Source: Pukyongia salina (GTDB lineage Bacteria; Bacteroidota; Bacteroidia; Flavobacteriales; Flavobacteriaceae). Taken from it: a stretch of 64,000 bases of DNA. Of the stretch, positions 1-64,000 are shown piece after piece. Every line of letters starts with the position of its first letter. The first letter of the stretch is position 1. Both the position numbers and the translations under genes were made by a program. The stretch covers positions 2,838,501 through 2,902,500 of the forward strand of contig NZ_CP027062.1 of the NCBI RefSeq assembly GCF_002966125.1. The letters run 5' to 3'. The notes beneath the pieces were generated by a model, which had not been told where the DNA came from, searched no databases, and was given only the letters and a program-made list of their open reading frames with translations.

Positions 1-200
1 ATCCTTCTTTTCATAGAGCCTTAAATAACATATAATTTTCCAACTTTTTGCAATGCTTGACACTTCTTTTACACTCTTTTGACATTTTTAAGGTCCCAAA
101 CACCTAGTTTTACTACATCATTAATCAAAATTCGGGAGTTATTCTATTACACTCATTCCGTAAGCGAAACAAGCTTCAGAATCTTAAATCATAAATCGAT

Positions 201-773
201 ATGAAATTTTTTATTACAATTTTCGCAACTCTCCTACTATTTAACTGTAATCAGCCTATTTCAGACACAAATAATGAAATGGCACTTCTCTCTAATGATG
301 AGATGATAGATGTTAATAAGCCGGATTACACCTATTACTACGAAACGATTACCCACGACAACTATGAGATAAAGTTGGGCGTACTCGATCTTGGAGATGA
401 TGAATTCGAACTCGTTATCAATATGAAATTAAACAACGATTCCTTTTTTGTTTCTCCAAATGAAAAGCGAGACTTTAAGGGTAAATTATCGGTAACTTAC
501 GATGATACAAATCATCTCACCTTTATGGAAGAAATGGTTGAAATCCCGAATGCCGTTGAAGAAATGGACCCGCACGTCTTTATGGATGGTGATGTGAAGG
601 TGGTTAGAAAGCAAACTCGGTATGTTCAGAAGGTAAAAAGAAACACCACAGAAGATTTCAACACCAGCGCAAACCTACAGTTTGTTATCGAACCCAGTTG
701 CACCTTGGAAAAGATACCCTTAATCATTGTAAATCAAGGTGGATATCTTAAATATCGCTTAAGGGGTTGTTAG
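201..773 (+). CDS. Hypothetical lipoprotein
   Basis: The product is a 190-residue exported protein that I do not recognise. The N-terminus is a short charged start followed by a hydrophobic stretch ending LLLFNC, with Cys16 placed as a lipidation site. The mature part is acidic and predicted soluble, with no membrane span. Two further cysteines occur near the C-terminus (in EPSC and as the final residue), so a disulphide is possible in the periplasm. It stands alone, convergent with the BNR-repeat gene downstream. The start is the only sensible ATG before the signal peptide. Lipoprotein status is an inference from the N-terminus; function is unknown. Confidence 0.75.
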   Translation: MKFFITIFATLLLFNCNQPISDTNNEMALLSNDEMIDVNKPDYTYYYETITHDNYEIKLGVLDLGDDEFELVINMKLNNDSFFVSPNEKRDFKGKLSVTYDDTNHLTFMEEMVEIPNAVEEMDPHVFMDGDVKVVRKQTRYVQKVKRNTTEDFNTSANLQFVIEPSCTLEKIPLIIVNQGGYLKYRLRGC

Positions 774-866
774 TTCCAGTTTTGTGATCCCTTCGCTTAT
801 TATTACGATTAGCCAGTTAAATTAAAAGGATCAAGAAGCGCACAGCATACTCTCCCTTTATTGAGG

Positions 867-3800
867 TTAGCTGGACGCTTCTTGCTTTACAGCCTTGAAA
901 TCATTTGTAAGTTTTTGTAATCTAACCCTGGCATCTTTACCGGGCAACTGGTCTGCTCCACTTACCATATTGAGTAAATAAGAAATCTGTGAAACCAGCA
1001 TCTGCTGGGGATAAGCACCTTCGTCGTTCTTAAGTTTTCTTAATACTGAATTTACCTTTTCCAGACGTTCTTGCTTAGCCTTTGCCTTTTTCCCACTCAA
1101 TTCCTCGGCTTCTTCCTCCAGTTGAGCCTGCAATTTTCGGGCTTCGGAAAGCAGATCTATTACCTGATTCTGAAAGGCTAATTGATCCTCGATATTTGCC
1201 TTTGTAATTCCAGATTCGGCTATGCGCGGGTCTATAAGGAGTTCGAAATTTTGTTCCGTTGTTACCCCACCTGCCCGAAGTATAACCTTATAAACCCCTG
1301 GAGCCACTAGCGGGCCACCCCTGTATCGCCTGTCTTCATCTTTTCTCCATGCTCCTTTTTGGCGAAGATTCCAGCTAAAACGATGCAGGCCTGGCTTGGG
1401 ATCCAGTTTTTTGTCTACATAGCGGAAGGTCTCGCTTAAATTCATATCCTCCACAACAACTTCTTTACTTTGCAGTTCCGTACTATCGCTAAAGATCGTT
1501 GCCACCTGCCGATTATGTTCATCTAAGATCTCTATTTGTACACCTCCCTCATGTCCTTCGGGAATATAATAATCGATAATTGCGCTCGCCCCAGGATATT
1601 CGGGGAAATCTGTGTAGGTGGATTTCGGATTTCGATATCGGATCGTATTATCCGGCTTGAACAATACAGCAGAATTTCCAAGATTGTTCACTTGCTGCTG
1701 CCGTAGCGTAGTAATATTATCTAGGATCCAGAAACCTCTTCCCATGGTACTTAGAATAAGATCTCCCCTAAATATTTTAATATCTGTGATAGGCGTTACA
1801 GGTAAATTTTGCTGAAATTCCTTCCAGGACTGTCCATCGTTAAAAGATACAAACACACCGTACTCTGTCCCGGCGAATAAAAGGCCCGGCCGAACAGGAT
1901 CCTCACGAAGCACTCTCGCGTTGAAATCGTCGGGTATTCCATTGGTTATTTTCTCCCAACTCGCACCATAATTGGTTGTTTTATAGAAATACGGTTTTTC
2001 ATCTCCCAGTAAATGCCTGTCTACGGCAATGTAGGCCCTGGCCGGATCGAAATGAGAAGGAGCAACAGATTCTACCCGCCCTCCTTTAGGCAGGTTCTTA
2101 GGAGTAATATTGCTCCAGCTGGCTCCTCCATCTCTTGTTACAGAAACAACTCCGTCGTTGGACCCCACCCATATAAGGCCTTTCACTAAGGGAGATTCCC
2201 TGATGGAATAAAGGGTGCTATAGTATTCTTCGCCTGTGATATCGCGGGTTATAGGACTTCCTGAAATAACCTGTTTATCCGGTTCGAAAGCAGTAAGATC
2301 CGGCGATATCGTTTCCCAGGCTTCGCCACCATTTGTTGTTTTATGAAGATATTGAGAGCCGTGATAGACAACATTTGGATCGTGGGGTGAAACATGAACA
2401 GGCGCTACCCGCTGAAACCGGTACTCCAGATCCTTAGGATTATGCCCGTAAATATTAGATGCACCTACATAATATCCTTTCTCTGTTCCTGTGCGCTTGT
2501 CGAATACACTAAAGCGCCCTTTACAATTAGCGTAGACTATATTGTGGTCGCCGGGTTTAGGTACACCCGGGCCGGTTTCACAACCACCGGTATTTATAAT
2601 CCATCCCCTTCCCGGATACTGAATAGAAGATGGAGGGTTGCTGGGAACTGCAATGGTAGACGAATTATCCTGCATCCCTGCATAGAGCCAATAGGGATAT
2701 TGATCGTCCACTTCCACCTGATATAGTTCGGCAGTTGGCTGGTTAAATTGTGTCGACCATGTTTCACCTCCATTGTGAGACACGTTCGCACCTCCATCGT
2801 TGCATTGAATAAGAAGATCGGGGTTATTGGGATTAATCCAGATATCGTGATTGTCGCCATGAGGTACGCTCATCCTCTTCCAGGTTTTCCCTCCGTCAAC
2901 AGACTTTATTAATGGGTTCGCATTGGAATAAACAATATCAGGATTGGTAGGATCTAATTCTATATTGGTGTAATAAAAAGGCCGGTTTACAAGACGCTCA
3001 TCGCTGGAAACCTGTTTGAAGGATTTCCCCTGGTTCACAGATTTGTAAAGGCCTCTTTCCTCCCCCGGGGCTTCGATCACAGCGTATAAGACGCTGGAAT
3101 CCACAGCAGATACTGCCAGGTCTATCTTTCCAATGAGGCCCTGTGGCAGACCCTCCTTGAGTTTTACCCAGTCTTTTCCTCCGTTGATGGATTTATAAAT
3201 ACCTCCTTCTTCATTAGTTCCTCCGGAGATGATGGTCCATGGCTTCCGCTCTGCTTTCCAAGCTGCAGCATATACGATATTAGGATTTCCGGGCAATAAT
3301 TCCAGATCGGCAAAACCGGTCTTGTCTGAAACAAATAAGACCTTATTCCAGGTCTTGCCACCATCGATAGTTTTGTACACACCTCTCTCGGGGTTTGCTA
3401 TGAAGGCATTACCTATAGCCGCAACCCAAACAATATTATGATTGGTAGGATCGATCTCTACCGCCCCTATCTGGCCTACATTCGATAAACCAATATGCTC
3501 CCACGTCTTACCTCCATCGATGGATTTATACATTCCCTTCCCACTTATCACATTGCTTCGCAATCCATCCGAACCTGTCCCAACGTAGACAATATTCGGA
3601 TCGTTAGCTGCAATTTCTATGGCTCCTATGGAAGGGGTTTTAAAAAACCCGTCCGATACGTTTTTCCAGCTAGTCCCATAGTCTTCCGATTTCCAAACAC
3701 CGCCTCCGGTAGCACCCAGATAAAAGGTGCCGGGCTCCATAGGAGTACCGGTTACAGAGGTAACACGTCCACCGCGTTCGGGGCCAACGGTTCGATATTT

Positions 3801-3884
3801 TAAAGCTGAAAAGTCTTGTGCAAGTTGTACGCCGGTAAAGAAAAACGATAGCGCAAAGAGAAATTTATAATTGGATAGTTTCAT
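867..3884 (-). CDS. Secreted sortilin/VPS10-like BNR-repeat beta-propeller protein (paralogue 1)
   Basis: This 1005-residue protein has an N-terminal signal peptide (MKLSNYKFLFALSFFF, mature from about QDFSALKY). Many BNR/Asp-box type repeats follow, seen as GVWKSEDYGTSW, GMYKSIDGGKTW, GVYKTIDGGKTW and similar. They fill roughly residues 40-730 and would build one or two beta-propellers of the VPS10/sortilin or photosystem II stability factor type. The last 250 residues form a beta domain and then a charged helical tail (EARKLQAQLEEEAEELSGKK). Such proteins are often labelled glycosyl hydrolases, but no catalytic residues are visible to support that. Two paralogues lie at 9706 and 48490. No T9SS sorting domain is visible at the C-terminus. 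The likely place is the periplasm or cell surface; the substrate is unknown. Confidence 0.85.
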   Translation of the reverse strand: MKLSNYKFLFALSFFFTGVQLAQDFSALKYRTVGPERGGRVTSVTGTPMEPGTFYLGATGGGVWKSEDYGTSWKNVSDGFFKTPSIGAIEIAANDPNIVYVGTGSDGLRSNVISGKGMYKSIDGGKTWEHIGLSNVGQIGAVEIDPTNHNIVWVAAIGNAFIANPERGVYKTIDGGKTWNKVLFVSDKTGFADLELLPGNPNIVYAAAWKAERKPWTIISGGTNEEGGIYKSINGGKDWVKLKEGLPQGLIGKIDLAVSAVDSSVLYAVIEAPGEERGLYKSVNQGKSFKQVSSDERLVNRPFYYTNIELDPTNPDIVYSNANPLIKSVDGGKTWKRMSVPHGDNHDIWINPNNPDLLIQCNDGGANVSHNGGETWSTQFNQPTAELYQVEVDDQYPYWLYAGMQDNSSTIAVPSNPPSSIQYPGRGWIINTGGCETGPGVPKPGDHNIVYANCKGRFSVFDKRTGTEKGYYVGASNIYGHNPKDLEYRFQRVAPVHVSPHDPNVVYHGSQYLHKTTNGGEAWETISPDLTAFEPDKQVISGSPITRDITGEEYYSTLYSIRESPLVKGLIWVGSNDGVVSVTRDGGASWSNITPKNLPKGGRVESVAPSHFDPARAYIAVDRHLLGDEKPYFYKTTNYGASWEKITNGIPDDFNARVLREDPVRPGLLFAGTEYGVFVSFNDGQSWKEFQQNLPVTPITDIKIFRGDLILSTMGRGFWILDNITTLRQQQVNNLGNSAVLFKPDNTIRYRNPKSTYTDFPEYPGASAIIDYYIPEGHEGGVQIEILDEHNRQVATIFSDSTELQSKEVVVEDMNLSETFRYVDKKLDPKPGLHRFSWNLRQKGAWRKDEDRRYRGGPLVAPGVYKVILRAGGVTTEQNFELLIDPRIAESGITKANIEDQLAFQNQVIDLLSEARKLQAQLEEEAEELSGKKAKAKQERLEKVNSVLRKLKNDEGAYPQQMLVSQISYLLNMVSGADQLPGKDARVRLQKLTNDFKAVKQEASS

Positions 3885-4181
3885 AGAATATAACTGGAAT
3901 TGATAAAGCTTTAAAGGTAATTAAAAATGAAATTATTTTCATCCAAGCATTCATTTTCTAAATACCTGATTTTCGGTCTAAAACACATTAAACAGATCGG
4001 CAAGGTCTTAGTTATCGGGAAAATCACTGATGTAATCTAAGACTAAAATAAATTCCAATTATATCGAAGCACATGGCTAACTTCTACATTCAACCCGAAT
4101 CTAGTGGTTTAATATATCTGTAATTTTAACGTGTTATTTTCTGAAGCGTATATGATAAAGTGAAAAGCATTCGCGAATGAC

Positions 4182-5870
4182 TTACACCTTAATTTGCTTC
4201 TTATACTCTTCCACCATAAATAAGGGATCCTTGTTGAATTCCTTCCAGTGCTCAGATAATTGTTTATACAAGGCATCGAAGGAACTCCAATCGAATTTGG
4301 GATCTTTTATCTCTTTTTTCAACCTTAGGATATAATCCATTAGTTGATAACAACTTGTAAACTGCCCGCAGGCAATTAGCGTATCCATGCGGTTCTTAGC
4401 AATATCTGTTTTATCCCACCAGAGCGTTGTGGGAGTTTCGGAAGCCGTGAGACATACGCTTTTTAATAGTTTGGAAGGCGTCGGTTTTATGTCTTTATTG
4501 TAGTTCAGGTTATTCGAATAAGGTGTTTTCTTACCGTTCAATGCATAGACCGTAGAGGTAATAAGCTTATTTTTCAAGCTTTCTTTGGTGTATAGTAGCT
4601 TGTAGTTAAGACGGCGTATTTGTTTTAGGAAGATATCATTGATCATTTTTTCTCCCGATGTTAGTCTGTCTGTGAGCATTCGCTTTAGCAGGTCGATCCC
4701 CAGTTTCTCAAAACTCATTACATCGTCCAGCAGCGGCTCCGGGATATTATCCTTCAGAAATCTTTTCAAACCGCTTAACCCAAAAACCTTTGTTATACCT
4801 AAAACGATCCCTACCACGGTAAGGGTTATACCCACACCCGCAATTACACTTCCAACTATGTATAAGGAGGTCCAGGCCTGGCCTTTAAATACTTCAAGTG
4901 AGTTTAAGACAATGATAAGTAATCCCAGGACAAGAATGATCCAGTAAAGCGGTTTCAAGCCGAAATATCCAAGTAGCTTCGCAATACTGCTTTTTAGTGA
5001 ATTGCTCTTCACCACAGGGGTTGTATCCTGTTGCCAGGGAATCATTTTATAACTTCCCACATCATTTACTATGATTAGATCCAGCTCTCTGTCCCTACTT
5101 TTCTGTTCACTGATATTGATCATACTTCCTATCCCTTGGTTGTCGGCTATACCCCCATCCATGATCCCTACTCCATCGATAAATCGGTCCAGGCCCTTTA
5201 CAGCTTTATACTTTGCATTGTTATGGTCATTGAAGTAATCGTCCGGGAACACCAAAGGTTCGAAGCCAATTGGAAAGCAGGACGAGGAGGCCACTATATC
5301 CCCTAATTGCACTTTATATTTTATGGCATCTACCTCCCTGTTGTTTAAGGGTTTATTCCCAAAAAGTCCTGTATTCTGAAATCTAAATGCGAGTCCGAAA
5401 GAAAAATCGGTAGCATTAAAACAAAGGTGCTGTACATGTTCCGAAGGGCTGGTCTCGAACATCTTGAAAGAACCGCTAAACAGATCCATTTCGGCATAAG
5501 TAAGTGCAAAGGCATTGATCAACGAACGCTTTTTATACGAATGTTCTTCCCATACCTTGTCGTCTTCAAGTTTTTTTACTGCGGTCTCCAAAAGGACGTC
5601 ATTGGCCGGCTCGAAGGTAGAATAGAATTCAGAAAAAAACGACTGGAAACTCTTTGAAGGGTCCTGTGCTGCTTTGGCGTAGGCAACACCTAATAGGGTA
5701 CCGCCACTTACTGTGCTCAAGGCTTCCACATTCTGCAGTAAGCTTTTGTTTTTAAATGTTACCTTATTGAGATACGAAACTACACCGAGGGCAAAAAAAG
5801 TGGCTCTGTAGCCCCCGCCACTAAAACAAAGGCCAATACTTTCGAAAGGTTTAAAATCTTGAGAATCCAT
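4182..5870 (-). CDS. Patatin-like phospholipase with internal transmembrane segments
   Basis: This 562-residue protein has the patatin signature. The glycine-rich oxyanion loop GGGYRA is at residues 18-23, and the serine motif STVSGG has candidate nucleophile Ser55. The first Gly of the usual GxSxG is replaced by Thr here. An Asp-Gly-Gly motif (MDGGIADNQG) completes the Ser-Asp dyad. There is no signal peptide. Two hydrophobic segments at about residues 308-324 and 335-362 split the protein into an N-terminal catalytic part and a C-terminal soluble part, so it is probably anchored in the inner membrane with the hydrolase in the cytoplasm. Expected activity is lipid acyl hydrolysis; the substrate cannot be told. 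It is monocistronic. Confidence 0.85.
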   Translation of the reverse strand: MDSQDFKPFESIGLCFSGGGYRATFFALGVVSYLNKVTFKNKSLLQNVEALSTVSGGTLLGVAYAKAAQDPSKSFQSFFSEFYSTFEPANDVLLETAVKKLEDDKVWEEHSYKKRSLINAFALTYAEMDLFSGSFKMFETSPSEHVQHLCFNATDFSFGLAFRFQNTGLFGNKPLNNREVDAIKYKVQLGDIVASSSCFPIGFEPLVFPDDYFNDHNNAKYKAVKGLDRFIDGVGIMDGGIADNQGIGSMINISEQKSRDRELDLIIVNDVGSYKMIPWQQDTTPVVKSNSLKSSIAKLLGYFGLKPLYWIILVLGLLIIVLNSLEVFKGQAWTSLYIVGSVIAGVGITLTVVGIVLGITKVFGLSGLKRFLKDNIPEPLLDDVMSFEKLGIDLLKRMLTDRLTSGEKMINDIFLKQIRRLNYKLLYTKESLKNKLITSTVYALNGKKTPYSNNLNYNKDIKPTPSKLLKSVCLTASETPTTLWWDKTDIAKNRMDTLIACGQFTSCYQLMDYILRLKKEIKDPKFDWSSFDALYKQLSEHWKEFNKDPLFMVEEYKKQIKV

Positions 5871-6027
5871 GCTGTAAGAATTTATGCCAACTGCGATTGA
5901 TTATGAAGTTGAACAAAGGTGGTTTCTTCAAAGTTAAGGTTAATTACCGGAGATGTGGATACGTATTTTTACCTAAAAACTTAGCCAAGATAGATTTACA
6001 ATATTACATTCAGCTGTATTAGTACCG

Positions 6028-6462
6028 TCATTGGCATATTGCCAGGCCTTGCTTTACAATTGTAATTCCTTCTTGCAGAAACATATCGCCATTAGGCAAT
6101 TTATACAAAGGGTAGAATTGCTGGGCTCCGGTTGTGGCTACGTATTCGATCCCATTTAGATCGTCGCGGCTTGTAATTTTCCAGGTGCCATATTCCTGCC
6201 AGTTGGACCGTTGTTCGTTGTCCAGCACCGTTCTCTTCACGGTTCGGCCGTAAAGGCCATAATAGCCATTAGGACAATAATGTACCTCCAGAAAATAATA
6301 GGTACCATATAGTACTTCCCCATCGCGATAGGTAATGAGTAATTGCTGACCATTGAAGAAGTTCTGCAACTCCTCTACTGTAGGATTTGTTTGTGCTCTC
6401 AAAGGTTCAGAATTAAAAAAGCAGATAAAACATAAAAGGGCCGGAATGATAATAGATTTCAT
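6028..6462 (-). CDS. Hypothetical secreted protein
   Basis: The 144-residue product starts with a signal peptide (MKSIIIPALLCFICFF, likely cleaved after LRAQ). The mature part is about 120 residues, rich in Tyr and Gly, and looks like a small beta-sheet protein (LITYRDGEVLYGTYYFLEVHYC). It contains cysteines in HYC and at the penultimate position. I do not recognise a family. It is divergent from the small gene at 6744 and stands alone. Real-gene support comes from the signal peptide and from codon use like its neighbours. Confidence 0.65.
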   Translation of the reverse strand: MKSIIIPALLCFICFFNSEPLRAQTNPTVEELQNFFNGQQLLITYRDGEVLYGTYYFLEVHYCPNGYYGLYGRTVKRTVLDNEQRSNWQEYGTWKITSRDDLNGIEYVATTGAQQFYPLYKLPNGDMFLQEGITIVKQGLAICQ

Positions 6463-6743
6463 ATGTCATGTATTAACAACTGGTAGGAGTTAGCAGATTT
6501 TCAGGACAGGAGGCATTTATAGCTTTATAAAGTCCTAAGTTACTAATAATTAGTTATATAGATTTAGTGTATTTTAATTTTTCAAGTCAAAATATGAAGG
6601 ATGCAAAATTATGATGCCGGGTATTACCAATACATTTCACCAAGTAAAATAGAGAATCTGAAGATGTAACATATTATCGGAATTTGTACTAATAAGTTAG
6701 TTCCCGGGAAAAGGGATCTAGTTTAAAATAAAATTTAAAGACC

Positions 6744-6971
6744 ATGACAAAAGGAGGATTATTAGCCCTATTGGGTTTGGCGGGCGGAGCATTTGCCTAC
6801 TGGAAATACAAGAATCTCAGCCTTGAAGAGAAAGAAGAATTGAAACGTAAAGCCAAAAAAATTGGTAACGATGTAAAAGAAGCTGCAGTGGATGTAGAGA
6901 AGACGCTGAGCGAGGAATTCAATAAGATTTCCGGAAAGGCTTCAGAATTCTATAAGAAAGCCACCGAATAA
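6744..6971 (+). CDS. Small membrane-anchored YtxH-like protein
   Basis: This 75-residue protein has a glycine-rich hydrophobic N-terminus (GGLLALLGLAGGAFAYWKY, about residues 4-22). A strongly charged, Lys/Glu-rich amphipathic helix follows (EEKEELKRKAKKIGNDVKEAAVDVEKTL). The arrangement is that of YtxH/gas-vesicle-like stress proteins: one membrane helix and a long cytoplasmic or periplasmic coil. The gene is followed by a good rho-independent terminator, which supports it as an independent transcription unit. Family assignment is by architecture only. Confidence 0.75.
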   Translation: MTKGGLLALLGLAGGAFAYWKYKNLSLEEKEELKRKAKKIGNDVKEAAVDVEKTLSEEFNKISGKASEFYKKATE

Positions 6972-6992
6972 TCGTATTTCGGCTTAAAATTG

Positions 6993-7019
6993 AGATCCTG
7001 CTTTATACAGGATCTTTTA
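6993..7019 (+). terminator. Rho-independent terminator after the 75-residue gene
   Basis: A perfect 8-bp stem AGATCCTG / CAGGATCT with a 7-base loop is followed by TTTT. It lies 21 bases after the stop codon of the small membrane protein gene. Confidence 0.75.
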
Positions 7020-7052
7020 TTCTGAAGGATATACTATTAAAATGAACAATAA

Positions 7053-7078
7053 AAAAGAGGGAGATTTCTCCCTCTTTT
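7053..7078 (-). terminator. Terminator for the minus-strand 7.1-9.4 kb gene
   Basis: A long perfect inverted repeat AAAAGAGGGAGA / TCTCCCTCTTTT lies just past the stop codon of the large minus-strand gene. The A-run on the plus strand becomes the U-tract of the minus-strand transcript. The palindrome is nearly symmetrical, so it may work in both directions between these convergent genes. Confidence 0.8.
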
Positions 7079-7100
7079 CTTTTTGGCTAATTAAATTGCT

Positions 7101-9356
7101 CTAAGCAGGTTCGAGTGCAAAGGCTGCTAATGCCGAGCGATCATACGTATTTATTTCAGTATTTCCGTTGATAGCCAGGGCATTTACATACAAATGTTCT
7201 GCAAATGCTGCCTTGCCTTCACTGGTACAAATTCCCAGTAGTTCGGAAGGAGTGAAAGTTCTAGAATACTCACTGAAATTATTGCGAGTATACCCTATTC
7301 CATCGCCCGTTACCGCATTTCCGATAACCATACCGCTGGCATTGGTTTTGCTCGACTGTACGCTGTCGCTACAGGTTCCTTTCTTCACCACAAAACTGAG
7401 ATCGGCAAAATTATTAGGGTGATAGGCCCTAAAGGTTACCTCCAGGTTTGAACCGGGTTCGTAAGGAACAAATCCGCAGCAGGTAGGATTCTTCTCTACC
7501 CCATCTACTTTTATCTTCGAGATGGCCGCTGTGCACACACTATTATCGATACGCATTAGCATCTTGAACGCACTGCAGGTATTTGCTCCACTTGCAACTC
7601 TGTTTACACCAGGTGCAACCACAGATGGTGCAAAGGTATTAAAGTGAGGTACCTGGAATATTTCGTTCGGGATGTTGCTTATCTTATTTCCATCCTTATC
7701 GAACAGCTCTAACGTAAACTCGTACAAGCCGTCTCCCTGTAAATTAGAGTCGAAAGAGATCGTCCAGGTATCCTTAGATTGCCAGTCGGCCTGATTTTCA
7801 GGCGCATTAAACGGCGCATCCTGCGGGGACGGTGTAGGAATGAGATATAATCCCGTATTCGCACCCTTATCCACTGGTCCTAATTTGGCTTTATTATAAC
7901 CTATATGTAGAAATCCGTCTGATCCAATAAACTCGTACGAATATAATTTTTCCACGAGGTTACCAATCTGCTCCACAGAACCGCCTGCATTGGACAAGTC
8001 TCCATTCTTCACTTTCCGATAGGACCATCGATAATAAGTGAATTTATCGGTGGGCAATCCACTGCTGAACTGTACTCTAAAGGATAAACCTGAACCGAAG
8101 GGTCTTCTGTAATTTCCACTGCCTTCAAATTTATCTGTAAGTCCCTGCCTGTTCAACGTTTTCCCTTGAATAGGAGCACCGTTCACATTATTTTGCTCAA
8201 TGTGAGACACACTGGTGCCGGTTCCGATAGTCTTCACCCAGATCACCTGGCCGTCCAGCTCTTCTGAACAATCCCAATCCACACGTGGATCAGTTACCGT
8301 GATAGGCACATGTCTCCAGCATTGGTAATTCCAGTAGACATTGCATGGAAGTGAAGGCTTGTAAACAGTTTGCCAGGTACCATCGATATGAGCTTCCACC
8401 CAGAAATACAGGTCGGGCTTATCTCCAAAGAGATTATAAATGATCTCGGTATCGAAATTACCGTTGGCATCGGTGTACACAACCTTGATCTCATCACATT
8501 TGTAGAACCATGGCCATAACCAGGGTGTGATACAAAATATTGGGTGAAACAATTGATAATTCTGAAGCAAAAGTTCCCTGATGATCGTAGGATTGCCTGA
8601 TTGTAATGACCGGACAATACTTTTATCGTCGACAATAGATCGTTGCGCAGATTCTATTTTCTGAAAATTCTCGGGATTTTTCAAAAAGGAAGCCTCGGAA
8701 GCTTTAAAACTGGTGGCCTCGAAAATCCCGTCAATATTGGTCGTGATAGGGCCGAGTGGGTCTGGTATCTCTGGAAACCTTCTAATAGGATCTACAGGTA
8801 CGGGAAACGGCAATTCAGGTTTTAGTACCAGCTCCGGAATACGTAATAATACATGATCCGGGATTCTTGGTAATAACCATATCCATCGGTCTACTTCACA
8901 AATATGGACCCTCATATTACACAGGCCTTTTTTCTCGTAGAATCCACTGATGTCGAAATATTTAGACACGTTTCCTTTAACCCTGCACTTTCTAATCCAC
9001 CAAAGGTTAAGATACAGTTCCGGGATAGGAAGTATTTCAAATTCTCCTCTGGGGCCAAGTTTTATAATTGGCTCGTAAGCTTTATGCCTGGCAATCAATT
9101 GATCGAAATCTTTTTCGGCTTTGATCTCCTTTCGGTTCGGAGCAAGCAGCAATTGAAAATCTCCTGGTTCGCATCCCTCGGTTTTAAAGACGGCCTGGTC
9201 GTTTTTCACTACGGTCCCTTCAAGAAAATTTTTCTTCTTGTCGAATAACAATGCTAAAAATTCCTTGGGTTTTTCATCTACAGGTTCCCCTGCCCTAATG
9301 TAAATTGTTAGGTTTGAACTCTTGCCCGATTTACCGGGCTTCATTTTTGTATCCAT
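7101..9356 (-). CDS. Large Cys/Trp-rich protein of unknown function
   Basis: This protein is about 751 residues from the start chosen here (MDTKMKPGKSGKSS). A longer frame reaches 9440 but adds a poor hydrophobic leader. A possible -7 box for the minus strand (TAACTTTG at 9471-9478) keeps that longer start possible. There is no clear signal peptide, lipobox or T9SS tail. The sequence has an N-terminal beta domain and a proline-rich linker (RIPELVLKPELPFPVP). A transthyretin/carboxypeptidase-regulatory-like stretch follows (VVYTDANGNFDTEIIYNLFG), with many Trp and Cys residues around it. The C-terminal half looks like Ig-like beta domains with several Cys. I do not recognise the family. The gene is monocistronic with its own terminator. 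Confidence 0.7.
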   Translation of the reverse strand: MDTKMKPGKSGKSSNLTIYIRAGEPVDEKPKEFLALLFDKKKNFLEGTVVKNDQAVFKTEGCEPGDFQLLLAPNRKEIKAEKDFDQLIARHKAYEPIIKLGPRGEFEILPIPELYLNLWWIRKCRVKGNVSKYFDISGFYEKKGLCNMRVHICEVDRWIWLLPRIPDHVLLRIPELVLKPELPFPVPVDPIRRFPEIPDPLGPITTNIDGIFEATSFKASEASFLKNPENFQKIESAQRSIVDDKSIVRSLQSGNPTIIRELLLQNYQLFHPIFCITPWLWPWFYKCDEIKVVYTDANGNFDTEIIYNLFGDKPDLYFWVEAHIDGTWQTVYKPSLPCNVYWNYQCWRHVPITVTDPRVDWDCSEELDGQVIWVKTIGTGTSVSHIEQNNVNGAPIQGKTLNRQGLTDKFEGSGNYRRPFGSGLSFRVQFSSGLPTDKFTYYRWSYRKVKNGDLSNAGGSVEQIGNLVEKLYSYEFIGSDGFLHIGYNKAKLGPVDKGANTGLYLIPTPSPQDAPFNAPENQADWQSKDTWTISFDSNLQGDGLYEFTLELFDKDGNKISNIPNEIFQVPHFNTFAPSVVAPGVNRVASGANTCSAFKMLMRIDNSVCTAAISKIKVDGVEKNPTCCGFVPYEPGSNLEVTFRAYHPNNFADLSFVVKKGTCSDSVQSSKTNASGMVIGNAVTGDGIGYTRNNFSEYSRTFTPSELLGICTSEGKAAFAEHLYVNALAINGNTEINTYDRSALAAFALEPA

Positions 9357-9705
9357 TTCATGTAGGATTAAGTTAATAATAGGTGTAAGTTGTTGTCGAT
9401 AAAGTGGGCTCGCGGGGATGTATAAAAGAAATAAAATCAATGAGGTACTTCTCTCAACAAATCTTCATTTCAAAGTTATTTTATTGAATATCAATATGTA
9501 AGAGGGGATTACCGCAATTAGGGAGGATGAAACACTCTTTAATTTTGTAGGATATTTCCTGTTTTGCTTGAGGTAATTCGCTAGCAGGTTTACTTAATTA
9601 TCGCATAAATGATCTGGAAAAAACCTTTTAATAGTCGTAAATATTATTCCGTAACTTTATGTTCGGTTTTTTCAAATTAAATACAATTCCTAAATAACAA
9701 TTTTC
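9357..9705. other. Divergent intergenic region between the unknown 751-residue gene and BNR paralogue 2
   Basis: These 349 bases hold no convincing gene. Candidate -7 boxes of the Bacteroidota type are TAACTTTG on the minus strand (9471-9478), TAATTTTG on the plus strand (9540-9547), and the weaker TAACTTTA on the plus strand (9652-9659, 47 bases before the BNR gene start). None has a well-spaced -33 TTG, so these are weak calls. Confidence 0.4.
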
Positions 9706-12700
9706 ATGAGAACATCCATAACACTTTTCATCAGCTTTTTGCTAATTTTTACAGTTTGTCTTACAGCCCAGGAAAATTCAGAAAAATCTGAAAATATTTA
9801 TAACGGACTTGAACTTAGAAGCATCGGGCCTGCCTTTATGAGTGGTCGTATTTCCGATATCGATATTCATCCGGACAATGAAAGCATTTGGTATGTAGCC
9901 GTTGGATCTGGAGGGGTTTGGAAAACTGAGAACTCAGGTACCACATGGACACCTGTATTTGATAAGCAGTCCTCCTACTCCATAGGAGCCGTTACCATAG
10001 ATCCTAATAACCCGGACACCGTTTGGGTTGGAACCGGTGAGGATTCCGGCGGCCGACATGTAGGCTATGGCGATGGGATCTATAAGAGTATTGACGGAGG
10101 AAAGACCTGGAAGAATATGGGGCTCGCAAATTCACAGCATATCTCACGAATTCTTGTTCATCCGTTCGACAGCCAGGTTGTGTGGGTTACCGCGCAGGGA
10201 CCACTTTGGAGTAAAGGAGGCGATCGCGGCGTATATAAAACAACAGATGGAGGAAAAACCTGGAATAAAACGCTGGGTGATAACGAATGGACAGGGGCAA
10301 CCGATATTGTGATGAATCCACAGGACCCTGATGTTTTATACGCTGCTACCTGGCAACGACACAGAACGGTAGCTGCTTATATGGGTGGCGGTCCCGGAAC
10401 CGCATTGTATAAAAGTACAGATGGTGGTGATACCTGGACCAAATTAACAAACGGGATCCCAACATCCTGGATGGGAAAGACCGGCCTTGCCATCTCCTAC
10501 CATAATCCGAATGTGGTTTACGCAGCCATTGAACTGGACAGACGCAAAGGTGGTCTGTATCGTTCTGAAGACGCGGGAGCATCATGGAACAAGATGTCTG
10601 AAACGATCTCCGGGGGAACCGGACCACATTATTATCAGGAACTTTACGCCTCTCCACATCAGGAGGGCAGGTTGTATCTCATGGATAATAATTTACAGAT
10701 CTCTGAGGACGGCGGAAAGACCTTTTACCGCATGAACGAAAAAAACAAACATGGAGATAACCACGCTATAGCCTTCAGAAAAAATGACCCAAACTATCTT
10801 ATAGTAGGTTCAGACGGAGGGTTATATGAGTCTTTCGATCTTACCAAAACCTGGAAATACATCGAGAATCTGCCCGTAACCCAATTTTACAAAATGGCGG
10901 TAGACGATGCAGAACCATTCTACAATATTTATGGAGGAACGCAGGATAACAGTACCCAGAGTGGGCCTTCCCGCACAGATAATGTACACGGGATTCAAAA
11001 CAGCGACTGGCGGGTAATTCTGAACTGGGATGGCCATCAGCCCGCTACAGAACCCGGAAACCCCAATATTGTGTATGCCGAGCGGCAGGAAGGTACCTTA
11101 TCCAGGATCGATATGAGTACGGGCGAAGTAGTGGATATTCAACCGCAACCCGGAGAGAATGAAGATTATGAGAGATATAACTGGGATGCTCCTATTTTGG
11201 TGAGTCCACACTCCCCTACTACCATCTATTTTGCCTCACAACGTGTATGGAAATCGACCAATCGCGGCGATAGCTGGACCCCGATCTCGGGAGATCTTAC
11301 AAAGGACGAAGAGCGAATTACCCTGCCTATAATGGGTAAGCAGCAGAGTTGGGATGCGCCCTGGGATGTGTATGCCATGTCTAATTACAACACTATCACT
11401 TCTCTTGCCGAATCCCCCAAACAACAAGGATTGATCTATGCGGGGACTGATGATGGACTCATTCAGGTAACAGAAGACGGCGGGGCGAATTGGAGAATGA
11501 TCAATGTGGGAAATCTGCCTGGTGTTCCGGCCACAGCATTCGTAAACGATATAAAAGCCGATCTATTCGATGCCAATACCGTCTATGTAGCCTTAGACAA
11601 TCATAAATACGGAGATTTCAATCCATATTTGCTGAAAAGTACAGATAAAGGCAGAACCTGGCGTTCGATTGCAAGTAATATCCCAAAACGAACTCTAGTC
11701 TGGAGATTGGTACAGGATCATGTAAAACCCGGTCTTATGTTCCTCGCTACAGAGTTCGGACTCTATTTTACAGTGAATGATGGAGGTTCATGGACAGAAC
11801 TGGAAGGTGGTGTGCCAACCATCTCCTTCCGTGATATCGCTATTCAGCGCAGAGAAAATGATCTTATCGGGGCTTCCTTCGGAAGGGGATTCTACGTTCT
11901 CGATGACTATTCCGCTTTGCGAGATATTTCGGATGCCACCCTGAAGCAGGAAGCAAAACTATTTGGTGTTCGGGATGCCTGGTGGTATGTACCCCGCTCG
12001 CACTTGAGCTTCGGGCCGGGAAAGGGAAGTCAGGGCGATTCACATTTCGTAGCCCCTAACCCGGATTTTGGTGCCACTTTCACCTATTATCTAAAAGACG
12101 CACCGAAAACGATGGAGCAAATGCGGCAGGATTCAGAAAAAAATAAAAATACAGCCGCTGTACCTTTCCCTGGATGGGATAAGCTATCAGATGAGATAAA
12201 CGAAGCAGATCCCGTGCTAACCTTTGCCATAAGTGATGCCAACGGAAATATAGTACGTAAACTAAATACGAAACCAAAAAAAGGAGTGAACAGACTTAGC
12301 TGGGATCTTCGCTATCCAGATCTGGATGTTATAAAACTCAACGACAAGAGTGATACAGAGCGTGCTGCATTTTTAGCACCCCCGGGGAATTACAAAGTGG
12401 AAATGTTCTTAACCGAAAATGGAAATACCCGTAAACTGGATGGCCCGGTATCATTTAGAGTGAAGCCGCTGCATAAGAATTCTCTACCGGGATCTTCTGT
12501 AGATGCAGTATCTAATTTCTGGAGGTCCTTTGAGAATACCTCTAAAGCAGCCTCTAAATTCGACCTGGATCTTAGCAAATCTCTGAAACGAGTCAAGGCA
12601 ATGCAGATCGCTGTTAGCAGGAGTAGTCTGGCACCCGGAACTGTAGATAACGAATTAGAGAGTTTGATGCGCGATCTTCAGGATCTTTCATCTCATTACT

Positions 12701-12945
12701 ACGGGAATCCGGCCAAGGGTGAAATAGGAGAAAAAGGAAGGCCCACGGTTGGGGAACGAATGTTTGCTGTGTATCGCGGTATAGAACGCGCTACCTACGG
12801 CCCTACACCCCAGCATAGTACGCAGCTTGAAATTGTAAAGAAAGAGCTGAATTCGGCTAATGCGAAATTAAATTCGGTGCAGCAGAAATTGGACGTGATC
12901 TATAAGAAACTACAGGCAGCCGGAGCTCCTTATGTAGAAGAGTAA
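9706..12945 (+). CDS. Secreted sortilin/VPS10-like BNR-repeat beta-propeller protein (paralogue 2)
   Basis: This 1079-residue protein has a signal peptide (MRTSITLFISFLLIFTVCLTAQ). It opens with the family motif LRSIGPAFMSGRISDIDIHP. BNR/Asp-box blades such as GVWKTENSGTTW, GIYKSIDGGKTW, GVYKTTDGGKTW and LYKSTDGGDTW run to about residue 740. A C-terminal beta domain (GNIVRKLNTKPKKGVNRLSWDLRYP) and a helical tail follow. Paralogue 3 at 48490 shares the IGPA.MSGRI opening and the same domain order; paralogue 1 at 867 is more distant. It is exported, probably periplasmic or outer-membrane associated. The glycosyl hydrolase label often given to this family is not backed by visible catalytic residues. 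A strong terminator follows the gene. Confidence 0.87.
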   Translation: MRTSITLFISFLLIFTVCLTAQENSEKSENIYNGLELRSIGPAFMSGRISDIDIHPDNESIWYVAVGSGGVWKTENSGTTWTPVFDKQSSYSIGAVTIDPNNPDTVWVGTGEDSGGRHVGYGDGIYKSIDGGKTWKNMGLANSQHISRILVHPFDSQVVWVTAQGPLWSKGGDRGVYKTTDGGKTWNKTLGDNEWTGATDIVMNPQDPDVLYAATWQRHRTVAAYMGGGPGTALYKSTDGGDTWTKLTNGIPTSWMGKTGLAISYHNPNVVYAAIELDRRKGGLYRSEDAGASWNKMSETISGGTGPHYYQELYASPHQEGRLYLMDNNLQISEDGGKTFYRMNEKNKHGDNHAIAFRKNDPNYLIVGSDGGLYESFDLTKTWKYIENLPVTQFYKMAVDDAEPFYNIYGGTQDNSTQSGPSRTDNVHGIQNSDWRVILNWDGHQPATEPGNPNIVYAERQEGTLSRIDMSTGEVVDIQPQPGENEDYERYNWDAPILVSPHSPTTIYFASQRVWKSTNRGDSWTPISGDLTKDEERITLPIMGKQQSWDAPWDVYAMSNYNTITSLAESPKQQGLIYAGTDDGLIQVTEDGGANWRMINVGNLPGVPATAFVNDIKADLFDANTVYVALDNHKYGDFNPYLLKSTDKGRTWRSIASNIPKRTLVWRLVQDHVKPGLMFLATEFGLYFTVNDGGSWTELEGGVPTISFRDIAIQRRENDLIGASFGRGFYVLDDYSALRDISDATLKQEAKLFGVRDAWWYVPRSHLSFGPGKGSQGDSHFVAPNPDFGATFTYYLKDAPKTMEQMRQDSEKNKNTAAVPFPGWDKLSDEINEADPVLTFAISDANGNIVRKLNTKPKKGVNRLSWDLRYPDLDVIKLNDKSDTERAAFLAPPGNYKVEMFLTENGNTRKLDGPVSFRVKPLHKNSLPGSSVDAVSNFWRSFENTSKAASKFDLDLSKSLKRVKAMQIAVSRSSLAPGTVDNELESLMRDLQDLSSHYYGNPAKGEIGEKGRPTVGERMFAVYRGIERATYGPTPQHSTQLEIVKKELNSANAKLNSVQQKLDVIYKKLQAAGAPYVEE

Positions 12946-12964
12946 TGATATAGTAAATAAAAAA

Positions 12965-12992
12965 AACCACGACTTGATCGTGGTTTTTTTTT
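12965..12992 (+). terminator. Rho-independent terminator after BNR paralogue 2
   Basis: A perfect 8-bp stem AACCACGA / TCGTGGTT with a 5-base loop is followed by a run of T. A-rich sequence precedes the stem, so it can also serve the convergent gene on the minus strand. Confidence 0.85.
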
Positions 12993-13005
12993 GGTTTGTG
13001 TTCGC

Positions 13006-13512
13006 TTAATTTGGCAATTTGATGATTACATCTTTTTTGTGCTTGCCATTTTGCAGTTTAATCTTATATGTTCGCCTGATCTTATTATCTAAGGTGTAGC
13101 TACTGCTGTACTGATTACTAATCATCTCCCAATCGAGGTTGTCGTGAAATACCTGGTCTCTTATAGGTTCGGGTAATAAGATGTTACGAAACTTCTCATA
13201 AGAAGAGATTACTTTTCCGGAAACATCGTAAAAAGCATCTATTTGTCCGTGTGCATTTTTAAAGACCATTTCGAATGGTGTTTTAACGCTTTGGTCGAAT
13301 TCACTATTCTCGCGCAACGAATATGTTGCTACCTCACGCTGTAGTTTCTTTACAGTTGCCGGAGTACTTTCATCCTGTACCGCTTGAAGATAGTTAGCGT
13401 TCGATGTGATCAATACGTCTTCCAGGGCTATGGATGTAGCCTGGTTGTTGTCTTTTTGTGCATAACTTGCGAAGGTTAAACATACTGCTAAAATACTGAC
13501 TAAAGTTCTCAT
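13006..13512 (-). CDS. Hypothetical secreted protein
   Basis: The start is taken at the internal Met that opens a signal peptide (MRTLVSILAVCLTFASYAQ), 13 codons inside the longest frame; this gives 168 residues. The mature protein contains KTPFEMVFKNAHGQIDAFYDVSGKV and later KIRRTYKIKLQNGKHKKDVIIKLPN. The alternation of strands and turns resembles PepSY/BLIP-like small beta-lactamase-inhibitor folds, but that is only an impression. It is a periplasmic or secreted protein of unknown function, convergent with BNR paralogue 2 and sharing its terminator. Confidence 0.65.
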   Translation of the reverse strand: MRTLVSILAVCLTFASYAQKDNNQATSIALEDVLITSNANYLQAVQDESTPATVKKLQREVATYSLRENSEFDQSVKTPFEMVFKNAHGQIDAFYDVSGKVISSYEKFRNILLPEPIRDQVFHDNLDWEMISNQYSSSYTLDNKIRRTYKIKLQNGKHKKDVIIKLPN

Positions 13513-13759
13513 AATTAATGTTTTAAAGGTTATTAAATTTGAATAGTCCAAAGATTACCAATATGTGTATGTCACTGCTAACAACTATGTTTCGATTTTT
13601 TATAACTTTTTTTAAAAACCGTATGCAAGAAGTTTAAAGCCTTTAAATCATGTTGTTTTCACCATAGAAATTGGAAGAATTTGTTGCGTCGCTACACCAG
13701 AAGAGAAATTCGAATAATGAGGAAAATAAATTATTGGATTAATCTACATAGGAAATAGT

Positions 13760-15697
13760 TCAATCGGCTATTGCGGGAAGTGGTTTGATCACATTAAAAC
13801 CAACCTTATTGTATAATTCAATATATCTAGGATCGTCCGTTAGTGGCTGTAACATTGGTTCCTGCATCAGCCAGGTCATCTCGACCTCACGATTATTATA
13901 GGATCTGTTCAGCCATTGGAATGTTTTGTCGTAATCCTTTATATGGCAATAATATAACGCTAAAAACCAGGCAGGGCTTCCAGAGTTACCATTTTTATAT
14001 TGAAGATTTAGTTGATTTAAGCTCGAATTTAGTTTGGTGCTATCTTTTTGCAGATCGGCATGGATAGCCATTAACCAATGTACTATGGGTGGTCTATCTT
14101 CATATTTTTTAAGTAATACGTCCAAATGCGTGGCAGACTTATTTGTCTCACCCATATAGAAATACCATTTAGATGTTTCCAGCAAATAAAAATAATTGTC
14201 CTGGTAGAAGGGATCCAGTGCCGAAAGTTGTTCAATGGCACTTTTCTTATCACCCAACATAAAAAGGATAAATGCCCTTTGCATATGACCATCTCCAACC
14301 ACCGGATAACGTTTTATTTCTCGTTCGATAAGTTTCATGGAATAGTCAAACCGTCCTGTTTTACGTGAGTAGTCAAACCCATAATCCCGGTAATTTAACT
14401 TATCCTTTCTAAGCAAAGTATTTTGGTATTGTAGTTCGGCATTTTTTATGTCGTATTCATAGTAAAAGGCTCCTCCTACCAACTGAAATTCGATAATTTC
14501 GGAATTATATCCAGCTCCTAAAGTATCGCGCTCCAAAGCCATTTTAAAATACTTTTTTGCCTGTTTCCAGGCTTCCTGCTCGGGTAAAAGTCCCCAAACT
14601 AATCCAGACACATTGTACGTACGTCCCAGGCCTACGTATGGATCCACAAAACTGGAATCCAACGCGATTGCCTCTTTGTACAACTTTACCGAATTTTCCA
14701 TTCCATATTGGTTAAGTCTGTAAAACTGATCCTCTGCTTTCAGAAATAAACGGTATGCCTCCTCATTGCTCGTAGGTCTTGAATTTATCTCTGTTTTTTC
14801 ATTCGTACTTACATTAACGGCCATATTCTCGGCTACATTTTCTGCCACATCTGCCTGCATTTCGAAGATCTCGTCCGCTTTCCATTGTCCGCTGTACTCC
14901 AGGGTCCAGATAAAATTGTTGGTGGCTACCTCGATCAGATTTAAATTACTCATCACCTTATCTCCGGAGAGTTTAAAATTGCCTTCAAGGATATACTCCA
15001 CGTTCAGTTCTTTGGCAATGGTTTCTGTATTTTTTTCTGAATTTTTGTAATTGATCACTGTGGAGAAGGGCACTACTTTATCCATTTCCGAAATTTTAGA
15101 CAATCTTGTGATCACAGCGTCCGTCATTCCATCACTTACATATTCCAGCTCGGGGTCGCCACTCCAGTTCTTGAACGGCAGTACAGCTATCGACTTAAGC
15201 TTTTCGGAAGAAACCACCGCAGTATCGGGCGAATCTTGTTGAAAATACCTGAAAATGAAATAGGATATAACGAGCACCGAAATAATTAAGAGCCATGCGA
15301 GCAATCTTTTATTTGTTGTTGCTGGCTTTTCCAGGCTTGTATCTGAAGCACCATTTGCCGCTCTTAATGCCATTTGATGTTTTACTTCTCCAGGCGGATA
15401 GCCGAAATAGTCATTAAAGCATGTGTTAAAATAGGTAGGACTGTTAAATCCAACCTGATATGCAGCCTCCGAAGCAGTTACATCCTCGTTCTGAAGTAGT
15501 TTCAGCGCCTCGTCTAAACGTATCTCTCTAATAAACTGACTTACAGATTGACCCGTTGCTACTTTAAGTTTTCTGTGTAGCTGCGACCTGCTCATCCCAA
15601 ATTGATCCACCAGATCGCTTACCCCAAAATGTTCATTAGTGTAGTTAGCAAGTACAATGGCCTTTAATTTTTCAATGAAAGAATTTGAAGTGACCAT
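13760..15697 (-). CDS. Membrane-bound regulator: AraC-type HTH, TolB-like domain and TPR repeats
   Basis: This 645-residue protein has three parts. Residues 1-108 form an AraC/XylS double HTH (FGMSRSQLHRKLKVATGQSVSQFIREIRLDEALKLL and AYQVGFNSPTYFNTCFNDYFGYPP). A single membrane helix lies at about residues 131-150. Then comes a TolB-like N-domain (LKSIAVLPFKNWSGDPELEYVSDGMTDAVITRLS), followed by TPR-type helical repeats to the end. The DNA-binding part is therefore cytoplasmic and the sensor part probably periplasmic, so it would be a one-component transmembrane regulator. No regulated gene is clear. The ECF sigma factor gene lies about 0.7 kb upstream on the same strand, but the promoters look separate. 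Confidence 0.88.
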   Translation of the reverse strand: MVTSNSFIEKLKAIVLANYTNEHFGVSDLVDQFGMSRSQLHRKLKVATGQSVSQFIREIRLDEALKLLQNEDVTASEAAYQVGFNSPTYFNTCFNDYFGYPPGEVKHQMALRAANGASDTSLEKPATTNKRLLAWLLIISVLVISYFIFRYFQQDSPDTAVVSSEKLKSIAVLPFKNWSGDPELEYVSDGMTDAVITRLSKISEMDKVVPFSTVINYKNSEKNTETIAKELNVEYILEGNFKLSGDKVMSNLNLIEVATNNFIWTLEYSGQWKADEIFEMQADVAENVAENMAVNVSTNEKTEINSRPTSNEEAYRLFLKAEDQFYRLNQYGMENSVKLYKEAIALDSSFVDPYVGLGRTYNVSGLVWGLLPEQEAWKQAKKYFKMALERDTLGAGYNSEIIEFQLVGGAFYYEYDIKNAELQYQNTLLRKDKLNYRDYGFDYSRKTGRFDYSMKLIEREIKRYPVVGDGHMQRAFILFMLGDKKSAIEQLSALDPFYQDNYFYLLETSKWYFYMGETNKSATHLDVLLKKYEDRPPIVHWLMAIHADLQKDSTKLNSSLNQLNLQYKNGNSGSPAWFLALYYCHIKDYDKTFQWLNRSYNNREVEMTWLMQEPMLQPLTDDPRYIELYNKVGFNVIKPLPAIAD

Positions 15698-15814
15698 CCT
15701 AATGAGTTAGTTAGCAAGCGTGAATTATATTCTAAATATAACTAAAAAATAGCAGCTAACTGTCTGATAAAAAGGAGGTAATAGAGTCTTTGCAGTACAT
15801 CTACCACCCCGCCC

Positions 15815-16420
15815 TTAATGATCTTTTAGATCGCGTAGTACATTTTCGGCAGAGGAAGTGACCTTTTTATAACCCCTGTAGCCATAACGGGCAAAGAGAA
15901 TAACTCCCATTGTTACAACCGCTATGAACACCCATAACCATGGATCGTGTTCCTGAGCGAAGAAGTCTTTATTGTTCATGATCATTGAGAAAACAGGTAA
16001 ACTTACCCACATCATAAATACACTTATCATAACACCAACTCTTTGAATTAATAACATATTTTTTCGTTTCCGTGTAAACTCCTGCAGGGTTTCCTTATAG
16101 CTGCGCCGGGTTACATCCATGGTTCGCATACCCTTTATAGCCCGTAAGGTGAGTATGGGTAGTACAATTAGTAGTAGTATGGTGAATATGCTACAGGCCA
16201 TTAAGTACCAGGTATTCATTTTAGCAATGTTGAGAAGTATTACAATTGCAATGATAAAACATACCACCGCTCCCGATGTTTCGATGATGGTAAGTTTATT
16301 AAACCTATTTCTAAATTTTTGTTGTGTCATTTCCATGATTAATTTATTGGTTAGTTCTTTTTGTTCTTCCAACTGACTACTCATTCGTGTCCAAAGTATT
16401 TGCATTTCTTCCAGTTCCAT
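15815..16420 (-). CDS. Membrane protein, probable anti-sigma partner of the adjacent ECF sigma factor
   Basis: This 201-residue protein has a soluble N-terminal helical part (MELEEMQILWTRMSSQLEEQ, about residues 1-45) and four hydrophobic segments at roughly 50-67, 72-92, 125-145 and 155-175. The gene begins 5 bases after the ECF sigma factor gene ends, so the two are co-transcribed and probably translationally coupled. That layout, a sigma gene followed directly by a membrane protein with a cytoplasmic N-terminal helix, is typical of sigma/anti-sigma pairs. The anti-sigma role is inferred from context; no zinc-type HxxxCxxC motif is present. Confidence 0.65.
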   Translation of the reverse strand: MELEEMQILWTRMSSQLEEQKELTNKLIMEMTQQKFRNRFNKLTIIETSGAVVCFIIAIVILLNIAKMNTWYLMACSIFTILLLIVLPILTLRAIKGMRTMDVTRRSYKETLQEFTRKRKNMLLIQRVGVMISVFMMWVSLPVFSMIMNNKDFFAQEHDPWLWVFIAVVTMGVILFARYGYRGYKKVTSSAENVLRDLKDH

Positions 16421-16425
16421 AGCCG

Positions 16426-16908
16426 TTATTTTTTGATTGTTTTTCTCAGTTTATCCTTTATCCTACTTATTCTGGTTCCAACATTTGTGTGGCTCAATCC
16501 TGTTATCGCCGATATCTCTTCGTGAGTCCTTCCTTCCAGGAACAACAAGATCACCGCTTTCTCCAGGTCGTTTAACCGTCTGATCTGTTGATACAGGATC
16601 TTTAATCTATCTTCCATCACCGGATCGTAGTTCTCTTGCTTTAAAACGATCTTGTCCAGAGACACATTCCTACCTCTTTTATTCTTTTGTTTTGAATGAA
16701 ACAAAGCAGTATTGAGTGCTATTCTGTACATCCAGGTGCTTATTTTGGCCTCTCCTCTGAAACTTTCGAAACTCTTCCACATCTGGAATACTATTTCCTG
16801 ATACAGGTCTGCCTGTTCTTCGGTAATGTCCGCATAGATCCTGGCGATCTTGTAGATAATTCCTTCATGATCCTTAATGATTTTTATAAAGGCTTCTTCC
16901 CTACTCAT
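16426..16908 (-). CDS. ECF RNA polymerase sigma factor
   Basis: This 160-residue protein has sigma region 2 (DLYQEIVFQMWKSFESFRGEAKISTWMYRIALNTALFH) and sigma region 4 (LNDLEKAVILLFLEGRTHEEISAITGLSHTNVGTRISRIKDKLRK), joined by a short linker. This is the standard size and order for ECF sigma factors. It would direct polymerase to a small regulon, likely controlled by the membrane protein encoded immediately downstream. Region 4 carries a clear HTH with the TN-VGTRISR recognition helix. Confidence 0.93.
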   Translation of the reverse strand: MSREEAFIKIIKDHEGIIYKIARIYADITEEQADLYQEIVFQMWKSFESFRGEAKISTWMYRIALNTALFHSKQKNKRGRNVSLDKIVLKQENYDPVMEDRLKILYQQIRRLNDLEKAVILLFLEGRTHEEISAITGLSHTNVGTRISRIKDKLRKTIKK

Positions 16909-17253
16909 TTAATCTGGTTCTACTCTATTAGTGATCATGGTAATCAAAAAATCACAAAAATTCGTATTTTTTTATTTGGTGATGCGTATTTGGGCCTTCT
17001 GAAACGAAAATCGACAGCATTCCGTAAAATACATTCTCGGGCGTTAAGACATCTGGCAGGACTGATATTCAATACCTTTCATCGAATAGTACCCAAATGA
17101 TTATTATGATAACAAGAAATTTCTTACATTTAACCATTACCCCCTGTTTCTACCATCTAAAGTCTCCTTTTATTGGAGCTTTCTGAAAGAATTTACCTCT
17201 TATTCTATTGTTTAATCAAGTTGAATTATTTAGTAACTCTAAAACAATAGTAT
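16909..17253. other. Intergenic region between the ECF sigma gene and micropeptide 1
   Basis: These 345 bases separate divergent genes. The only structured element seen is a 9-bp perfect inverted repeat CTATTGTTT / AAACAATAG (17205-17213 and 17242-17250) that ends 3 bases before the micropeptide start codon. No TAnnTTTG box stands out on either strand. A plus-strand frame of 134 codons overlaps the sigma gene in antisense and extends into this stretch; I regard it as chance. Confidence 0.4.
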
Positions 17254-17367
17254 ATGAAGAAAAAACTACGTAAAAAATTCTTCAAAAAATGGAACGAAAA
17301 ACTTAAGGTTTGGAATGAAAAACTGATCGTCTATGCACGAGCCAGTAGTTATGCCATCCATAGGTAA
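17254..17367 (+). CDS. Micropeptide 1 (37 residues, ASSYAIHR family)
   Basis: The 37-residue product is very basic, with a Lys/Arg-rich start, two WNEKL units (KKWNEKLKVWNEKL) and the C-terminal motif YARASSYAIHR. A second gene at 22818 encodes a 32-residue relative with KWNEKLAEYAKASSYAIHR. Over the last eight codons the two genes differ at several third positions but encode exactly the same residues, so selection is acting on the peptide. A terminator follows the stop, and the neighbouring gene downstream is convergent, so this is not a leader peptide for a downstream gene. It is likely a small amphipathic cytoplasmic peptide of unknown role. Confidence 0.7.
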   Translation: MKKKLRKKFFKKWNEKLKVWNEKLIVYARASSYAIHR

Positions 17368-17385
17368 TCTGTTTTTTGAAAACGA

Positions 17386-17419
17386 AAAAATCCCCTTACT
17401 GCATGATAAGGGGATTTTT
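17386..17419 (+). terminator. Terminator after micropeptide 1
   Basis: A 13-bp perfect stem AAAAATCCCCTTA / TAAGGGGATTTTT with an 8-base loop makes a near-symmetric hairpin with U-tracts on both strands. It serves micropeptide 1 and the convergent S41 peptidase gene. Confidence 0.88.
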
Positions 17420-17433
17420 ATTTTATTCTGGTT

Positions 17434-19080
17434 TTAGTGGCTGGCGATCTTCCTTAGCATACTAGTGGCGTTTTTGCCAGTGGGTCCATCAGGATCCATT
17501 TTATACGCCTTTTCATAGTATTCTTTTGCTTTTTCCTTATCTCCGGCTTCCAGATAGCCTTCTGCCAGGCTATCCCAGGCATTCGCCGAATCGGGAAATA
17601 ACTGGGTAACAAAGGAAAAGATCGCAATAGCTGTTTGATGATCCCCTCTTCCAATCTGGGCATAACCAACACTATTCAGCTCTGCTTCAAAATTGAAGAA
17701 CTTATATCGGGGATCCTTTACCATTTTAGAAACCTCTGTGACCAGCTTCTCATTATCTCCCGCATGGTATAAGTTAGTCATATACTGCATCGGGTCTGTG
17801 ACAAAATCTCCATCTCCAAAATCTAAAGCCGCTTTCAATACGGGATCCTGATTGGTTCGATAATCTTCAAAGCTCATTTCCACTGCCACATGTGGAGCCA
17901 GCCAATCGCCGTTTTCCCACTGAGGTTTATCCTGCCACCAGGCAAATGATAGATAGACCGGGGTTTTGGTATTAGGCAGAATTATTTCATTATTATCTCC
18001 GTAAAAATTAATATTCTCACTTGTTGGCTCTCCAATGAATACTGCGTTAGTGTAATTATCCAGTTCGTTTACGAGATTCTGACAAGCAGAAAAGGTCCTG
18101 CGTCCTATGATAACCTTAAGGTTTCCGGTGGTGTTGATCTTTTGTGATTCGATGATCCTGGTCACGACGGCTTTATTTTTGTAGTTGTTACCTCCCCCAT
18201 TCAGGCGGACGTCTAGCACAAGATTCTCAACCTCGTTTTTTGCGATAAAGTCGAATACCCGGGTATAGAACTCGGGAATCGACTCCGAAGGATCGTCCTG
18301 GATCTGGCTATGCCGTACATACACTGTATTCTTTTCAGGTAAATGTTCAAAATAGTAGATCTTATCCAGATTTTTCAAATACAACGGGGTTTCCCCGGCT
18401 TCTCTCGCATCCAGCCATTCTCCTTCACTTTGCACAAAACCATAAGTTCTTGGAGCCCATTCTCCGGCGGCCATAGCTTTTAGTGTTGTAGTAAAGGTTT
18501 TCCCATTCTTTTCCAGTGTAAGCTCAATATTATCAGACAAGGTAGGGACAACCCTTTGAGCATGTAATACTTCAGGGCTCATTAGATAGAGCAATCCATA
18601 CGCCTTAAAAAACTGATCGTTTTCGGAAGGAACTACGGGATATATTTTCTCTAGCGCCTGCATCACCGGCATTCCGCCTACCGAGATCACTTTAGCTCCC
18701 AGCGCATTTGCATAATCTTTATGAACACCCTGCACATAGATCCCATCGGAGAAATGATACAGATTTACAGGGAATTGCCTCAAAGAAACCGGGTTATTGC
18801 GCCATCCCATACGGGTATGACCATATTTAAATAAGCCAATGATCCTTGCCAGCCCAACGCTGATTTCATGTTCCTGAAGTGTTGGAATTTGATCGTGTAG
18901 CGTTTTTACGGCATTGTCAAATTCCTCTGCAGAGGTTTTTCTAAAAAGAAATGAATAATCATTGTGAACAGTTTGCTGAAGGAATTTCAAGTCTTCCTGC
19001 CATTGTTTGGCAGTAAATTTCGATTGTGCAGTTGCCTGAAACATCAGGAAACCCATGAGGAGAAAGAGTAGTTTTTTCAT
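17434..19080 (-). CDS. Exported S41-family (C-terminal processing type) peptidase with TPR tail
   Basis: This 548-residue protein has a signal peptide (MKKLLFLLMGFLMFQATAQ). A helical N-domain is followed by the S41 core: VLDVRLNGGGNN, then GRRTFSACQN with candidate nucleophile Ser331, then IGEPTSENINFYGD. The usual PDZ domain is degenerate or absent (KVISVGGMPVMQALEKI may be its remnant). The C-terminal ~90 residues are TPR-like (AIAIFSFVTQLFPDSANAWDSLAEGYLEAGDKEKAKEYYEKAYKMDPDG). It is probably a periplasmic serine protease or tricorn-like hydrolase; the substrate is unknown. It is monocistronic. Confidence 0.85.
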   Translation of the reverse strand: MKKLLFLLMGFLMFQATAQSKFTAKQWQEDLKFLQQTVHNDYSFLFRKTSAEEFDNAVKTLHDQIPTLQEHEISVGLARIIGLFKYGHTRMGWRNNPVSLRQFPVNLYHFSDGIYVQGVHKDYANALGAKVISVGGMPVMQALEKIYPVVPSENDQFFKAYGLLYLMSPEVLHAQRVVPTLSDNIELTLEKNGKTFTTTLKAMAAGEWAPRTYGFVQSEGEWLDAREAGETPLYLKNLDKIYYFEHLPEKNTVYVRHSQIQDDPSESIPEFYTRVFDFIAKNEVENLVLDVRLNGGGNNYKNKAVVTRIIESQKINTTGNLKVIIGRRTFSACQNLVNELDNYTNAVFIGEPTSENINFYGDNNEIILPNTKTPVYLSFAWWQDKPQWENGDWLAPHVAVEMSFEDYRTNQDPVLKAALDFGDGDFVTDPMQYMTNLYHAGDNEKLVTEVSKMVKDPRYKFFNFEAELNSVGYAQIGRGDHQTAIAIFSFVTQLFPDSANAWDSLAEGYLEAGDKEKAKEYYEKAYKMDPDGPTGKNATSMLRKIASH

Positions 19081-19266
19081 TGATTGATTGATAACTAGTT
19101 ATATATAATAGAGTCTAAAAATTTCAAATTGTTACATAAATATCCAGCTATTTGATTGAATTCAAATTAATTAGCTGAGGATCACTATAAATTTACAGAT
19201 CAATTTTCAACATTCGTTCAAGAAGCCGTATTTTTAAAGGGTTAATTATTCTGAAAAACTATCCAA

Positions 19267-20817
19267 ATGAAAAAACTTTTTACACTCTGCGTAATGTTGT
19301 TCTTCTCAGTCACATTATTTGTGGCCCAGGAAAAGGATCCTGTTATACAAGCCATGATAAGTGAGGCTAACGACAATTCGCAATTAAAGAATCTCGGGCA
19401 TGAGCTCATGGATGTAATTGGCCCAAGACTGGTTGGAACCCCTCAAATGAAAAACGCACACGACTGGGCGGTTGCAAAGTTCAATACCTGGGGAATTACC
19501 GCTAAAAATGAGCAATGGGGCGAATGGCGAGGATGGGAACGAGGTATTACGCATATCGATATGATACATCCCCGGGTGCAAAGTCTGCGTGGGATGCAAT
19601 TGGCCTGGAGTCCGGGAACAGGCAAGAACGGCATTACCGCCGAACTTCTGGTTTTACCAATGATCAAGGATTCATTAGAATTTGCCAGGTGGTTGCCTTC
19701 GGTAAAAGGGAAATTGGTAATGATCTCTATGCATCAACCCACAGGAAGACCAGATTATAATTGGGAAGAATACGCTACAGAAAAATCATTTACTAAAATG
19801 AAAGAAGAGCGTGAAAAGCAAACCGAAGAATGGCAGGAAAATATGAGACGGACCGGATACGATAGGCGAACCTTGGCGCCGGCATTAGAAAAAGCCGGGG
19901 CAGCAGGTATTGTGATGTCTAACTGGTCCCGTGGTTTTGGGGTAAACAAGATTTTTGGCGCCCGCACAAAAGCGATCCCCACGGTAGATCTGGAATTGGA
20001 GGATTACGGAATGCTCTACAGATTAGTAGAATCCGGACATAAACCCAAACTAAAGATAGTGGCAGAATCTAAAGAATTAGGAATGATGCCAACCTTCAAC
20101 ACTATAGCCGAAATAAGGGGTACTGAAAAACCAGAGGAATACGTCATTCTTTCGGCCCATTTCGATTCCTGGGACGGTGCCACGGGCGCGACCGATAACG
20201 GAACCGGAACCCTCGTAATGATGGAAGCCGCGCGTATATTGAAAAAGCATTATCCTAACCCTAAACGTACCATCCTCGTAGGACTTTGGGGGAGCGAGGA
20301 ACAAGGTCTTAATGGCTCTCGTGCTTTTGTAGAAGATCATCCCGAAATTGTAGACGGGCTACAGGCCCTTTTTAACCAGGATAACGGTACGGGACGCGTA
20401 GTAAGACTTTCAGGTGGAGGCTTTTTAAACTCGTACGACTATCTTGGGCGCTGGCTAGATGCTGTACCTAATGAGATCACCTCCGAAATTGAAACAACTT
20501 TCCCGGGGACACCAGCCCGCGGTGGCTCCGATTACGCTTCTTTTCAGGCGGCAGGTGCACCTGGGTTCAGCCTGAGTTCACTAAGCTGGGCCTATTGGAA
20601 TTATACCTGGCATACTAACAGAGATACTTACGATAAGATAGTTTTTGATGACGTTAGAAATAATGTGATACTTACGGCGATCTTAGCTTATATGGCAAGT
20701 GAAGATCCCGAAAAAACATCACGGGTAAAAGCCGTGCTTCCGGTAAGTAACAGAACAGGAAGGCAGTTGGAATGGCCTACACCCAGATCACCCGAGCGTA
20801 AAGGTGGTGTAGACTAA
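19267..20817 (+). CDS. Exported M28-family zinc aminopeptidase/carboxypeptidase
   Basis: This 516-residue protein has a signal peptide (MKKLFTLCVMLFFSVTLFVAQ). A PA-type insert domain lies in the middle (LEKAGAAGIVMSNWSRG), before the M28 metallopeptidase core. Zinc ligands and catalytic residues are visible in order: His298 (SAHFDSW), Asp310 (ATDNGTG), Glu344-Glu345 (WGSEEQG), Asp372 (NQDNGTG) and His449 (WHTNRDT). The complete set argues for an active di-zinc exopeptidase, working in the periplasm on peptides. It is monocistronic, convergent with the GerW-like gene. Confidence 0.92.
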   Translation: MKKLFTLCVMLFFSVTLFVAQEKDPVIQAMISEANDNSQLKNLGHELMDVIGPRLVGTPQMKNAHDWAVAKFNTWGITAKNEQWGEWRGWERGITHIDMIHPRVQSLRGMQLAWSPGTGKNGITAELLVLPMIKDSLEFARWLPSVKGKLVMISMHQPTGRPDYNWEEYATEKSFTKMKEEREKQTEEWQENMRRTGYDRRTLAPALEKAGAAGIVMSNWSRGFGVNKIFGARTKAIPTVDLELEDYGMLYRLVESGHKPKLKIVAESKELGMMPTFNTIAEIRGTEKPEEYVILSAHFDSWDGATGATDNGTGTLVMMEAARILKKHYPNPKRTILVGLWGSEEQGLNGSRAFVEDHPEIVDGLQALFNQDNGTGRVVRLSGGGFLNSYDYLGRWLDAVPNEITSEIETTFPGTPARGGSDYASFQAAGAPGFSLSSLSWAYWNYTWHTNRDTYDKIVFDDVRNNVILTAILAYMASEDPEKTSRVKAVLPVSNRTGRQLEWPTPRSPERKGGVD

Positions 20818-20831
20818 TTTCAGAACAAAAG

Positions 20832-20872
20832 ACCGCAAGACAGGAAGAGTTTTAAAATTCCCATCTTGCGGT
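20832..20872. terminator. Long inverted repeat between convergent genes, possible terminator
   Basis: Outer arms ACCGCAAGA / TCTTGCGGT (9 bp) and inner arms GGAA / TTCC can form an extended hairpin between the M28 gene and the GerW-like gene. No U-tract follows, so termination would not be of the classical intrinsic type. Confidence 0.5.
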
Positions 20873-20913
20873 TCGCCTAAAATTCAAGACGATCTACTGT
20901 CCTCCATTAAAAC

Positions 20914-21282
20914 CTAGGCGGTCTCCTTTGCCTTACCTCGGTTTTCGTAGATCTTCTCGATCATATCCGGTACCTTTTCGAAAGCGGCGGCCAAACCATG
21001 GGCCTTTCCGGCTTCAATAAAGCTAATTTCCTCACCTTTCGTTACAAGGAATCCTAGGGGTTCGATGCCCATTCCGGCACCGGCTCCCATTCCGTAACCG
21101 GTTTTAGTTTTCTTTTCGATACCTTCTCCTTCACCGGAACCAAATCCCATTCCGATTTTAATCACAGGAACACAAATGAATTCGCCCAATTTAAATTGTT
21201 CGCCTACAACGGTTTCTGTCTTCGCTTCAGTCCTGATAAACTCAGTGATCTGTTTCAATAATTCTTCAAAGTGTAAGACCAT
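20914..21282 (-). CDS. GerW/YtfJ family protein
   Basis: This 122-residue protein matches the GerW (YtfJ) family known from sporulating Firmicutes. It has the start LLKQITEFIRTEAKTETVVGEQFKLGE, the segment VPVIKIGMGFGSGEG, then a Gly-rich middle (GYGMGAGAGMGIEPLGFLV). No membrane span is seen. It lies 10 bases downstream of a DUF2953-type membrane protein gene, the same pairing as ytfI-ytfJ in Bacillus, which suggests the two work together. This organism does not look like a spore former, so a germination role is unlikely here. The function is unknown. Confidence 0.88.
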   Translation of the reverse strand: MVLHFEELLKQITEFIRTEAKTETVVGEQFKLGEFICVPVIKIGMGFGSGEGEGIEKKTKTGYGMGAGAGMGIEPLGFLVTKGEEISFIEAGKAHGLAAAFEKVPDMIEKIYENRGKAKETA

Positions 21283-21292
21283 GACATAATTT

Positions 21293-21796
21293 TTAAGGGT
21301 TAATAATTGATTTAATAATACGGATAGGTCGATTCTCCAAATGTAACGCCAGTCTGTTTCTGTTCTCGAAATTAATGGCGTATGAACCGTTGAACCTATT
21401 CATAAAAAAGAGTACGGGGTATAGTTTTGCATTTAGAATAATATCACCTGTATCCATTTCCAGAATCAGATGTTTTACTTTAAAGGATCGTAATACCTTC
21501 AAAGCTTTTTTTCCTTTACCCATCGTCCATTTTTTATTTTTCTTTTCGGGTTCTTTAAGTTGTTTTTTCCTGCTGAACATTTTCTGAAGTGGAAAGAGAT
21601 CGAAGTTCATAAAAAGAACTTTGAGTTTGATCTTTATCAGCTCTTGTTCATCTCCCAGAATGGATGCCTTTGCAAGCCCTTTAAACTGAATGAAATACTC
21701 GCTGGTAACTGTATCTATCTTAATTATTATGGGCATCCAAAGTAAGTAGATCAAGAGTATTATAAACAGGGATACTATGACGATCCAGGGAGTCAT
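21293..21796 (-). CDS. DUF2953-type membrane protein, partner of GerW-like protein
   Basis: The 167-residue product has one N-terminal membrane helix (WIVIVSLFIILLIYLLWMPI), then a soluble beta-rich part and a Lys-rich linker (KKQLKEPEKKNKKWTMGKGKKALK). The features fit DUF2953, but at low certainty from sequence alone. The main support is context: it sits directly upstream of the GerW/YtfJ-like gene with a 10-base gap. The C-terminal part (GSYAINFENRNRLALHLENRP) would face the side opposite the anchor. Confidence 0.65.
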   Translation of the reverse strand: MTPWIVIVSLFIILLIYLLWMPIIIKIDTVTSEYFIQFKGLAKASILGDEQELIKIKLKVLFMNFDLFPLQKMFSRKKQLKEPEKKNKKWTMGKGKKALKVLRSFKVKHLILEMDTGDIILNAKLYPVLFFMNRFNGSYAINFENRNRLALHLENRPIRIIKSIINP

Positions 21797-21930
21797 AACC
21801 TAATTTTCTGCGAAGTTCGTGAAGGCGAAAATACTTTCCTATGACCCCTGTCAGGAAAGAAAAAATATTCGAAATAAATAATGATTCTGAATAAGTGATC
21901 GAGAGGTCGAACAACTGAATTTAAAGGTGC

Positions 21931-22626
21931 TTATTCGTTTTTCCTTTGAAATTCAACAAATACAACAGGAATAAGGTATTTGCGTTTTAGTTTCCCTTTC
22001 TTTTTTGTGAGAAGTATCAATTCACGTGTGCTTCTCCTGGGACCTTCCGGTACGATAAGTCGGCCGCCCTCTGCAAGCTGATCGATAAGTGGCTGAGGAA
22101 TATGGTCAATTCCGGCGGTAATAATTATAGCATCAAAAGGTGATTTCTCCGGCCATCCCAGGTAACCATCTCCTATCTTAACTTCCACGTTATCATAACC
22201 AAGGCTTTGTAACCTACTGGCTGCGTTGTTCCCTAAGGATTCTATGATCTCTATAGTATATACTTCGGAAACGATCTCGGCCAGAATTGCGGCCTGATAA
22301 CCCGATCCGGTCCCGATCTCCAACACCCTGTCTGTGGGTTTTAGTTTTAATTGCTCTGTCATAAACCCTACTATAAAGGGTTGGGAAATAGTTTGCCCCT
22401 CCCCAATGGTGAGTGGCGCATCTATATAGGCTTTCTCTTTGGCATTTTCAGGCACAAACAAATGCCTAGGCACCTTACGCATAGCATCCAGGGTTACCTT
22501 ATCCCTGATCCCTCTGGATTCTAACTGGGATCTCACCATCTTCTCCCTGCGTTCCGAATAATCGGACTGGCAATTGACGAAAGCCGTAAAAAAAATCAGC
22601 ATAATAAATAAAATTCTTTTCAGCAT
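21931..22626 (-). CDS. pcm: Exported protein-L-isoaspartate O-methyltransferase
   Basis: This 231-residue protein methylates L-isoaspartyl residues in damaged proteins, using S-adenosylmethionine. The family motifs are plain: VPRHLFVPENAKEKAYIDAPLTIGEGQTISQPFIVGFM, then SAM motif I as VLEIGTGSGYQAAIL, then IGDGYLGWPEKSPFDAIIITAGIDHIPQPLIDQL. Unlike the cytoplasmic enzyme, it starts with a hydrophobic export signal ending AFVNCQ. It may therefore be periplasmic or lipidated at that Cys. SAM supply outside the cytoplasm is not obvious, so the location deserves a check. It appears monocistronic. Confidence 0.92.
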   Translation of the reverse strand: MLKRILFIMLIFFTAFVNCQSDYSERREKMVRSQLESRGIRDKVTLDAMRKVPRHLFVPENAKEKAYIDAPLTIGEGQTISQPFIVGFMTEQLKLKPTDRVLEIGTGSGYQAAILAEIVSEVYTIEIIESLGNNAASRLQSLGYDNVEVKIGDGYLGWPEKSPFDAIIITAGIDHIPQPLIDQLAEGGRLIVPEGPRRSTRELILLTKKKGKLKRKYLIPVVFVEFQRKNE

Positions 22627-22817
22627 ATTACCCTCAAAATTGATATTAAGATACGAAATCCTCGAATGCCTTTAAAGACTTTGATCGAGAAATCATTGGA
22701 AAAGCATCTCCTTATTTAAATTTTATTTCACTATATATCAAACAGTTATAAGCTCGTCTATTCTCTTGGCACACTTGTTGAATTTACCGTTATATATAAA
22801 TCATAAAAATTCGAGTT

Positions 22818-22916
22818 ATGAAAGATCTAAAACAACTTTGGAGTGAGAAACTGAGTAAGTGGAATGAAAAATTAGCCGAATATGCTAAAGCTAGTAGCTA
22901 TGCCATCCACAGATAG
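22818..22916 (+). CDS. Micropeptide 2 (32 residues, ASSYAIHR family)
   Basis: The 32-residue product MKDLKQLWSEKLSKWNEK... ends YAKASSYAIHR and is paralogous to the product at 17254. Conserved features are the WNEKL unit, a Tyr-Ala pair, and the invariant ASSYAIHR tail before the stop. Codons for the tail differ from the other copy only by synonymous changes. A terminator follows within about 30 bases. The peroxidase gene lies about 210 bases downstream on the same strand, beyond that terminator. The peptide has no signal or membrane segment and could form an amphipathic helix. Function is unknown. Confidence 0.7.
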   Translation: MKDLKQLWSEKLSKWNEKLAEYAKASSYAIHR

Positions 22917-22942
22917 TTTGTTTCTCGCCAACCGGAACCTTT

Positions 22943-22973
22943 AAAACCCTTTGCTGTTACAGTGAAGGGTTTT
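22943..22973 (+). terminator. Terminator after micropeptide 2
   Basis: The stem AAAACCCTT / AAGGGTTTT with a 13-base loop (itself able to pair CTG with CAG) is followed by more T residues. Confidence 0.75.
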
Positions 22974-23129
22974 TTAATTTAAAGACCTTCGTAAGCATAG
23001 TATAGTTCAAGATTCATGTTATTTACCCTTTCAGGTAGCTTGAGTAAATGTGAAGTGGTCGTTCTGAAAACTGGAAAAAATAAAATGAACCTATATGATG
23101 ATATCTGAAATCATTTTATATTAGCATTT

Positions 23130-25049
23130 ATGAAAAGACTATTACTAGCCGCAACACTTTTATTCTGCTCTCAAGGTTTCGCCCAACTTAATCGGACCTT
23201 CGATGGCACCAACAACAACTTGAACAACCCTGAATGGGGGGCAGCCGAAGCGCATTTTCGCAATTTCATGACTAATGGGTATAGCGATCTCATCTCCGAG
23301 CCCGGAGGACAGGACCGGCCTAATCCAAGAAAAATTAGTAATGCCATTGGGAGTCAGTCTCAATTTATGCCCAACGAGTTAGATCTAAGTGATTTCATCT
23401 GGGGATGGGGACAGTTTATTGATCACGATATCAACCTGAACGATGATAATTTCAATGAACCCAACGATATTCCAGTACCCACCTGCGAGCCCTTGTTCGA
23501 CCCAAATTGCACAGGTTTAGAGACATTACGGATGTTTCGGTCTAAATCCGACCCATCCACCGGTACCGGAATAGGAAATCCACGAAAACACATTAATGAT
23601 ATAACCAGCTATATAGATGGATCGGCTGTGTATGGAAGCGATATAAATCGCGCGAACTGGATACGCACCTTCGTGGATGGCAAGTTGAAAACTTCCAGTG
23701 GTGACCTCCTTCCGTGGAACACCATAGACGGTGAGTTTGACAGTGCAGTAGATCCCAATGCACCTTTTATGGTTTTGGACGGATTCCCAACACCCACCAA
23801 ATTTTTTGTGGGTGGTGATATTAGGGTTAACGAACAACCCGGCCTCGCCTGTTTCCATACCTTGTGGGTGAGAGAACACAACAGGCTCTGTGACGAGATT
23901 AAGGCAGCGAACCCAACCTGGACCGATGAAGAGATCTTTCAGCGGGCAAGAAAGATAGTAGGAGCCCTGATACAAGTAGTTACCTATGAAGAATTTTTAC
24001 CTCATATTGGCATACAACTGGATCCATACATCGGTTATGATGACACAGTAGAACCTAACATCCTGAACTCATTTTCGGCCGCAGCATATCGCTTTGGTCA
24101 TACTATGGTAAATGGGCGTTTGGTGCGATTTGAAGAAAATGGTGATGATTGGATATTTGGAGCGGTAGATCTTAGAGATGGATTCTTTAATCCGTCGATC
24201 TTGAGAGATGAAGGTGGAATAGAGCCTTTTTTCAGAGGTTTGGCGGCCCAGAAACATCAGTTTGTGGATCCACTCATTATGGATGATATTAGAAATTTCC
24301 TCTTTGGCCAACCAGGAGCTGGAGGGATAGATCTGCTATCAATAAACCTGGCACGAGCAAGAGAACGAGGCCTACCCGATTACAATACGATTCGGGCAGA
24401 TCTGTCTCTAACGCCACATGCCGATTTCAATAGCCTTACATCCGATCCTGTATTAAGTGGGAATTTGTCGGCCGTATACGGAGGTGATATCTCTAAGCTC
24501 GATCCATGGATAGGATTTATGAGCGAGGACCATATTCCGGGAACCCTGGTAGGCGAAGGATTACACAGTATCCTGAAACTGCAATTCCAGGCGTTGCGTG
24601 ATGGAGATCGATATTATTACGAGAATGATCCGGCTTTTACAGCTACCGAGATAGATGAACTTAAAAATACAACCTTATCTCAGGTAATTCTACGTAATAC
24701 CGGCATCGAGACCTTACAGGAGGACGTTTTCATTGCAGTGCCCAGAGATCTACTCGCTGTAGAGCTTTTCCCGTTCCCTGAAGTGCGTTCGATAGAGTTA
24801 AAAGCCTACCCTAACCCTGTTCAGAAGTACTTTAACCTTGTAATAGAGAACGCAAGGCCATCTAACGCTACTTTAACTATTTTTAATGTAAACGGACAGG
24901 TAATCTCCACAAGAGCTGTACAGTTAAATAAGGGTCGAAACGAAGTGAACTTCGAACTTAGCGATCGAATTGCCAATGGAATGTACGTGGTAACGCTGGA
25001 GTCTGATGGAGGCACCGGACAACTGAAACTTATTAAAAGAGGTCGTTGA
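23130..25049 (+). CDS. T9SS-exported animal-type haem peroxidase
   Basis: This 639-residue protein has a signal peptide (MKRLLLAATLLFCSQGFAQ). The peroxidase-cyclooxygenase (animal haem peroxidase) domain spans about residues 45-540. Distal His99 lies in WGWGQFIDHDINL, and the Ca-binding/signature part is SYIDGSAVYGSD. The helix with the catalytic Arg region is LWVREHNRLCDEI, and proximal His324 lies in AAAYRFGHTMVNGRL. The last 80 residues form a T9SS type A sorting domain (LKAYPNPVQKYFNLVIENA to a Lys/Arg-rich end). It should be secreted or surface-attached and would oxidise halides or organic substrates with H2O2. It is monocistronic. Confidence 0.93.
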   Translation: MKRLLLAATLLFCSQGFAQLNRTFDGTNNNLNNPEWGAAEAHFRNFMTNGYSDLISEPGGQDRPNPRKISNAIGSQSQFMPNELDLSDFIWGWGQFIDHDINLNDDNFNEPNDIPVPTCEPLFDPNCTGLETLRMFRSKSDPSTGTGIGNPRKHINDITSYIDGSAVYGSDINRANWIRTFVDGKLKTSSGDLLPWNTIDGEFDSAVDPNAPFMVLDGFPTPTKFFVGGDIRVNEQPGLACFHTLWVREHNRLCDEIKAANPTWTDEEIFQRARKIVGALIQVVTYEEFLPHIGIQLDPYIGYDDTVEPNILNSFSAAAYRFGHTMVNGRLVRFEENGDDWIFGAVDLRDGFFNPSILRDEGGIEPFFRGLAAQKHQFVDPLIMDDIRNFLFGQPGAGGIDLLSINLARARERGLPDYNTIRADLSLTPHADFNSLTSDPVLSGNLSAVYGGDISKLDPWIGFMSEDHIPGTLVGEGLHSILKLQFQALRDGDRYYYENDPAFTATEIDELKNTTLSQVILRNTGIETLQEDVFIAVPRDLLAVELFPFPEVRSIELKAYPNPVQKYFNLVIENARPSNATLTIFNVNGQVISTRAVQLNKGRNEVNFELSDRIANGMYVVTLESDGGTGQLKLIKRGR

Positions 25050-25162
25050 TCTTAAGGAGATCCCTCCTATTTCTGGTCAAAGCAGCACAAAAAGCGGCTA
25101 ATTCAGCAGATGTACTATACTATAAAGTATAAGAACTTTGCATAGAAAGAAAAATTAGTGCT

Positions 25163-25423
25163 ATGGACCTAACAAACCTACTTGGAAATTCTGCTGCGTT
25201 TCTTACCACCATCAGTTTTTTGCCGCAGGCTATAAAAACAATACGATCGGGAAACACCAGACAATTATCACTGCCCATGTTCCTGTTATTTGTAAGTGGT
25301 GTATTTATTTGGATCTTATACGGGATTCTAAATGAGCAATTACCAATAATATTGGGAAATGCCATAACCTTTCTATTTGCGGGAACTATCCTGGTATTCA
25401 AACTCAGGGACTTGAGAAAATAA
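25163..25423 (+). CDS. SemiSWEET family transporter
   Basis: This 86-residue protein has three membrane helices (about residues 8-25, 38-56 and 62-80). The hallmark is the FLPQ motif in helix 1 (ATTISFLPQAIKTIRSGNTRQLSLPMFLLF). SemiSWEETs are half-size MtN3/saliva/PQ-loop proteins that dimerise to move sugars across the inner membrane. Length and motifs fit the family exactly. It stands just upstream of the permease gene, with about 70 bases between. Confidence 0.92.
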   Translation: MDLTNLLGNSAAFLTTISFLPQAIKTIRSGNTRQLSLPMFLLFVSGVFIWILYGILNEQLPIILGNAITFLFAGTILVFKLRDLRK

Positions 25424-25493
25424 GAGAAGACACAAACCCCAGGATGTTGTTGCTAATTTAATGGACAAATGTCTTATTATTGTAACAACAACC

Positions 25494-27683
25494 ATGGACG
25501 ATAATAAGCATATAAAGAAGTTTGGAACCTTTGGTGGGGTATTTACTCCTACCCTCCTAACTATCCTTGGTGTTATAATGTATCTCCGGATGGGATGGGT
25601 TGTAGGTAATGCAGGATTACTGGGTGCCTGGTTAATTATTATAATTTCTTTCCTCATCACCCTTTGTACAGCCCTATCGATGTCTGCTATTACCACCAAT
25701 ATTCGAATCGGGGCTGGTGGAGCTTACGCCATCATATCACAATCACTCGGCCTAGAAGTTGGGGGAAGTTTGGGAATTCCCCGATATATATCGCAGGGAC
25801 TGGCGGTTACCATGTATATTTTTGGTTTCAGGGAAGGATGGTTGGGGATCTTTCCGGATCATAATCCGTTCCTAGTGGATATATCCGCCTTTATTGGCTT
25901 ATTTACCATTGCTTATATAAGTGCAAACCTGGCCATAAAGACACAATACATTATTATGGTAGTGATCGTGGCCTCATTGGTTTCGGTCGTAATGGCTGCC
26001 TACGATGGTTCTATGTCCATTGCAACCGATGAAGCTTTAAAATGGGGAACCTTTAAGGGATCTCCCGAAAATAACTTCCGCGGAAGTAACTTTTGGCTGG
26101 TTTTTGCAGTGTTTTTCCCCGCTGCCACAGGAATAATGGCTGGCGCTAATATGTCTGGAGAACTCAAAGATCCGCGCAAGAGTATTCCTGTTGGGACTTT
26201 ATGGGCAATTGGGGTGAGTTTTGTGATCTACATGCTTCTGGCCTTTTGGCTTGCACGCACAGCTACCGAACAAGAACTCATTTCAAATTACAATATCATA
26301 ATCGAAAAGGCGTATGTAGGACCATTGATCATCGCAGGTGTGTTAGGAGCAACCTTCTCTTCGGCCCTGGCATCTATAGTAGGTTCCTCCCGTATATTAT
26401 TTGCCATGGGCGAACACAATGTGTTACCCTATTCTAAGTTTCTTGCAGGACAAAGTAAAAACGGTCAGCCAAGAAATGCGATGCTGGTAACCGGCATACT
26501 TATTTTTGCAACCATGTTACTTAGAAACCTCAATGCCGTGGCGCCGCTGGTAACATTGTTCTTTTTAGTGACCTATGCCATGATCAATATAGTGGTGATC
26601 ATCGAGCAAAATTTAGGGTTGATAAGTTATCGGCCCATTTTCAAGGTAAAACGCTGGATCCCATGGCTGGGGCTGGTCTCTTCAGTTTTAGCAATGTTCA
26701 TTATTAACCCAACCATCAGCCTTATTACCATCGCTATTGTGCTGGCGGTATATTGGTATCTATCCAGACAAAATTTAGAAACACCATTTGAAGATGTGCG
26801 AAGTGGTTTATTTGTTTCTTTTGCTGAATGGGCCGCTAAACATACCTGGGGAATGAAGAAGATGCAACAACGCGCCTGGAAACCTAACCTGATGGTGCCC
26901 GTTAGAGATATAATTGGAGTTAGGGGAAATTTCGAATTCCTGAGGAATATCGCCAGTCCGAAAGGTTCTATCAAACTCCTGGGAATTGAGGCAAATTCAG
27001 AAGAAAGCGAAATGACGAAGCATTTGGACGAACTGGCAGCTTCGTTTCGCGACAAAGGGGTATTCTCCTCCTGGACCGTAATCAACACTACTGAATTCGC
27101 AAAAGGTGTGAATTACGGTAACCAGGCCCTGAGAGGTGCTTTTTTCAGGCCTAATGTTGTTTTCCTCAACTTACAGCAGCACGATGATTACGAAACCGAA
27201 CTGCGTCCCGTAATAAAAGAATGTATTAGGCTGGAAATAGGGGTATTATTATTCCAGTCGCATCCTACTGCACTTTTAGGGCAACGCAATACCATTAATG
27301 TTTGGGTTAGTAACCGTAAGAATAATTGGAGCCTGGGCTGGGATATTGGAAACCTGGACCTCTCAACCTTGATCGCATATAAACTTATGAAGAATTGGAA
27401 AGCGAGAATAAGGCTTATAACGGTTATAGATGACGTAGAGGAGGTTGAAAATGCCACGAAATTCCTCGATTCCCTGATAAACCTCGCTCGCCTTCCCGAA
27501 ACCTTAATGGAAGTTTGTGTGGGCGATTTTAAGGATGTTGTGACCGCAGCACCGCATGCCGACCTCAATATCTTCGGAATGCAGGAAGATCTGAGATTCG
27601 AATTTGTTCAGGAAATGACTTCGAAAACGAATAGTTCGTGCTTGTTTGTAAAAGATTCAGGGCACGAAAGTATACTGGCGTGA
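25494..27683 (+). CDS. APC-superfamily permease of the cation-chloride cotransporter type
   Basis: From Met at 25494 the protein has 729 residues; the longer frame from 25461 adds 11 poor codons. The N-terminus KFGTFGGVFTPTLLTILGVIMYLRMGWVVG is the typical first helix of Na-K-Cl cotransporters. About 12 membrane helices cover residues 20-430, with conserved stretches such as AVFFPAATGIMAGANMSGELKDPRKSIP and ALASIVGSSRILFAMGEHNVLP. A ~270-residue cytoplasmic C-domain follows, as in CCC proteins. Expected role is ion-coupled uptake of chloride/cations or amino acids; the substrate cannot be told from sequence. Confidence 0.88.
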   Translation: MDDNKHIKKFGTFGGVFTPTLLTILGVIMYLRMGWVVGNAGLLGAWLIIIISFLITLCTALSMSAITTNIRIGAGGAYAIISQSLGLEVGGSLGIPRYISQGLAVTMYIFGFREGWLGIFPDHNPFLVDISAFIGLFTIAYISANLAIKTQYIIMVVIVASLVSVVMAAYDGSMSIATDEALKWGTFKGSPENNFRGSNFWLVFAVFFPAATGIMAGANMSGELKDPRKSIPVGTLWAIGVSFVIYMLLAFWLARTATEQELISNYNIIIEKAYVGPLIIAGVLGATFSSALASIVGSSRILFAMGEHNVLPYSKFLAGQSKNGQPRNAMLVTGILIFATMLLRNLNAVAPLVTLFFLVTYAMINIVVIIEQNLGLISYRPIFKVKRWIPWLGLVSSVLAMFIINPTISLITIAIVLAVYWYLSRQNLETPFEDVRSGLFVSFAEWAAKHTWGMKKMQQRAWKPNLMVPVRDIIGVRGNFEFLRNIASPKGSIKLLGIEANSEESEMTKHLDELAASFRDKGVFSSWTVINTTEFAKGVNYGNQALRGAFFRPNVVFLNLQQHDDYETELRPVIKECIRLEIGVLLFQSHPTALLGQRNTINVWVSNRKNNWSLGWDIGNLDLSTLIAYKLMKNWKARIRLITVIDDVEEVENATKFLDSLINLARLPETLMEVCVGDFKDVVTAAPHADLNIFGMQEDLRFEFVQEMTSKTNSSCLFVKDSGHESILA

Positions 27684-27742
27684 TGTCCGGCGAATCTCTT
27701 CAGAATAAAAAAATAATTCCTACAAAATCACTCAAATATTCC

Positions 27743-27758
27743 TACGTGTTTACACGTA
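27743..27758. promoter_or_regulatory. Palindromic element (candidate operator) of cassette 1
   Basis: TACGTGTTTACACGTA is a perfect 7-2-7 inverted repeat. It starts exactly 107 bases before the start of the -7 box, the same distance as in cassette 2. It looks like a dimeric regulator site acting from upstream, probably as an activator site. The regulator is unknown. Confidence 0.65.
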
Positions 27759-27849
27759 CAAAGACAATATATTCGATGTATTGCATATTTTACTCGTTAT
27801 AAAGCAGCTGCTAACTTATTATTTAACAGTTAGATATACATAAGTGGTC

Positions 27850-27857
27850 TATATTTG
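27850..27857 (+). promoter_or_regulatory. Promoter -7 box of cassette 1
   Basis: TATATTTG matches the Bacteroidota consensus TAnnTTTG and lies 28 bases before the A1 start codon. The -33 region lacks a clean TTG (it reads CAGTTAG), which fits a promoter needing an activator. Confidence 0.65.
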
Positions 27858-27877
27858 TAATACCAAATTTACTACTT

Positions 27878-28510
27878 ATGAAATCGTACCATGCCCCCGC
27901 TGCGATTTTGCTTATTCTAGGTTTAATCGCCAACTCTTCTGCCTGGTCTCAGGTAGGGATCAATACAACAAATCCACGTGCTTCATTAGAAGTTGCCGGC
28001 TCTATGAGTATTTCCAATAGTGTGGAAATAGGCGATTATAGTGGACTAAACGACGCAGACGCGTCTACCTTCCTGATACAGGAAACCAATAATTCTATTA
28101 AATCCCTCGATGTTAGTAATCCAACAGGGGTCGCCTTGGCCTATATCCAGGAATATGTAATTGAGGACCCCAATCTGGATTGGGTGAAAGACTTCGATAC
28201 TGGAATTGATGCTGTAGACTATGTTGTAATAGTAACCTCGGCCAGTTTTAACCAGGAACTAGATCTTACTAATAGTGCCGGAGCCGCGGATAATGCAAGT
28301 ATCCCTTTTTCTTCTGCTTTTATAAAGAATGGCACCTGGCATTTGGTGGCAGACTATCCTCAGGCAGCGAATATAGATGAAACGGCTATGGGGATCTGGA
28401 CGATCAGTACCCTGATATTTTCAAACGACGTTTCCAAACAATATGGAACCATTGGCGTGCCGATGTCCGGTAATTCTACCGGCAGTGCAGTTTCACCAAT
28501 TATAAACTAG
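27878..28510 (+). CDS. Secreted cassette protein A1
   Basis: The 210-residue product has a signal peptide (to about AWSQ). The mature N-terminus QVGINTTNPRASLEVAGS is a repeat-like start common to Bacteroidota surface and fibre-like proteins. A beta-rich domain follows with DWVKDFDTGIDAVDYVVIVTSASF, the motif NGTWHLVADYP, and the end GNSTGSAVSPIIN. The closest relative is A2 at 30000 (same length, most segments conserved). More distantly it shares layout with B and C proteins. It is the first gene of a three-gene operon with its own promoter. No T9SS tail is seen; it is likely periplasmic or exported. Function is unknown. Confidence 0.8.
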   Translation: MKSYHAPAAILLILGLIANSSAWSQVGINTTNPRASLEVAGSMSISNSVEIGDYSGLNDADASTFLIQETNNSIKSLDVSNPTGVALAYIQEYVIEDPNLDWVKDFDTGIDAVDYVVIVTSASFNQELDLTNSAGAADNASIPFSSAFIKNGTWHLVADYPQAANIDETAMGIWTISTLIFSNDVSKQYGTIGVPMSGNSTGSAVSPIIN

Positions 28511-28519
28511 GCCCGTACT

Positions 28520-29146
28520 ATGAGAAAACATTACTTAATAGCGCTCTTAACCGTAAGTACAATTGCTACAGCACAGATAGGAATAGGTACAGACAGGCCT
28601 TTGGCCGATCTTCATATTGCCGGTGGTGCTTTGGTACAGGGAGGTTTTACCACACAAAACCTCAATACGGTTTCTTCAACTGAAGAAGATTTTAAACTGG
28701 TTACCCGGGTTACAAACTCCACCCCGGTTGGAAAGATCACCATTCTCGATACGGACGTTTTAAATGTTGCTCCGGTAAACACGGTAAATTACCACTTTAC
28801 AAACGTAAATCTGGACAATCTGGACGATGTAAATCTACAATATGATGTAGACAAATACGTAGTGGGGGTGGCAAACTTCCGCCACGTTGGTGATGCCATT
28901 CAAAAAGTACCGGGTGGAGATAACTTTTCTATTGGCCATTTTGTAGTTCGTACTTTTAAGAGCGGTGGAACCTGGCATCTACAGATAAAGAATGAGGAAC
29001 TCGACCTTTTGGCAACTAATTCCCTGGAGTATTATATCCAGTTGATCGTTTACGACAAGAAGTATTTTCGTGATCTTCCTGTGATCACAACAAACCTTGG
29101 TGGGTCCAATACCGGAACCGCTTCATCCATTCCTGTTTTTGAATAG
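28520..29146 (+). CDS. Secreted cassette protein B1
   Basis: This 208-residue product has a signal peptide (MRKHYLIALLTVSTIATAQ) and the mature start IGIGTDRPLADLHIAGGA. Characteristic segments are STEEDFKLVTRVTNSTPVGKITILDTDVLNVAPVN, YVVGVANFRHVGDAI, SGGTWHLQIKNEELDL and IVYDKKYFRDLPVITTNLGGSN. It ends with a TGTASSIPVF tail like the other cassette proteins. It begins 9 bases after A1 and ends 6 bases before C1, so translation is tightly coupled. The paralogue is B2 at 30651. No catalytic motif is seen, and a structural role is likely. Confidence 0.8.
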   Translation: MRKHYLIALLTVSTIATAQIGIGTDRPLADLHIAGGALVQGGFTTQNLNTVSSTEEDFKLVTRVTNSTPVGKITILDTDVLNVAPVNTVNYHFTNVNLDNLDDVNLQYDVDKYVVGVANFRHVGDAIQKVPGGDNFSIGHFVVRTFKSGGTWHLQIKNEELDLLATNSLEYYIQLIVYDKKYFRDLPVITTNLGGSNTGTASSIPVFE

Positions 29147-29152
29147 TTAATT

Positions 29153-29815
29153 ATGAAAGATCTTTACACTCTTACCGTATTATTAGGAATTACATTTAAT
29201 TCTGTTTTTGCACAGGTTGGCGTTAATACAACTACCCCAACAGCTACTTTGGAAGTTGTTGGTGATGTTTTAGTTGATTCGGAATTATATCTGGAAAACC
29301 CCGGGGACAATTCCAATATCAGGGGTTCTAAATTTTTAGTTCGTACTACGGGTAATCAGTTGTCTCGATACGATATTACCAATAGTAAGTACGGACCCAT
29401 AAATTACGTAGAGTTTGAATTTCAGAACTTGTCGGCCAGCGGATTGTTAGATTATGACACTAAGATCTCGACAGATGACTATTTAGTAAGTATACAAGGA
29501 TATTCATGTGGGATCGCCGGAGCCGGAAGAACAGGAAGTATAATGCCTAGTAGTGCTCTTTCCACCTTAAGCATAGAAGGTTACCAGATATACGCCTATC
29601 CTAATACAACCACCAACACATGGTTTTTAAGGGCATTTGTGAATAATTCCACATGGCAACGTTACAACGGGACTACCTATGTGGATACCGAAATAGACAT
29701 GTGGCTCAATGTCATGATCTATAGAAAGGGCTTTATCGCAAAAGCCCAAAACGACATTACTGTAGATATGTCGAATTTGGCAACGGGAACAGCTACACTA
29801 CCCATAGGGTTCTAA
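29153..29815 (+). CDS. Secreted cassette protein C1
   Basis: This 220-residue product has a signal peptide (to VFAQ) and the mature start VGVNTTTPTATLEVVGDVLVDSELYLENPG. Conserved with C2 are SKYGPINYVEFEFQNLSASGLLDYDTKIS, GYQIYAYPNTTTNTWFLRAFVN and DMWLNVMIYRKGFIAK. The end LATGTATLPIGF carries the shared TGTA signature. It is the last gene of cassette 1; the second cassette's promoter begins about 45 bases after its stop, and no terminator hairpin is visible, so read-through into cassette 2 is possible. Function is unknown. Confidence 0.8.
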   Translation: MKDLYTLTVLLGITFNSVFAQVGVNTTTPTATLEVVGDVLVDSELYLENPGDNSNIRGSKFLVRTTGNQLSRYDITNSKYGPINYVEFEFQNLSASGLLDYDTKISTDDYLVSIQGYSCGIAGAGRTGSIMPSSALSTLSIEGYQIYAYPNTTTNTWFLRAFVNNSTWQRYNGTTYVDTEIDMWLNVMIYRKGFIAKAQNDITVDMSNLATGTATLPIGF

Positions 29816-29862
29816 AAACTCTATTTCATAACTTTTTCCTACATTTTTCTAAGTTTCATTCC

Positions 29863-29878
29863 TACGCGTATACACGTA
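29863..29878. promoter_or_regulatory. Palindromic element (candidate operator) of cassette 2
   Basis: TACGCGTATACACGTA keeps the 7-2-7 inverted repeat of cassette 1 with one mismatched pair. It starts exactly 107 bases before the start of the -7 box at 29970. Confidence 0.65.
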
Positions 29879-29969
29879 CTTTTGATATATTTTCGATGTA
29901 AAGCAAAATTTAATCGTTATCCAACATGTTCTAAAATTTTCTTTAACAATAAGTTATCCGCCCAGGGAT

Positions 29970-29977
29970 TATCTTTG
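29970..29977 (+). promoter_or_regulatory. Promoter -7 box of cassette 2
   Basis: TATCTTTG fits the TAnnTTTG consensus and lies 30 bases before the A2 start codon, equivalent to 27850-27857 in cassette 1. As there, no clear -33 TTG is present. Confidence 0.65.
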
Positions 29978-29999
29978 TAGTACCCAAATTTTAGTACTT

Positions 30000-30638
30000 A
30001 TGAAATCGAGTTTTGCCCCCGCTTTAATATTGTTTATCTGCTTGCTATTGGTAACTGCCCCCGCTTTTACTCAAGTTGGAATAAACACCACAAATCCAAG
30101 AACCACATTAGAGGTAGCCGGCAATGCTGAGATAACAGGTTCACTGTCTATAGGGAATTACGACCCTCTTGCAGATGGAGAAGCATCTACATTTCTCATA
30201 CAAGATGAGAACGACAACGAGGAAATTAAAACCCTGGATGTAAGTAATCCAACCGGAGCTGCTCTTGCCTATGTTCAGGAGTATATAATTACCAATCCGG
30301 ACCAAGACTGGGTACGTGATTTCGATACCGGGGTCGATGCCAGTGAATTTGTACTTATAACGATATCGTCTTATTTCGATCTGGAGCTAAATACTAGTTC
30401 CTCATCGGGTGCTGAAGATAATTCGAGTTTACCTTATACAGCTACATTTATTTCGGGAGGAACCTGGCATATCATTGCAGATTATCCCATGGTAGCTAAT
30501 CTGGATCCAAGTGCAACCGGAACGTGGACAATTTCCACACTAATTTTTTCGAAAGACCTTTCTAAGCAACTGGGTAGTATTGATATCCCTATGTTAAATT
30601 CTACCACAGGAAGCGCAGTAACTCCCATTTTAGATTAA
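30000..30638 (+). CDS. Secreted cassette protein A2
   Basis: This 212-residue product is the paralogue of A1. It has a signal peptide (to AFTQ) and the mature start VGINTTNPRTTLEVAGNAEITG. Segments kept in both copies are ASTFLIQ, IKTLDVSNPTGAALAYVQEY, DWVRDFDTGVDASEFV, GGTWHIIADYPMVANLD, GTWTISTLIFSKDLSKQ and the end STTGSAVTPILD. An insertion in the linker (DENDNEEIKT) is the main length difference. It is the first gene of cassette 2. Divergence from A1 is substantial, so the duplication is old or the copies are evolving apart. Confidence 0.8.
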   Translation: MKSSFAPALILFICLLLVTAPAFTQVGINTTNPRTTLEVAGNAEITGSLSIGNYDPLADGEASTFLIQDENDNEEIKTLDVSNPTGAALAYVQEYIITNPDQDWVRDFDTGVDASEFVLITISSYFDLELNTSSSSGAEDNSSLPYTATFISGGTWHIIADYPMVANLDPSATGTWTISTLIFSKDLSKQLGSIDIPMLNSTTGSAVTPILD

Positions 30639-30650
30639 ATGTATAGAAGT

Positions 30651-31274
30651 ATGAAAAAAATTACACTGATTCTCTTAATTTTTAGTACAACCATCTTTGC
30701 GCAAATTGGGATTGGTACAGACAACCCGCAGGCAGATCTCCACGTTGCCGGGGATATGCTAATTAGAGATGAATTTAAATTAGGAGCCCTGGGAACAGTA
30801 GCAAGTACCGATGAAGATTTTATGCTGCTCACCCGCTCGAAAACTTCAAATCCGGTTGGCAAGGTGACAAAACTTGATGTGAGCGAACTATCGGTTGCAC
30901 CGGTAAACATTGTAGACTACAGTTTTAGCAATATTTCCTTAGACAACCTTAGAGATGTTAACCTTCAGTACGATGCATCGAAATATATTGTGGGTGTGGC
31001 CAATTTCAGATATCTGGGCGACCCCATTAAAAAAGTGAATGCCGGTGGAACCAAATCTATTGGAAACTTTGTTGTACACACCTTTATTAGCGGTGGTACC
31101 TGGCACCTGGAGATAAGAAATCAAACCCTAGACCTGGATCCGTCAGATTCTGTAAGTTACGAGATCACCTTAGTGGTATACGATAAGTCCTATTTCCGAT
31201 ATTTAAATCCTATTACCACCGACCTTGGAGGTAATAACAGCGGAAGTGCCTCTTCAATACCAAACCTATATTAA
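30651..31274 (+). CDS. Secreted cassette protein B2
   Basis: The start is taken at the Met opening the signal peptide (MKKITLILLIFSTTIFAQ); an earlier in-frame ATG directly after the A2 stop adds four residues. The product has 207 residues. It matches B1 in IGIGTDNPQADLHVAGDM, STDEDFMLLTRSKTSNPVGKVTKLDVSELSVAPVN, YIVGVANFRYLGDPIKK, SGGTWHLEIRNQTLDLDP and VVYDKSYFRYLNPITTDLGGNNSGSASSIP. The gap to A2 is 12 bases and to C2 7 bases. It is a likely structural protein of the cell surface or periplasm, of unknown role. Confidence 0.8.
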   Translation: MKKITLILLIFSTTIFAQIGIGTDNPQADLHVAGDMLIRDEFKLGALGTVASTDEDFMLLTRSKTSNPVGKVTKLDVSELSVAPVNIVDYSFSNISLDNLRDVNLQYDASKYIVGVANFRYLGDPIKKVNAGGTKSIGNFVVHTFISGGTWHLEIRNQTLDLDPSDSVSYEITLVVYDKSYFRYLNPITTDLGGNNSGSASSIPNLY

Positions 31275-31281
31275 ATCAACC

Positions 31282-31938
31282 ATGAGAAAGCTTTTTATAA
31301 TCTGTATACTGTATTCATTCACCCAGGGACTTACCGCCCAGGTAGGAATAAATACTAACTCCCCTAATTCTACCCTCCATGTGGATGGTGACGTAATTAT
31401 GGACAATGCATTATACCTTGAAAACCCGGGTGCGTCGTCTAAAATTCGTAATTCTAATCTTCTTATTTCACTTCAGAATAGCGATATAGTGGAATACGAT
31501 ATCGATGTAAGCAAATACGGTCCTATTAATTATACCGAATTTGTTTTCAGAAACTTATCTGCAGATGGACTTCAGGATTACGACACCAAGATTTCCATAG
31601 ACGATTATATTGTTACTGTACAGGGTTATTATTACCTGGAAGCCGGTACCGGTGATACCGATGTAATGACCAACAGTAACAACGGTAATGATAATATTGA
31701 AGGCCATCAGATCTATGCCTACAAGAATACTACCACCAATACATGGTTTATTAGAGCCTTTATCAATGATGCTGTCTTTAAAACGAGAGTTGCAGGAGTA
31801 TTTTTAGATACCCCGGTCGATATGTACCTTAACCTGATCATTTACAGACGAGGGTTTATTTCGAAAGAACTGAACTCACTAAGCGTGGATATGGGGAACC
31901 TCGAAACAGGTACAGCTCCGCTACCTGCCGGATTCTAA
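31282..31938 (+). CDS. Secreted cassette protein C2
   Basis: The start is at the Met opening the signal peptide (MRKLFIICILYSFTQGLTAQ). The longer frame would overlap B2 by 50 bases and add residues with no role. The 218-residue product matches C1 in VGINTNSPNSTLHVDGDVIMDNALYLENPG, SKYGPINYTEFVFRNLSADGLQDYDTKISIDDYIV, GHQIYAYKNTTTNTWFIRAFIND, LIIYRRGFISKEL and the end LETGTAPLPAGF. It completes cassette 2. No catalytic residues or T9SS tail are visible. Confidence 0.8.
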   Translation: MRKLFIICILYSFTQGLTAQVGINTNSPNSTLHVDGDVIMDNALYLENPGASSKIRNSNLLISLQNSDIVEYDIDVSKYGPINYTEFVFRNLSADGLQDYDTKISIDDYIVTVQGYYYLEAGTGDTDVMTNSNNGNDNIEGHQIYAYKNTTTNTWFIRAFINDAVFKTRVAGVFLDTPVDMYLNLIIYRRGFISKELNSLSVDMGNLETGTAPLPAGF

Positions 31939-31979
31939 AATACAATGTAAATAAGTTATCTTTGGCTAAAAATTAATTT

Positions 31980-32096
31980 ATGATTTTAGCGATCGGACCA
32001 TGGCAACTACTTATAATAATCGTACTAATTCTCTTTATGGCGGGACCGGTTCTCTACCTTATCATTAAAGGAAAGAACGATAAGAATAAGAAGTAA
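31980..32096 (+). CDS. Small single-span membrane protein, TatA-like N-terminus
   Basis: The 38-residue product is one hydrophobic helix followed by a Lys/Asn-rich tail (KGKNDKNKK). Its beginning, IGPWQLLIIIVLILF, strongly resembles the membrane helix of TatA/TatE twin-arginine translocase subunits. The amphipathic helix that TatA needs is absent, and a second hydrophobic run (AGPVLYLIIK) takes its place. It is either a degenerate TatA relative or an unrelated small membrane protein. It lies about 40 bases after C2 on the same strand and might be co-transcribed with the cassette. Confidence 0.55.
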   Translation: MILAIGPWQLLIIIVLILFMAGPVLYLIIKGKNDKNKK

Positions 32097-32101
32097 ACTT
32101 T

Positions 32102-33799
32102 CTATTTCAGAATCACTTTCTGAATATGAGTGTTTCCATCAACTTCCAACGCTACAAAGTACAAACCTTCAGAAAGCCGCTTTCCGGCTCCATTAGTTCC
32201 ATCCCATACTATTTGTTGTTTGCCGGTGTTTGCTCCTTCAAATAAAGATCGTACCATTTGTCCCTGTATATTATACACTGCGAGCCTGGTGGTAGCGTCT
32301 TGGGCTGTATAGAATTGTAAAGTTGTTGATTCTGAAAAAGGATTCGGGTAACTTATAAAACCATATCCTTCTGCCTTGGCAATTTCCTCTATCCCAAGAG
32401 TGCCATCGGGAGAAATTCGGGTGTAATACACATCCTGCCCACCATTGAGCGTATTACACCATGCAAGGTGTGCATATTCTACATCCGATTTCATATCGAA
32501 ATAATCGCCCATTTTATTCTGACTAGGATACCCGATCGTAGGATCGAACATATCCGAAATCACCAGATAGTCATTCCAGCTATTCCCAAAGTCGTTAGAC
32601 CAGCAGTAGATGAGTTGGGAGTCTACAGTCCCGGCAGGTGCTGTACTGGTATCAAGGTAAACTACATCAATTCTTCCATTTGGTGCTACAGACATGGTGC
32701 CGAACCACTGAAATGAACTTGTTCCAATATCGGCGTTTATCCGTACCGGGGGATCAAAACTCATCCCACCGTTCGTACTTTTGGCGAACATCACATCGGC
32801 CGGATCTCCATTACTTGTACGGGAGACCGATGCCACAACATATACGTTCCCGTCTCCGGGCCCACCGGAATTATCGGTATCGATCCAGGCCTGTCCCACC
32901 AATCCTGCCGGATTTACATCGGCCTGAGCATAGACCACACCATCCAGATCCAGAGGGGTAACGAAATCCCAGTCTACAACCTCCCCGGCATCTTTTGCGT
33001 TGGTGGATTTTACAACCACCATTCCTCCGCCGGATCCATTACGCCCTACCAGGTAGAGATCACCATTCCCATCGGCCTTTAAAGTGCCCCAAAACGGCTG
33101 ATTATCAATCGTCACACAGTTCTCGAAACTGGCACTGTCATCTGTAGATCGTGTGAAAGCCCCGGGGGCACAGGTGGTGAACGAAGTGTTCCAATACGAA
33201 TAGTTATGACCGGATCCAGTGCTTAAACTCTTGTCTATGGTCATCCACTGTTTATCCCCGCCAAAGGCAGGAACAGGATTTTCCCAGGTAGTACTTCCAT
33301 CGGTTATTTTAAAAACATCGCAGGCAAAGGAACCCTGCAAACTGTTGTAATAGAAATTTCCGTCCTTATCGAAATCGAGTACCGGATCGGATCTAAAATT
33401 ACCGGCATCCAAAACTCCGGGAAAAGTAAAGTTAAAACCACCATCTAGAGAATAACCGTAACCAGCCTGCCTGAAATTATTGCTTATAATATCAAACTGT
33501 CGCCACCCGATCACAATTCGGTTTGGATTTAATGGGTCTATGGCTAAGGAAGGTTCGTTGCCTGCATCCCCTACTATATTATCGCCATTGGCATCCACAT
33601 TCACCTGGGTAGTGTAGAAATTAGGAGTTCGAACATTATATGCGGGAGTACGGGCCATTCGGCTTTTATCTACCGGCACATAAGGATCGTCCGGAACTTC
33701 GTTATGCATAGCTCGAATTTCATCTATGGTCTGTGCATTTCCGAAGACATAAAAAAGATTTACAATAAATAACAGAAGAAATAATCTATTCAATTTCAT
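32102..33799 (-). CDS. T9SS-exported BNR/sialidase-fold protein
   Basis: This 565-residue protein has a signal peptide (MKLNRLFLLLFIVNLFYVFGNAQ). A beta-propeller with BNR-like segments follows (YGYSLDGGFNFTFPG, FAKSTNGGMSFDPPVRI, YCWSNDFGNSWNDYLVI). It ends in a T9SS type A sorting domain from about residue 475: YPNPFSESTTLQFYTAQDATTRLAVYNIQGQ to the terminal VALEVDGNTHIQKVILK. Residues typical of sialidase catalysis (the RIP/FRIP motif and an Arg triad) were not recognised, so enzyme activity is unproven. It should be released or surface-attached. It is monocistronic. Confidence 0.87.
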   Translation of the reverse strand: MKLNRLFLLLFIVNLFYVFGNAQTIDEIRAMHNEVPDDPYVPVDKSRMARTPAYNVRTPNFYTTQVNVDANGDNIVGDAGNEPSLAIDPLNPNRIVIGWRQFDIISNNFRQAGYGYSLDGGFNFTFPGVLDAGNFRSDPVLDFDKDGNFYYNSLQGSFACDVFKITDGSTTWENPVPAFGGDKQWMTIDKSLSTGSGHNYSYWNTSFTTCAPGAFTRSTDDSASFENCVTIDNQPFWGTLKADGNGDLYLVGRNGSGGGMVVVKSTNAKDAGEVVDWDFVTPLDLDGVVYAQADVNPAGLVGQAWIDTDNSGGPGDGNVYVVASVSRTSNGDPADVMFAKSTNGGMSFDPPVRINADIGTSSFQWFGTMSVAPNGRIDVVYLDTSTAPAGTVDSQLIYCWSNDFGNSWNDYLVISDMFDPTIGYPSQNKMGDYFDMKSDVEYAHLAWCNTLNGGQDVYYTRISPDGTLGIEEIAKAEGYGFISYPNPFSESTTLQFYTAQDATTRLAVYNIQGQMVRSLFEGANTGKQQIVWDGTNGAGKRLSEGLYFVALEVDGNTHIQKVILK

Positions 33800-34102
33800 A
33801 GCTTTTTAATTTTTTGGCTGAATACATTTTAAATATATAACTTAATCTATACCTATAAGGCGTAAACAGGGGCTTTCCTGTCTTGATTTATAAATTTCAG
33901 GAGGTAGAAACTTTTAAAACGGCACAAAATCACAAACGCACTTGGCAATATGATACCTATTTAAGAATATCCAAAAAGCGTTATAAAGTATATGAAATTT
34001 ACATATTTAAAGCTAAGCGGTAAGAGGAGTTGATCAGGCCCAAGAGTTTATGGCATTTTTTTTGAGAATCTGTAATATATCTAACACCTAATCCATCACC
34101 TC
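33800..34102. other. Divergent intergenic region before exbD
   Basis: These 303 AT-rich bases hold no gene. No TAnnTTTG box, hairpin or repeat stands out on either strand; the promoters for both flanking genes must lie here but cannot be placed. Confidence 0.4.
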
Positions 34103-34660
34103 ATGCCTAATCGTAGAAAATTACCCACAGTACACGCAGGAAGTATGGCGGATATCGCCTTTTTATTACTCATTTTCTTCCTGGTAACAACCACAATAGC
34201 AAAAGATAAAGGAATCGCCCGAAAGCTACCTAAAAAATGTCCTCCCGGACAGGTTTGTAGTCTCCCTATCCAAGAACGTAACGTGTTGCGACTTTTCTTA
34301 AATGATACGGGAGAACTGCTTGTGAATGACGAAATAATTCCTGTGTCACAATTAAAAGAAAAACTCATCGAGTTTATCGACAACAACGGGGATGGAAGTT
34401 GCCACTATTGCAATGGTTTGGGATCACTTCATTATTCCGAAAATCCGAAAAAGGCCGTGATATCCTTGAGTACAGATAGGCTGGCCGCGTATTCGGAGTT
34501 TATAAGAGTACAGGATGAGATCACTAAAGCATACCTGGATCTTCGTGAAAAATATGTCTTGGATCTTCTGAAAAAAACAGTAGCAGAACTTTCAGAATCC
34601 GAATTAGAGGAAGTAAAGACTGCTTATCCTTTTTTAATTTCAGAAGCTGAAATAAATTAA
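34103..34660 (+). CDS. exbD: ExbD/TolR-family biopolymer transport protein
   Basis: This 185-residue inner-membrane protein has the ExbD hallmark at its N-terminus: PTVHAGSMADIAFLLLIFFLVTTTIAKDKG, with the membrane Asp of the proton path in the helix (MADIAFLLLIFFL). The periplasmic domain follows. It has an unusual pair of Cys clusters (KKCPPGQVC and GSCHYCNGLG) that could form disulphides or bind metal. No exbB or tonB gene is adjacent, so it must pair with components elsewhere. The next gene, 50 bases downstream, encodes a periplasmic protein with a CTSC motif and may be co-transcribed. Confidence 0.9.
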   Translation: MPNRRKLPTVHAGSMADIAFLLLIFFLVTTTIAKDKGIARKLPKKCPPGQVCSLPIQERNVLRLFLNDTGELLVNDEIIPVSQLKEKLIEFIDNNGDGSCHYCNGLGSLHYSENPKKAVISLSTDRLAAYSEFIRVQDEITKAYLDLREKYVLDLLKKTVAELSESELEEVKTAYPFLISEAEIN

Positions 34661-34710
34661 TGGATTAATTGTAAGAATATCTATATATTGTGCTCTAAAA
34701 TTTCCCACTT

Positions 34711-35373
34711 ATGATGAAATCACTATACGCCTTTGCCCTACTGTTTTTCTCGTTTTTTACAACTATTTCTGCACAGGAACGACCTGTTAAGATCGTTGAT
34801 GAACGAGTTCAAAATAGATTGATGATCTATGCCGTAAATGAGAACGAGCTGGATCTGGATGTTTCCATCAAGATCGAAGGGACAGGATTCCGTCAGCGTG
34901 CAGGCGTGCCAAGGCTTCACAGAGTTCCTAAAGCCTCCAAAGTTAATATTGCCAGCCTGGTAATTGAACGAGGTCGCGTACCGGTTTATACTTACGAACT
35001 AACGGTGAACGATAGCCTTTCCAGACGTGTAGTGCGCAAGCCCGCCGAACAGATCAAGATCGACCCTAAAAAGAATATACTCGTATATCTAAAAGAGGGC
35101 TGTACGTCTTGCGATAGTCTTGTAAGTAAACTGGATAAGAGTTATTACAAATACCGGAGTATGGATCTGCGTGAAAAACCTGAAGTAAAGGATTTCCTGG
35201 TTCGTACTTTTAAGTACACTAAAACCCCCTACGATTCTATTACAAACCCTATCATTAGCCTTGGAGGGACTTTGTATTCGGAAATTGAGACCTATGAGCA
35301 ACTAGTTGCTAAGTTGAATGATGAAGTCACTGAAAATTCTGATGAAGCTGAGGACGAAGGCGACGGAAACTAA
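34711..35373 (+). CDS. Exported protein with glutaredoxin-like C-terminal domain
   Basis: This 220-residue protein has a signal peptide (to SAQERPVKI). A beta domain covers about residues 30-110. Then comes a thioredoxin/glutaredoxin-like stretch: KKNILVYLKEGCTSCDSLVSKLDKSYYKYRSMDLREKPEVKDFL, with a CxxC (CTSC) at the helix start, and later ITNPIISLGGTLYSEIETYEQLVAKL. This is the pattern of a redox-active or metal-carrying periplasmic protein. The final 20 residues are very acidic. It follows the Cys-bearing ExbD gene, which suggests that the two may be functionally linked. The family name is not known to me. Confidence 0.75.
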   Translation: MMKSLYAFALLFFSFFTTISAQERPVKIVDERVQNRLMIYAVNENELDLDVSIKIEGTGFRQRAGVPRLHRVPKASKVNIASLVIERGRVPVYTYELTVNDSLSRRVVRKPAEQIKIDPKKNILVYLKEGCTSCDSLVSKLDKSYYKYRSMDLREKPEVKDFLVRTFKYTKTPYDSITNPIISLGGTLYSEIETYEQLVAKLNDEVTENSDEAEDEGDGN

Positions 35374-35390
35374 TTCCGGGCTCATATCTC

Positions 35391-36041
35391 TTATTCTTTA
35401 ATAACCACCACGGTAGCTTTGTGTCCTGTAAGTAAATTCCATTCGGCCGCAGAGATCAATTGGCCTTTATCATTATAAACGTGTAATTCGGCAGTGTTAG
35501 GTCCTGAACTACCTTGATTCAGCGCCTGGAAATCTATTACATTTTTACCCGGTTCTAACGTAAGTGTGAACCCTCCAAAAGATCCTCCAAGGGAAATTTC
35601 AGACTGAACCACATCTCCATTCACAAAAACCCTGATCTTGTCGCCATCTACAAATTCGTGATCCCTATATTTTACTTGTACAAACCCTCCTGAAGTCGTT
35701 ACATCTCCCAAAAACTGGTCGCGACCATATTCGTCTTTCGCCTCTTTGTCTTTTTTAAACGCCTTGGGAACAATATTGGATGTGTAATCCATGAGCCCGT
35801 CTCCTTGGGTGAAATCCACCTTATCCTTATCATCATTAATATCGAGGGTTGTGTTGGGCTTAAGTGATGGATCGTAGTTGCTTAGGCTGGGCTTACTTAT
35901 TGGTGGTAATTCAATACCTTCCGGTGCCTTAAAATTATCTTCCACTGGTTCCAGCTCCAGTGGTACATTTCTATTATCGATCTGGGCACTAAGCTGAGTG
36001 ACTGAAAAAAGGAAGAAGATCAGTATAACGAAAAGTCGCAT
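35391..36041 (-). CDS. Hypothetical secreted beta-sheet protein
   Basis: The start is taken at the Met that opens the signal peptide (MRLFVILIFFLFSVTQLSAQ), seven codons inside the longest frame; this gives 216 residues. The N-terminal mature half is low-complexity and Pro/Asp-rich. The C-terminal half is an Ig-like or C2-like beta domain (DKIRVFVNGDVVQSEISLGGSFGGFTLTLEPGKNVIDFQALNQGSSGPN). It is probably periplasmic. It follows the M14 carboxypeptidase gene on the same strand after about 50 bases, so co-transcription is possible. Function is unknown. Confidence 0.72.
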   Translation of the reverse strand: MRLFVILIFFLFSVTQLSAQIDNRNVPLELEPVEDNFKAPEGIELPPISKPSLSNYDPSLKPNTTLDINDDKDKVDFTQGDGLMDYTSNIVPKAFKKDKEAKDEYGRDQFLGDVTTSGGFVQVKYRDHEFVDGDKIRVFVNGDVVQSEISLGGSFGGFTLTLEPGKNVIDFQALNQGSSGPNTAELHVYNDKGQLISAAEWNLLTGHKATVVVIKE

Positions 36042-36092
36042 TATTTTTTTTTCTGAATCCATTACAACAATTACACCAAATTATAAGCCGAT

Positions 36093-38411
36093 TTAAATTT
36101 TAACCAATTTTTTAACGGTTATCACATCGCCGGCGGCGTTTAATATATTTAAGAAATAGATTCCCGAATGAAGATCTGATGTATTGCTAATATGCAAGCG
36201 CGAGTCCTCTTTCTCGAATGCTATGTCGATACTTCTCCCGGAGATATCGTATAGCTTTAATTCTGAAATCTCATCAATGATCTCATTGTTTGCAATTACC
36301 GTAATAGAATTGTTGAACGGATTGGGATATACTGTTATTCCAAAGGTTTCATTGTTACTATTTCCTAATATGGAATTCTCGAATACTCTTACTGTAAAGT
36401 CGTCAAAATAGAAACCGTCACCGGGGATAGAATTATCGGTGGTCATTCTAAATCTGAAACGTACATCACTAAAACCTGCGTAAGCATCCAGTTCCAGAAG
36501 TTCTGTCATCCAGTTTTTATTTCTCGAATACTGTGCTAAAGTAACCCAGTTTGATCCTCCATCTGTAGATATCTGCAGGTCCACATAATCGTCGATCTCG
36601 ACAGACCATTTACAGGCAAAAGTAAGGACAGGCGTGATATCTCCGGTAAAATCGAAACTCTCATTCAATGTAAAATAATTCACGGTGTTATTCTCTCCAT
36701 TTCCTCCATCCGAGTCACCAAAACTGGAATTTCCACTATACGAATCATCTGCTACTACACCCCATTGAATTCCATTTCCTGTGGCGGTCCAACTCCCGGC
36801 TCCTGCCTCGGCATCATCGAAGAATAGGGTGGTTTTTTCACCTACATAGACCGGAATTACGATGGATTCATTCTCAACCCCATCCTGATATGTAGTAACT
36901 ATTAGGTCGAAGGAGCTGTCATTAAATCCGGAGTCCAGACTAATAATGAACGGACTCGCACTGTTATCTTTTCTTGTTCTGGCGGCCACTGTACCATATC
37001 CATTGGCTGTAGGGACCATTACGTTGGGATGGCTAGTTGAAACAATCACACTTACATTTTGCGCGTCTGCTCCTACCCCCGTATTCTTGATCTCAACCAC
37101 TAACTGAAATGATTCGCCGGGTAATACATCTCCAATTAAGGTATGACTTTGTACATCCAGATAAGCGCCTGCTATCCAGGATTGATAAAATAATGGTCGG
37201 ACATTCTCGTCTACCAAAGCAAAAATAGTACTTGGTGTAGGCCAGAATCCGTTACCATCTATCTCGGGGGTCCATCCGTAAATGCCCTCAGAATGTAAAT
37301 AATCGCGGGTAGTCCCACAACTGGTATAACCTAACATCTGAAAAGTTACACCATAAGGATAATCGTTCTCGTCTAAAAAGGCCGAGGCCCATTCAGAATA
37401 CGTATTAAATTCGGGTGGAGAAGTATCAAACCCATAGGGCATCAAATAACTTCCCGCTGTGCTATGGGTTGAAAATGCAGTATTGGGCTCTATCACGTCG
37501 AGAAAATCGCGTACAGCCGTGGTTTCCGGCTCCGAAAATGGAGCTGTTCCACGGTAGGTCCCTGAACAAGGATCGGTACTGGAGCAGGATCCGTTCACAC
37601 CGTATCCAAAACTATAGTTTCTGTTAAGATCTACCCCCGTGCATCCACCAGTATTTGGATTTCTGTTCTTTCGCCAAAAACCTCCTCCATTGGGGTTGGT
37701 GGTCTCATTGTATACATAACCATCGGGGTTAACTACCGGAACAAAATAGATCTCTCGATTATCCACCAGAAACTGCACCATGGGGTCGGTACTATAATTT
37801 TCAAGTAACCAGAACATATAGTTAATGGTAGTTGCCATGGATAGTGGTTCTCTGGCATGGTGTAAGGCATCGAAATAGGCAGCCGGTTCCGGTTCATTAA
37901 TGTTTGGATTGTCGGATATTTTAACCATCCAGATCGGCCTTCCCTCTATACTCGTACCTATACTTGTTCGTGCTGTGATCAGGTTAGGGAAGTTTTGTTT
38001 CATTTCATCCAGCTTGGCTTCTACTTCCGCGAAAGTATAGAATCCACCCATAGATCCCAGGTCGAATCCCGCTGCTACGTTCGATGATCGGGTCATTTGC
38101 TGTTGGTTCTCCAGGTCGTTGGCCAGCATTTCCAGATAGTAAGCATTGTAATCGGGGATGGTTATCTCATACCGAAATCCATTCGCCCTCAATCTATCGA
38201 TCTCGGTCTCGGTGAGATAGAGTGAGATACTTTGCTTGTCCTCAAATTCCGGGTGGTCCACATCAAAATTTAGCCCGGACAAACGTTCCAGCATGTTATT
38301 GTCCTCAAAGAACACCTTTACTTTGCTATAGGTAGGTTGCTGGGCATTGAGCATGGTGCTTCCCATCAGGAACATAACCAACAATATTGAACAGCTAAAT
38401 ATCTTTTTCAC
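36093..38411 (-). CDS. T9SS-exported M14 zinc carboxypeptidase
   Basis: This 772-residue protein starts at GTG, which gives the right signal peptide (MKKIFSCSILLVMFLMGSTMLNAQ). A propeptide-like region precedes the M14 core. Zinc ligands are His185 and Glu188 (LHHAREP) and His316 (FSTHSTAGSY); the catalytic Glu is Glu383 (GWTPEIDGNGF). The motif GCTGVDLNRNYSFGYG binds substrate. Then come a beta domain and a jelly-roll/MAM-like module (FFDDAEAGAGSWTATGNGIQWG). The end is a T9SS type A sorting domain (FGITVYPNPFNNSITVIANNE to DVITVKKLVKI). A 55-residue membrane peptide gene precedes it by 8 bases. It is an extracellular digestive peptidase. Confidence 0.94.
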   Translation of the reverse strand: MKKIFSCSILLVMFLMGSTMLNAQQPTYSKVKVFFEDNNMLERLSGLNFDVDHPEFEDKQSISLYLTETEIDRLRANGFRYEITIPDYNAYYLEMLANDLENQQQMTRSSNVAAGFDLGSMGGFYTFAEVEAKLDEMKQNFPNLITARTSIGTSIEGRPIWMVKISDNPNINEPEPAAYFDALHHAREPLSMATTINYMFWLLENYSTDPMVQFLVDNREIYFVPVVNPDGYVYNETTNPNGGGFWRKNRNPNTGGCTGVDLNRNYSFGYGVNGSCSSTDPCSGTYRGTAPFSEPETTAVRDFLDVIEPNTAFSTHSTAGSYLMPYGFDTSPPEFNTYSEWASAFLDENDYPYGVTFQMLGYTSCGTTRDYLHSEGIYGWTPEIDGNGFWPTPSTIFALVDENVRPLFYQSWIAGAYLDVQSHTLIGDVLPGESFQLVVEIKNTGVGADAQNVSVIVSTSHPNVMVPTANGYGTVAARTRKDNSASPFIISLDSGFNDSSFDLIVTTYQDGVENESIVIPVYVGEKTTLFFDDAEAGAGSWTATGNGIQWGVVADDSYSGNSSFGDSDGGNGENNTVNYFTLNESFDFTGDITPVLTFACKWSVEIDDYVDLQISTDGGSNWVTLAQYSRNKNWMTELLELDAYAGFSDVRFRFRMTTDNSIPGDGFYFDDFTVRVFENSILGNSNNETFGITVYPNPFNNSITVIANNEIIDEISELKLYDISGRSIDIAFEKEDSRLHISNTSDLHSGIYFLNILNAAGDVITVKKLVKI

Positions 38412-38419
38412 AATAATGC

Positions 38420-38587
38420 TTACTTTTTGGGTTTCAGGGCAACAAGGTACAAAATAAGTACCATGAGCGGAAGTATAACATATATAATGAGATCGGCCGG
38501 GTTAGACAGATCCAGCGGGGTATTGTCATCGGGATGAGGCACCCCGGTTGGAATTTGAAGTGACCATTTCTTCAGAAAAAACAACAT
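38420..38587 (-). CDS. 55-residue single-span membrane protein
   Basis: The product has a polar N-terminal part of about 30 residues with a conserved-looking PHPDDNTPLDLSNPADL segment, then one membrane helix (IIYVILPLMVLILYLVAL) and a Lys-Pro-Lys-Lys tail. Small proteins with this D-L-S/T-N-P-x-D then helix pattern occur in flavobacteria and are sometimes mislabelled as adenylosuccinate synthetase fragments. It begins the transcription unit with the M14 carboxypeptidase gene (8-base gap). It was missed by size limits but has ATG, stop and good codon use. Role unknown. Confidence 0.7.
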   Translation of the reverse strand: MLFFLKKWSLQIPTGVPHPDDNTPLDLSNPADLIIYVILPLMVLILYLVALKPKK

Positions 38588-38721
38588 GATTCAATTTTTA
38601 TTTTAAAATACATAATTATCGGTCTAATAAACACGGTTTTAACAAATTATGTTAAGTATTTTGAATTCTCCTTTCTGAATGTTATAATAGATGGTTAACC
38701 TAAAAAACACTTCGCTACTAT

Positions 38722-39588
38722 ATGAGACAATTGAAAATTACGAAACAAGTTACCAATCGTGAAACCAAATCCCTGAATGTTTATTTACAAGATGTTAGTA
38801 AAATAGAAATGATCACCGCCGAAGAGGAAGTAGAACTCGCACGGCGTATACGCGAAGGCGATCAAAGAGCGTTGGATAAATTGGTAAGATCTAATCTTCG
38901 ATTTGTAATTTCAGTTGCAAAACAATATCAAAATCAGGGTGTTAGTCTCCCCGACCTTATTAATGAAGGCAACGTTGGTCTGGTAAAGGCTGCAAAACGT
39001 TTTGATGAAACACGCGGTTTTAAATTCATCTCGTATGCTGTCTGGTGGATCAGGCAATCTATTCTTCAGGCTCTAGCCGAGAAATCCAGAGTAGTGAGAC
39101 TGCCCTTGAACAAGATCGGACTCATGAACAAAGTACGAAAGGCGGCTATGCACCTGCAGCAAGTCTACGAACGGCAGCCAACCATTGCCGAAATTGCCAA
39201 GGAACTCGACGAAACTCCGGCTAAGGTTAAGTCGGCTCTAAAACAGTCTGGCAAAAGTCTTTCTATGGATGCGCCTTTTCAGGAAGGAGAGAATGAAAAT
39301 AATCTTTACGATGTACTTAGGTCTACCGAAAGCCCTGTCCCAGACAGGGAACTTATGCGTGAATCCCTGCAGATAGAGATAGAAAGAGCTCTCGATACCT
39401 TACCAGATAAGGAGGCGGATGTGGTCCGACTTAATTTTGGTTTAGCAGACGAACCGAGCATGAGCCTGCAGGAGATTGGCGATACCTTTGGATTGAGCCG
39501 TGAACGCGTAAGGCAAATTAGAGAAAAAGCTATCCGGCACTTAAGAAAAGATCATAAAAGTCATATCCTTAAAAAATACCTAGGCTAA
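38722..39588 (+). CDS. rpoD: Primary RNA polymerase sigma factor RpoD
   Basis: This 288-residue protein is the short primary sigma factor of Bacteroidota. Region 1.2 is [31 protein letters not shown]. Region 2 is [65 protein letters not shown]. Region 3 follows, and region 4 has the [32 protein letters not shown]. The acidic region 1.1 of proteobacterial sigma-70 is missing, as usual in this phylum. It directs most housekeeping transcription, recognising the TTG/TAnnTTTG promoters seen in this window. It is monocistronic. Confidence 0.96.
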
Positions 39589-39692
39589 AAATCAACAAAT
39601 TTTTTCGGTAGGAGATTTCTTGTTAAGATCTGGCACCCAGATTTAACATAACAATAGCAGTTCGTAGGGAAAACTTTTCACCTTTGCTCATA

Positions 39693-39700
39693 TATCTTTG
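39693..39700 (+). promoter_or_regulatory. Promoter -7 box of the OmpA lipoprotein gene
   Basis: TATCTTTG matches TAnnTTTG and sits 27 bases before the start codon. The -33 TTG is not evident. Confidence 0.5.
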
Positions 39701-39726
39701 TATTACAAACCTTAATACTTAGTTAA

Positions 39727-40581
39727 ATGAAAAATCTAATTGCACTAACCCTGCTATCAGGAACTGTACTTCTTGCATCCTGTGTTTCTAAAAAGAAGTA
39801 TGTTGAACTTGAGAACCAGTACAACAACACCAGATCCACCCTTACTAAAACACAACTTGAAAAAGAAGAGATCGAGGCTAAATACGCCAAGATCGAAGAA
39901 CGCGTTGCCAGTTACAACGCAAAGATCAACTCACTTACCCAGGAGAATGTAGATCTGGAGAGCAATAGTCTTAGAAACTACGGAAACGTAGTCCTTTCAA
40001 ACAAAGATAAGGAGCAGATGAAGGCTGCCCTTGCCAATGTTGATCAAACCGAATTAGCTGAAGCCAAAACACTTCAGGATTCCATGAACCTTATTGTTTC
40101 CTACAACCTTAAGAAAAATCTGGATAATAACCTGATTGCCGAAGGACAGGAAGATGACATCGAGATCAACATCGATGAAACTGTGGTTATGATCACAATT
40201 TCAGACAAACTTTTATTTAATTCGGGAAGTTACCGCGTAAATCCAAAAGCGAACAACTTGCTTCAACGCCTTGCGGAGGTAATTAACAGTGAACCAGCTA
40301 TGGAAGTGCTTATTGAAGGTCACACCGATGCCAGAACAGTAAAACCTGGTGCACATATTAAAGACAACTGGGAACTTAGCGTAGAGCGATCTACCGCAGT
40401 GATCAGAAAACTTCAGGATGAGTTTGGAGTTGCACCGGAAAAACTAATTGCGGCGGGAAGAAGCAGCTATGCTCCTATCTCCGATAACGACACCGAAGAG
40501 GGGCGATCTAAAAACAGGAGAACACGTATTGTGATCCTCCCGAATCTAGACAAATTTCTGGCCCTGCTTTCTGCTAATTAA
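39727..40581 (+). CDS. OmpA-family peptidoglycan-binding lipoprotein
   Basis: This 284-residue protein has a lipobox (LLASC, Cys19). A coiled coil of about 90 residues follows (YVELENQYNNTRSTLTKTQLEKEEIEAKYAKIEERVASYNAKINSL). The C-terminal OmpA domain has its peptidoglycan-binding motif: FNSGSYRVNPKANNLLQRLAEVI, then LIEGHTDARTV and NWELSVERSTAVIRKL, then GRSSYAPISDNDTEEGRSKNRRTRIVI. It tethers the outer membrane to the cell wall. A strong terminator follows, so it forms its own unit. Confidence 0.93.
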   Translation: MKNLIALTLLSGTVLLASCVSKKKYVELENQYNNTRSTLTKTQLEKEEIEAKYAKIEERVASYNAKINSLTQENVDLESNSLRNYGNVVLSNKDKEQMKAALANVDQTELAEAKTLQDSMNLIVSYNLKKNLDNNLIAEGQEDDIEINIDETVVMITISDKLLFNSGSYRVNPKANNLLQRLAEVINSEPAMEVLIEGHTDARTVKPGAHIKDNWELSVERSTAVIRKLQDEFGVAPEKLIAAGRSSYAPISDNDTEEGRSKNRRTRIVILPNLDKFLALLSAN

Positions 40582-40606
40582 TGCTATAGCCTTATAAACA
40601 ACGTAG

Positions 40607-40635
40607 AAAAAAGTGGCCTCCGGGCCACTTTTTTT
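40607..40635 (+). terminator. Terminator after the OmpA lipoprotein gene
   Basis: The stem AAGTGGCC / GGCCACTT has a 4-base TCCG loop and is flanked by A-run and T-run. A very stable intrinsic terminator. Confidence 0.9.
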
Positions 40636-40752
40636 ATTTACGATCTCTAATTGGGCGATTTAAAACCACGATTGGGCGAAAACTCATTTTCAAAACCTAA
40701 TTAGGTATGCCTATTGTACTCTGAAATGTAATTAGACTAAAAAACCATCGAG

Positions 40753-41181
40753 ATGAAAATTGAAGAATCGAAATACAAGTTTATTTACCGGCACAAGATC
40801 TCAGAGCCATTTGGTAACTTTTACATATTCGATGATTATGTGATCTCCGAGATCAATGAAGGAATTCATTTTAACTGGGCGCTGGCCGAAATTGTAATTG
40901 AACAGATCTACGATTATTTTGGCTCGCGTGATGTGAAATTGAGTTTTATATCCAACAGGATAAATTCCTATTCTCTTCATCCTCAAGACTGGATGTGTTT
41001 CTACAAACAAGGATATCAATTGCAAGCTTATGCCATCGTAGCATATAATAAAATTGGCATTATGAATGTGATCCTGGAAAAACTGTTTTCACAAACACGT
41101 ATTAGAAAATTTCATCATCTTGATGACGCTGTAAACTGGATCGAAGAAATAAAAACCCGGGATCTGGAGAGCTACGCCTAA
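40753..41181 (+). CDS. Hypothetical cytoplasmic protein (STAS/SpoIIAA-like fold possible)
   Basis: The 142-residue product has no signal or membrane segment. Alternation of strands and helices (FGNFYIFDDYVISEINEGIHFNWALAEIVIEQIYDYFG, KLSFISNRINSYSLHPQDWMCFYKQGY, AIVAYNKIGIMNVILEKLFSQTRIRKFHHLDDAVNWIEEI) resembles the SpoIIAA/STAS-like fold found in small flavobacterial proteins. The ending pattern, a strand then DDAVNWIEE, is typical of that fold. No partner gene is near; it is convergent with the SDR gene with a single base between stops. Function is unknown. Confidence 0.7.
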   Translation: MKIEESKYKFIYRHKISEPFGNFYIFDDYVISEINEGIHFNWALAEIVIEQIYDYFGSRDVKLSFISNRINSYSLHPQDWMCFYKQGYQLQAYAIVAYNKIGIMNVILEKLFSQTRIRKFHHLDDAVNWIEEIKTRDLESYA

Positions 41182-41182
41182 C

Positions 41183-41914
41183 TTATTTTCTAGCGGCCGG
41201 TGGCATACTTGGCCTCACTTCAATTTTAGAAGGCAGGGTTCGAGGATGCATTTCCAGAAGATCGACCACGAGCTTTCCTATATCTTCAATCTGTATTTTC
41301 CAGGCATCGGAGGCATCTGGTTCATTTCCATTAAAGTATGTTGCTACACTACCCGGCATAATGGTGCTAACTTTTATACCGTACTTTCTCAGGTCGAGCA
41401 TGGCCGCCTGCGTAAAACCTGTTAGGCCAAATTTACTGGCGTTATAGGCGGAGCCACCAGCGAAGAAGTTAGTTCCAGCCAGGCTGGAAATGGAAATATA
41501 ATAGCCTTTACTTTCCTTCAGGGCATCCAAAGTTGCTTTCATCGTGTAAAAGGCCCCTGTTAAATTCGTTTCTATCGTTTCCTGCCACTGTGTAGTTGTA
41601 AGCGATTCTACACTCCCAAAATGTCCTATTCCCGCATTGGCAATTACAACATCGATCTTCCCAAACTCTGCCATTACTGCCCTCATAGCCTTTTCCTGAC
41701 TCACAAAATCACGTACATCGGCTTCCAGGCCCAGCGCACGACTTGAGTTACCCAATCTTGTGTTGAGATCGGCAGCAGCCTCTTCCGCACTTTCCAGGGA
41801 ACGTCCGGTAATGGCTACATGCGCACCCTTTTTCATTAAAGCTTCGGCTATCCCTAGACCTATTCCTTTTGTTCCACCTGTAATAAGCGCTACTTTTCCA
41901 TTAATTTCCTCCAT
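41183..41914 (-). CDS. Short-chain dehydrogenase/reductase (3-oxoacyl-ACP reductase-like)
   Basis: This 243-residue protein is a classical SDR. The NAD(P)-binding motif is TGGTKGIG, NAG comes in VVIANAGIG, the catalytic Ser in SISSLAG, and the YxxxK pair in SAYNASKFG. The basic residue after strand 2 (TGRSLE) suggests NADP(H). Members reduce 3-oxoacyl or other carbonyl groups; the precise substrate cannot be told. It is monocistronic and divergent from the VanX-like gene. Confidence 0.92.
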   Translation of the reverse strand: MEEINGKVALITGGTKGIGLGIAEALMKKGAHVAITGRSLESAEEAAADLNTRLGNSSRALGLEADVRDFVSQEKAMRAVMAEFGKIDVVIANAGIGHFGSVESLTTTQWQETIETNLTGAFYTMKATLDALKESKGYYISISSLAGTNFFAGGSAYNASKFGLTGFTQAAMLDLRKYGIKVSTIMPGSVATYFNGNEPDASDAWKIQIEDIGKLVVDLLEMHPRTLPSKIEVRPSMPPAARK

Positions 41915-41987
41915 GACCGTTCTTTTTGTTCAAAGTTACAACAGCTTGAATAAGTACGTAATTAAATTATACTTAAATTTAACAGTA

Positions 41988-42593
41988 ATGAAGAAAATCG
42001 TCATCGTTTTTATCTTCCTTATGGGAAGTACCGGTATTTCCCAATCCAAATTAGTTGATCTTAGGGAGCTTTCTTCTGAATTTGATTACGAGATACGATA
42101 TGCCACCAGTAACAATTTTCTTGGTGAGACTTTATACGATTGTGCCCGCTGCCTGTTGCAGCAGGAAGTGGCTGAAGCCCTACTAAAAGCAAACCAGTAC
42201 TTTTGCGAATTAGGGTACAAGATCAAATTATACGATTGCTATCGTCCGTTAGACGTTCAGAAGAAAATGTGGGCAAAGGTCCCACGAGCTACCTATGTGG
42301 CTAACCCCTACGGAAAAGGTTCTATCCACAACAAGGGTGCAGCGGTCGATATGACCTTAGTCACCCTGGAAGGCTGCTATGTGGAAATGGGCAGCGATTA
42401 CGATCATTTTGGGCGGGAGGCGCATATCGATAATTTAAATTTCCCCGAGGATGTTCTGGCCAACCGAAAGGTACTTATTGAAGGCATGAGAAAATTCGGG
42501 TTTAATACCATCCGTACAGAGTGGTGGCATTTCAGCTTCAGAAAAAATATGTCCTACCCTACCATGAATGAACCACTACCCTGTGACCGTTAG
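41988..42593 (+). CDS. Exported D-alanyl-D-alanine dipeptidase (VanX/DdpX-like, M15D)
   Basis: The start is the Met that opens the signal peptide (MKKIVIVFIFLMGSTGISQS); the longest frame runs back into the SDR gene and is not real. The 201-residue enzyme has the M15D marks: EIRYATSNNFLGETLYD, the loop YDCYRPLDVQKKMW, SIHNKGAAVDMTLV with zinc-ligand His and Asp, and EWWHFSF with the catalytic Glu and last zinc His. It cleaves D-Ala-D-Ala in the periplasm. No van resistance genes are nearby, so a role in wall turnover is more likely than glycopeptide resistance. Confidence 0.9.
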   Translation: MKKIVIVFIFLMGSTGISQSKLVDLRELSSEFDYEIRYATSNNFLGETLYDCARCLLQQEVAEALLKANQYFCELGYKIKLYDCYRPLDVQKKMWAKVPRATYVANPYGKGSIHNKGAAVDMTLVTLEGCYVEMGSDYDHFGREAHIDNLNFPEDVLANRKVLIEGMRKFGFNTIRTEWWHFSFRKNMSYPTMNEPLPCDR

Positions 42594-42595
42594 AT

Positions 42596-45448
42596 TTACA
42601 GCTCGCCACCTTGTAAGGCACCAATTTCATTTCCGAAGATATCCAACTCCACAACCTTCTTTCCCAGTTTCTTAACTTCTTCCAATTGAGTAGCTCTATC
42701 ACCAACAACCACATAGATCATTTTATCTTCCTGCATATACTTATCTATGGTATCCTTAAAATCTTTCAAGGTCATTTCCATCAATTGCTGTTGTTCCAGA
42801 TCGATAAAGTTCTTTGGTTTACCAAATTTATCGATATGGGTAAGTATACCCAGCTTGGCATTAAGCGATTCGTAAGCACGGGTATTTTGTTTTACCACTT
42901 TGTTCTTGGTGAGTGCTACGTCCTCCTCTGTAAATCCCGATCCGTAATCTTGTATCATTTTCTGAATGATCTCCAAAGATGGCAGCGTGGCATTAGCCCT
43001 AACACTGGAAGTAATTGTGAATGGCGCGGTGATAGTACGATCCGGGATACGCGAATACGCCCCATAGGTGTATCCTTTTTCAATACGTAATGTTTGAAAA
43101 AGCCTTCCACTGGAACCACCCCCTAATATCTCGTTGGCAAAACTTAGTTTTGCGGCGTCCGGATCGGTTGCCGACAGAGCAAGAGAACCAATATAGAGTA
43201 CAGACTGTTTGGCGTTCGGAACATCAATAAAATAGAGTGTTGATCCATCGGTGGCGTTGGTGACTTCTAAATTGGAAGACTTAACTCCTTCACCTTTCCA
43301 GTTATTCACCAGGCTCTCAACCGCCTTGTTCACTGTAGCTTTATCTATATCACCTACTACTTTCAAGCTCGCACCACCCGGCTTCAGAAATTTATAATAT
43401 TCCTTTACATCCTCCAGGGTTACATTTTCGGCAGTTTCCAGGTTCCCACTGGTGGGCATACCGGCTATATGATCCGGGCCATAGATCAACGTATTAAAGT
43501 TAAGAGCCGCGATGGCGTTAGGATTGGCCTCTCTACCTTTAAGTCCGGTTTTCCATTCTTGTTTCAGTCGTTCGAAATCTGCCTCATCCCATCTGGGTTG
43601 TAACAACATTTCCTCCACCAATGCCATGGTAGGCGTAAAATTTCGGGATAAACAACTCCCCGAAATGTTGATCTCTTCCAGGCTTCCGTCAACTGAGATG
43701 CTGGAGCCAAGAAGTCCGATAGCCTCTTCAAGTTCGGCTGAAGTTTTACTAGCCGTACCTTCATTCATCAGGTCTGCTGTGAATACCGCCAGTCCCGATT
43801 TATCTGCCGGATCCAGCAGGTGTCCGCCCGGAATACTAATATTGAAAGTTACAATAGGAAGCTCATTATTTTCAATACCCAGGATTTTCATGCCATTATC
43901 TGCTGCGCTTTCCCATACCGTTGGCATTTTAAAGAGCGGCGCATCACCAAACGGTGGTTCAGACCTGTCGTATTTTGAGGGTGTTTTTTCGTATTCGGCT
44001 TCTTCCCCCTGCGCTACCTGCTCATTCGCTTTCATCGCAGTGATCTCCTCCTGCCAAACAGTTGCTTCTGTCGCGCCTGATACAGCTAGTTGAGGACTGG
44101 CGGCCGGAACCACACTGGTCATAACAAAATGTTTTCCTTTAATGTAGGTATTATACACGCGCATTACATCCTCGCGAGATATTTCCTGCAGGTATTTGGC
44201 ACGTTTTGTTATATACCCGGGGTCGTTCCCAAATTCGTTGTCCTGAACCAGTTGAAACGCTTTATTTAAAACTGTGGCAACTCCATAGTAGAGGTCGGTT
44301 TCCAGTTCGGCTTTGATGCGTTGTAGCTCGTTATCGGTAAAGCCGCTTACCTCAAACCTTTTTAAGCCTTCATCGATCGCTGCCTTTACTTCATCCAAAG
44401 GCACACCTTCGTTTGCCCGAACCCTAAGGACGAATTCACCTGCCAATTCATTGCTGTTGTTATACGAGGATACCCTGGGAGCAAGTTTCTTCTCTTCTAC
44501 TACGGTCTTATATAACGGAGATTTTTTACTGCCACTAAGCAGTTGTCCTAATACCTGTAATGCGTATTCATCTTTGTTGTATTGTTCAACACTAGGAAAA
44601 ACCATTCTAAGTTCCGGCAGCTTTGCAAAATTATCGGCAAACGAGAGGGATTTCGTTTCTGTTAAGGTTACAGGCATGGGCTTTAACGGCTCTACTTCCG
44701 GTCCTTTTGGTATTTCCCCAAACCATTTATTCACAAGTTTTTTCGTTTCTTCAACATCGATATCACCTGCTATCACCAGGGATGCGTTACCCGCGCCATA
44801 GTATTTGTGATAGAATTCCTTTACATCATCGAGGGTAGCAGCTTGCAGATCGGGTAAAGATCCTATTACGGTCCAGCTGTATGGATGTCCTTCCGGATAC
44901 AGGTTCTTTCTAATGATCTCATCGGTATAACCGTAAGGAGCGTTATCCACCCGTTGCCTCTTTTCATTCTTCACTACCTGCTTTTCGCGCTCAAGGGCAG
45001 CTTCGGTAACTGTATTGATCATGTATCCGAATCGATCGCTGTCGATCCATAATATCTTTTCGAAGGCATCCTTGGGTACTACCTCATAATAGACAGTACC
45101 ATCACTCCAGGTACCTCCGTTTCGGCTTCCGCCCCATTCCGGGATCATTTTACGATTGGCGCCTACCGGAACATTTTCCGAATCATTAAAGCTCATGTGC
45201 TCGAAGAAATGTGCGAAACCGGTCTTTCCGGGCTTTTCTCTGTTGGAGCCCACATGCATCATAGTGGCAACCGCCACTATCGGGTCGCTTTTATCAACGT
45301 GAAGAATTACCTCCAGGCCGTTATCCAGCGTAAATTTTTCGTATTCGATACTAAAGGAGTCTGTGGTAGATTGGTCTATTGATTTTTCGGAGCAAGAGAA
45401 TAGAAGGATCAATGTAAATAAGAAGGGAATGATCGATAAGAATTTCAT
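42596..45448 (-). CDS. M16-family zinc protease, two-domain lipoprotein
   Basis: This 950-residue protein has a lipobox (LILLFSC) and two tandem M16 (pitrilysin/insulinase) halves. The first half has the inverted zinc motif HFFEH (His80, Glu83, His84) followed by a downstream Glu region (EREKQVVKNEKRQR). The second half starts near residue 505 (FKMPTVWESAADNGMKIL) and lacks HxxEH (it reads SGLAVFTADLMNEG), so it is the inactive partner half. Members degrade peptides in the periplasm or at the outer membrane. It is convergent with the VanX-like gene and alone in its unit. Confidence 0.94.
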   Translation of the reverse strand: MKFLSIIPFLFTLILLFSCSEKSIDQSTTDSFSIEYEKFTLDNGLEVILHVDKSDPIVAVATMMHVGSNREKPGKTGFAHFFEHMSFNDSENVPVGANRKMIPEWGGSRNGGTWSDGTVYYEVVPKDAFEKILWIDSDRFGYMINTVTEAALEREKQVVKNEKRQRVDNAPYGYTDEIIRKNLYPEGHPYSWTVIGSLPDLQAATLDDVKEFYHKYYGAGNASLVIAGDIDVEETKKLVNKWFGEIPKGPEVEPLKPMPVTLTETKSLSFADNFAKLPELRMVFPSVEQYNKDEYALQVLGQLLSGSKKSPLYKTVVEEKKLAPRVSSYNNSNELAGEFVLRVRANEGVPLDEVKAAIDEGLKRFEVSGFTDNELQRIKAELETDLYYGVATVLNKAFQLVQDNEFGNDPGYITKRAKYLQEISREDVMRVYNTYIKGKHFVMTSVVPAASPQLAVSGATEATVWQEEITAMKANEQVAQGEEAEYEKTPSKYDRSEPPFGDAPLFKMPTVWESAADNGMKILGIENNELPIVTFNISIPGGHLLDPADKSGLAVFTADLMNEGTASKTSAELEEAIGLLGSSISVDGSLEEINISGSCLSRNFTPTMALVEEMLLQPRWDEADFERLKQEWKTGLKGREANPNAIAALNFNTLIYGPDHIAGMPTSGNLETAENVTLEDVKEYYKFLKPGGASLKVVGDIDKATVNKAVESLVNNWKGEGVKSSNLEVTNATDGSTLYFIDVPNAKQSVLYIGSLALSATDPDAAKLSFANEILGGGSSGRLFQTLRIEKGYTYGAYSRIPDRTITAPFTITSSVRANATLPSLEIIQKMIQDYGSGFTEEDVALTKNKVVKQNTRAYESLNAKLGILTHIDKFGKPKNFIDLEQQQLMEMTLKDFKDTIDKYMQEDKMIYVVVGDRATQLEEVKKLGKKVVELDIFGNEIGALQGGEL

Positions 45449-45547
45449 TATTTTAAGGTTGTTAGTTAATGGCTTTCAAGATACCGTCTTTGAATAAATT
45501 GCCATGCTAAAGATTTCTTAAATTCGGTCTATCCGCATCCATTGCAT

Positions 45548-45555
45548 TATCTTTG
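45548..45555 (+). promoter_or_regulatory. Promoter -7 box of the DUF3817/MscS operon
   Basis: TATCTTTG followed by C matches the TAnnTTTG consensus. Transcription would begin near 45561. This rules out the ATG at 45542 as the start of the downstream gene. Confidence 0.55.
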
Positions 45556-45571
45556 CAGCAAAATTTTTGAT

Positions 45572-45853
45572 TTGAATATTTCTATTAAAACTTTCAGGAT
45601 TATCAGCACAATGGAAGCTATTTCCTTCCTCGTACTACTTGGAATCGCGATGCCATTGAAATACATCTGGGACACGCCCGAAATGGTACAGGTGGTAGGT
45701 ATGGCGCACGGTATATTATTTATGTTGTATATAGCCGGTGCCTGGTTGATGAAAGAGAAACTTAACTGGAGCTGGACTACCTTCTTTATCGCGGTTGCTT
45801 GTTCTGTTTTACCTTTTGGACCCTTTTATATTGAACGAAAATACTTGTCATGA
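45572..45853 (+). CDS. DUF3817 membrane protein (TTG start)
   Basis: The product is a three-helix membrane protein of the DUF3817 family (TFRIISTMEAISFLVLLGIAMPLKYIWDTPEMVQVVGMAHGILFMLYIAGAWL...). A promoter box overlaps the upstream ATG, so the start is placed at TTG 45572, giving 93 residues that begin NISIKTFRIIS, as in relatives. ATG at 45611 is the fallback but would cut into the first helix. The stop overlaps the start of the MscS gene by four bases (ATGA), so translation is coupled. Role unknown. Confidence 0.8.
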   Translation: MNISIKTFRIISTMEAISFLVLLGIAMPLKYIWDTPEMVQVVGMAHGILFMLYIAGAWLMKEKLNWSWTTFFIAVACSVLPFGPFYIERKYLS

Positions 45854-47115
45854 ACCGTGAGACGATGTTAACATATGCTGGCTGGGTACGCGATCTCCTG
45901 ATCGAACAAGGTATGGGCCCGGGGTGGGCGAAACTAATCAATGCCGCGCTACTAATCATTGTTGTGGCAATTATCGCCACCATTCTGGATATCATAACCC
46001 GTAAGATCATTGTCCAGCTATTTAAGGCTTTTAGTAACCGGTCCAAAACTACCTTCGACGATTTCCTGGTTCTGAGTAATTTTCCACGTTACCTTGCACA
46101 TAGCATCCCTTTATTCCTCACCTGGTATCTCATACCGGTGATCTTTACAGATTATCCGCAGGTTGAAAGGCACGTCGAAACACTTGCCGAAGCTTATCTG
46201 GTAATTCTCTGCATTCTTATCTTCAGAAGCATCTTACGCACCATAAATAAGTATGTGCGAGAGAGCAACGAAAAATATGCAGACAAGCCCTTAGAAAGTT
46301 ATATGCAGGTGTTGATGATCTTCGCCTGGGGAGCTGGAATATTCTTTATCGTGAACGCTTTAACGGGCTATTCTATCACCAGTATTGCTACCCTGGGAGC
46401 TGCTTCGGCGGTAATCCTGCTCATTTTTAAGGATACTATTCTGGGTTTTGTAGCCAGTATCCAGGTTTCTGTAAATGATATAGTACGTATTGGAGACTGG
46501 ATTACCTTTCAAAAGTATGGAGCAGACGGACTGGTTACCGAAATAAACCTGGCAACAGTACGAGTTCAGAACTGGGATAATACCTATACCACCATTCCTA
46601 CCTATAGTTTGATTTCAGATTCTTTTCAAAACTGGAGAGGGATGCAGGAATCATCCGGGAGAAGAATAAAACGTGCCATTTATATTAAGCAAAGTACTGT
46701 TCGATATCTCACACCCGAGGATATTGAAACACTAAAGGGTATCTCACTGGTAAAACCCTATATAGAACACCGGGAGCGGGACATCGCTAAATACAATGAA
46801 AGAGTAAATGCAGACAAATCTGTACTTATAAACGGGCGTAACCAGACTAATCTTGGTGTATTCAGAAAATATATAGATGCCTACTTACACGAATCGCCAG
46901 CTATCAATAAGGATATGTATTTAATGGTGCGTCATTTAGCGCCAACCGATAAAGGTATACCTATAGAAATTTTTTGTTTTAGCTATGATAAGGTCTGGCA
47001 GAATTACGAGGCTATACAGGCAGATCTCTTCGATCACTTTATTGCAGCGGCGCCCTACTTTGATCTTGAGATCTTCGAGCTACCTACCGGGAAAGATATA
47101 AGCTCTCTTAATTAA
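45850..47115 (+). CDS. MscS-family mechanosensitive channel
   Basis: This 421-residue protein has about five membrane helices. The pore-lining helix and following beta domain are recognisable (IATLGAASAVILLIFKDTILGFVASIQVSVNDIVRIGDWITFQKYGADGLVTEINLATVRVQNWDNTYTTIPTYSLISDSFQNW). The family's GxxSAAxxLA-type pore motif appears as LGAASAVILLIFKD. The C-domain is extended as in E. coli YbdG-type channels. It releases solutes on hypo-osmotic shock. It is co-transcribed with the DUF3817 gene. Its 3' end overlaps that of the convergent thioesterase gene by four bases. Confidence 0.92.
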   Translation: MNRETMLTYAGWVRDLLIEQGMGPGWAKLINAALLIIVVAIIATILDIITRKIIVQLFKAFSNRSKTTFDDFLVLSNFPRYLAHSIPLFLTWYLIPVIFTDYPQVERHVETLAEAYLVILCILIFRSILRTINKYVRESNEKYADKPLESYMQVLMIFAWGAGIFFIVNALTGYSITSIATLGAASAVILLIFKDTILGFVASIQVSVNDIVRIGDWITFQKYGADGLVTEINLATVRVQNWDNTYTTIPTYSLISDSFQNWRGMQESSGRRIKRAIYIKQSTVRYLTPEDIETLKGISLVKPYIEHRERDIAKYNERVNADKSVLINGRNQTNLGVFRKYIDAYLHESPAINKDMYLMVRHLAPTDKGIPIEIFCFSYDKVWQNYEAIQADLFDHFIAAAPYFDLEIFELPTGKDISSLN

Positions 47116-47504
47116 TTGTCCTTTAATCTATCCGAAACGTACTCTATTTGGGTCTTCCCATGGGGATATGGTTTCCCGTTCTCATCCAAACTCACCATGA
47201 TTATCGTATCGATGGTAATAATTGTGTGACGCGTCATTTTATTTCTCACCTCGCAACAAAGGGTTAACGAACTTCTCCCGAATTTCTTTACTTCGATCCC
47301 AATTTCAACTATATCCCCTTTTTTGGCCGAGCTTACAAAATTGATCTCACTCATATATTTGGTCACAGTACGGGGGTTTTCCAACTGAATAATAGCATAG
47401 AGAGCGGCTTCTTCATCGATCCACTCCAGTAGTCTTCCGCCAAACAAGGTTCCGTTAGGATTTAGATCTTCCGGTTTTATCCATTTTCGGGTATGAAATC
47501 TCAT
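47112..47504 (-). CDS. Acyl-CoA thioesterase (YciA-like hotdog fold)
   Basis: This 130-residue protein has the YciA/BACH-type hotdog pattern: NPNGTLFGGRLLEWIDEEAALYAIIQ (helix with the Gly-Gly-x-Leu-Leu and catalytic Asp), then FVSSAKKGDIVEIGIEVKKFGRSSLTLCCEV. It hydrolyses acyl-CoA to free acid and CoA; chain length cannot be told. It is cytoplasmic and monocistronic. Confidence 0.9.
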   Translation of the reverse strand: MRFHTRKWIKPEDLNPNGTLFGGRLLEWIDEEAALYAIIQLENPRTVTKYMSEINFVSSAKKGDIVEIGIEVKKFGRSSLTLCCEVRNKMTRHTIITIDTIIMVSLDENGKPYPHGKTQIEYVSDRLKDN

Positions 47505-47650
47505 GGTCTTTTCTGAAATTGATTTTGATTCTTTAGAAGCATAAATATACGGTTTTAGAGAAGTAAGATTCAGAAAAAAATATCAGGAAAATGTAACAAA
47601 CATTTGACTGCTAAGACTTACCTTTAAGCTAAACTTAAATTAATTACACA

Positions 47651-48424
47651 ATGAAAACCCTAAAGACACTATTCATCATCCTTCTTGTTGCAGCAATTGT
47701 ACCCGCAACCGCACAAACTGCGGATGAAATTATTGAAAATTATTTCGAAAACACCGGCGGTAAGGAAGCCTGGGATGATATCGAATCTATGCAAACTACT
47801 GGTGATGCCATGATGGGAGGACAATCGTATCCCTTTGTTCAAACGACCTTAAGCGATGGCCGAATGGTGGTAAAAGTAGACCTTCAGGGTACCAGTTTTA
47901 TTCCACAGGCTTTTGATGGAGAGCAGGTATGGACGACAAATTTCCAGAGCATGCAGGCCGAAGCAATGGATAAGGAAACTTCGGTAAACTACAAGAATAA
48001 CGAAGCCAATGAATTCCCTGATCCGTTTTTAAACTACAAGGAGAATGGATATAAATTAGAGCTTGTTGGCGAAGCTACGATGGAAGGAACAGAATGTTAT
48101 AAACTGGTACTTACTAAAAAACCGGTTATGGTAGATGGGCAAGAAAAACCTAATGTAACCACCTATTATTTCGACAAGGAAAATTTTGTACCTATCGTGT
48201 CAGAGTCTACTATGAATGGCGGACCTATGGCAGGAATGACCACTCAGACCGTATTTAGTGACTATCTTGAAGCAGGTGATTTTTACTTGCCATTTTCGAT
48301 CACACAAAAATTTAACGGACAAGTAGGACAAACCATCAAAGTCACCGATGTTAAATTTAATGTGGAGGTGGATGATGCAATGTTCAAAATGCCTGCGACA
48401 GCAGATACTGAAGACAAAAAATAA
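47651..48424 (+). CDS. Exported LolA/LppX-like protein
   Basis: This 257-residue protein has a signal peptide (MKTLKTLFIILLVAAIVPATAQ). The mature part has the N-terminal helix TADEIIENYFENTGGKEAWDDIESMQTTGDA and a beta-sheet with YKLELVGEATMEGTECYKLVLTKK and TYYFDKENFVPIVSEST. This resembles the half-barrel of outer-membrane lipoprotein-sorting proteins (LolA/LolB/LppX), which bind lipid moieties. It is a periplasmic protein, probably a lipid-binding or envelope factor, not LolA itself. A terminator separates it from the BNR gene that follows. Confidence 0.78.
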   Translation: MKTLKTLFIILLVAAIVPATAQTADEIIENYFENTGGKEAWDDIESMQTTGDAMMGGQSYPFVQTTLSDGRMVVKVDLQGTSFIPQAFDGEQVWTTNFQSMQAEAMDKETSVNYKNNEANEFPDPFLNYKENGYKLELVGEATMEGTECYKLVLTKKPVMVDGQEKPNVTTYYFDKENFVPIVSESTMNGGPMAGMTTQTVFSDYLEAGDFYLPFSITQKFNGQVGQTIKVTDVKFNVEVDDAMFKMPATADTEDKK

Positions 48425-48441
48425 ACTCACTCGAATTGCAT

Positions 48442-48470
48442 AAAAAATCCCCGTACTTATGGGGATTTTT
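48442..48470 (+). terminator. Terminator between the LolA-like and BNR paralogue 3 genes
   Basis: The stem AAAAAATCCCC / GGGGATTTTT has an 8-base loop. It lies over the first codons of the longest BNR frame, which shows that frame is too long at its 5' end. Confidence 0.88.
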
Positions 48471-48489
48471 TATAACCAAATACCAAAAA

Positions 48490-51400
48490 ATGAAAAAACT
48501 AATCATCTTATTTCTTACTGGGATGTTGATGCCATTTGTGCTTCCCGCCCAGGAGATCAACCTTAAAGGAAAAGAACTGTTCGGCGACATGCGCGCACGT
48601 CATATAGGACCTGCCTTAATGAGTGGTCGTATCAACGACCTGGAAATGCACCCTACTAATACCAGGATTCTTTACGCAGGAACTGCGGGTGGCGGTGTAT
48701 GGAAATCTAATGACGGAGGAGCAACTTTTGTTCCCATCTTCGATGACTATGCACAGTCTATTGGAGTTGTAAAATTAGATCCAAAGGACCCGGACCGAAC
48801 TATTTGGGTTGGTACCGGTGAAACCTGGACCCGAAACTCGGTTTCTGTAGGTGATGGCCTATACAAATCTACAGATGGAGGAAATAACTGGACAGAGATC
48901 CCAGGATTTGAGAATAGTGAACGAATAGCTTCTATCGCCATCAACCCAAATAATACCAATGAGGTTTATGTGGGAGTGCTTGGGGCTTTGTGGAGCGATA
49001 GTGAAGACAGAGGTGTTTATAAAACTACCGATGGCGGAAAGACCTGGTCTAAAATACTTTATGTAAATCCTTCAACCGGTGCTGCCGATGTGATCATGGA
49101 TCCAAAAAATCCGAACACACTCTATGCTTCGATGTGGGAATTTAGAAGAACTGCCTGGGGTTTCAACTCCGGTGGAGCAAATAGCGCCTTGTATAAATCT
49201 ACCGACGCTGGGAAAAGCTGGAATAAGATCCACAATGGATTTCCGGCCGGAAAACTGGGTCGAATCGCGGTTCAGGTAGCACCTAGCGATAGTTCGATAG
49301 TTTATGCGGTTCTGGAAACCGAGGATAAATCTAAGAACGGCTTGTGGAAATCTACCAATGGGGGACAAAGTTGGGAACACCTCAATGCCGATTTTGGTTT
49401 AACGGTACGCCCTTTTTATTTCTCACGAATTACGATAGATCCTAGAGATCCGGACGTAGTAGTTAAAGGTGGTCTCACCGGTTCTATTAGCCGTGACGGA
49501 GGAAAGACCTTTAAGAATTTAGGTAACATGCATAGCGATATCCACGATATTACCTTCCATATTAAAGATAGTGATATCATGTACTCCGGAACTGATGGTG
49601 GTGTATACCGAAGCTGGAACGGAGGAACAACTTTCGAGATCGTTGAAAATCTGCCTTTATCGCAGTTCTATCATATTAGTGTGGACGATGCGGAGCCATA
49701 CAATGTTTACGGCGGACTCCAGGACAACGGTAGTTGGTATGGCCCTTCCTCCTCGCCCGGTGGTGTGAATGCTCGCGATTGGAACAGTGTGGGTTATGGA
49801 GATGGATTTAGAGTGCTGAAGCATCCAACCAAGAACATTATCTACTCCGAAATGCAAGGGGCGGAAAATGTATGGCGCTATGACGCAGACAGGAACAGGA
49901 CCAAAACCATACAACCACTGCCGCGAAAAGGTGATCCGGAGCTGCGATTTAACTGGAATGCACCTATGGCTGTAAGCCACCATGTCCCGGACAGATTCTA
50001 CATGGGAAGTCAGTTCCTGCATAAGTCGGACGACATGGGCGACAGCTGGACCATAATTTCGCCCGATCTTACCACCAACGACCCTGCGAAACAAGACCAG
50101 TCTAAATCGGGAGGGCTTTCGGTAGATAACAGTGGAGCCGAGAATCATACCACGATTTTCACCATTGCAGAATCTCCTTTAGATGAAAACGTGATCTGGG
50201 TAGGAACCGATGATGGAAACATTCAGCTAACCACAGATGGAGGTAAAAACTGGACGAATGTAACGGCTAACCTTACGGGTATCCCAGCCAATACCTGGGT
50301 GTATCACATTGAAGCCAGTGTGCATGGCAAGGGTACCGCCTACGCTGTATTTGATGGCCATACTCACGGCGATATGAAGCCATACGCCATGAAAACAACC
50401 GATTATGGAAAGACTTGGGTAAATATAATTTCCGATGATATTCAGAAGAACGCCTTTGTAAGAAACATCCAGGAGGACTATGTGAACGAGGATCTTCTTT
50501 TCCTCGGTACTGAATTCGGATTATACGTTACCATTGATGGAGGGAAGAACTGGTCGCATTTTACAAACAATATGCCACCGGTTGCCGTTCACTTTATCGA
50601 TCTTCAGAAGAAAACCAACGACATAGTAATGGGAACCCATGGAAGAGGCGTGATCATTATAGACGATATAAGTCCGCTGCGCGAACTAAACCAGCAAGTT
50701 CTGGCAAAAGATGTCCATTTCTTCAAGACGAAGCCTTTCACCATGGTGGAGGATAGTGGTTTCTCCGGTAACTTTGGAGCAGAAACACAATTTGTGGGAG
50801 GTAATAAAAGTACCGCTGCACGTATTGTTTACTACCTGAAAAAGCGACATACCTTCGGGAAGATGTCCATGGAAGTACAGGATATGCAAGGCAATAAGAT
50901 AGTATCTCTGCCTGCTGGTAAATCTAAGGGTATCAATGTTGTTAACTGGAATTACAATACGTATACTCCGGTAATGGCGGAAGCGAAGACCTTATCGTTT
51001 GGTGGCTTCACGGCTCCTCGCGTTCCGGCCGGTAAATACAAGATCGTACTTACTAAAGGAAAGGATACCTACGAGCATATTATCGACCTGGAATATGATA
51101 AGAAATCTCTTACCAGCCTGGCCGAAAGAAAGGAGCAGGAAAAGATGACCGGTATACTATACGATATGGTTGAAGACCTGGCCTATACAATTTACGAGCT
51201 CAATGAAACCCAGGACAAGGCCAGGGAGGTCATGGAAAACAATCCGAAAGGCAAAAAAACAGCCCAAAAGCTATTCGACGCCTTGGAGGCACTTAAAAAA
51301 GATCTGGTAATTACAACAGGTGATAATTATGTGGCTTCCGCCGAACCGGAACTACGGGAAAAAATGGGTGATCTCTATGCTAATGTAGCTTCAAGTTACG

Positions 51401-51582
51401 ATCGGGTTTCGGGTGCGCAAAAGCAAAATTACGAATTGATCTCTGAAGAATGGATAGCCGCCAAATCGCGCTACCAGGAGATCATGGCGAAAGAAGGAAA
51501 GAAATTCGAGAGTTTCCTCGAAAAGAACAGTATCGATCCTCCTAAGCTGAAGACAAAAGAAGAATTCCTTAAAAAGGATTAG
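48490..51582 (+). CDS. Secreted sortilin/VPS10-like BNR-repeat beta-propeller protein (paralogue 3)
   Basis: The start is placed at 48490, because the longer frame begins upstream of the terminator at 48442-48470. The 1030-residue product has a signal peptide (MKKLIILFLTGMLMPFVLPAQ) and the family opening RHIGPALMSGRINDLEMHP. Blades such as GVWKSNDGGATF, GLYKSTDGGNNW, GVYKTTDGGKTW and LYKSTDAGKSW run to about residue 700. The C-terminal beta domain (MSMEVQDMQGNKIVSLPAGKSKGINVVNWNYN) and the Lys/Glu-rich helical tail match paralogue 2 in order. It is exported, with unknown ligand or substrate. A stable terminator follows. Confidence 0.87.
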   Translation: MKKLIILFLTGMLMPFVLPAQEINLKGKELFGDMRARHIGPALMSGRINDLEMHPTNTRILYAGTAGGGVWKSNDGGATFVPIFDDYAQSIGVVKLDPKDPDRTIWVGTGETWTRNSVSVGDGLYKSTDGGNNWTEIPGFENSERIASIAINPNNTNEVYVGVLGALWSDSEDRGVYKTTDGGKTWSKILYVNPSTGAADVIMDPKNPNTLYASMWEFRRTAWGFNSGGANSALYKSTDAGKSWNKIHNGFPAGKLGRIAVQVAPSDSSIVYAVLETEDKSKNGLWKSTNGGQSWEHLNADFGLTVRPFYFSRITIDPRDPDVVVKGGLTGSISRDGGKTFKNLGNMHSDIHDITFHIKDSDIMYSGTDGGVYRSWNGGTTFEIVENLPLSQFYHISVDDAEPYNVYGGLQDNGSWYGPSSSPGGVNARDWNSVGYGDGFRVLKHPTKNIIYSEMQGAENVWRYDADRNRTKTIQPLPRKGDPELRFNWNAPMAVSHHVPDRFYMGSQFLHKSDDMGDSWTIISPDLTTNDPAKQDQSKSGGLSVDNSGAENHTTIFTIAESPLDENVIWVGTDDGNIQLTTDGGKNWTNVTANLTGIPANTWVYHIEASVHGKGTAYAVFDGHTHGDMKPYAMKTTDYGKTWVNIISDDIQKNAFVRNIQEDYVNEDLLFLGTEFGLYVTIDGGKNWSHFTNNMPPVAVHFIDLQKKTNDIVMGTHGRGVIIIDDISPLRELNQQVLAKDVHFFKTKPFTMVEDSGFSGNFGAETQFVGGNKSTAARIVYYLKKRHTFGKMSMEVQDMQGNKIVSLPAGKSKGINVVNWNYNTYTPVMAEAKTLSFGGFTAPRVPAGKYKIVLTKGKDTYEHIIDLEYDKKSLTSLAERKEQEKMTGILYDMVEDLAYTIYELNETQDKAREVMENNPKGKKTAQKLFDALEALKKDLVITTGDNYVASAEPELREKMGDLYANVASSYDRVSGAQKQNYELISEEWIAAKSRYQEIMAKEGKKFESFLEKNSIDPPKLKTKEEFLKKD

Positions 51583-51587
51583 TTATC

Positions 51588-51617
51588 AAAAAGCCCCGCA
51601 AAAAGCGGGGTTTTTTT
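51588..51617. terminator. Bidirectional terminator between BNR paralogue 3 and the aldehyde dehydrogenase gene
   Basis: The stem CCCCGC / GCGGGG with an AAAAA loop has an A-run before and a T-run after it, so it can stop transcription from both sides. Confidence 0.88.
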
Positions 51618-52977
51618 ATTTATTGATATAAACCGTTTTACGGTTGGTAAACTCACGGATACCATGCTTGCTAAGTTCGCGTCCGTAGCCACTTTCTTTC
51701 ACGCCGCCGAAGGGCAGTCGCGGATCGCTCTTTACCAATTCGTTGATAAACACCGCGCCTTCATCAAATTGAGGGATCAATTTTTTTACATCTTTAATAT
51801 TTTTACTGAAAACAGACACCCCAAGGCCATACCTAGAATTGTTGGATAGTTCAATAGCCTCCTGCGCAGTTTTAAAAATGGTTATACTAAGTGCCGGCCC
51901 GAAGGTTTCTTCCTTGAACATCGGCATTTCGGGTGTCACATGGCTAACAACAGTGGGTTGGTAAAAAGCCCCGTCACGCTTCCCTCCTGTTTCTAATTTC
52001 GCCCCCATGGCCAGGCTATTTTGTACTTGATTTTCAAGTTCTTCGGCAAGATCTTCCCTCGCCAGAGTTCCTATATAAGTATCTTTATCCATAGGGTCTC
52101 CCGATTTCAAATTCTTTACTCTTTCTACAAGTTTAGGAATAAAATCCCTTGCAATATCCTCCTGAACCAGCAGACGTTTTCCGGCTATACAACTCTGTCC
52201 CGTATTTTGGTATCTCGCATTCACACAGGTGTCGAGTGTCGCTTCCAGTTCGCAATCGTTCATCACTATCAGGGCGTTATTTCCTCCTAGTTCCAATACA
52301 GTTTTCTTGATATTTGCCCCGGCAACTTCGGCGACAGCCGCACCGGCCGGCCCACTTCCCGTGAGAGTAACAGCCCTTACCCTGGGGTTCTCGATAATAG
52401 CCTTTACCTTGTCACTGCTTACCTTTAAGGTGGTAAAGCAATGTTCGGGAAAACCTGCTTTGCGGAAGACTTTCTCGATATTTAGTGCGCTCCCAAATAC
52501 ATTGGAAGCATGTTTCAACAGGCCGATATTCCCTGCCATTAATGCGGGAGCGGCAAATCTAAATACTTGCCAGAAAGGATAGTTCCAGGGCATAACTGCA
52601 AGTACGATGCCCATAGGTTCGTACCGCACATAACTCGAATGGGCATCTGTAGACACTGTCTCCTCAGCGAGTTGCTCCTCTGCATGAGAAGCGTAATACT
52701 CACACACCCATGCACATTTCTCTATTTCGGCAATGGCCTGAGAAATAGGTTTGCCCATTTCGGCAGAGATCGTCTTGGCATAGCCTTCCTTCCCGGCTTT
52801 TAATTCGGCGGCAGCGGCCATCATACATTCTGTTCTATGACTAAAACTGGTTTCCCGCCATTGTTTAAAGCGGTGGTTGGCTTGTTTTATTATAGATTCT
52901 ATCTCCTGGCTGGTATGTTCTTTGTAGCTGTGGATTAGCTCCGCATTGTACGGGTTGATGGATCTTATTTCACTCAT
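51616..52977 (-). CDS. NAD(P)-dependent aldehyde dehydrogenase, succinate-semialdehyde type
   Basis: The start is taken at the second Met (MSEIRSINPYNAEL), five codons inside the longest frame; this gives 453 residues. The ALDH superfamily marks are PWNYPFWQVFRF, the nucleotide-binding LTGSGPAG, the catalytic Glu in LELGGNN, the catalytic Cys in QNTGQSCIAGKR, and EETFGPALSI. The shorter length and the local sequence fit the Sad/YneI group, which oxidises succinate semialdehyde to succinate. Substrate is an inference. It is cytoplasmic and monocistronic. Confidence 0.9.
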   Translation of the reverse strand: MSEIRSINPYNAELIHSYKEHTSQEIESIIKQANHRFKQWRETSFSHRTECMMAAAAELKAGKEGYAKTISAEMGKPISQAIAEIEKCAWVCEYYASHAEEQLAEETVSTDAHSSYVRYEPMGIVLAVMPWNYPFWQVFRFAAPALMAGNIGLLKHASNVFGSALNIEKVFRKAGFPEHCFTTLKVSSDKVKAIIENPRVRAVTLTGSGPAGAAVAEVAGANIKKTVLELGGNNALIVMNDCELEATLDTCVNARYQNTGQSCIAGKRLLVQEDIARDFIPKLVERVKNLKSGDPMDKDTYIGTLAREDLAEELENQVQNSLAMGAKLETGGKRDGAFYQPTVVSHVTPEMPMFKEETFGPALSITIFKTAQEAIELSNNSRYGLGVSVFSKNIKDVKKLIPQFDEGAVFINELVKSDPRLPFGGVKESGYGRELSKHGIREFTNRKTVYINK

Positions 52978-53122
52978 AGAATTAAAGTACAAAACCTTCC
53001 ATGAATCAACGAAGTATTAGTTCAATTTTAACGGAATTATTGTTGAAAACATAGTTTATAACTTATCCCGATTACTACTTAGAAAAGAACGGCTTTTCCT
53101 ACTTTTATTCAAACAGTTTGTT

Positions 53123-53530
53123 ATGGAACCACGTGATGCGTCGTTACTCCGATTAAGGCCGGACATTCCTTCAGCGACAATTAACCCTTCAATGACTTCC
53201 GAAGAGATCTTTCAGAACCGCACCCTTCGGCCTGTAGCCAAATTACAGAACGAATTGTTGTTGGAAGCCTTCAGAAACTATATTCGGAAACACAAGAACG
53301 TATTTTACGACTTGTCCATAGAGAAACGCCTGGATTATATTGAGAACGCTATCCATAAGGATATGAAATTCAGGAATTCCCTAAAAGGTATAGTAATAGG
53401 GCAATTCACTATCGATGAGTTTAAGGAATACACTTTAAATTCTTCTGCACTTAACAAGCGTATGATGAATATCGTTAGAGAACGGCTAAAGAGCAATGTG
53501 CAACTACTAGAGTACGAGTACGCGCATTAG
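53123..53530 (+). CDS. Conserved flavobacterial hypothetical protein
   Basis: The 135-residue product is a soluble, mostly helical protein with EEIFQNRTLRPVAKLQNELLLEAFRNYIRKHKN and KFRNSLKGIVIGQFTIDEFKEYTLNSSALNKRMMNIVRERL. Similar proteins in this family are sometimes called glyoxalase, a label I find no support for. There is no metal site, signal or membrane helix. Its 3' end overlaps that of the DUF3307 gene on the other strand by 24 bases. Function is unknown. Confidence 0.75.
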   Translation: MEPRDASLLRLRPDIPSATINPSMTSEEIFQNRTLRPVAKLQNELLLEAFRNYIRKHKNVFYDLSIEKRLDYIENAIHKDMKFRNSLKGIVIGQFTIDEFKEYTLNSSALNKRMMNIVRERLKSNVQLLEYEYAH

Positions 53531-54238
53531 AAAGCCGATAATTATAGTTAATGCGAAACTCATTAGTGTTCCTATAAGCACATATTCGGTTTGTTTCCGC
53601 GCTCCGCTTTTACTTTTATCACTGAACCTGAGAATGGATTTGGCTGCGATAAGGAATCCAATAGCCGAAAAATTATTAGTGAGTATAAACGTGAGCACGA
53701 GTATACGTTCGAAAATCCCAATATAGCGTCCGGCCTTGGCCAGACTCTTGATCCCGTCCTCCTTTTTAATCTCCTTTTGCCAGCGCCGGGTGGCTTTCCC
53801 GATAATAAAACCGATAGGGAAGATCACAATGAGATAGCCTGTTAGGTATACAAGGAATACTTCGGAAGCCAATAAAGAAGTAATAAATGGCAATACTTCG
53901 CCCCAATTTTGGGTTACAGATATCCAGAGAATAAAAAGAACCAGCAAGTGTAAGGCCTGATCTATTAGAAAATACCGGAGATTATCCGACTCTTGATGCA
54001 ATTTCCAAAGATCGATCCCAAAGTGTGTTACCGAAATGATCACGGGAACCAGCCACAAACTCCAATCCTGTACAATGACATAGGTTAGCAAACCGGCCAA
54101 GACGGCATGAACATACAGAAATACCGAAGCCGCCTTCTTTTCACGCTTCTGTTTGATCCAGGATCTGGATTGAAACAGGAAATCTGTAATTAAATGCGCA
54201 AGTAAAAGTTGCAGTGCAAAGATGAGATCGGGATTCAT
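53507..54238 (-). CDS. DUF3307 membrane protein, partner of SatD-like protein
   Basis: This 243-residue protein has about six membrane helices. The DUF3307 signature is LQLLLAHLITDFLFQSRSWIKQKREKKAASVFLYVHAVLAGLLTYV, followed by VTHFGIDLWKL. The start overlaps the stop of the SatD-like gene by four bases, so the two are a translationally coupled pair. Function is unknown for the family. Conserved His/Asp residues in the first helices (AHLITDF, HFGIDLWK) could bind metal. Confidence 0.85.
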   Translation of the reverse strand: MNPDLIFALQLLLAHLITDFLFQSRSWIKQKREKKAASVFLYVHAVLAGLLTYVIVQDWSLWLVPVIISVTHFGIDLWKLHQESDNLRYFLIDQALHLLVLFILWISVTQNWGEVLPFITSLLASEVFLVYLTGYLIVIFPIGFIIGKATRRWQKEIKKEDGIKSLAKAGRYIGIFERILVLTFILTNNFSAIGFLIAAKSILRFSDKSKSGARKQTEYVLIGTLMSFALTIIIGFLMRVLVL

Positions 54239-54909
54239 ATAAAATATTTTTTTGTAAGCTGTTCATATCTACGCAGTAAAAGTCTAATCTCATCCCATCC
54301 TGCGGCTTTCTTCCTGTGATTTATCGCGGCCTGACTCCTATTTAGCTCTTGTGCGATCTGCTGTTCTTTATAATCCTGTAAAAGGTAATATACCACTTCG
54401 GCCGAGGCCATGGACCATCGGTCTGTAGTAGCGTCTAGGAATTTCATGTGCACTTCGAACTCGTCGTTTACGTCGGTCACAGGTGTTGTTACTGCCATTT
54501 TACTTTGCCTGGATTTCATACTGTCCAAAGTACGGCCAGACAATTGAAATGCCTCCCCGTTGCTAACATTTATTGCGTTGAGATCGTAACTGGCCTCCCC
54601 TATCCCGATAGAGATACGTACATCGGCCAGCGGAACGTTGTTTCCCGCATCCGTATCGGCATCGTTGAAACTATTTATGAGAGCCTTTATTTGTAATGCA
54701 AGACTTAGAGCCAGGCTGGGATCCTCAACGATGCCCTGAAAACTATCTCCTCTGAACATGGTAAATTCTACGCTTTTATCGCCTGGTAGCTTCGTATACG
54801 CTTTAAATTCGGTATTTAAACGACCAATGATAGCGCTCATCCTTTTATTGGAGAAGCGGGATGAATCCACCAGATCACCTGTTATTACTGCTATAGTTGC
54901 ATTTTTCAT
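54235..54909 (-). CDS. SatD-family protein with C-terminal HTH
   Basis: This 224-residue protein opens with ATIAVITGDLVDSSRFSNKRMSAIIGRLN, the SatD-type start that resembles nucleotidyl cyclase-like folds, followed by FTMFRGDSFQGIVEDPSLAL and DVRISIGIGEASYDL. The C-terminal 50 residues look like a HTH (QQIAQELNRSQAAINHRKKAAGWDEI). The protein could thus sense a nucleotide and bind DNA. It is the first gene of a pair with DUF3307. Two ATACTTATA repeats flank its promoter, so autoregulation is plausible. The name comes from streptococcal SatD; the molecular role is unknown. Confidence 0.85.
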   Translation of the reverse strand: MKNATIAVITGDLVDSSRFSNKRMSAIIGRLNTEFKAYTKLPGDKSVEFTMFRGDSFQGIVEDPSLALSLALQIKALINSFNDADTDAGNNVPLADVRISIGIGEASYDLNAINVSNGEAFQLSGRTLDSMKSRQSKMAVTTPVTDVNDEFEVHMKFLDATTDRWSMASAEVVYYLLQDYKEQQIAQELNRSQAAINHRKKAAGWDEIRLLLRRYEQLTKKYFI

Positions 54910-54945
54910 ACTGCAATTAATCTTAGACCATAACGATTACTTCTA

Positions 54946-54987
54946 CAAATATAAGTATTTTTACTAATAAACAAGTTTTATAAGTAT
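54946..54987 (-). promoter_or_regulatory. Promoter and candidate operators of the SatD/DUF3307 pair
   Basis: Read on the minus strand, a TATATTTG -7 box (54946-54953) has a -33 TTG (54972-54974) at 18-base spacing. Two direct repeats ATACTTATA (54950-54958 and 54979-54987) overlap the -7 box and lie just upstream of the -33 element, 29 bases apart. The position of these repeats fits repressor binding. Confidence 0.6.
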
Positions 54988-55029
54988 ATTTTATTATAAT
55001 CATGGAATATAATATTCATCCCATAGCTA

Positions 55030-55710
55030 CTATTCCAGAAGAGATACCCCGTTTAGGTCGGTGGTGAGAACTTCACTCATATAATCGAAATACGGCCGTA
55101 GTAATTGGAAGTGATATAGCAGTTTATCTCTGAAATCGGGCGATAACACTTCCTTATCTGTAAATTCGTGGGTAAAGAAAAAGCTCTTTAAACGTATTAG
55201 ATCGAGGTTTGGATCGTCCTTACTAAATCCCTTCGGAGCTGTTTTCACGGCAAATTCCCGCACAAAATCTCCAAAAGCCTCCTTAAACTTCTTCTCGTTC
55301 ATGATCTTACGGATGCGGGAAGCGTCCATTTCGAATTCTTTTCTTATCCGAAGCAGATCGGCGGGTTCGGGGGAGAAAAACCCCCCTGCCATTAACGACT
55401 TTCCAGGTTCCAGCCGAAGGTAATAGCCACCTCGCCGGTGGGCTCCCGCCCTACTGAAACTAACACTTCTATGCACATTATACGGTGTTTTATCCTTACT
55501 AAACCTAATGTCTCTGTTGATCCTGAACACTTTAACCTTTGCGATCTCATCGGTTTCATTAAGACCGGCTTCCACATCGGTATAGAATTGTTTTAACAAC
55601 TTCTCGTTAGCCTGGTACTGCTTCTTGTTTTCCTGCATCCAATCGCGATGATTGTTCTTTTTTAGTTGTTCCAGGAAATTAAATATGTCTTTTGATAGGG
55701 TAACACTCAT
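55030..55710 (-). CDS. DUF2461 (TIGR02453) family protein
   Basis: This 226-residue cytoplasmic protein has the family start IFNFLEQLKKNNHRDWMQENKKQYQ, then VFRINRDIRFSKDKTPYNVHRSVSFSRAGAHRRGGYYLRLEPGKSLMAGGFFSPEPADLLRIRKEF. These blocks define DUF2461. No enzyme activity has been assigned to the family that I can name. It is monocistronic. Confidence 0.92.
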   Translation of the reverse strand: MSVTLSKDIFNFLEQLKKNNHRDWMQENKKQYQANEKLLKQFYTDVEAGLNETDEIAKVKVFRINRDIRFSKDKTPYNVHRSVSFSRAGAHRRGGYYLRLEPGKSLMAGGFFSPEPADLLRIRKEFEMDASRIRKIMNEKKFKEAFGDFVREFAVKTAPKGFSKDDPNLDLIRLKSFFFTHEFTDKEVLSPDFRDKLLYHFQLLRPYFDYMSEVLTTDLNGVSLLE

Positions 55711-55790
55711 ATACTTGCTCTTTGTGCTTTAAAGATACGCTTAAATTTTTTTCATTACTTTTAGCTAATCAACTATAAAACCAAAGTATT

Positions 55791-56219
55791 ATGACAACCA
55801 CCAAACCCAACACCGGCTTTTGGATAATTGCCGTGCTTGCCCTACTATGGAACCTTATGGGAGTGTTTCAATATCTATCCACCACTTTGTGGGCAGACGC
55901 GATCAAAGAAGCCCTACCCCCGGAACAAGTTGCCTTAATGGACGCACTACCTTCCTGGTATAGTTACGTATTTGCCGTTGCTGTCTTTGCAGGTGTAATA
56001 GGTTCGTTATTGTTATTAATAAGAAAAAAACTGGCTGTTCCTGTATTAGGAATATCCCTTCTCGCTGTATTGGTGCAGATGGGCTACTGGTTATTCGCAA
56101 CAGACGTGATGGAAGTTGTGGGAATGTCGTCGGTAGTTATGCCACTGGTTGTGATCATTATCGCGATCTTCCTGTATTTCTACTCGAAGGGAGCCGCTCA
56201 GAAAGGATGGTTACGATAG
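55791..56219 (+). CDS. Four-helix membrane protein of unknown function
   Basis: The 142-residue product has four membrane helices at about residues 9-29, 58-80, 85-105 and 112-133. The start (TGFWIIAVLALLWNLMGVFQYLSTTLWADAIKEALPPEQVALMDALPSWYSYVFAVAVFAGVIGSLLLLIRKKLAVPVL) resembles a group of small bacterial membrane proteins sometimes called sugar-transporter-like, without evidence for transport. It is followed by a strong terminator. Confidence 0.78.
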   Translation: MTTTKPNTGFWIIAVLALLWNLMGVFQYLSTTLWADAIKEALPPEQVALMDALPSWYSYVFAVAVFAGVIGSLLLLIRKKLAVPVLGISLLAVLVQMGYWLFATDVMEVVGMSSVVMPLVVIIIAIFLYFYSKGAAQKGWLR

Positions 56220-56235
56220 ATTGAACAACATACAT

Positions 56236-56264
56236 AAAAAAGCGGGCAAATGCCCGCTTTTTTT
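56236..56264. terminator. Bidirectional terminator between the four-helix protein and corA
   Basis: The stem AAAAAAGCGGGC / GCCCGCTTTTTTT with a 4-base loop lies between convergent genes and has U-tracts in both directions. Confidence 0.9.
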
Positions 56265-57357
56265 ATAACCATTTCTTTCTTCTGAAATACCATATCATAA
56301 GCGCCAGAACAACGAACATGAGGCCCCATAATATAAAATACCCATATTTTAATTTAAGTTCGGGCATATACTCGAAATTCATCCCATAAATACCTGCCAT
56401 AAAGGTTAACGGAATAAATATGGAAGCCATGATGGTTAACACCTTCATGATCTCGTTCATTTTATTGCTAATTGTGGTCATATACATATCCATAAGACCC
56501 CATACCATTTCCCGGTAAAGATCGATACTCTCACTCACTTGTATGATATGATCGTAAAGGTCTCGTATGTAATTACGGGTGCGGTCTTCGATTAGCGGTG
56601 TGTCTATTTTCTCAAGACGGTTGATCACTTCACGCAAGGGAACGATGGCCCTGCGTATCTTTAAAACTTCCTTCTTTAGTTCCTGAATATCCTGGGTGAT
56701 ATCATCTGTTGCCTTACTCTCAAAAAGCAGATCCTCCAGCACCTCGATCTTATCGCTTAAAGTTTCGATCACCGTAAAATAGTTGTCTATTACAGCATCC
56801 AGGAGGGCAAACATGAGGTAATCTGCTCCAGCCTGCCTTATTCTTCCCTTGTCGTTCATAAGTCGCTCCCTCACTCCGTCGAATACATCTCCGTCTGCTT
56901 CCTGAAACGTAAGGACATAGTCTTTCCCCACTACCATGCTTACATGTTCGTAGATCATCTCTGCATTGTCGTTGTAGTGAAGCATCTTAAAAACCAAAAA
57001 CAAGTAGTCACTATATTCGTCTAGTTTGGGACGTTGATAGGTGGTTACAATGTCTTCCTGAATAAGCGGGTGTAGCTCAAAATGTTCTCCCAAAATTTCG
57101 ATCTCACGGCTATTGCTTAGCCCATCTACATTGATCCATGTTACACGGTCTGTATCTTTAAAATTGAAGGCATCGGAAACATTTTCGGTGTGAAGGTGTT
57201 CTAAATGAGATTTCGAATAATCGATGATCTCGGCTTTAGTAATTAATTTTTCTTTGCTCCCTCTATAGGTGACAGCTCCCGGAATTTGATTTACTGTTTT
57301 CCGTTTAGGCAGTTTGTCGAGCCGGAACTTTCTTTTTTTCTTAATTGGTTTTGCCAT
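56263..57357 (-). CDS. corA: CorA-family magnesium/cobalt transporter
   Basis: The protein has 364 residues from the second Met (MAKPIKKKRKFRLDKLPKRK); a longer start three codons upstream is possible. The large cytoplasmic N-domain is followed by two membrane helices at the C-terminus. The signature YGMN sits at the end of the first helix (FIPLTFMAGIYGMNFEYMPELKLKYGYFILWGLMFVVLALMIWYFRRKKWL), as in all CorA channels. It carries Mg2+ and possibly Co2+ or Ni2+ into the cell as a pentamer. It is monocistronic, between the terminator and the his operon. Confidence 0.93.
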   Translation of the reverse strand: MAKPIKKKRKFRLDKLPKRKTVNQIPGAVTYRGSKEKLITKAEIIDYSKSHLEHLHTENVSDAFNFKDTDRVTWINVDGLSNSREIEILGEHFELHPLIQEDIVTTYQRPKLDEYSDYLFLVFKMLHYNDNAEMIYEHVSMVVGKDYVLTFQEADGDVFDGVRERLMNDKGRIRQAGADYLMFALLDAVIDNYFTVIETLSDKIEVLEDLLFESKATDDITQDIQELKKEVLKIRRAIVPLREVINRLEKIDTPLIEDRTRNYIRDLYDHIIQVSESIDLYREMVWGLMDMYMTTISNKMNEIMKVLTIMASIFIPLTFMAGIYGMNFEYMPELKLKYGYFILWGLMFVVLALMIWYFRRKKWL

Positions 57358-57419
57358 ATATATCACACATTACCTTTTAAAGATAATGAAATCTCACAAG
57401 TATTTTCCGTTGTTAAATG

Positions 57420-58025
57420 TTATTCAACTTTATGCCTGGCCTGCAAGGTCTTATCCACATCACGTAAAAAAAGGCCTTTGGTCTGCAGAAGGATAAGTGT
57501 ATGAAACAGTAGGTCTGCTGCCTCATTGAGGAAGGCAAGGTCGTTATCGTCTTTAGCCTCGATAACCAGTTCCACCGCTTCTTCCCCCACTTTTTGAGCG
57601 ATTTTGTTAACCCCACCCTTAAACAAGGAAGCCACATAAGAGTCTTCCATTTCCGGAAAGTCCTTACGTTGTTGTATCACTTCTTCCAGTTGAGATAGAA
57701 ATCCAAAATTAGGTGTGTTTTGCTCGCCCCAGCAATTGTCTGTTCCTTTATGACATACCGGACCCTGGGGATGTACCATTGCAAGCAGGGTATCATTATC
57801 ACAATCAGACCTTATGGAGACCAGGTCCAGGTAGTTGCCAGACTCTGAACCTTTTGTCCACAAACTATTCTTTTTTCTGCTGAAAAAGGTAACTCGCTTG
57901 CTTTCGAGGGTTTGAGCAAGTGCTTCTTCGTTCATAAATCCCAGCATTAGCACATTACGTGTGATATTATCCTGAACTATTACTGGCACCAGACCATCCT
58001 GGTATTTTTCAAAATCAATATTCAT
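57420..58025 (-). CDS. hisIE: Bifunctional phosphoribosyl-AMP cyclohydrolase/phosphoribosyl-ATP pyrophosphatase
   Basis: From MNIDFEKYQDGLVPV the protein has 201 residues; three extra codons upstream are possible. The HisI half has SKRVTFFSRKKNSLWTKGSESGNYL and the zinc cysteines in SDCDNDTLLAMVHPQGPVCHKGTDNCW. The HisE half has LFKGGVNKIAQKVGEEAVELVIEAKDDNDLAFLNEAADLLFHTLILL. It catalyses steps 2 and 3 of histidine synthesis. It is the last gene of the operon, 17 bases after hisF. Confidence 0.96.
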   Translation of the reverse strand: MNIDFEKYQDGLVPVIVQDNITRNVLMLGFMNEEALAQTLESKRVTFFSRKKNSLWTKGSESGNYLDLVSIRSDCDNDTLLAMVHPQGPVCHKGTDNCWGEQNTPNFGFLSQLEEVIQQRKDFPEMEDSYVASLFKGGVNKIAQKVGEEAVELVIEAKDDNDLAFLNEAADLLFHTLILLQTKGLFLRDVDKTLQARHKVE

Positions 58026-58042
58026 AACTTTCATATTTATAT

Positions 58043-58798
58043 TTACAAGCGAACCTCAATGTTACGTTCCTTTAAAAATCGCTTTAATTCATCGATCCTA
58101 ATGTCTTTAAAATGAAATACACTCGCCGCTAATGCGGCGTCTGCTTTGCCATCAATAAATGTGTCTGCAAAATGAGAAATCTCTCCCGCCCCTCCCGAGG
58201 CTATTATAGGTATGTTTACCAGGGATGCAAGTTTTGCCAGAGCTTGGTTGGCAAAGCCATTTCTGGTCCCGTCATGATCCATAGAAGTAAACAATATCTC
58301 TCCTGCTCCTCTTTTTTCAACCTCAACCGCCCATTCAAATAGATCGATCTCGGTAGGTTGTTTTCCGCCTACCAGATGTACTTTCCAGCTACCGGAGATC
58401 TGCCTGGCATCAATTGCAACTACGATGCACTGATTTCCGAATCGTGACGATAATTCGTCAATAAGCTGCGGGCGTTTCACGGCCGATGAGTTTACACATA
58501 CCTTATCTGCTCCGTTCTTCAGTAACAAATCTACATCCTCAACACTGGAGATACCACCACCTACAGTAAATGGTATCCTTATCTTAGCTGCTACTCTTAG
58601 AACCAGTTCTGCCAGGGTTTTTCGTTTTTCTTCCGTCGCCGAAATATCCAGGAATACCAATTCATCTGCACCAGATTCACTGTAAAGTGCGGCCAATTCC
58701 ACCGGATCCCCGGCATCACGGAGATTGACGAAATTCACCCCTTTAACGGTGCGGCCGTCTTTTATATCCAGGCAGGGTATGATCCTTTTAGTGAGCAT
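58043..58798 (-). CDS. hisF: Imidazole glycerol phosphate synthase subunit HisF
   Basis: This 251-residue (beta-alpha)8 barrel has catalytic Asp in [28 protein letters not shown] and the second Asp in the family position ([11 protein letters not shown]). Phosphate-binding loops are FTVGGGI and IASGGAG. It joins PRFAR with ammonia from HisH to give imidazole glycerol phosphate and AICAR. Its start overlaps hisA by 11 bases. Confidence 0.97.
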
Positions 58799-59516
58799 TC
58801 AGTATAAAATTTTCTAGTTGTTTTAATGAGATCCTGTCTTCATAAATGGCTTTTCCAATAATTACCCCTTCACAGCCCAGTTCCTGTAATCTTGCTAATT
58901 CGGAAAAATGAGAGATCCCCCCTGAAGCGATGAGTGAAAGCGTTTCAATTTCACCCAGGATCTTTTCGTATAAGTTAAAGGAAGGGCCTTTAAGCATTCC
59001 GTCCCTGTTTATGTCTGTACCAATACAGTAAGTTATCCCCTGCTCTGTATATTTTTTTATAAATGGGATAAGTTCTTCTTCCGAGTCTTCCTGCCATCCG
59101 CTAATAGCCACCATCTCATTCTTTGCATCAGCCCCGAGGATGATCTTGTCACTTCCATAGGATTTAAGCCACTTCAGAAATAAATCTGGGGATCGAACAG
59201 CGATGCTACCTCCCGTGATCTGGGAAGCTCCACTTCTAAAGGCAATTTTCACATCCTCATCACTCTTCAGACCACCGCCGAAGTCTATTTTCAATTTGGT
59301 TTTCGAAGCAATTCTCTCCAGGCATCTATAGTTCACAATTCCTTGGCTTCGGGCTCCGTCGAGGTCGACCACATGAATATATTCTATACCGTGATCCTCG
59401 AACATCTTCGCTACTTCAACGGGATCCTGGTTGTAGACAATTTGAGTGCTGTAATCCCCTTTGGTAAGTCGAACGCATTTTCCATCGATTATATCTATTG
59501 CTGGTATTATCCTCAT
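58788..59516 (-). CDS. hisA: ProFAR isomerase HisA
   Basis: This 242-residue barrel starts [23 protein letters not shown], with the catalytic Asp8 in AIDI. Phosphate loops are DFGGGLKS and IASGGISH; the second acid is in [16 protein letters not shown]. It does the Amadori rearrangement of ProFAR to PRFAR. It overlaps hisH by 4 bases and hisF by 11. Confidence 0.97.
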
Positions 59517-60094
59517 AGTGCTAAAAAGTTCTTTAATAGTTGTTCGCCTGCCGCCGCACTTTTCTCAGGATGGAATTGAACACCGTAAAAATTGTTACGC
59601 CTGATAGCCGCTGAATAAGGCAACTCGTAGTCGCAATTTGCTATGGTTTCTTCGCATAAGGGAACATAATAACTATGCACCAGGTACATATATTCGTTTT
59701 CGGTGATAGCATTGAAGAGGTGTGATTTCAAACCGTAGATATTGTTCCAACCAATCTGTGGAACCTTCACTACATTGGAGAATCGTTTTACCTCTAGTGG
59801 GAATATTCCCAATCCTATAGTATTATTCTCCTCGGTGAGTTCACATAGCAGCTGCATACCCAGGCATATTCCCAGGACTGGCTGTGATAATTCGGGAATA
59901 ATACGGTGAAGGCCGGACCTCCTCAGTTTATCCATAGCGTTGCTCGCCTCGCCAACTCCGGGAAAGATCACTTTGTCTGCCTCGCGAATTTCATCAATAT
60001 CGGAAGTTAATACCGGACTGTATCCGAAGCGCTCGAAAGCAAACTGAATGTTCTTTATATTCCCTGCACCATAATCTATCTGAACGATCTTCAT
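59513..60094 (-). CDS. hisH: Imidazole glycerol phosphate synthase glutaminase subunit HisH
   Basis: This 193-residue class I amidotransferase has its start [24 protein letters not shown], the nucleophile Cys in [12 protein letters not shown], and His-Glu in [12 protein letters not shown]. It feeds ammonia to HisF. It begins directly after hisB stops and overlaps hisA by 4 bases. Confidence 0.97.
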
Positions 60095-61231
60095 CTATAA
60101 GCTTCCTTTGGTTGATGGCAACATTAACTTTTCGGGGTCCCGCCGTATTGCAGCTCGAATCGACTTGGCAAAAGCTTTAAAAATCGCTTCGATCTTATGG
60201 TGCTCGTTAGTGCCTTCGGCTTTGATATTGAGATTTGCACGGGCACCATCTGTAAATGACTTAAAGAAGTGAAAGAACATTTCGGTAGGCATTTTACCAA
60301 TCATTTCTCTTTTGAAATCTGCCTCCCACACCAACCAGTTGCGACCGCCAAAGTCTATAGATACCTGGGCCAGACAATCGTCCATAGGTAAGCAAAATCC
60401 ATATCTTTCTATTCCAAGTTTAGTACCCAGTGCCTCGTAGAATACTTCTCCAAGGGCAATGGCAGTATCTTCTATGGTGTGATGCTCATCAACCTCCAGA
60501 TCGCCATCAACCTCTATATAAAGATCCATCATCCCGTGTCTCGCCAATTGGTCCAGCATATGGTCGAAAAATGCGATTCCTGTGTTGATCTCACTCTTGC
60601 CTGTCCCGTCTAGGTTAATATTTATCTTTACATCGGTTTCGTGGGTCTTTCTCGTAATTTCAGAACTTCTTCGGCCTAGCTTTAGGAACGAATAGATGGC
60701 ATCCCAGTCGTTAGATTCCAGGACGATCCAATTTTCCAGTTCTTCCTCCTTTACAGTCACTTCCCCAGTGCCTAAACCAGTATTATCATTTATAAAAATC
60801 CCCTGAGCGCCCAGATTCTTCGCTAATTCCATATCGGTGAGCCTGTCGCCAATTACATATGAGTTGGGTAGATCGTACCCTTCACCGAAGTATTTTGTCA
60901 ACAATCCTGTACCGGGTTTGCGTGTGTTTTTATTCTCTTCAGGAAAACTCCTGTCAATTAGTACTTCGTCGAACACGACTCCTTCATTCTCAAAGGTTTT
61001 CAGAATAAAATTATGAACCGGCCAAAAGGTGTCCTCGGGATAGGAACCAGTTCCCAGGCCGTCCTGATTGGTGATCATAACGAGTTCATAATCCAATTCG
61101 GAGGCGATCTTACCTAAAGCACTTATCGCTTTCGGATAGAAATCCAGTTTTGAGAACGAATCTATCTGCTCATCTTCCGGTTCACGTATCATGGTACCGT
61201 CTCTATCTATAAATAATACCCTCTTTTTCAT
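60095..61231 (-). CDS. hisB: Bifunctional histidinol-phosphatase/imidazoleglycerol-phosphate dehydratase
   Basis: The 378-residue fused enzyme has an N-terminal HAD phosphatase ([13 protein letters not shown] with the nucleophile Asp pair, [15 protein letters not shown], and [21 protein letters not shown]). The C-terminal dehydratase (from about residue 190) has the metal motifs [27 protein letters not shown] and [18 protein letters not shown]. The fusion handles steps 7 and 9 of the pathway, as in E. coli. It sits between hisC and hisH with no gap. Confidence 0.97.
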
Positions 61232-62278
61232 TTATAAGGTTTTTAATGTTTCAATTAAAGCAGTATTCTCTTCAGTTGTACCTACCGTAATCCTGAGAGT
61301 ATTCTTGCAAAGCGGTTGATTACTGCGGTTGCGAACCACAAATCCTTTGCTTATAAGTTCCTTGTAGCGCCGGGTAGCGTCATCTACTTCTATCAATAAG
61401 AAATTAGCATCACTATGATATATCTTTTTAATCAAATCCACTTCAAGTAAAGCTTTATATAACCTGCTCTTTTCATCATTTAATCTATCTATTGTGTCTT
61501 TTATATTCTTATATTCTGTAATGGCCTGAAATGCTTTTCCCTGGGTGAGTTCGTTTACATTGTATGGCGGTTTTATAGTGTTTAGGATCTTTATTATTTC
61601 TGAAGAAGCATAGCACACACCCAGTCGGATTCCCGCCAACCCATACGCTTTAGAAAATGTTTGTACCACCACCAGATTGGGATGATCATTGATCCTTTTT
61701 ATCCAACTTTCCTTCTCCGAAAAATCTATATAGGCCTCATCGATAACTACAAGTCCGTTAAAATCATTTAACATCCGCTCTATTTCGGGAGAATTCATAG
61801 TATTTCCGGTAGGATTATTGGGCGAGCAAAAGAAAAGGAGTTTGGACCGTTCGTCCTGGACCTTCAATATCCTCTCGGTATCCGGTTGAAATGTTGCATC
61901 TAAGATCACTTCACGATTCTCAATATCGTTAAGCCCGGCAAGTACGGCATACATCCCATAGGTTGGTGGTAATGTGATACAATTGTCGATTCCTGGCTCA
62001 CAAAAGGCCCGGAACAGCAGGTCCAACACCTCATCACTACCATTGCCTAGAAAGATCTGTTCTGCAGATATGTGCTTTATAGCCGAGAGTTCTTTCTTTA
62101 CCTTGCGTTGAAAAGGATCTGGATAGCGATTCAAACCTGTATTGAAGGGGTTCTCGTTCGCATCCATAAAGATCATTCCCTCACTGTCACCCGGGTATTC
62201 GTCCCGGGCAGAGCTATACGCCTTTAACTTGCGTACATTGGCACGAACCAGCCTCTTTATTAATTTTGTCCTACTCAT
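61232..62278 (-). CDS. hisC: Histidinol-phosphate aminotransferase
   Basis: This 348-residue PLP enzyme of fold type I has MDANENPFNTGLNRYPDP, the cofactor-contact region LGNGSDEVLDLLFRAF, CSPNNPTGN, VVIDEAYIDFSEK, and the PLP lysine in QTFSKAYGLAGIRLG. It converts imidazole acetol phosphate to histidinol phosphate using glutamate. It overlaps hisD by 8 bases. Confidence 0.97.
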   Translation of the reverse strand: MSRTKLIKRLVRANVRKLKAYSSARDEYPGDSEGMIFMDANENPFNTGLNRYPDPFQRKVKKELSAIKHISAEQIFLGNGSDEVLDLLFRAFCEPGIDNCITLPPTYGMYAVLAGLNDIENREVILDATFQPDTERILKVQDERSKLLFFCSPNNPTGNTMNSPEIERMLNDFNGLVVIDEAYIDFSEKESWIKRINDHPNLVVVQTFSKAYGLAGIRLGVCYASSEIIKILNTIKPPYNVNELTQGKAFQAITEYKNIKDTIDRLNDEKSRLYKALLEVDLIKKIYHSDANFLLIEVDDATRRYKELISKGFVVRNRSNQPLCKNTLRITVGTTEENTALIETLKTL

Positions 62279-63563
62279 TTTCTGCGAGTTGTTTTAGCCT
62301 GATACTTACTGCGTTCTTGTGAGCCATTAGCCCTTCAGCGGTAGCCATGATTTCCACAACCGGCCCAAGGCTTTTCAATCCTTCTCGTGTGATATGCTGA
62401 AAGCTTATACTTTTTAAAAAACTATCCAGAGTTACTCCGCTGTACTGCCTTGTATATCCGTTGGTGGGTAAGGTGTGGTTGGTTCCTGAAGCGTAATCAC
62501 CGGCACTTTCCGGCGAATAAGGCCCTACGAACACAGAACCGGCATTTTGGATGTTATCTGCGAAGTATCCTTCATCCCGAGAATTCACTATGAAATGCTC
62601 CGGGCCGTGATCATTTATTAATCTTAAAGCGATCTCCGAATTCTCCACCAGAATAAGTTTAGAATTTTCAATTGCCTTCGCGGCGATCTCTTTTCTGGGA
62701 AGGACTGCCAATTGAAGGTCGACCTCCCGTGCCACCTCATCCAACATATCCTCCGAGGTACTCACAAGGATCACCTGGCTATCGGGACCGTGTTCGGCCT
62801 GACTTAGCAGGTCTGCAGCAATAAAATCGGGTCTGGCACTATCATCGGCAAACACCAATAGTTCAGACGGGCCTGCCGGCATATCTATGGCAACCCCATA
62901 CTTTGTCGCAAACTGTTTTGCGGCAGTAACAAACTGATTACCCGGACCGAAGATCTTATAAACGGCTGGGATGGTTTCGGTGCCATAAGTAAGGGCCGCT
63001 ATCGCTTGTATACCACCTACCGAATAGACTTTGTTTATACCACATAGATCTGCGGTATACAAGATAGCTGGATCTACCTTTCCCTTGGGACCGGGAGGCG
63101 TACAAAGCACGATCTCTTCGCAACCTGCCAGCATTGCAGGTATCGCTAACATTAAAACAGTAGAGAATAAGGGTGCCGAACCACCGGGAATATAAATACC
63201 TACTTTTTGGATAGGCCGTTTAACCTGCCAGCAATTCACACCTGGTGAAGTTTCCACACGGATGGTTTCGCTTCGCTGAACTTCGTGAAAGCTCGTAATG
63301 TTTTCTTTGGCCATACGTATTGCAGCGGCCAGAGAAGGATCTATATCGGTTACGGCCGATCTCAACTCAGACTGCGACACTTGTATTGACTCTATATCCA
63401 CACCATCAAAGAGGTGCGTATATTTTTTTAGCGCACCATCCCCTTTTGTTCGTACTTCGGAAAATATTTCTTTTACTGTTTGTTCGATCTCTTCTACTGG
63501 CTGTGTGGGCCGTCGTAGCAACTCCGGCCATTTCTTAGGTGCAGGGTATAGTATCTTTTCCAT
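62271..63563 (-). CDS. hisD: Histidinol dehydrogenase
   Basis: The start is the ATG at 63563; the frame could include a GTG one codon earlier. The 430-residue enzyme has the HisD marks VGIYIPGGSAPLFSTVLMLAIPA, IFGPGNQFVTAAKQFA and MPAGPSELLVFAD. Others are LLSQAEHGPDSQV (zinc-ligand region), the catalytic His region ALRLINDHGPEHFIV, and YASGTNHTLPTNGYTRQYSGVTLDSFLK. It oxidises histidinol twice to histidine with NAD. Confidence 0.97.
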   Translation of the reverse strand: MEKILYPAPKKWPELLRRPTQPVEEIEQTVKEIFSEVRTKGDGALKKYTHLFDGVDIESIQVSQSELRSAVTDIDPSLAAAIRMAKENITSFHEVQRSETIRVETSPGVNCWQVKRPIQKVGIYIPGGSAPLFSTVLMLAIPAMLAGCEEIVLCTPPGPKGKVDPAILYTADLCGINKVYSVGGIQAIAALTYGTETIPAVYKIFGPGNQFVTAAKQFATKYGVAIDMPAGPSELLVFADDSARPDFIAADLLSQAEHGPDSQVILVSTSEDMLDEVAREVDLQLAVLPRKEIAAKAIENSKLILVENSEIALRLINDHGPEHFIVNSRDEGYFADNIQNAGSVFVGPYSPESAGDYASGTNHTLPTNGYTRQYSGVTLDSFLKSISFQHITREGLKSLGPVVEIMATAEGLMAHKNAVSIRLKQLAENE

Positions 63564-63570
63564 CACTTAC

Positions 63571-64000
63571 TTATAAAACCATTTTCTCGATGGGACAAAC
63601 CAGGATTCCTTCAGCTCCTGCCATCTTTAAGTTATCTATTACTTCCCAGAACGCATCTTGCTTCACCACGGAGTGAATACTACTCCAACCTTCTTCTGCC
63701 AGGGGCAACACGGTTGGACTCTTCATTCCCGGCAGTATCCTGATTATCTCCTGCAATTTGTCATTGGGAGCATTGAGTAAAACATAGCGGTAATCTCGTC
63801 CTTTTAAAACAGACTGTATCCTGAATCTAAAGTTCCTCAGGACCTCTGAAAGCGAATCGGGTAGTTTTGGTGATGCAGCAAGTACAGCCTCACTTTTCAT
63901 GATCACTTCCACTTCTTTCAAATTATTCTTAAATAAGGTACTACCACTACTTACTATGTCACAAATAGCGTCTGCAAGCCCAATATTGGGAGCAATTTCC
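63571..64000 (-). CDS. hisG: ATP phosphoribosyltransferase HisG, C-terminal part (cut by window edge)
   Basis: The frame runs out of the window: before the first usable Met the reading continues as EIAPNIGLADAICDIVSSGSTL, the HisG substrate-binding segment, so the gene starts beyond 64000. The visible 142 residues include the PRPP-site loop region (ADAICDIVSSGSTL) and the C-terminal ACT-like regulatory domain (IIRILPGMKSPTVLPLAEEGWSSIHSVVKQDAFWEVIDNLKMAGAEGILVCPIEKMV). This is the long HisG form, inhibited by histidine. It heads the his operon, ending 7 bases before hisD. Confidence 0.96.
   Translation of the reverse strand, partial: EIAPNIGLADAICDIVSSGSTLFKNNLKEVEVIMKSEAVLAASPKLPDSLSEVLRNFRFRIQSVLKGRDYRYVLLNAPNDKLQEIIRILPGMKSPTVLPLAEEGWSSIHSVVKQDAFWEVIDNLKMAGAEGILVCPIEKMVL

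Follow-up and report, generated by a model that had tools for sequence, protein, structure and literature searches.

Two divergent copies of a three-gene cassette in Pukyongia salina encode secreted paralogs that may form heterotrimeric surface fibers

Two Ordered Trios of Secreted Paralogs

The window analyzed here is a stretch of 64,000 nt from the genome of Pukyongia salina, in which six genes, all on the forward strand, are arranged as two cassettes. In cassette 1, A1 (27878..28510), B1 (28520..29146; a paralog of A and C), and C1 (29153..29815; a paralog of A and B) encode secreted proteins of 210 aa, 208 aa, and 220 aa, respectively; in cassette 2, A2 (30000..30638), B2 (30651..31274), and C2 (31282..31938) encode proteins of 212 aa, 207 aa, and 218 aa, the start of B2 being taken at an internal ATG. 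The open reading frames lie, in one direction, where the original prediction had placed two ordered A-B-C trios, and the lengths of equivalent members are as close as it described (210/212, 208/207, and 220/218 aa). The intergenic gaps are 9 nt (cassette 1) and 12 nt (cassette 2) between A and B, and 6 nt and 7 nt between B and C; a single mRNA most likely encodes A, B, and C. Alignment of equivalent members gave 58% identity for A1/A2, 60% for B1/B2, and 54% for C1/C2 compared with ~20–30% between non-equivalent members, so that the best match of each protein is indeed the one at the same position in the other cassette. All six proteins begin with a hydrophobic segment that ends in ...AQ or ...SQ/TQ. 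Such N-termini are typical of flavobacterial signal peptides, and the predicted signal peptides of all six proteins are borne out to this extent.

None of the six proteins matches a Pfam or NCBIfam family at the cut-off, PHROGs gave weak matches without known function that are mostly at the N-terminus, and searches of the whole window with Rfam and for tRNAs returned nothing. The claim that the proteins lack a recognized domain holds for these family collections, but the mature N-terminus is a known trimeric-fiber motif that is described later. Three-gene units without a Pfam or NCBIfam family are easily overlooked. In the genome of P. salina itself, the only full-length matches are these six proteins; approximately 20 further secreted proteins have only the N-terminal capping-loop motif in common with them.

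We compared A, B, and C by profile–profile analysis (hhalign) using class alignments with 22 orthologs per class and obtained E values of 6e-30 (A-B), 6e-30 (A-C), and 8e-28 (B-C) with a probability of 99.8%, in alignments that span ~190–200 columns, that is, the full length. Judged from these profiles, A, B, and C are full-length homologs and distant siblings of each other, a point absent from the original prediction. This homology implies that duplication took place at two levels, first an old triplication from which A, B, and C arose and later a doubling of the trio as a whole. Between equivalent members of the two cassettes, third codon positions are only 34–39% identical and dS is saturated, and the duplication of the cassette is old and far beyond chance. 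In separate phylogenetic trees of A, B, and C built from 43 complete trios, cassette 1 falls in a type-1 clade that extends beyond the host genus to Altibacter, Halomarinibacterium, and others, and cassette 2 falls in a type-2 clade, and both clades are monophyletic in all three trees with support of at least 0.985. Because the three trees agree in this respect, the cassettes are older than the genus and their subunits were never swapped; in age and INDEPENDENCE, the two cassettes are old paralogs without subunit exchange. A recent duplication or an assembly artifact was rejected given the saturated third positions and the presence of each cassette's own orthologs in other genomes. Some genomes, for example, G302, have two trios at distant places, demonstrating that tandem linkage is not required.

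Promoter Regions of the Two Cassettes

Each cassette lies behind its own promoter. Most flavobacterial trios are preceded by a conserved promoter region in which a direct repeat is accompanied by TTCCTAC elements, a TTTAACA box, and a TAnnTTTG element. The direct repeat has the consensus TCG(A/T)TGTAAT(G/A)CA with starts that are 21 bp apart. Upstream of cassette 1 it reads TCGATGTATTGCA-N8-TCGTTATAAAGCA (27773..27806, forward strand), again with a distance of 21 bp between repeats, and upstream of cassette 2 it reads TCGATGTAAAGCA-N8-TCGTTATCCAACA (29893..29926, forward strand). The 3.18-Mb genome contains exactly two occurrences, both at the cassettes, and a control pattern had zero matches; when up to two mismatches are allowed, every match in eight relatives is at a trio promoter. 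The direct repeat is, from its distribution, a dedicated operator of the cassettes. Direct repeats that are two helical turns apart are typical of LytTR-type regulators, and an activator of this kind would act on both cassettes. The promoter alignment additionally places a –7 element of the Bacteroidota type at 27850..27857 in cassette 1 (TATATTTG, which we take to be such an element) and at 29970..29977 in cassette 2 (TATCTTTG), both on the forward strand.

Equally far upstream of both cassettes lie a palindrome (27743..27758, no strand assigned; TACGTGTTTACACGTA), which is not conserved in most relatives, and a palindrome-like sequence (29863..29878, no strand assigned; TACGCGTATACACGTA). 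Exact or near-exact copies of TACGTGTTTACACGTA are found elsewhere in the genome, including near a gene for a LacI-type regulator and near a gene for a very long repeat protein with a PorP/SprF-like neighbor. We rejected TACGTGTTTACACGTA as the key regulatory site because it is present only at both cassettes and one cassette of a relative and has several other near-exact genomic copies.

Distribution and Order of the Trio

In a sample of the host family, full-length matches were identified in 16 of 397 genomes (10 of 237 genera), and all 16 encode exactly three or exactly six of these genes. As up to eight candidates were scored per genome, the maximum of six was not imposed by the search. The trio is present in all seven species of the host genus that were examined, with one metagenome-derived copy having a broken C2, and reaches other marine Flavobacteriaceae. 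A scan of named genomes using the B-class alignment as a query identified loci in Aureitalea, Pukyongia, Altibacter, Ulvibacter, Aequorivita, Leeuwenhoekiella, Aureisphaera, Halomarinibacterium, Bizionia, and Faecalibacter, among others. In a second, large genus from another family (g238; by inference probably Chryseobacterium), the tip domain was found in approximately two thirds of the species (96 of 148), mostly in threes (exactly three copies in 64 of the 96). All 18 trio loci that were fetched from this genus have the order A-B-C, and one has a frameshifted C. At locus L167, the C gene is frame-shifted (2332-3242) and a C-like tip without the capping motif is encoded ~2 kb downstream (5326-5958). 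A trio fragment in a metagenomic bin labeled SAR324 (L125) is most likely mis-binned flavobacterial DNA.

In a search for the A-B-C gene order, all complete trios that were inspected had it (~50 loci from two families; L071-L089, L097-L130, and L153-L172), and incomplete trios are located at contig ends. Members were assigned to classes by similarity or with class HMMs, for which most trio proteins score ~200–350 with their own class versus 40–100 with the others. A, B, and C thus do not occur separately in most genomes, and no known single-protein family explains them. The proposal that they form an obligate complex, of which the organism uses two versions, gains support from the counts of three or six, the fixed order, and the 64 of 96 species with threes in the second genus; that the trio is obligate is strongly supported. 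Among the clustered neighbor genes, none for a regulator or for secretion consistently accompanies the trio, and there are no phage genes; the conserved neighbors likewise include no usher, chaperone, or sortase. A conserved functional neighbor was rejected because neighbors vary between genera or mirror shared chromosomal synteny.

Fiber Motif, Predicted Tip, and a Possible Heterotrimer

A profile of the family matched the PDB sequences of the Bdellovibrio MAT Bd2133 (8ond, E value 4e-8), 8ojn, 8ol4, and the MyRF stalk 7dc3, in all cases through an N-terminal motif, V-G-I-(N/G)-T-x-x-P-x-x-x-L-x-V; the matches to Bd2133 and the other MATs cover residues 17–67. The motif V-G-G/N-x-x-x-P-x-x-x-L is found in nearly every trio protein (QVGINTTNPRASLEV in A1) and begins right after the signal peptide (residues 19–25) in classes A, B, and C. 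This capping loop, for which a consensus has been published, is part of intertwined trimeric β-prisms in MAT fibers (PMC10769870), and the MyRF stalk is a β-helical homotrimer (PMC8326128). The trio proteins resemble the MATs of Bdellovibrio bacteriovorus in having the motif V-G-(G/N)-x-x-x-P-x-x-x-L, secretion, several paralogs per genome, and, by prediction, a β-rich C-terminal tip; however, MATs are typically ~1,000 aa with a conserved N-terminal domain of ~130 aa (PMC10769870), whereas the trio chains are ~210 aa without that domain. Unlike MATs, the trio is an obligate three-gene set. Given the absence of the defining ~130-aa domain, we refer to the trio as MAT-like rather than including it in the MAT superfamily. 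The same stalk motif occurs in MyRF and phage S74 tail fibers, where the stalk is trimeric and β-helical, but MyRF has an S74/ICA chaperone domain and is a homotrimer (PMC8326128), whereas Pfam and NCBIfam searches of the trio proteins found no S74 peptidase/ICA domain.

Neither Pfam nor NCBIfam identified a T9SS C-terminal sorting domain in the trio proteins, a result that leaves no visible route of export across the outer membrane and counts against a surface fiber. Together with the signal peptides, it would suit an obligate complex kept in the periplasm or envelope, where it would bind or serve as a structural component without taking part in adhesion. We consider such a location very unlikely because the capping-loop motif has been described in surface or stalk proteins, and the ~20 other secreted motif proteins of the genome fit a general use in surface fibers, without proving it.

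The AlphaFold2 models of A1 (mean pLDDT 69) and B1 (mean pLDDT 79, ~84–95 in the tip core) have a predicted β-sandwich in the C-terminal half, with good confidence in B1; the N-terminal 40 residues are modeled with low confidence. The top rows of VIA-align for both models are H-type lectins, which have a six-stranded sandwich fold (Z 4.7–5.4, tied with others), with the tips of trimeric phage tailspikes or pyocin fibers close behind (Z ~4.3–5.4 for lectins and tips together), and other weak matches include Ena endospore pili and minor pilins. In Foldseek, the resemblance of the tip to lectins is weak (E above 0.05), and the H-type lectin Pfam model did not match any of the six proteins up to an E value of 1. 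Because Z scores of ~4.3–5.4 may reflect only a common arrangement, the similarity to lectins and tailspikes is treated as a lead. H-type lectins and phage tailspike tips are trimeric. The weak fold likeness to H-type lectins (Helix pomatia agglutinin, the discoidin domain) and tailspike tips concerns assemblies of one chain, whereas the trio has three different chains without a match to those sequence families. A phage search gave no match for B1 or C1, viral contigs gave only two partial matches, and Foldseek against viral models gave one match with E below 0.001, to an uncharacterized phage protein with 12% identity; a phage or prophage origin was rejected because B1 and C1 have no phage match.

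The weak matches to Ena pili and minor pilins raise the question of whether A, B, and C could follow one another as segments, or serve as minor and major subunits, in a longer stacked structure of another stoichiometry, either a pilus-like appendage or a matrix polymer. Genes for stacked appendages usually lie in one operon in a fixed order; however, the chains have nearly equal lengths and the same domain plan without any anchor or tip specialization, and the lack of an usher, chaperone, sortase, or secretion gene among the conserved neighbors also argues against this arrangement, which we regard as quite improbable.

The three classes differ in 29–34 private conserved positions each. At one shared position at a strand end, the residues of A/B/C are S/D/R in the trios of Flavobacteriaceae and D/E/K in those of the second genus; in C this position is basic in all 60 sequences, and in longer relatives outside trios it is mostly neutral (N or S). 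At the residue after the capping-loop proline, A has R and B often E/Q, versus E in A and often K in B across the lineage split. These class-specific charge patterns, which were chosen after inspection and are based on one lineage split, would fit contacts between unlike chains. The C-termini also differ by class, being nearly all ...P-x-G-F in C (C1 and its orthologs), ...P-(I/L)-(I/L)-(N/D) in A, and ...P-x-(L/F)-x in B in the class alignments.

The solved MAT and MyRF fibers are trimers of a single chain (PMC10769870, PMC8326128), and the main text of the MAT study makes no mention of hetero-assembly (PMC10769870). A, B, and C, which have the same motif and belong to one fold family, might by analogy each form their own homotrimer, giving three small co-expressed fibers for one target or pathway with no mixed trimer. 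This would leave the class-specific residues at equivalent positions, the invariant A-B-C order, and the absence of single or double sets in the host family unexplained, and we judge it unlikely.

The occurrence in threes, the constant gene order, the fold common to all chains, their trimeric motif, and the lack of any separately occurring member in the host family instead lead us to lean, by a small degree, toward an obligate heterotrimeric, MAT-like surface fiber made in two co-regulated versions. A, B, and C would be diverged copies of one secreted fiber subunit, each with a signal peptide, one capping-loop turn contributing to a trimeric β-prism stalk, and a C-terminal β-sandwich tip. Once exported by Sec, one chain each of A, B, and C would assemble into an obligate heterotrimer, a pseudo-threefold A:B:C fiber whose three tips form a single head that would probably act as an adhesin for glycans or surfaces. 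The organism would have two such fibers, A1B1C1 and A2B2C2, probably co-activated through their matching dedicated operators. A role of the complex as a surface fiber or adhesin is plausible from the fiber motif and the predicted tip, and we infer the 1:1:1 stoichiometry, the surface location, and glycan binding. The three chains are most likely strands of a small sticky surface fiber of a kind that has not been described before, and a literature search on the trio or on heterotrimeric bacterial fibers found nothing relevant, which agrees with the original statement that no described system is known to have this layout.

Complement C1q has A, B, and C chains that are encoded by adjacent genes and form a heterotrimeric binding head with a collagen stalk. 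The trio resembles C1q, by analogy only, in that three paralogous chains from adjacent genes would form one heterotrimeric head; C1q is unrelated in sequence and has the collagen stalk. A stronger reading, which is possible but which we hold with slightly more doubt than belief, is that the trio is the first obligate heterotrimeric phage-fiber-like adhesin in bacteria, in which three paralogous chains, their order fixed across two families, form a 1:1:1 head with three different faces as a counterpart of C1q, with two parallel versions and one dedicated regulator. If A:B:C is a heterotrimer, it would show how a homotrimeric fiber became an obligate three-chain complex, would unite three distinct binding faces in a single head, and would provide a natural system for the evolution of hetero-oligomers in which longer stand-alone relatives persist. 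The trio further suggests that there is a dedicated regulator and an unexplored surface function.

Stand-alone or paired relatives in the second genus have the same tip, most of them behind two to four capping motifs; the general plan is a stalk with a tip, of which the trio chains are the shortest form. This genus also has two-gene units encoding relatives of ~245 aa (L090 9049-10617, L170 963-2487, and L171 1469-2993), several with two capping motifs, which are possibly intermediate between single-chain and three-chain fibers. In P. salina itself, clusters of secreted capping-loop proteins without the trio tip are encoded at ~637–646 kb and 2450–2465 kb (L013-L019, L021, L022, L025, and L028) and are possibly other trimeric fibers.
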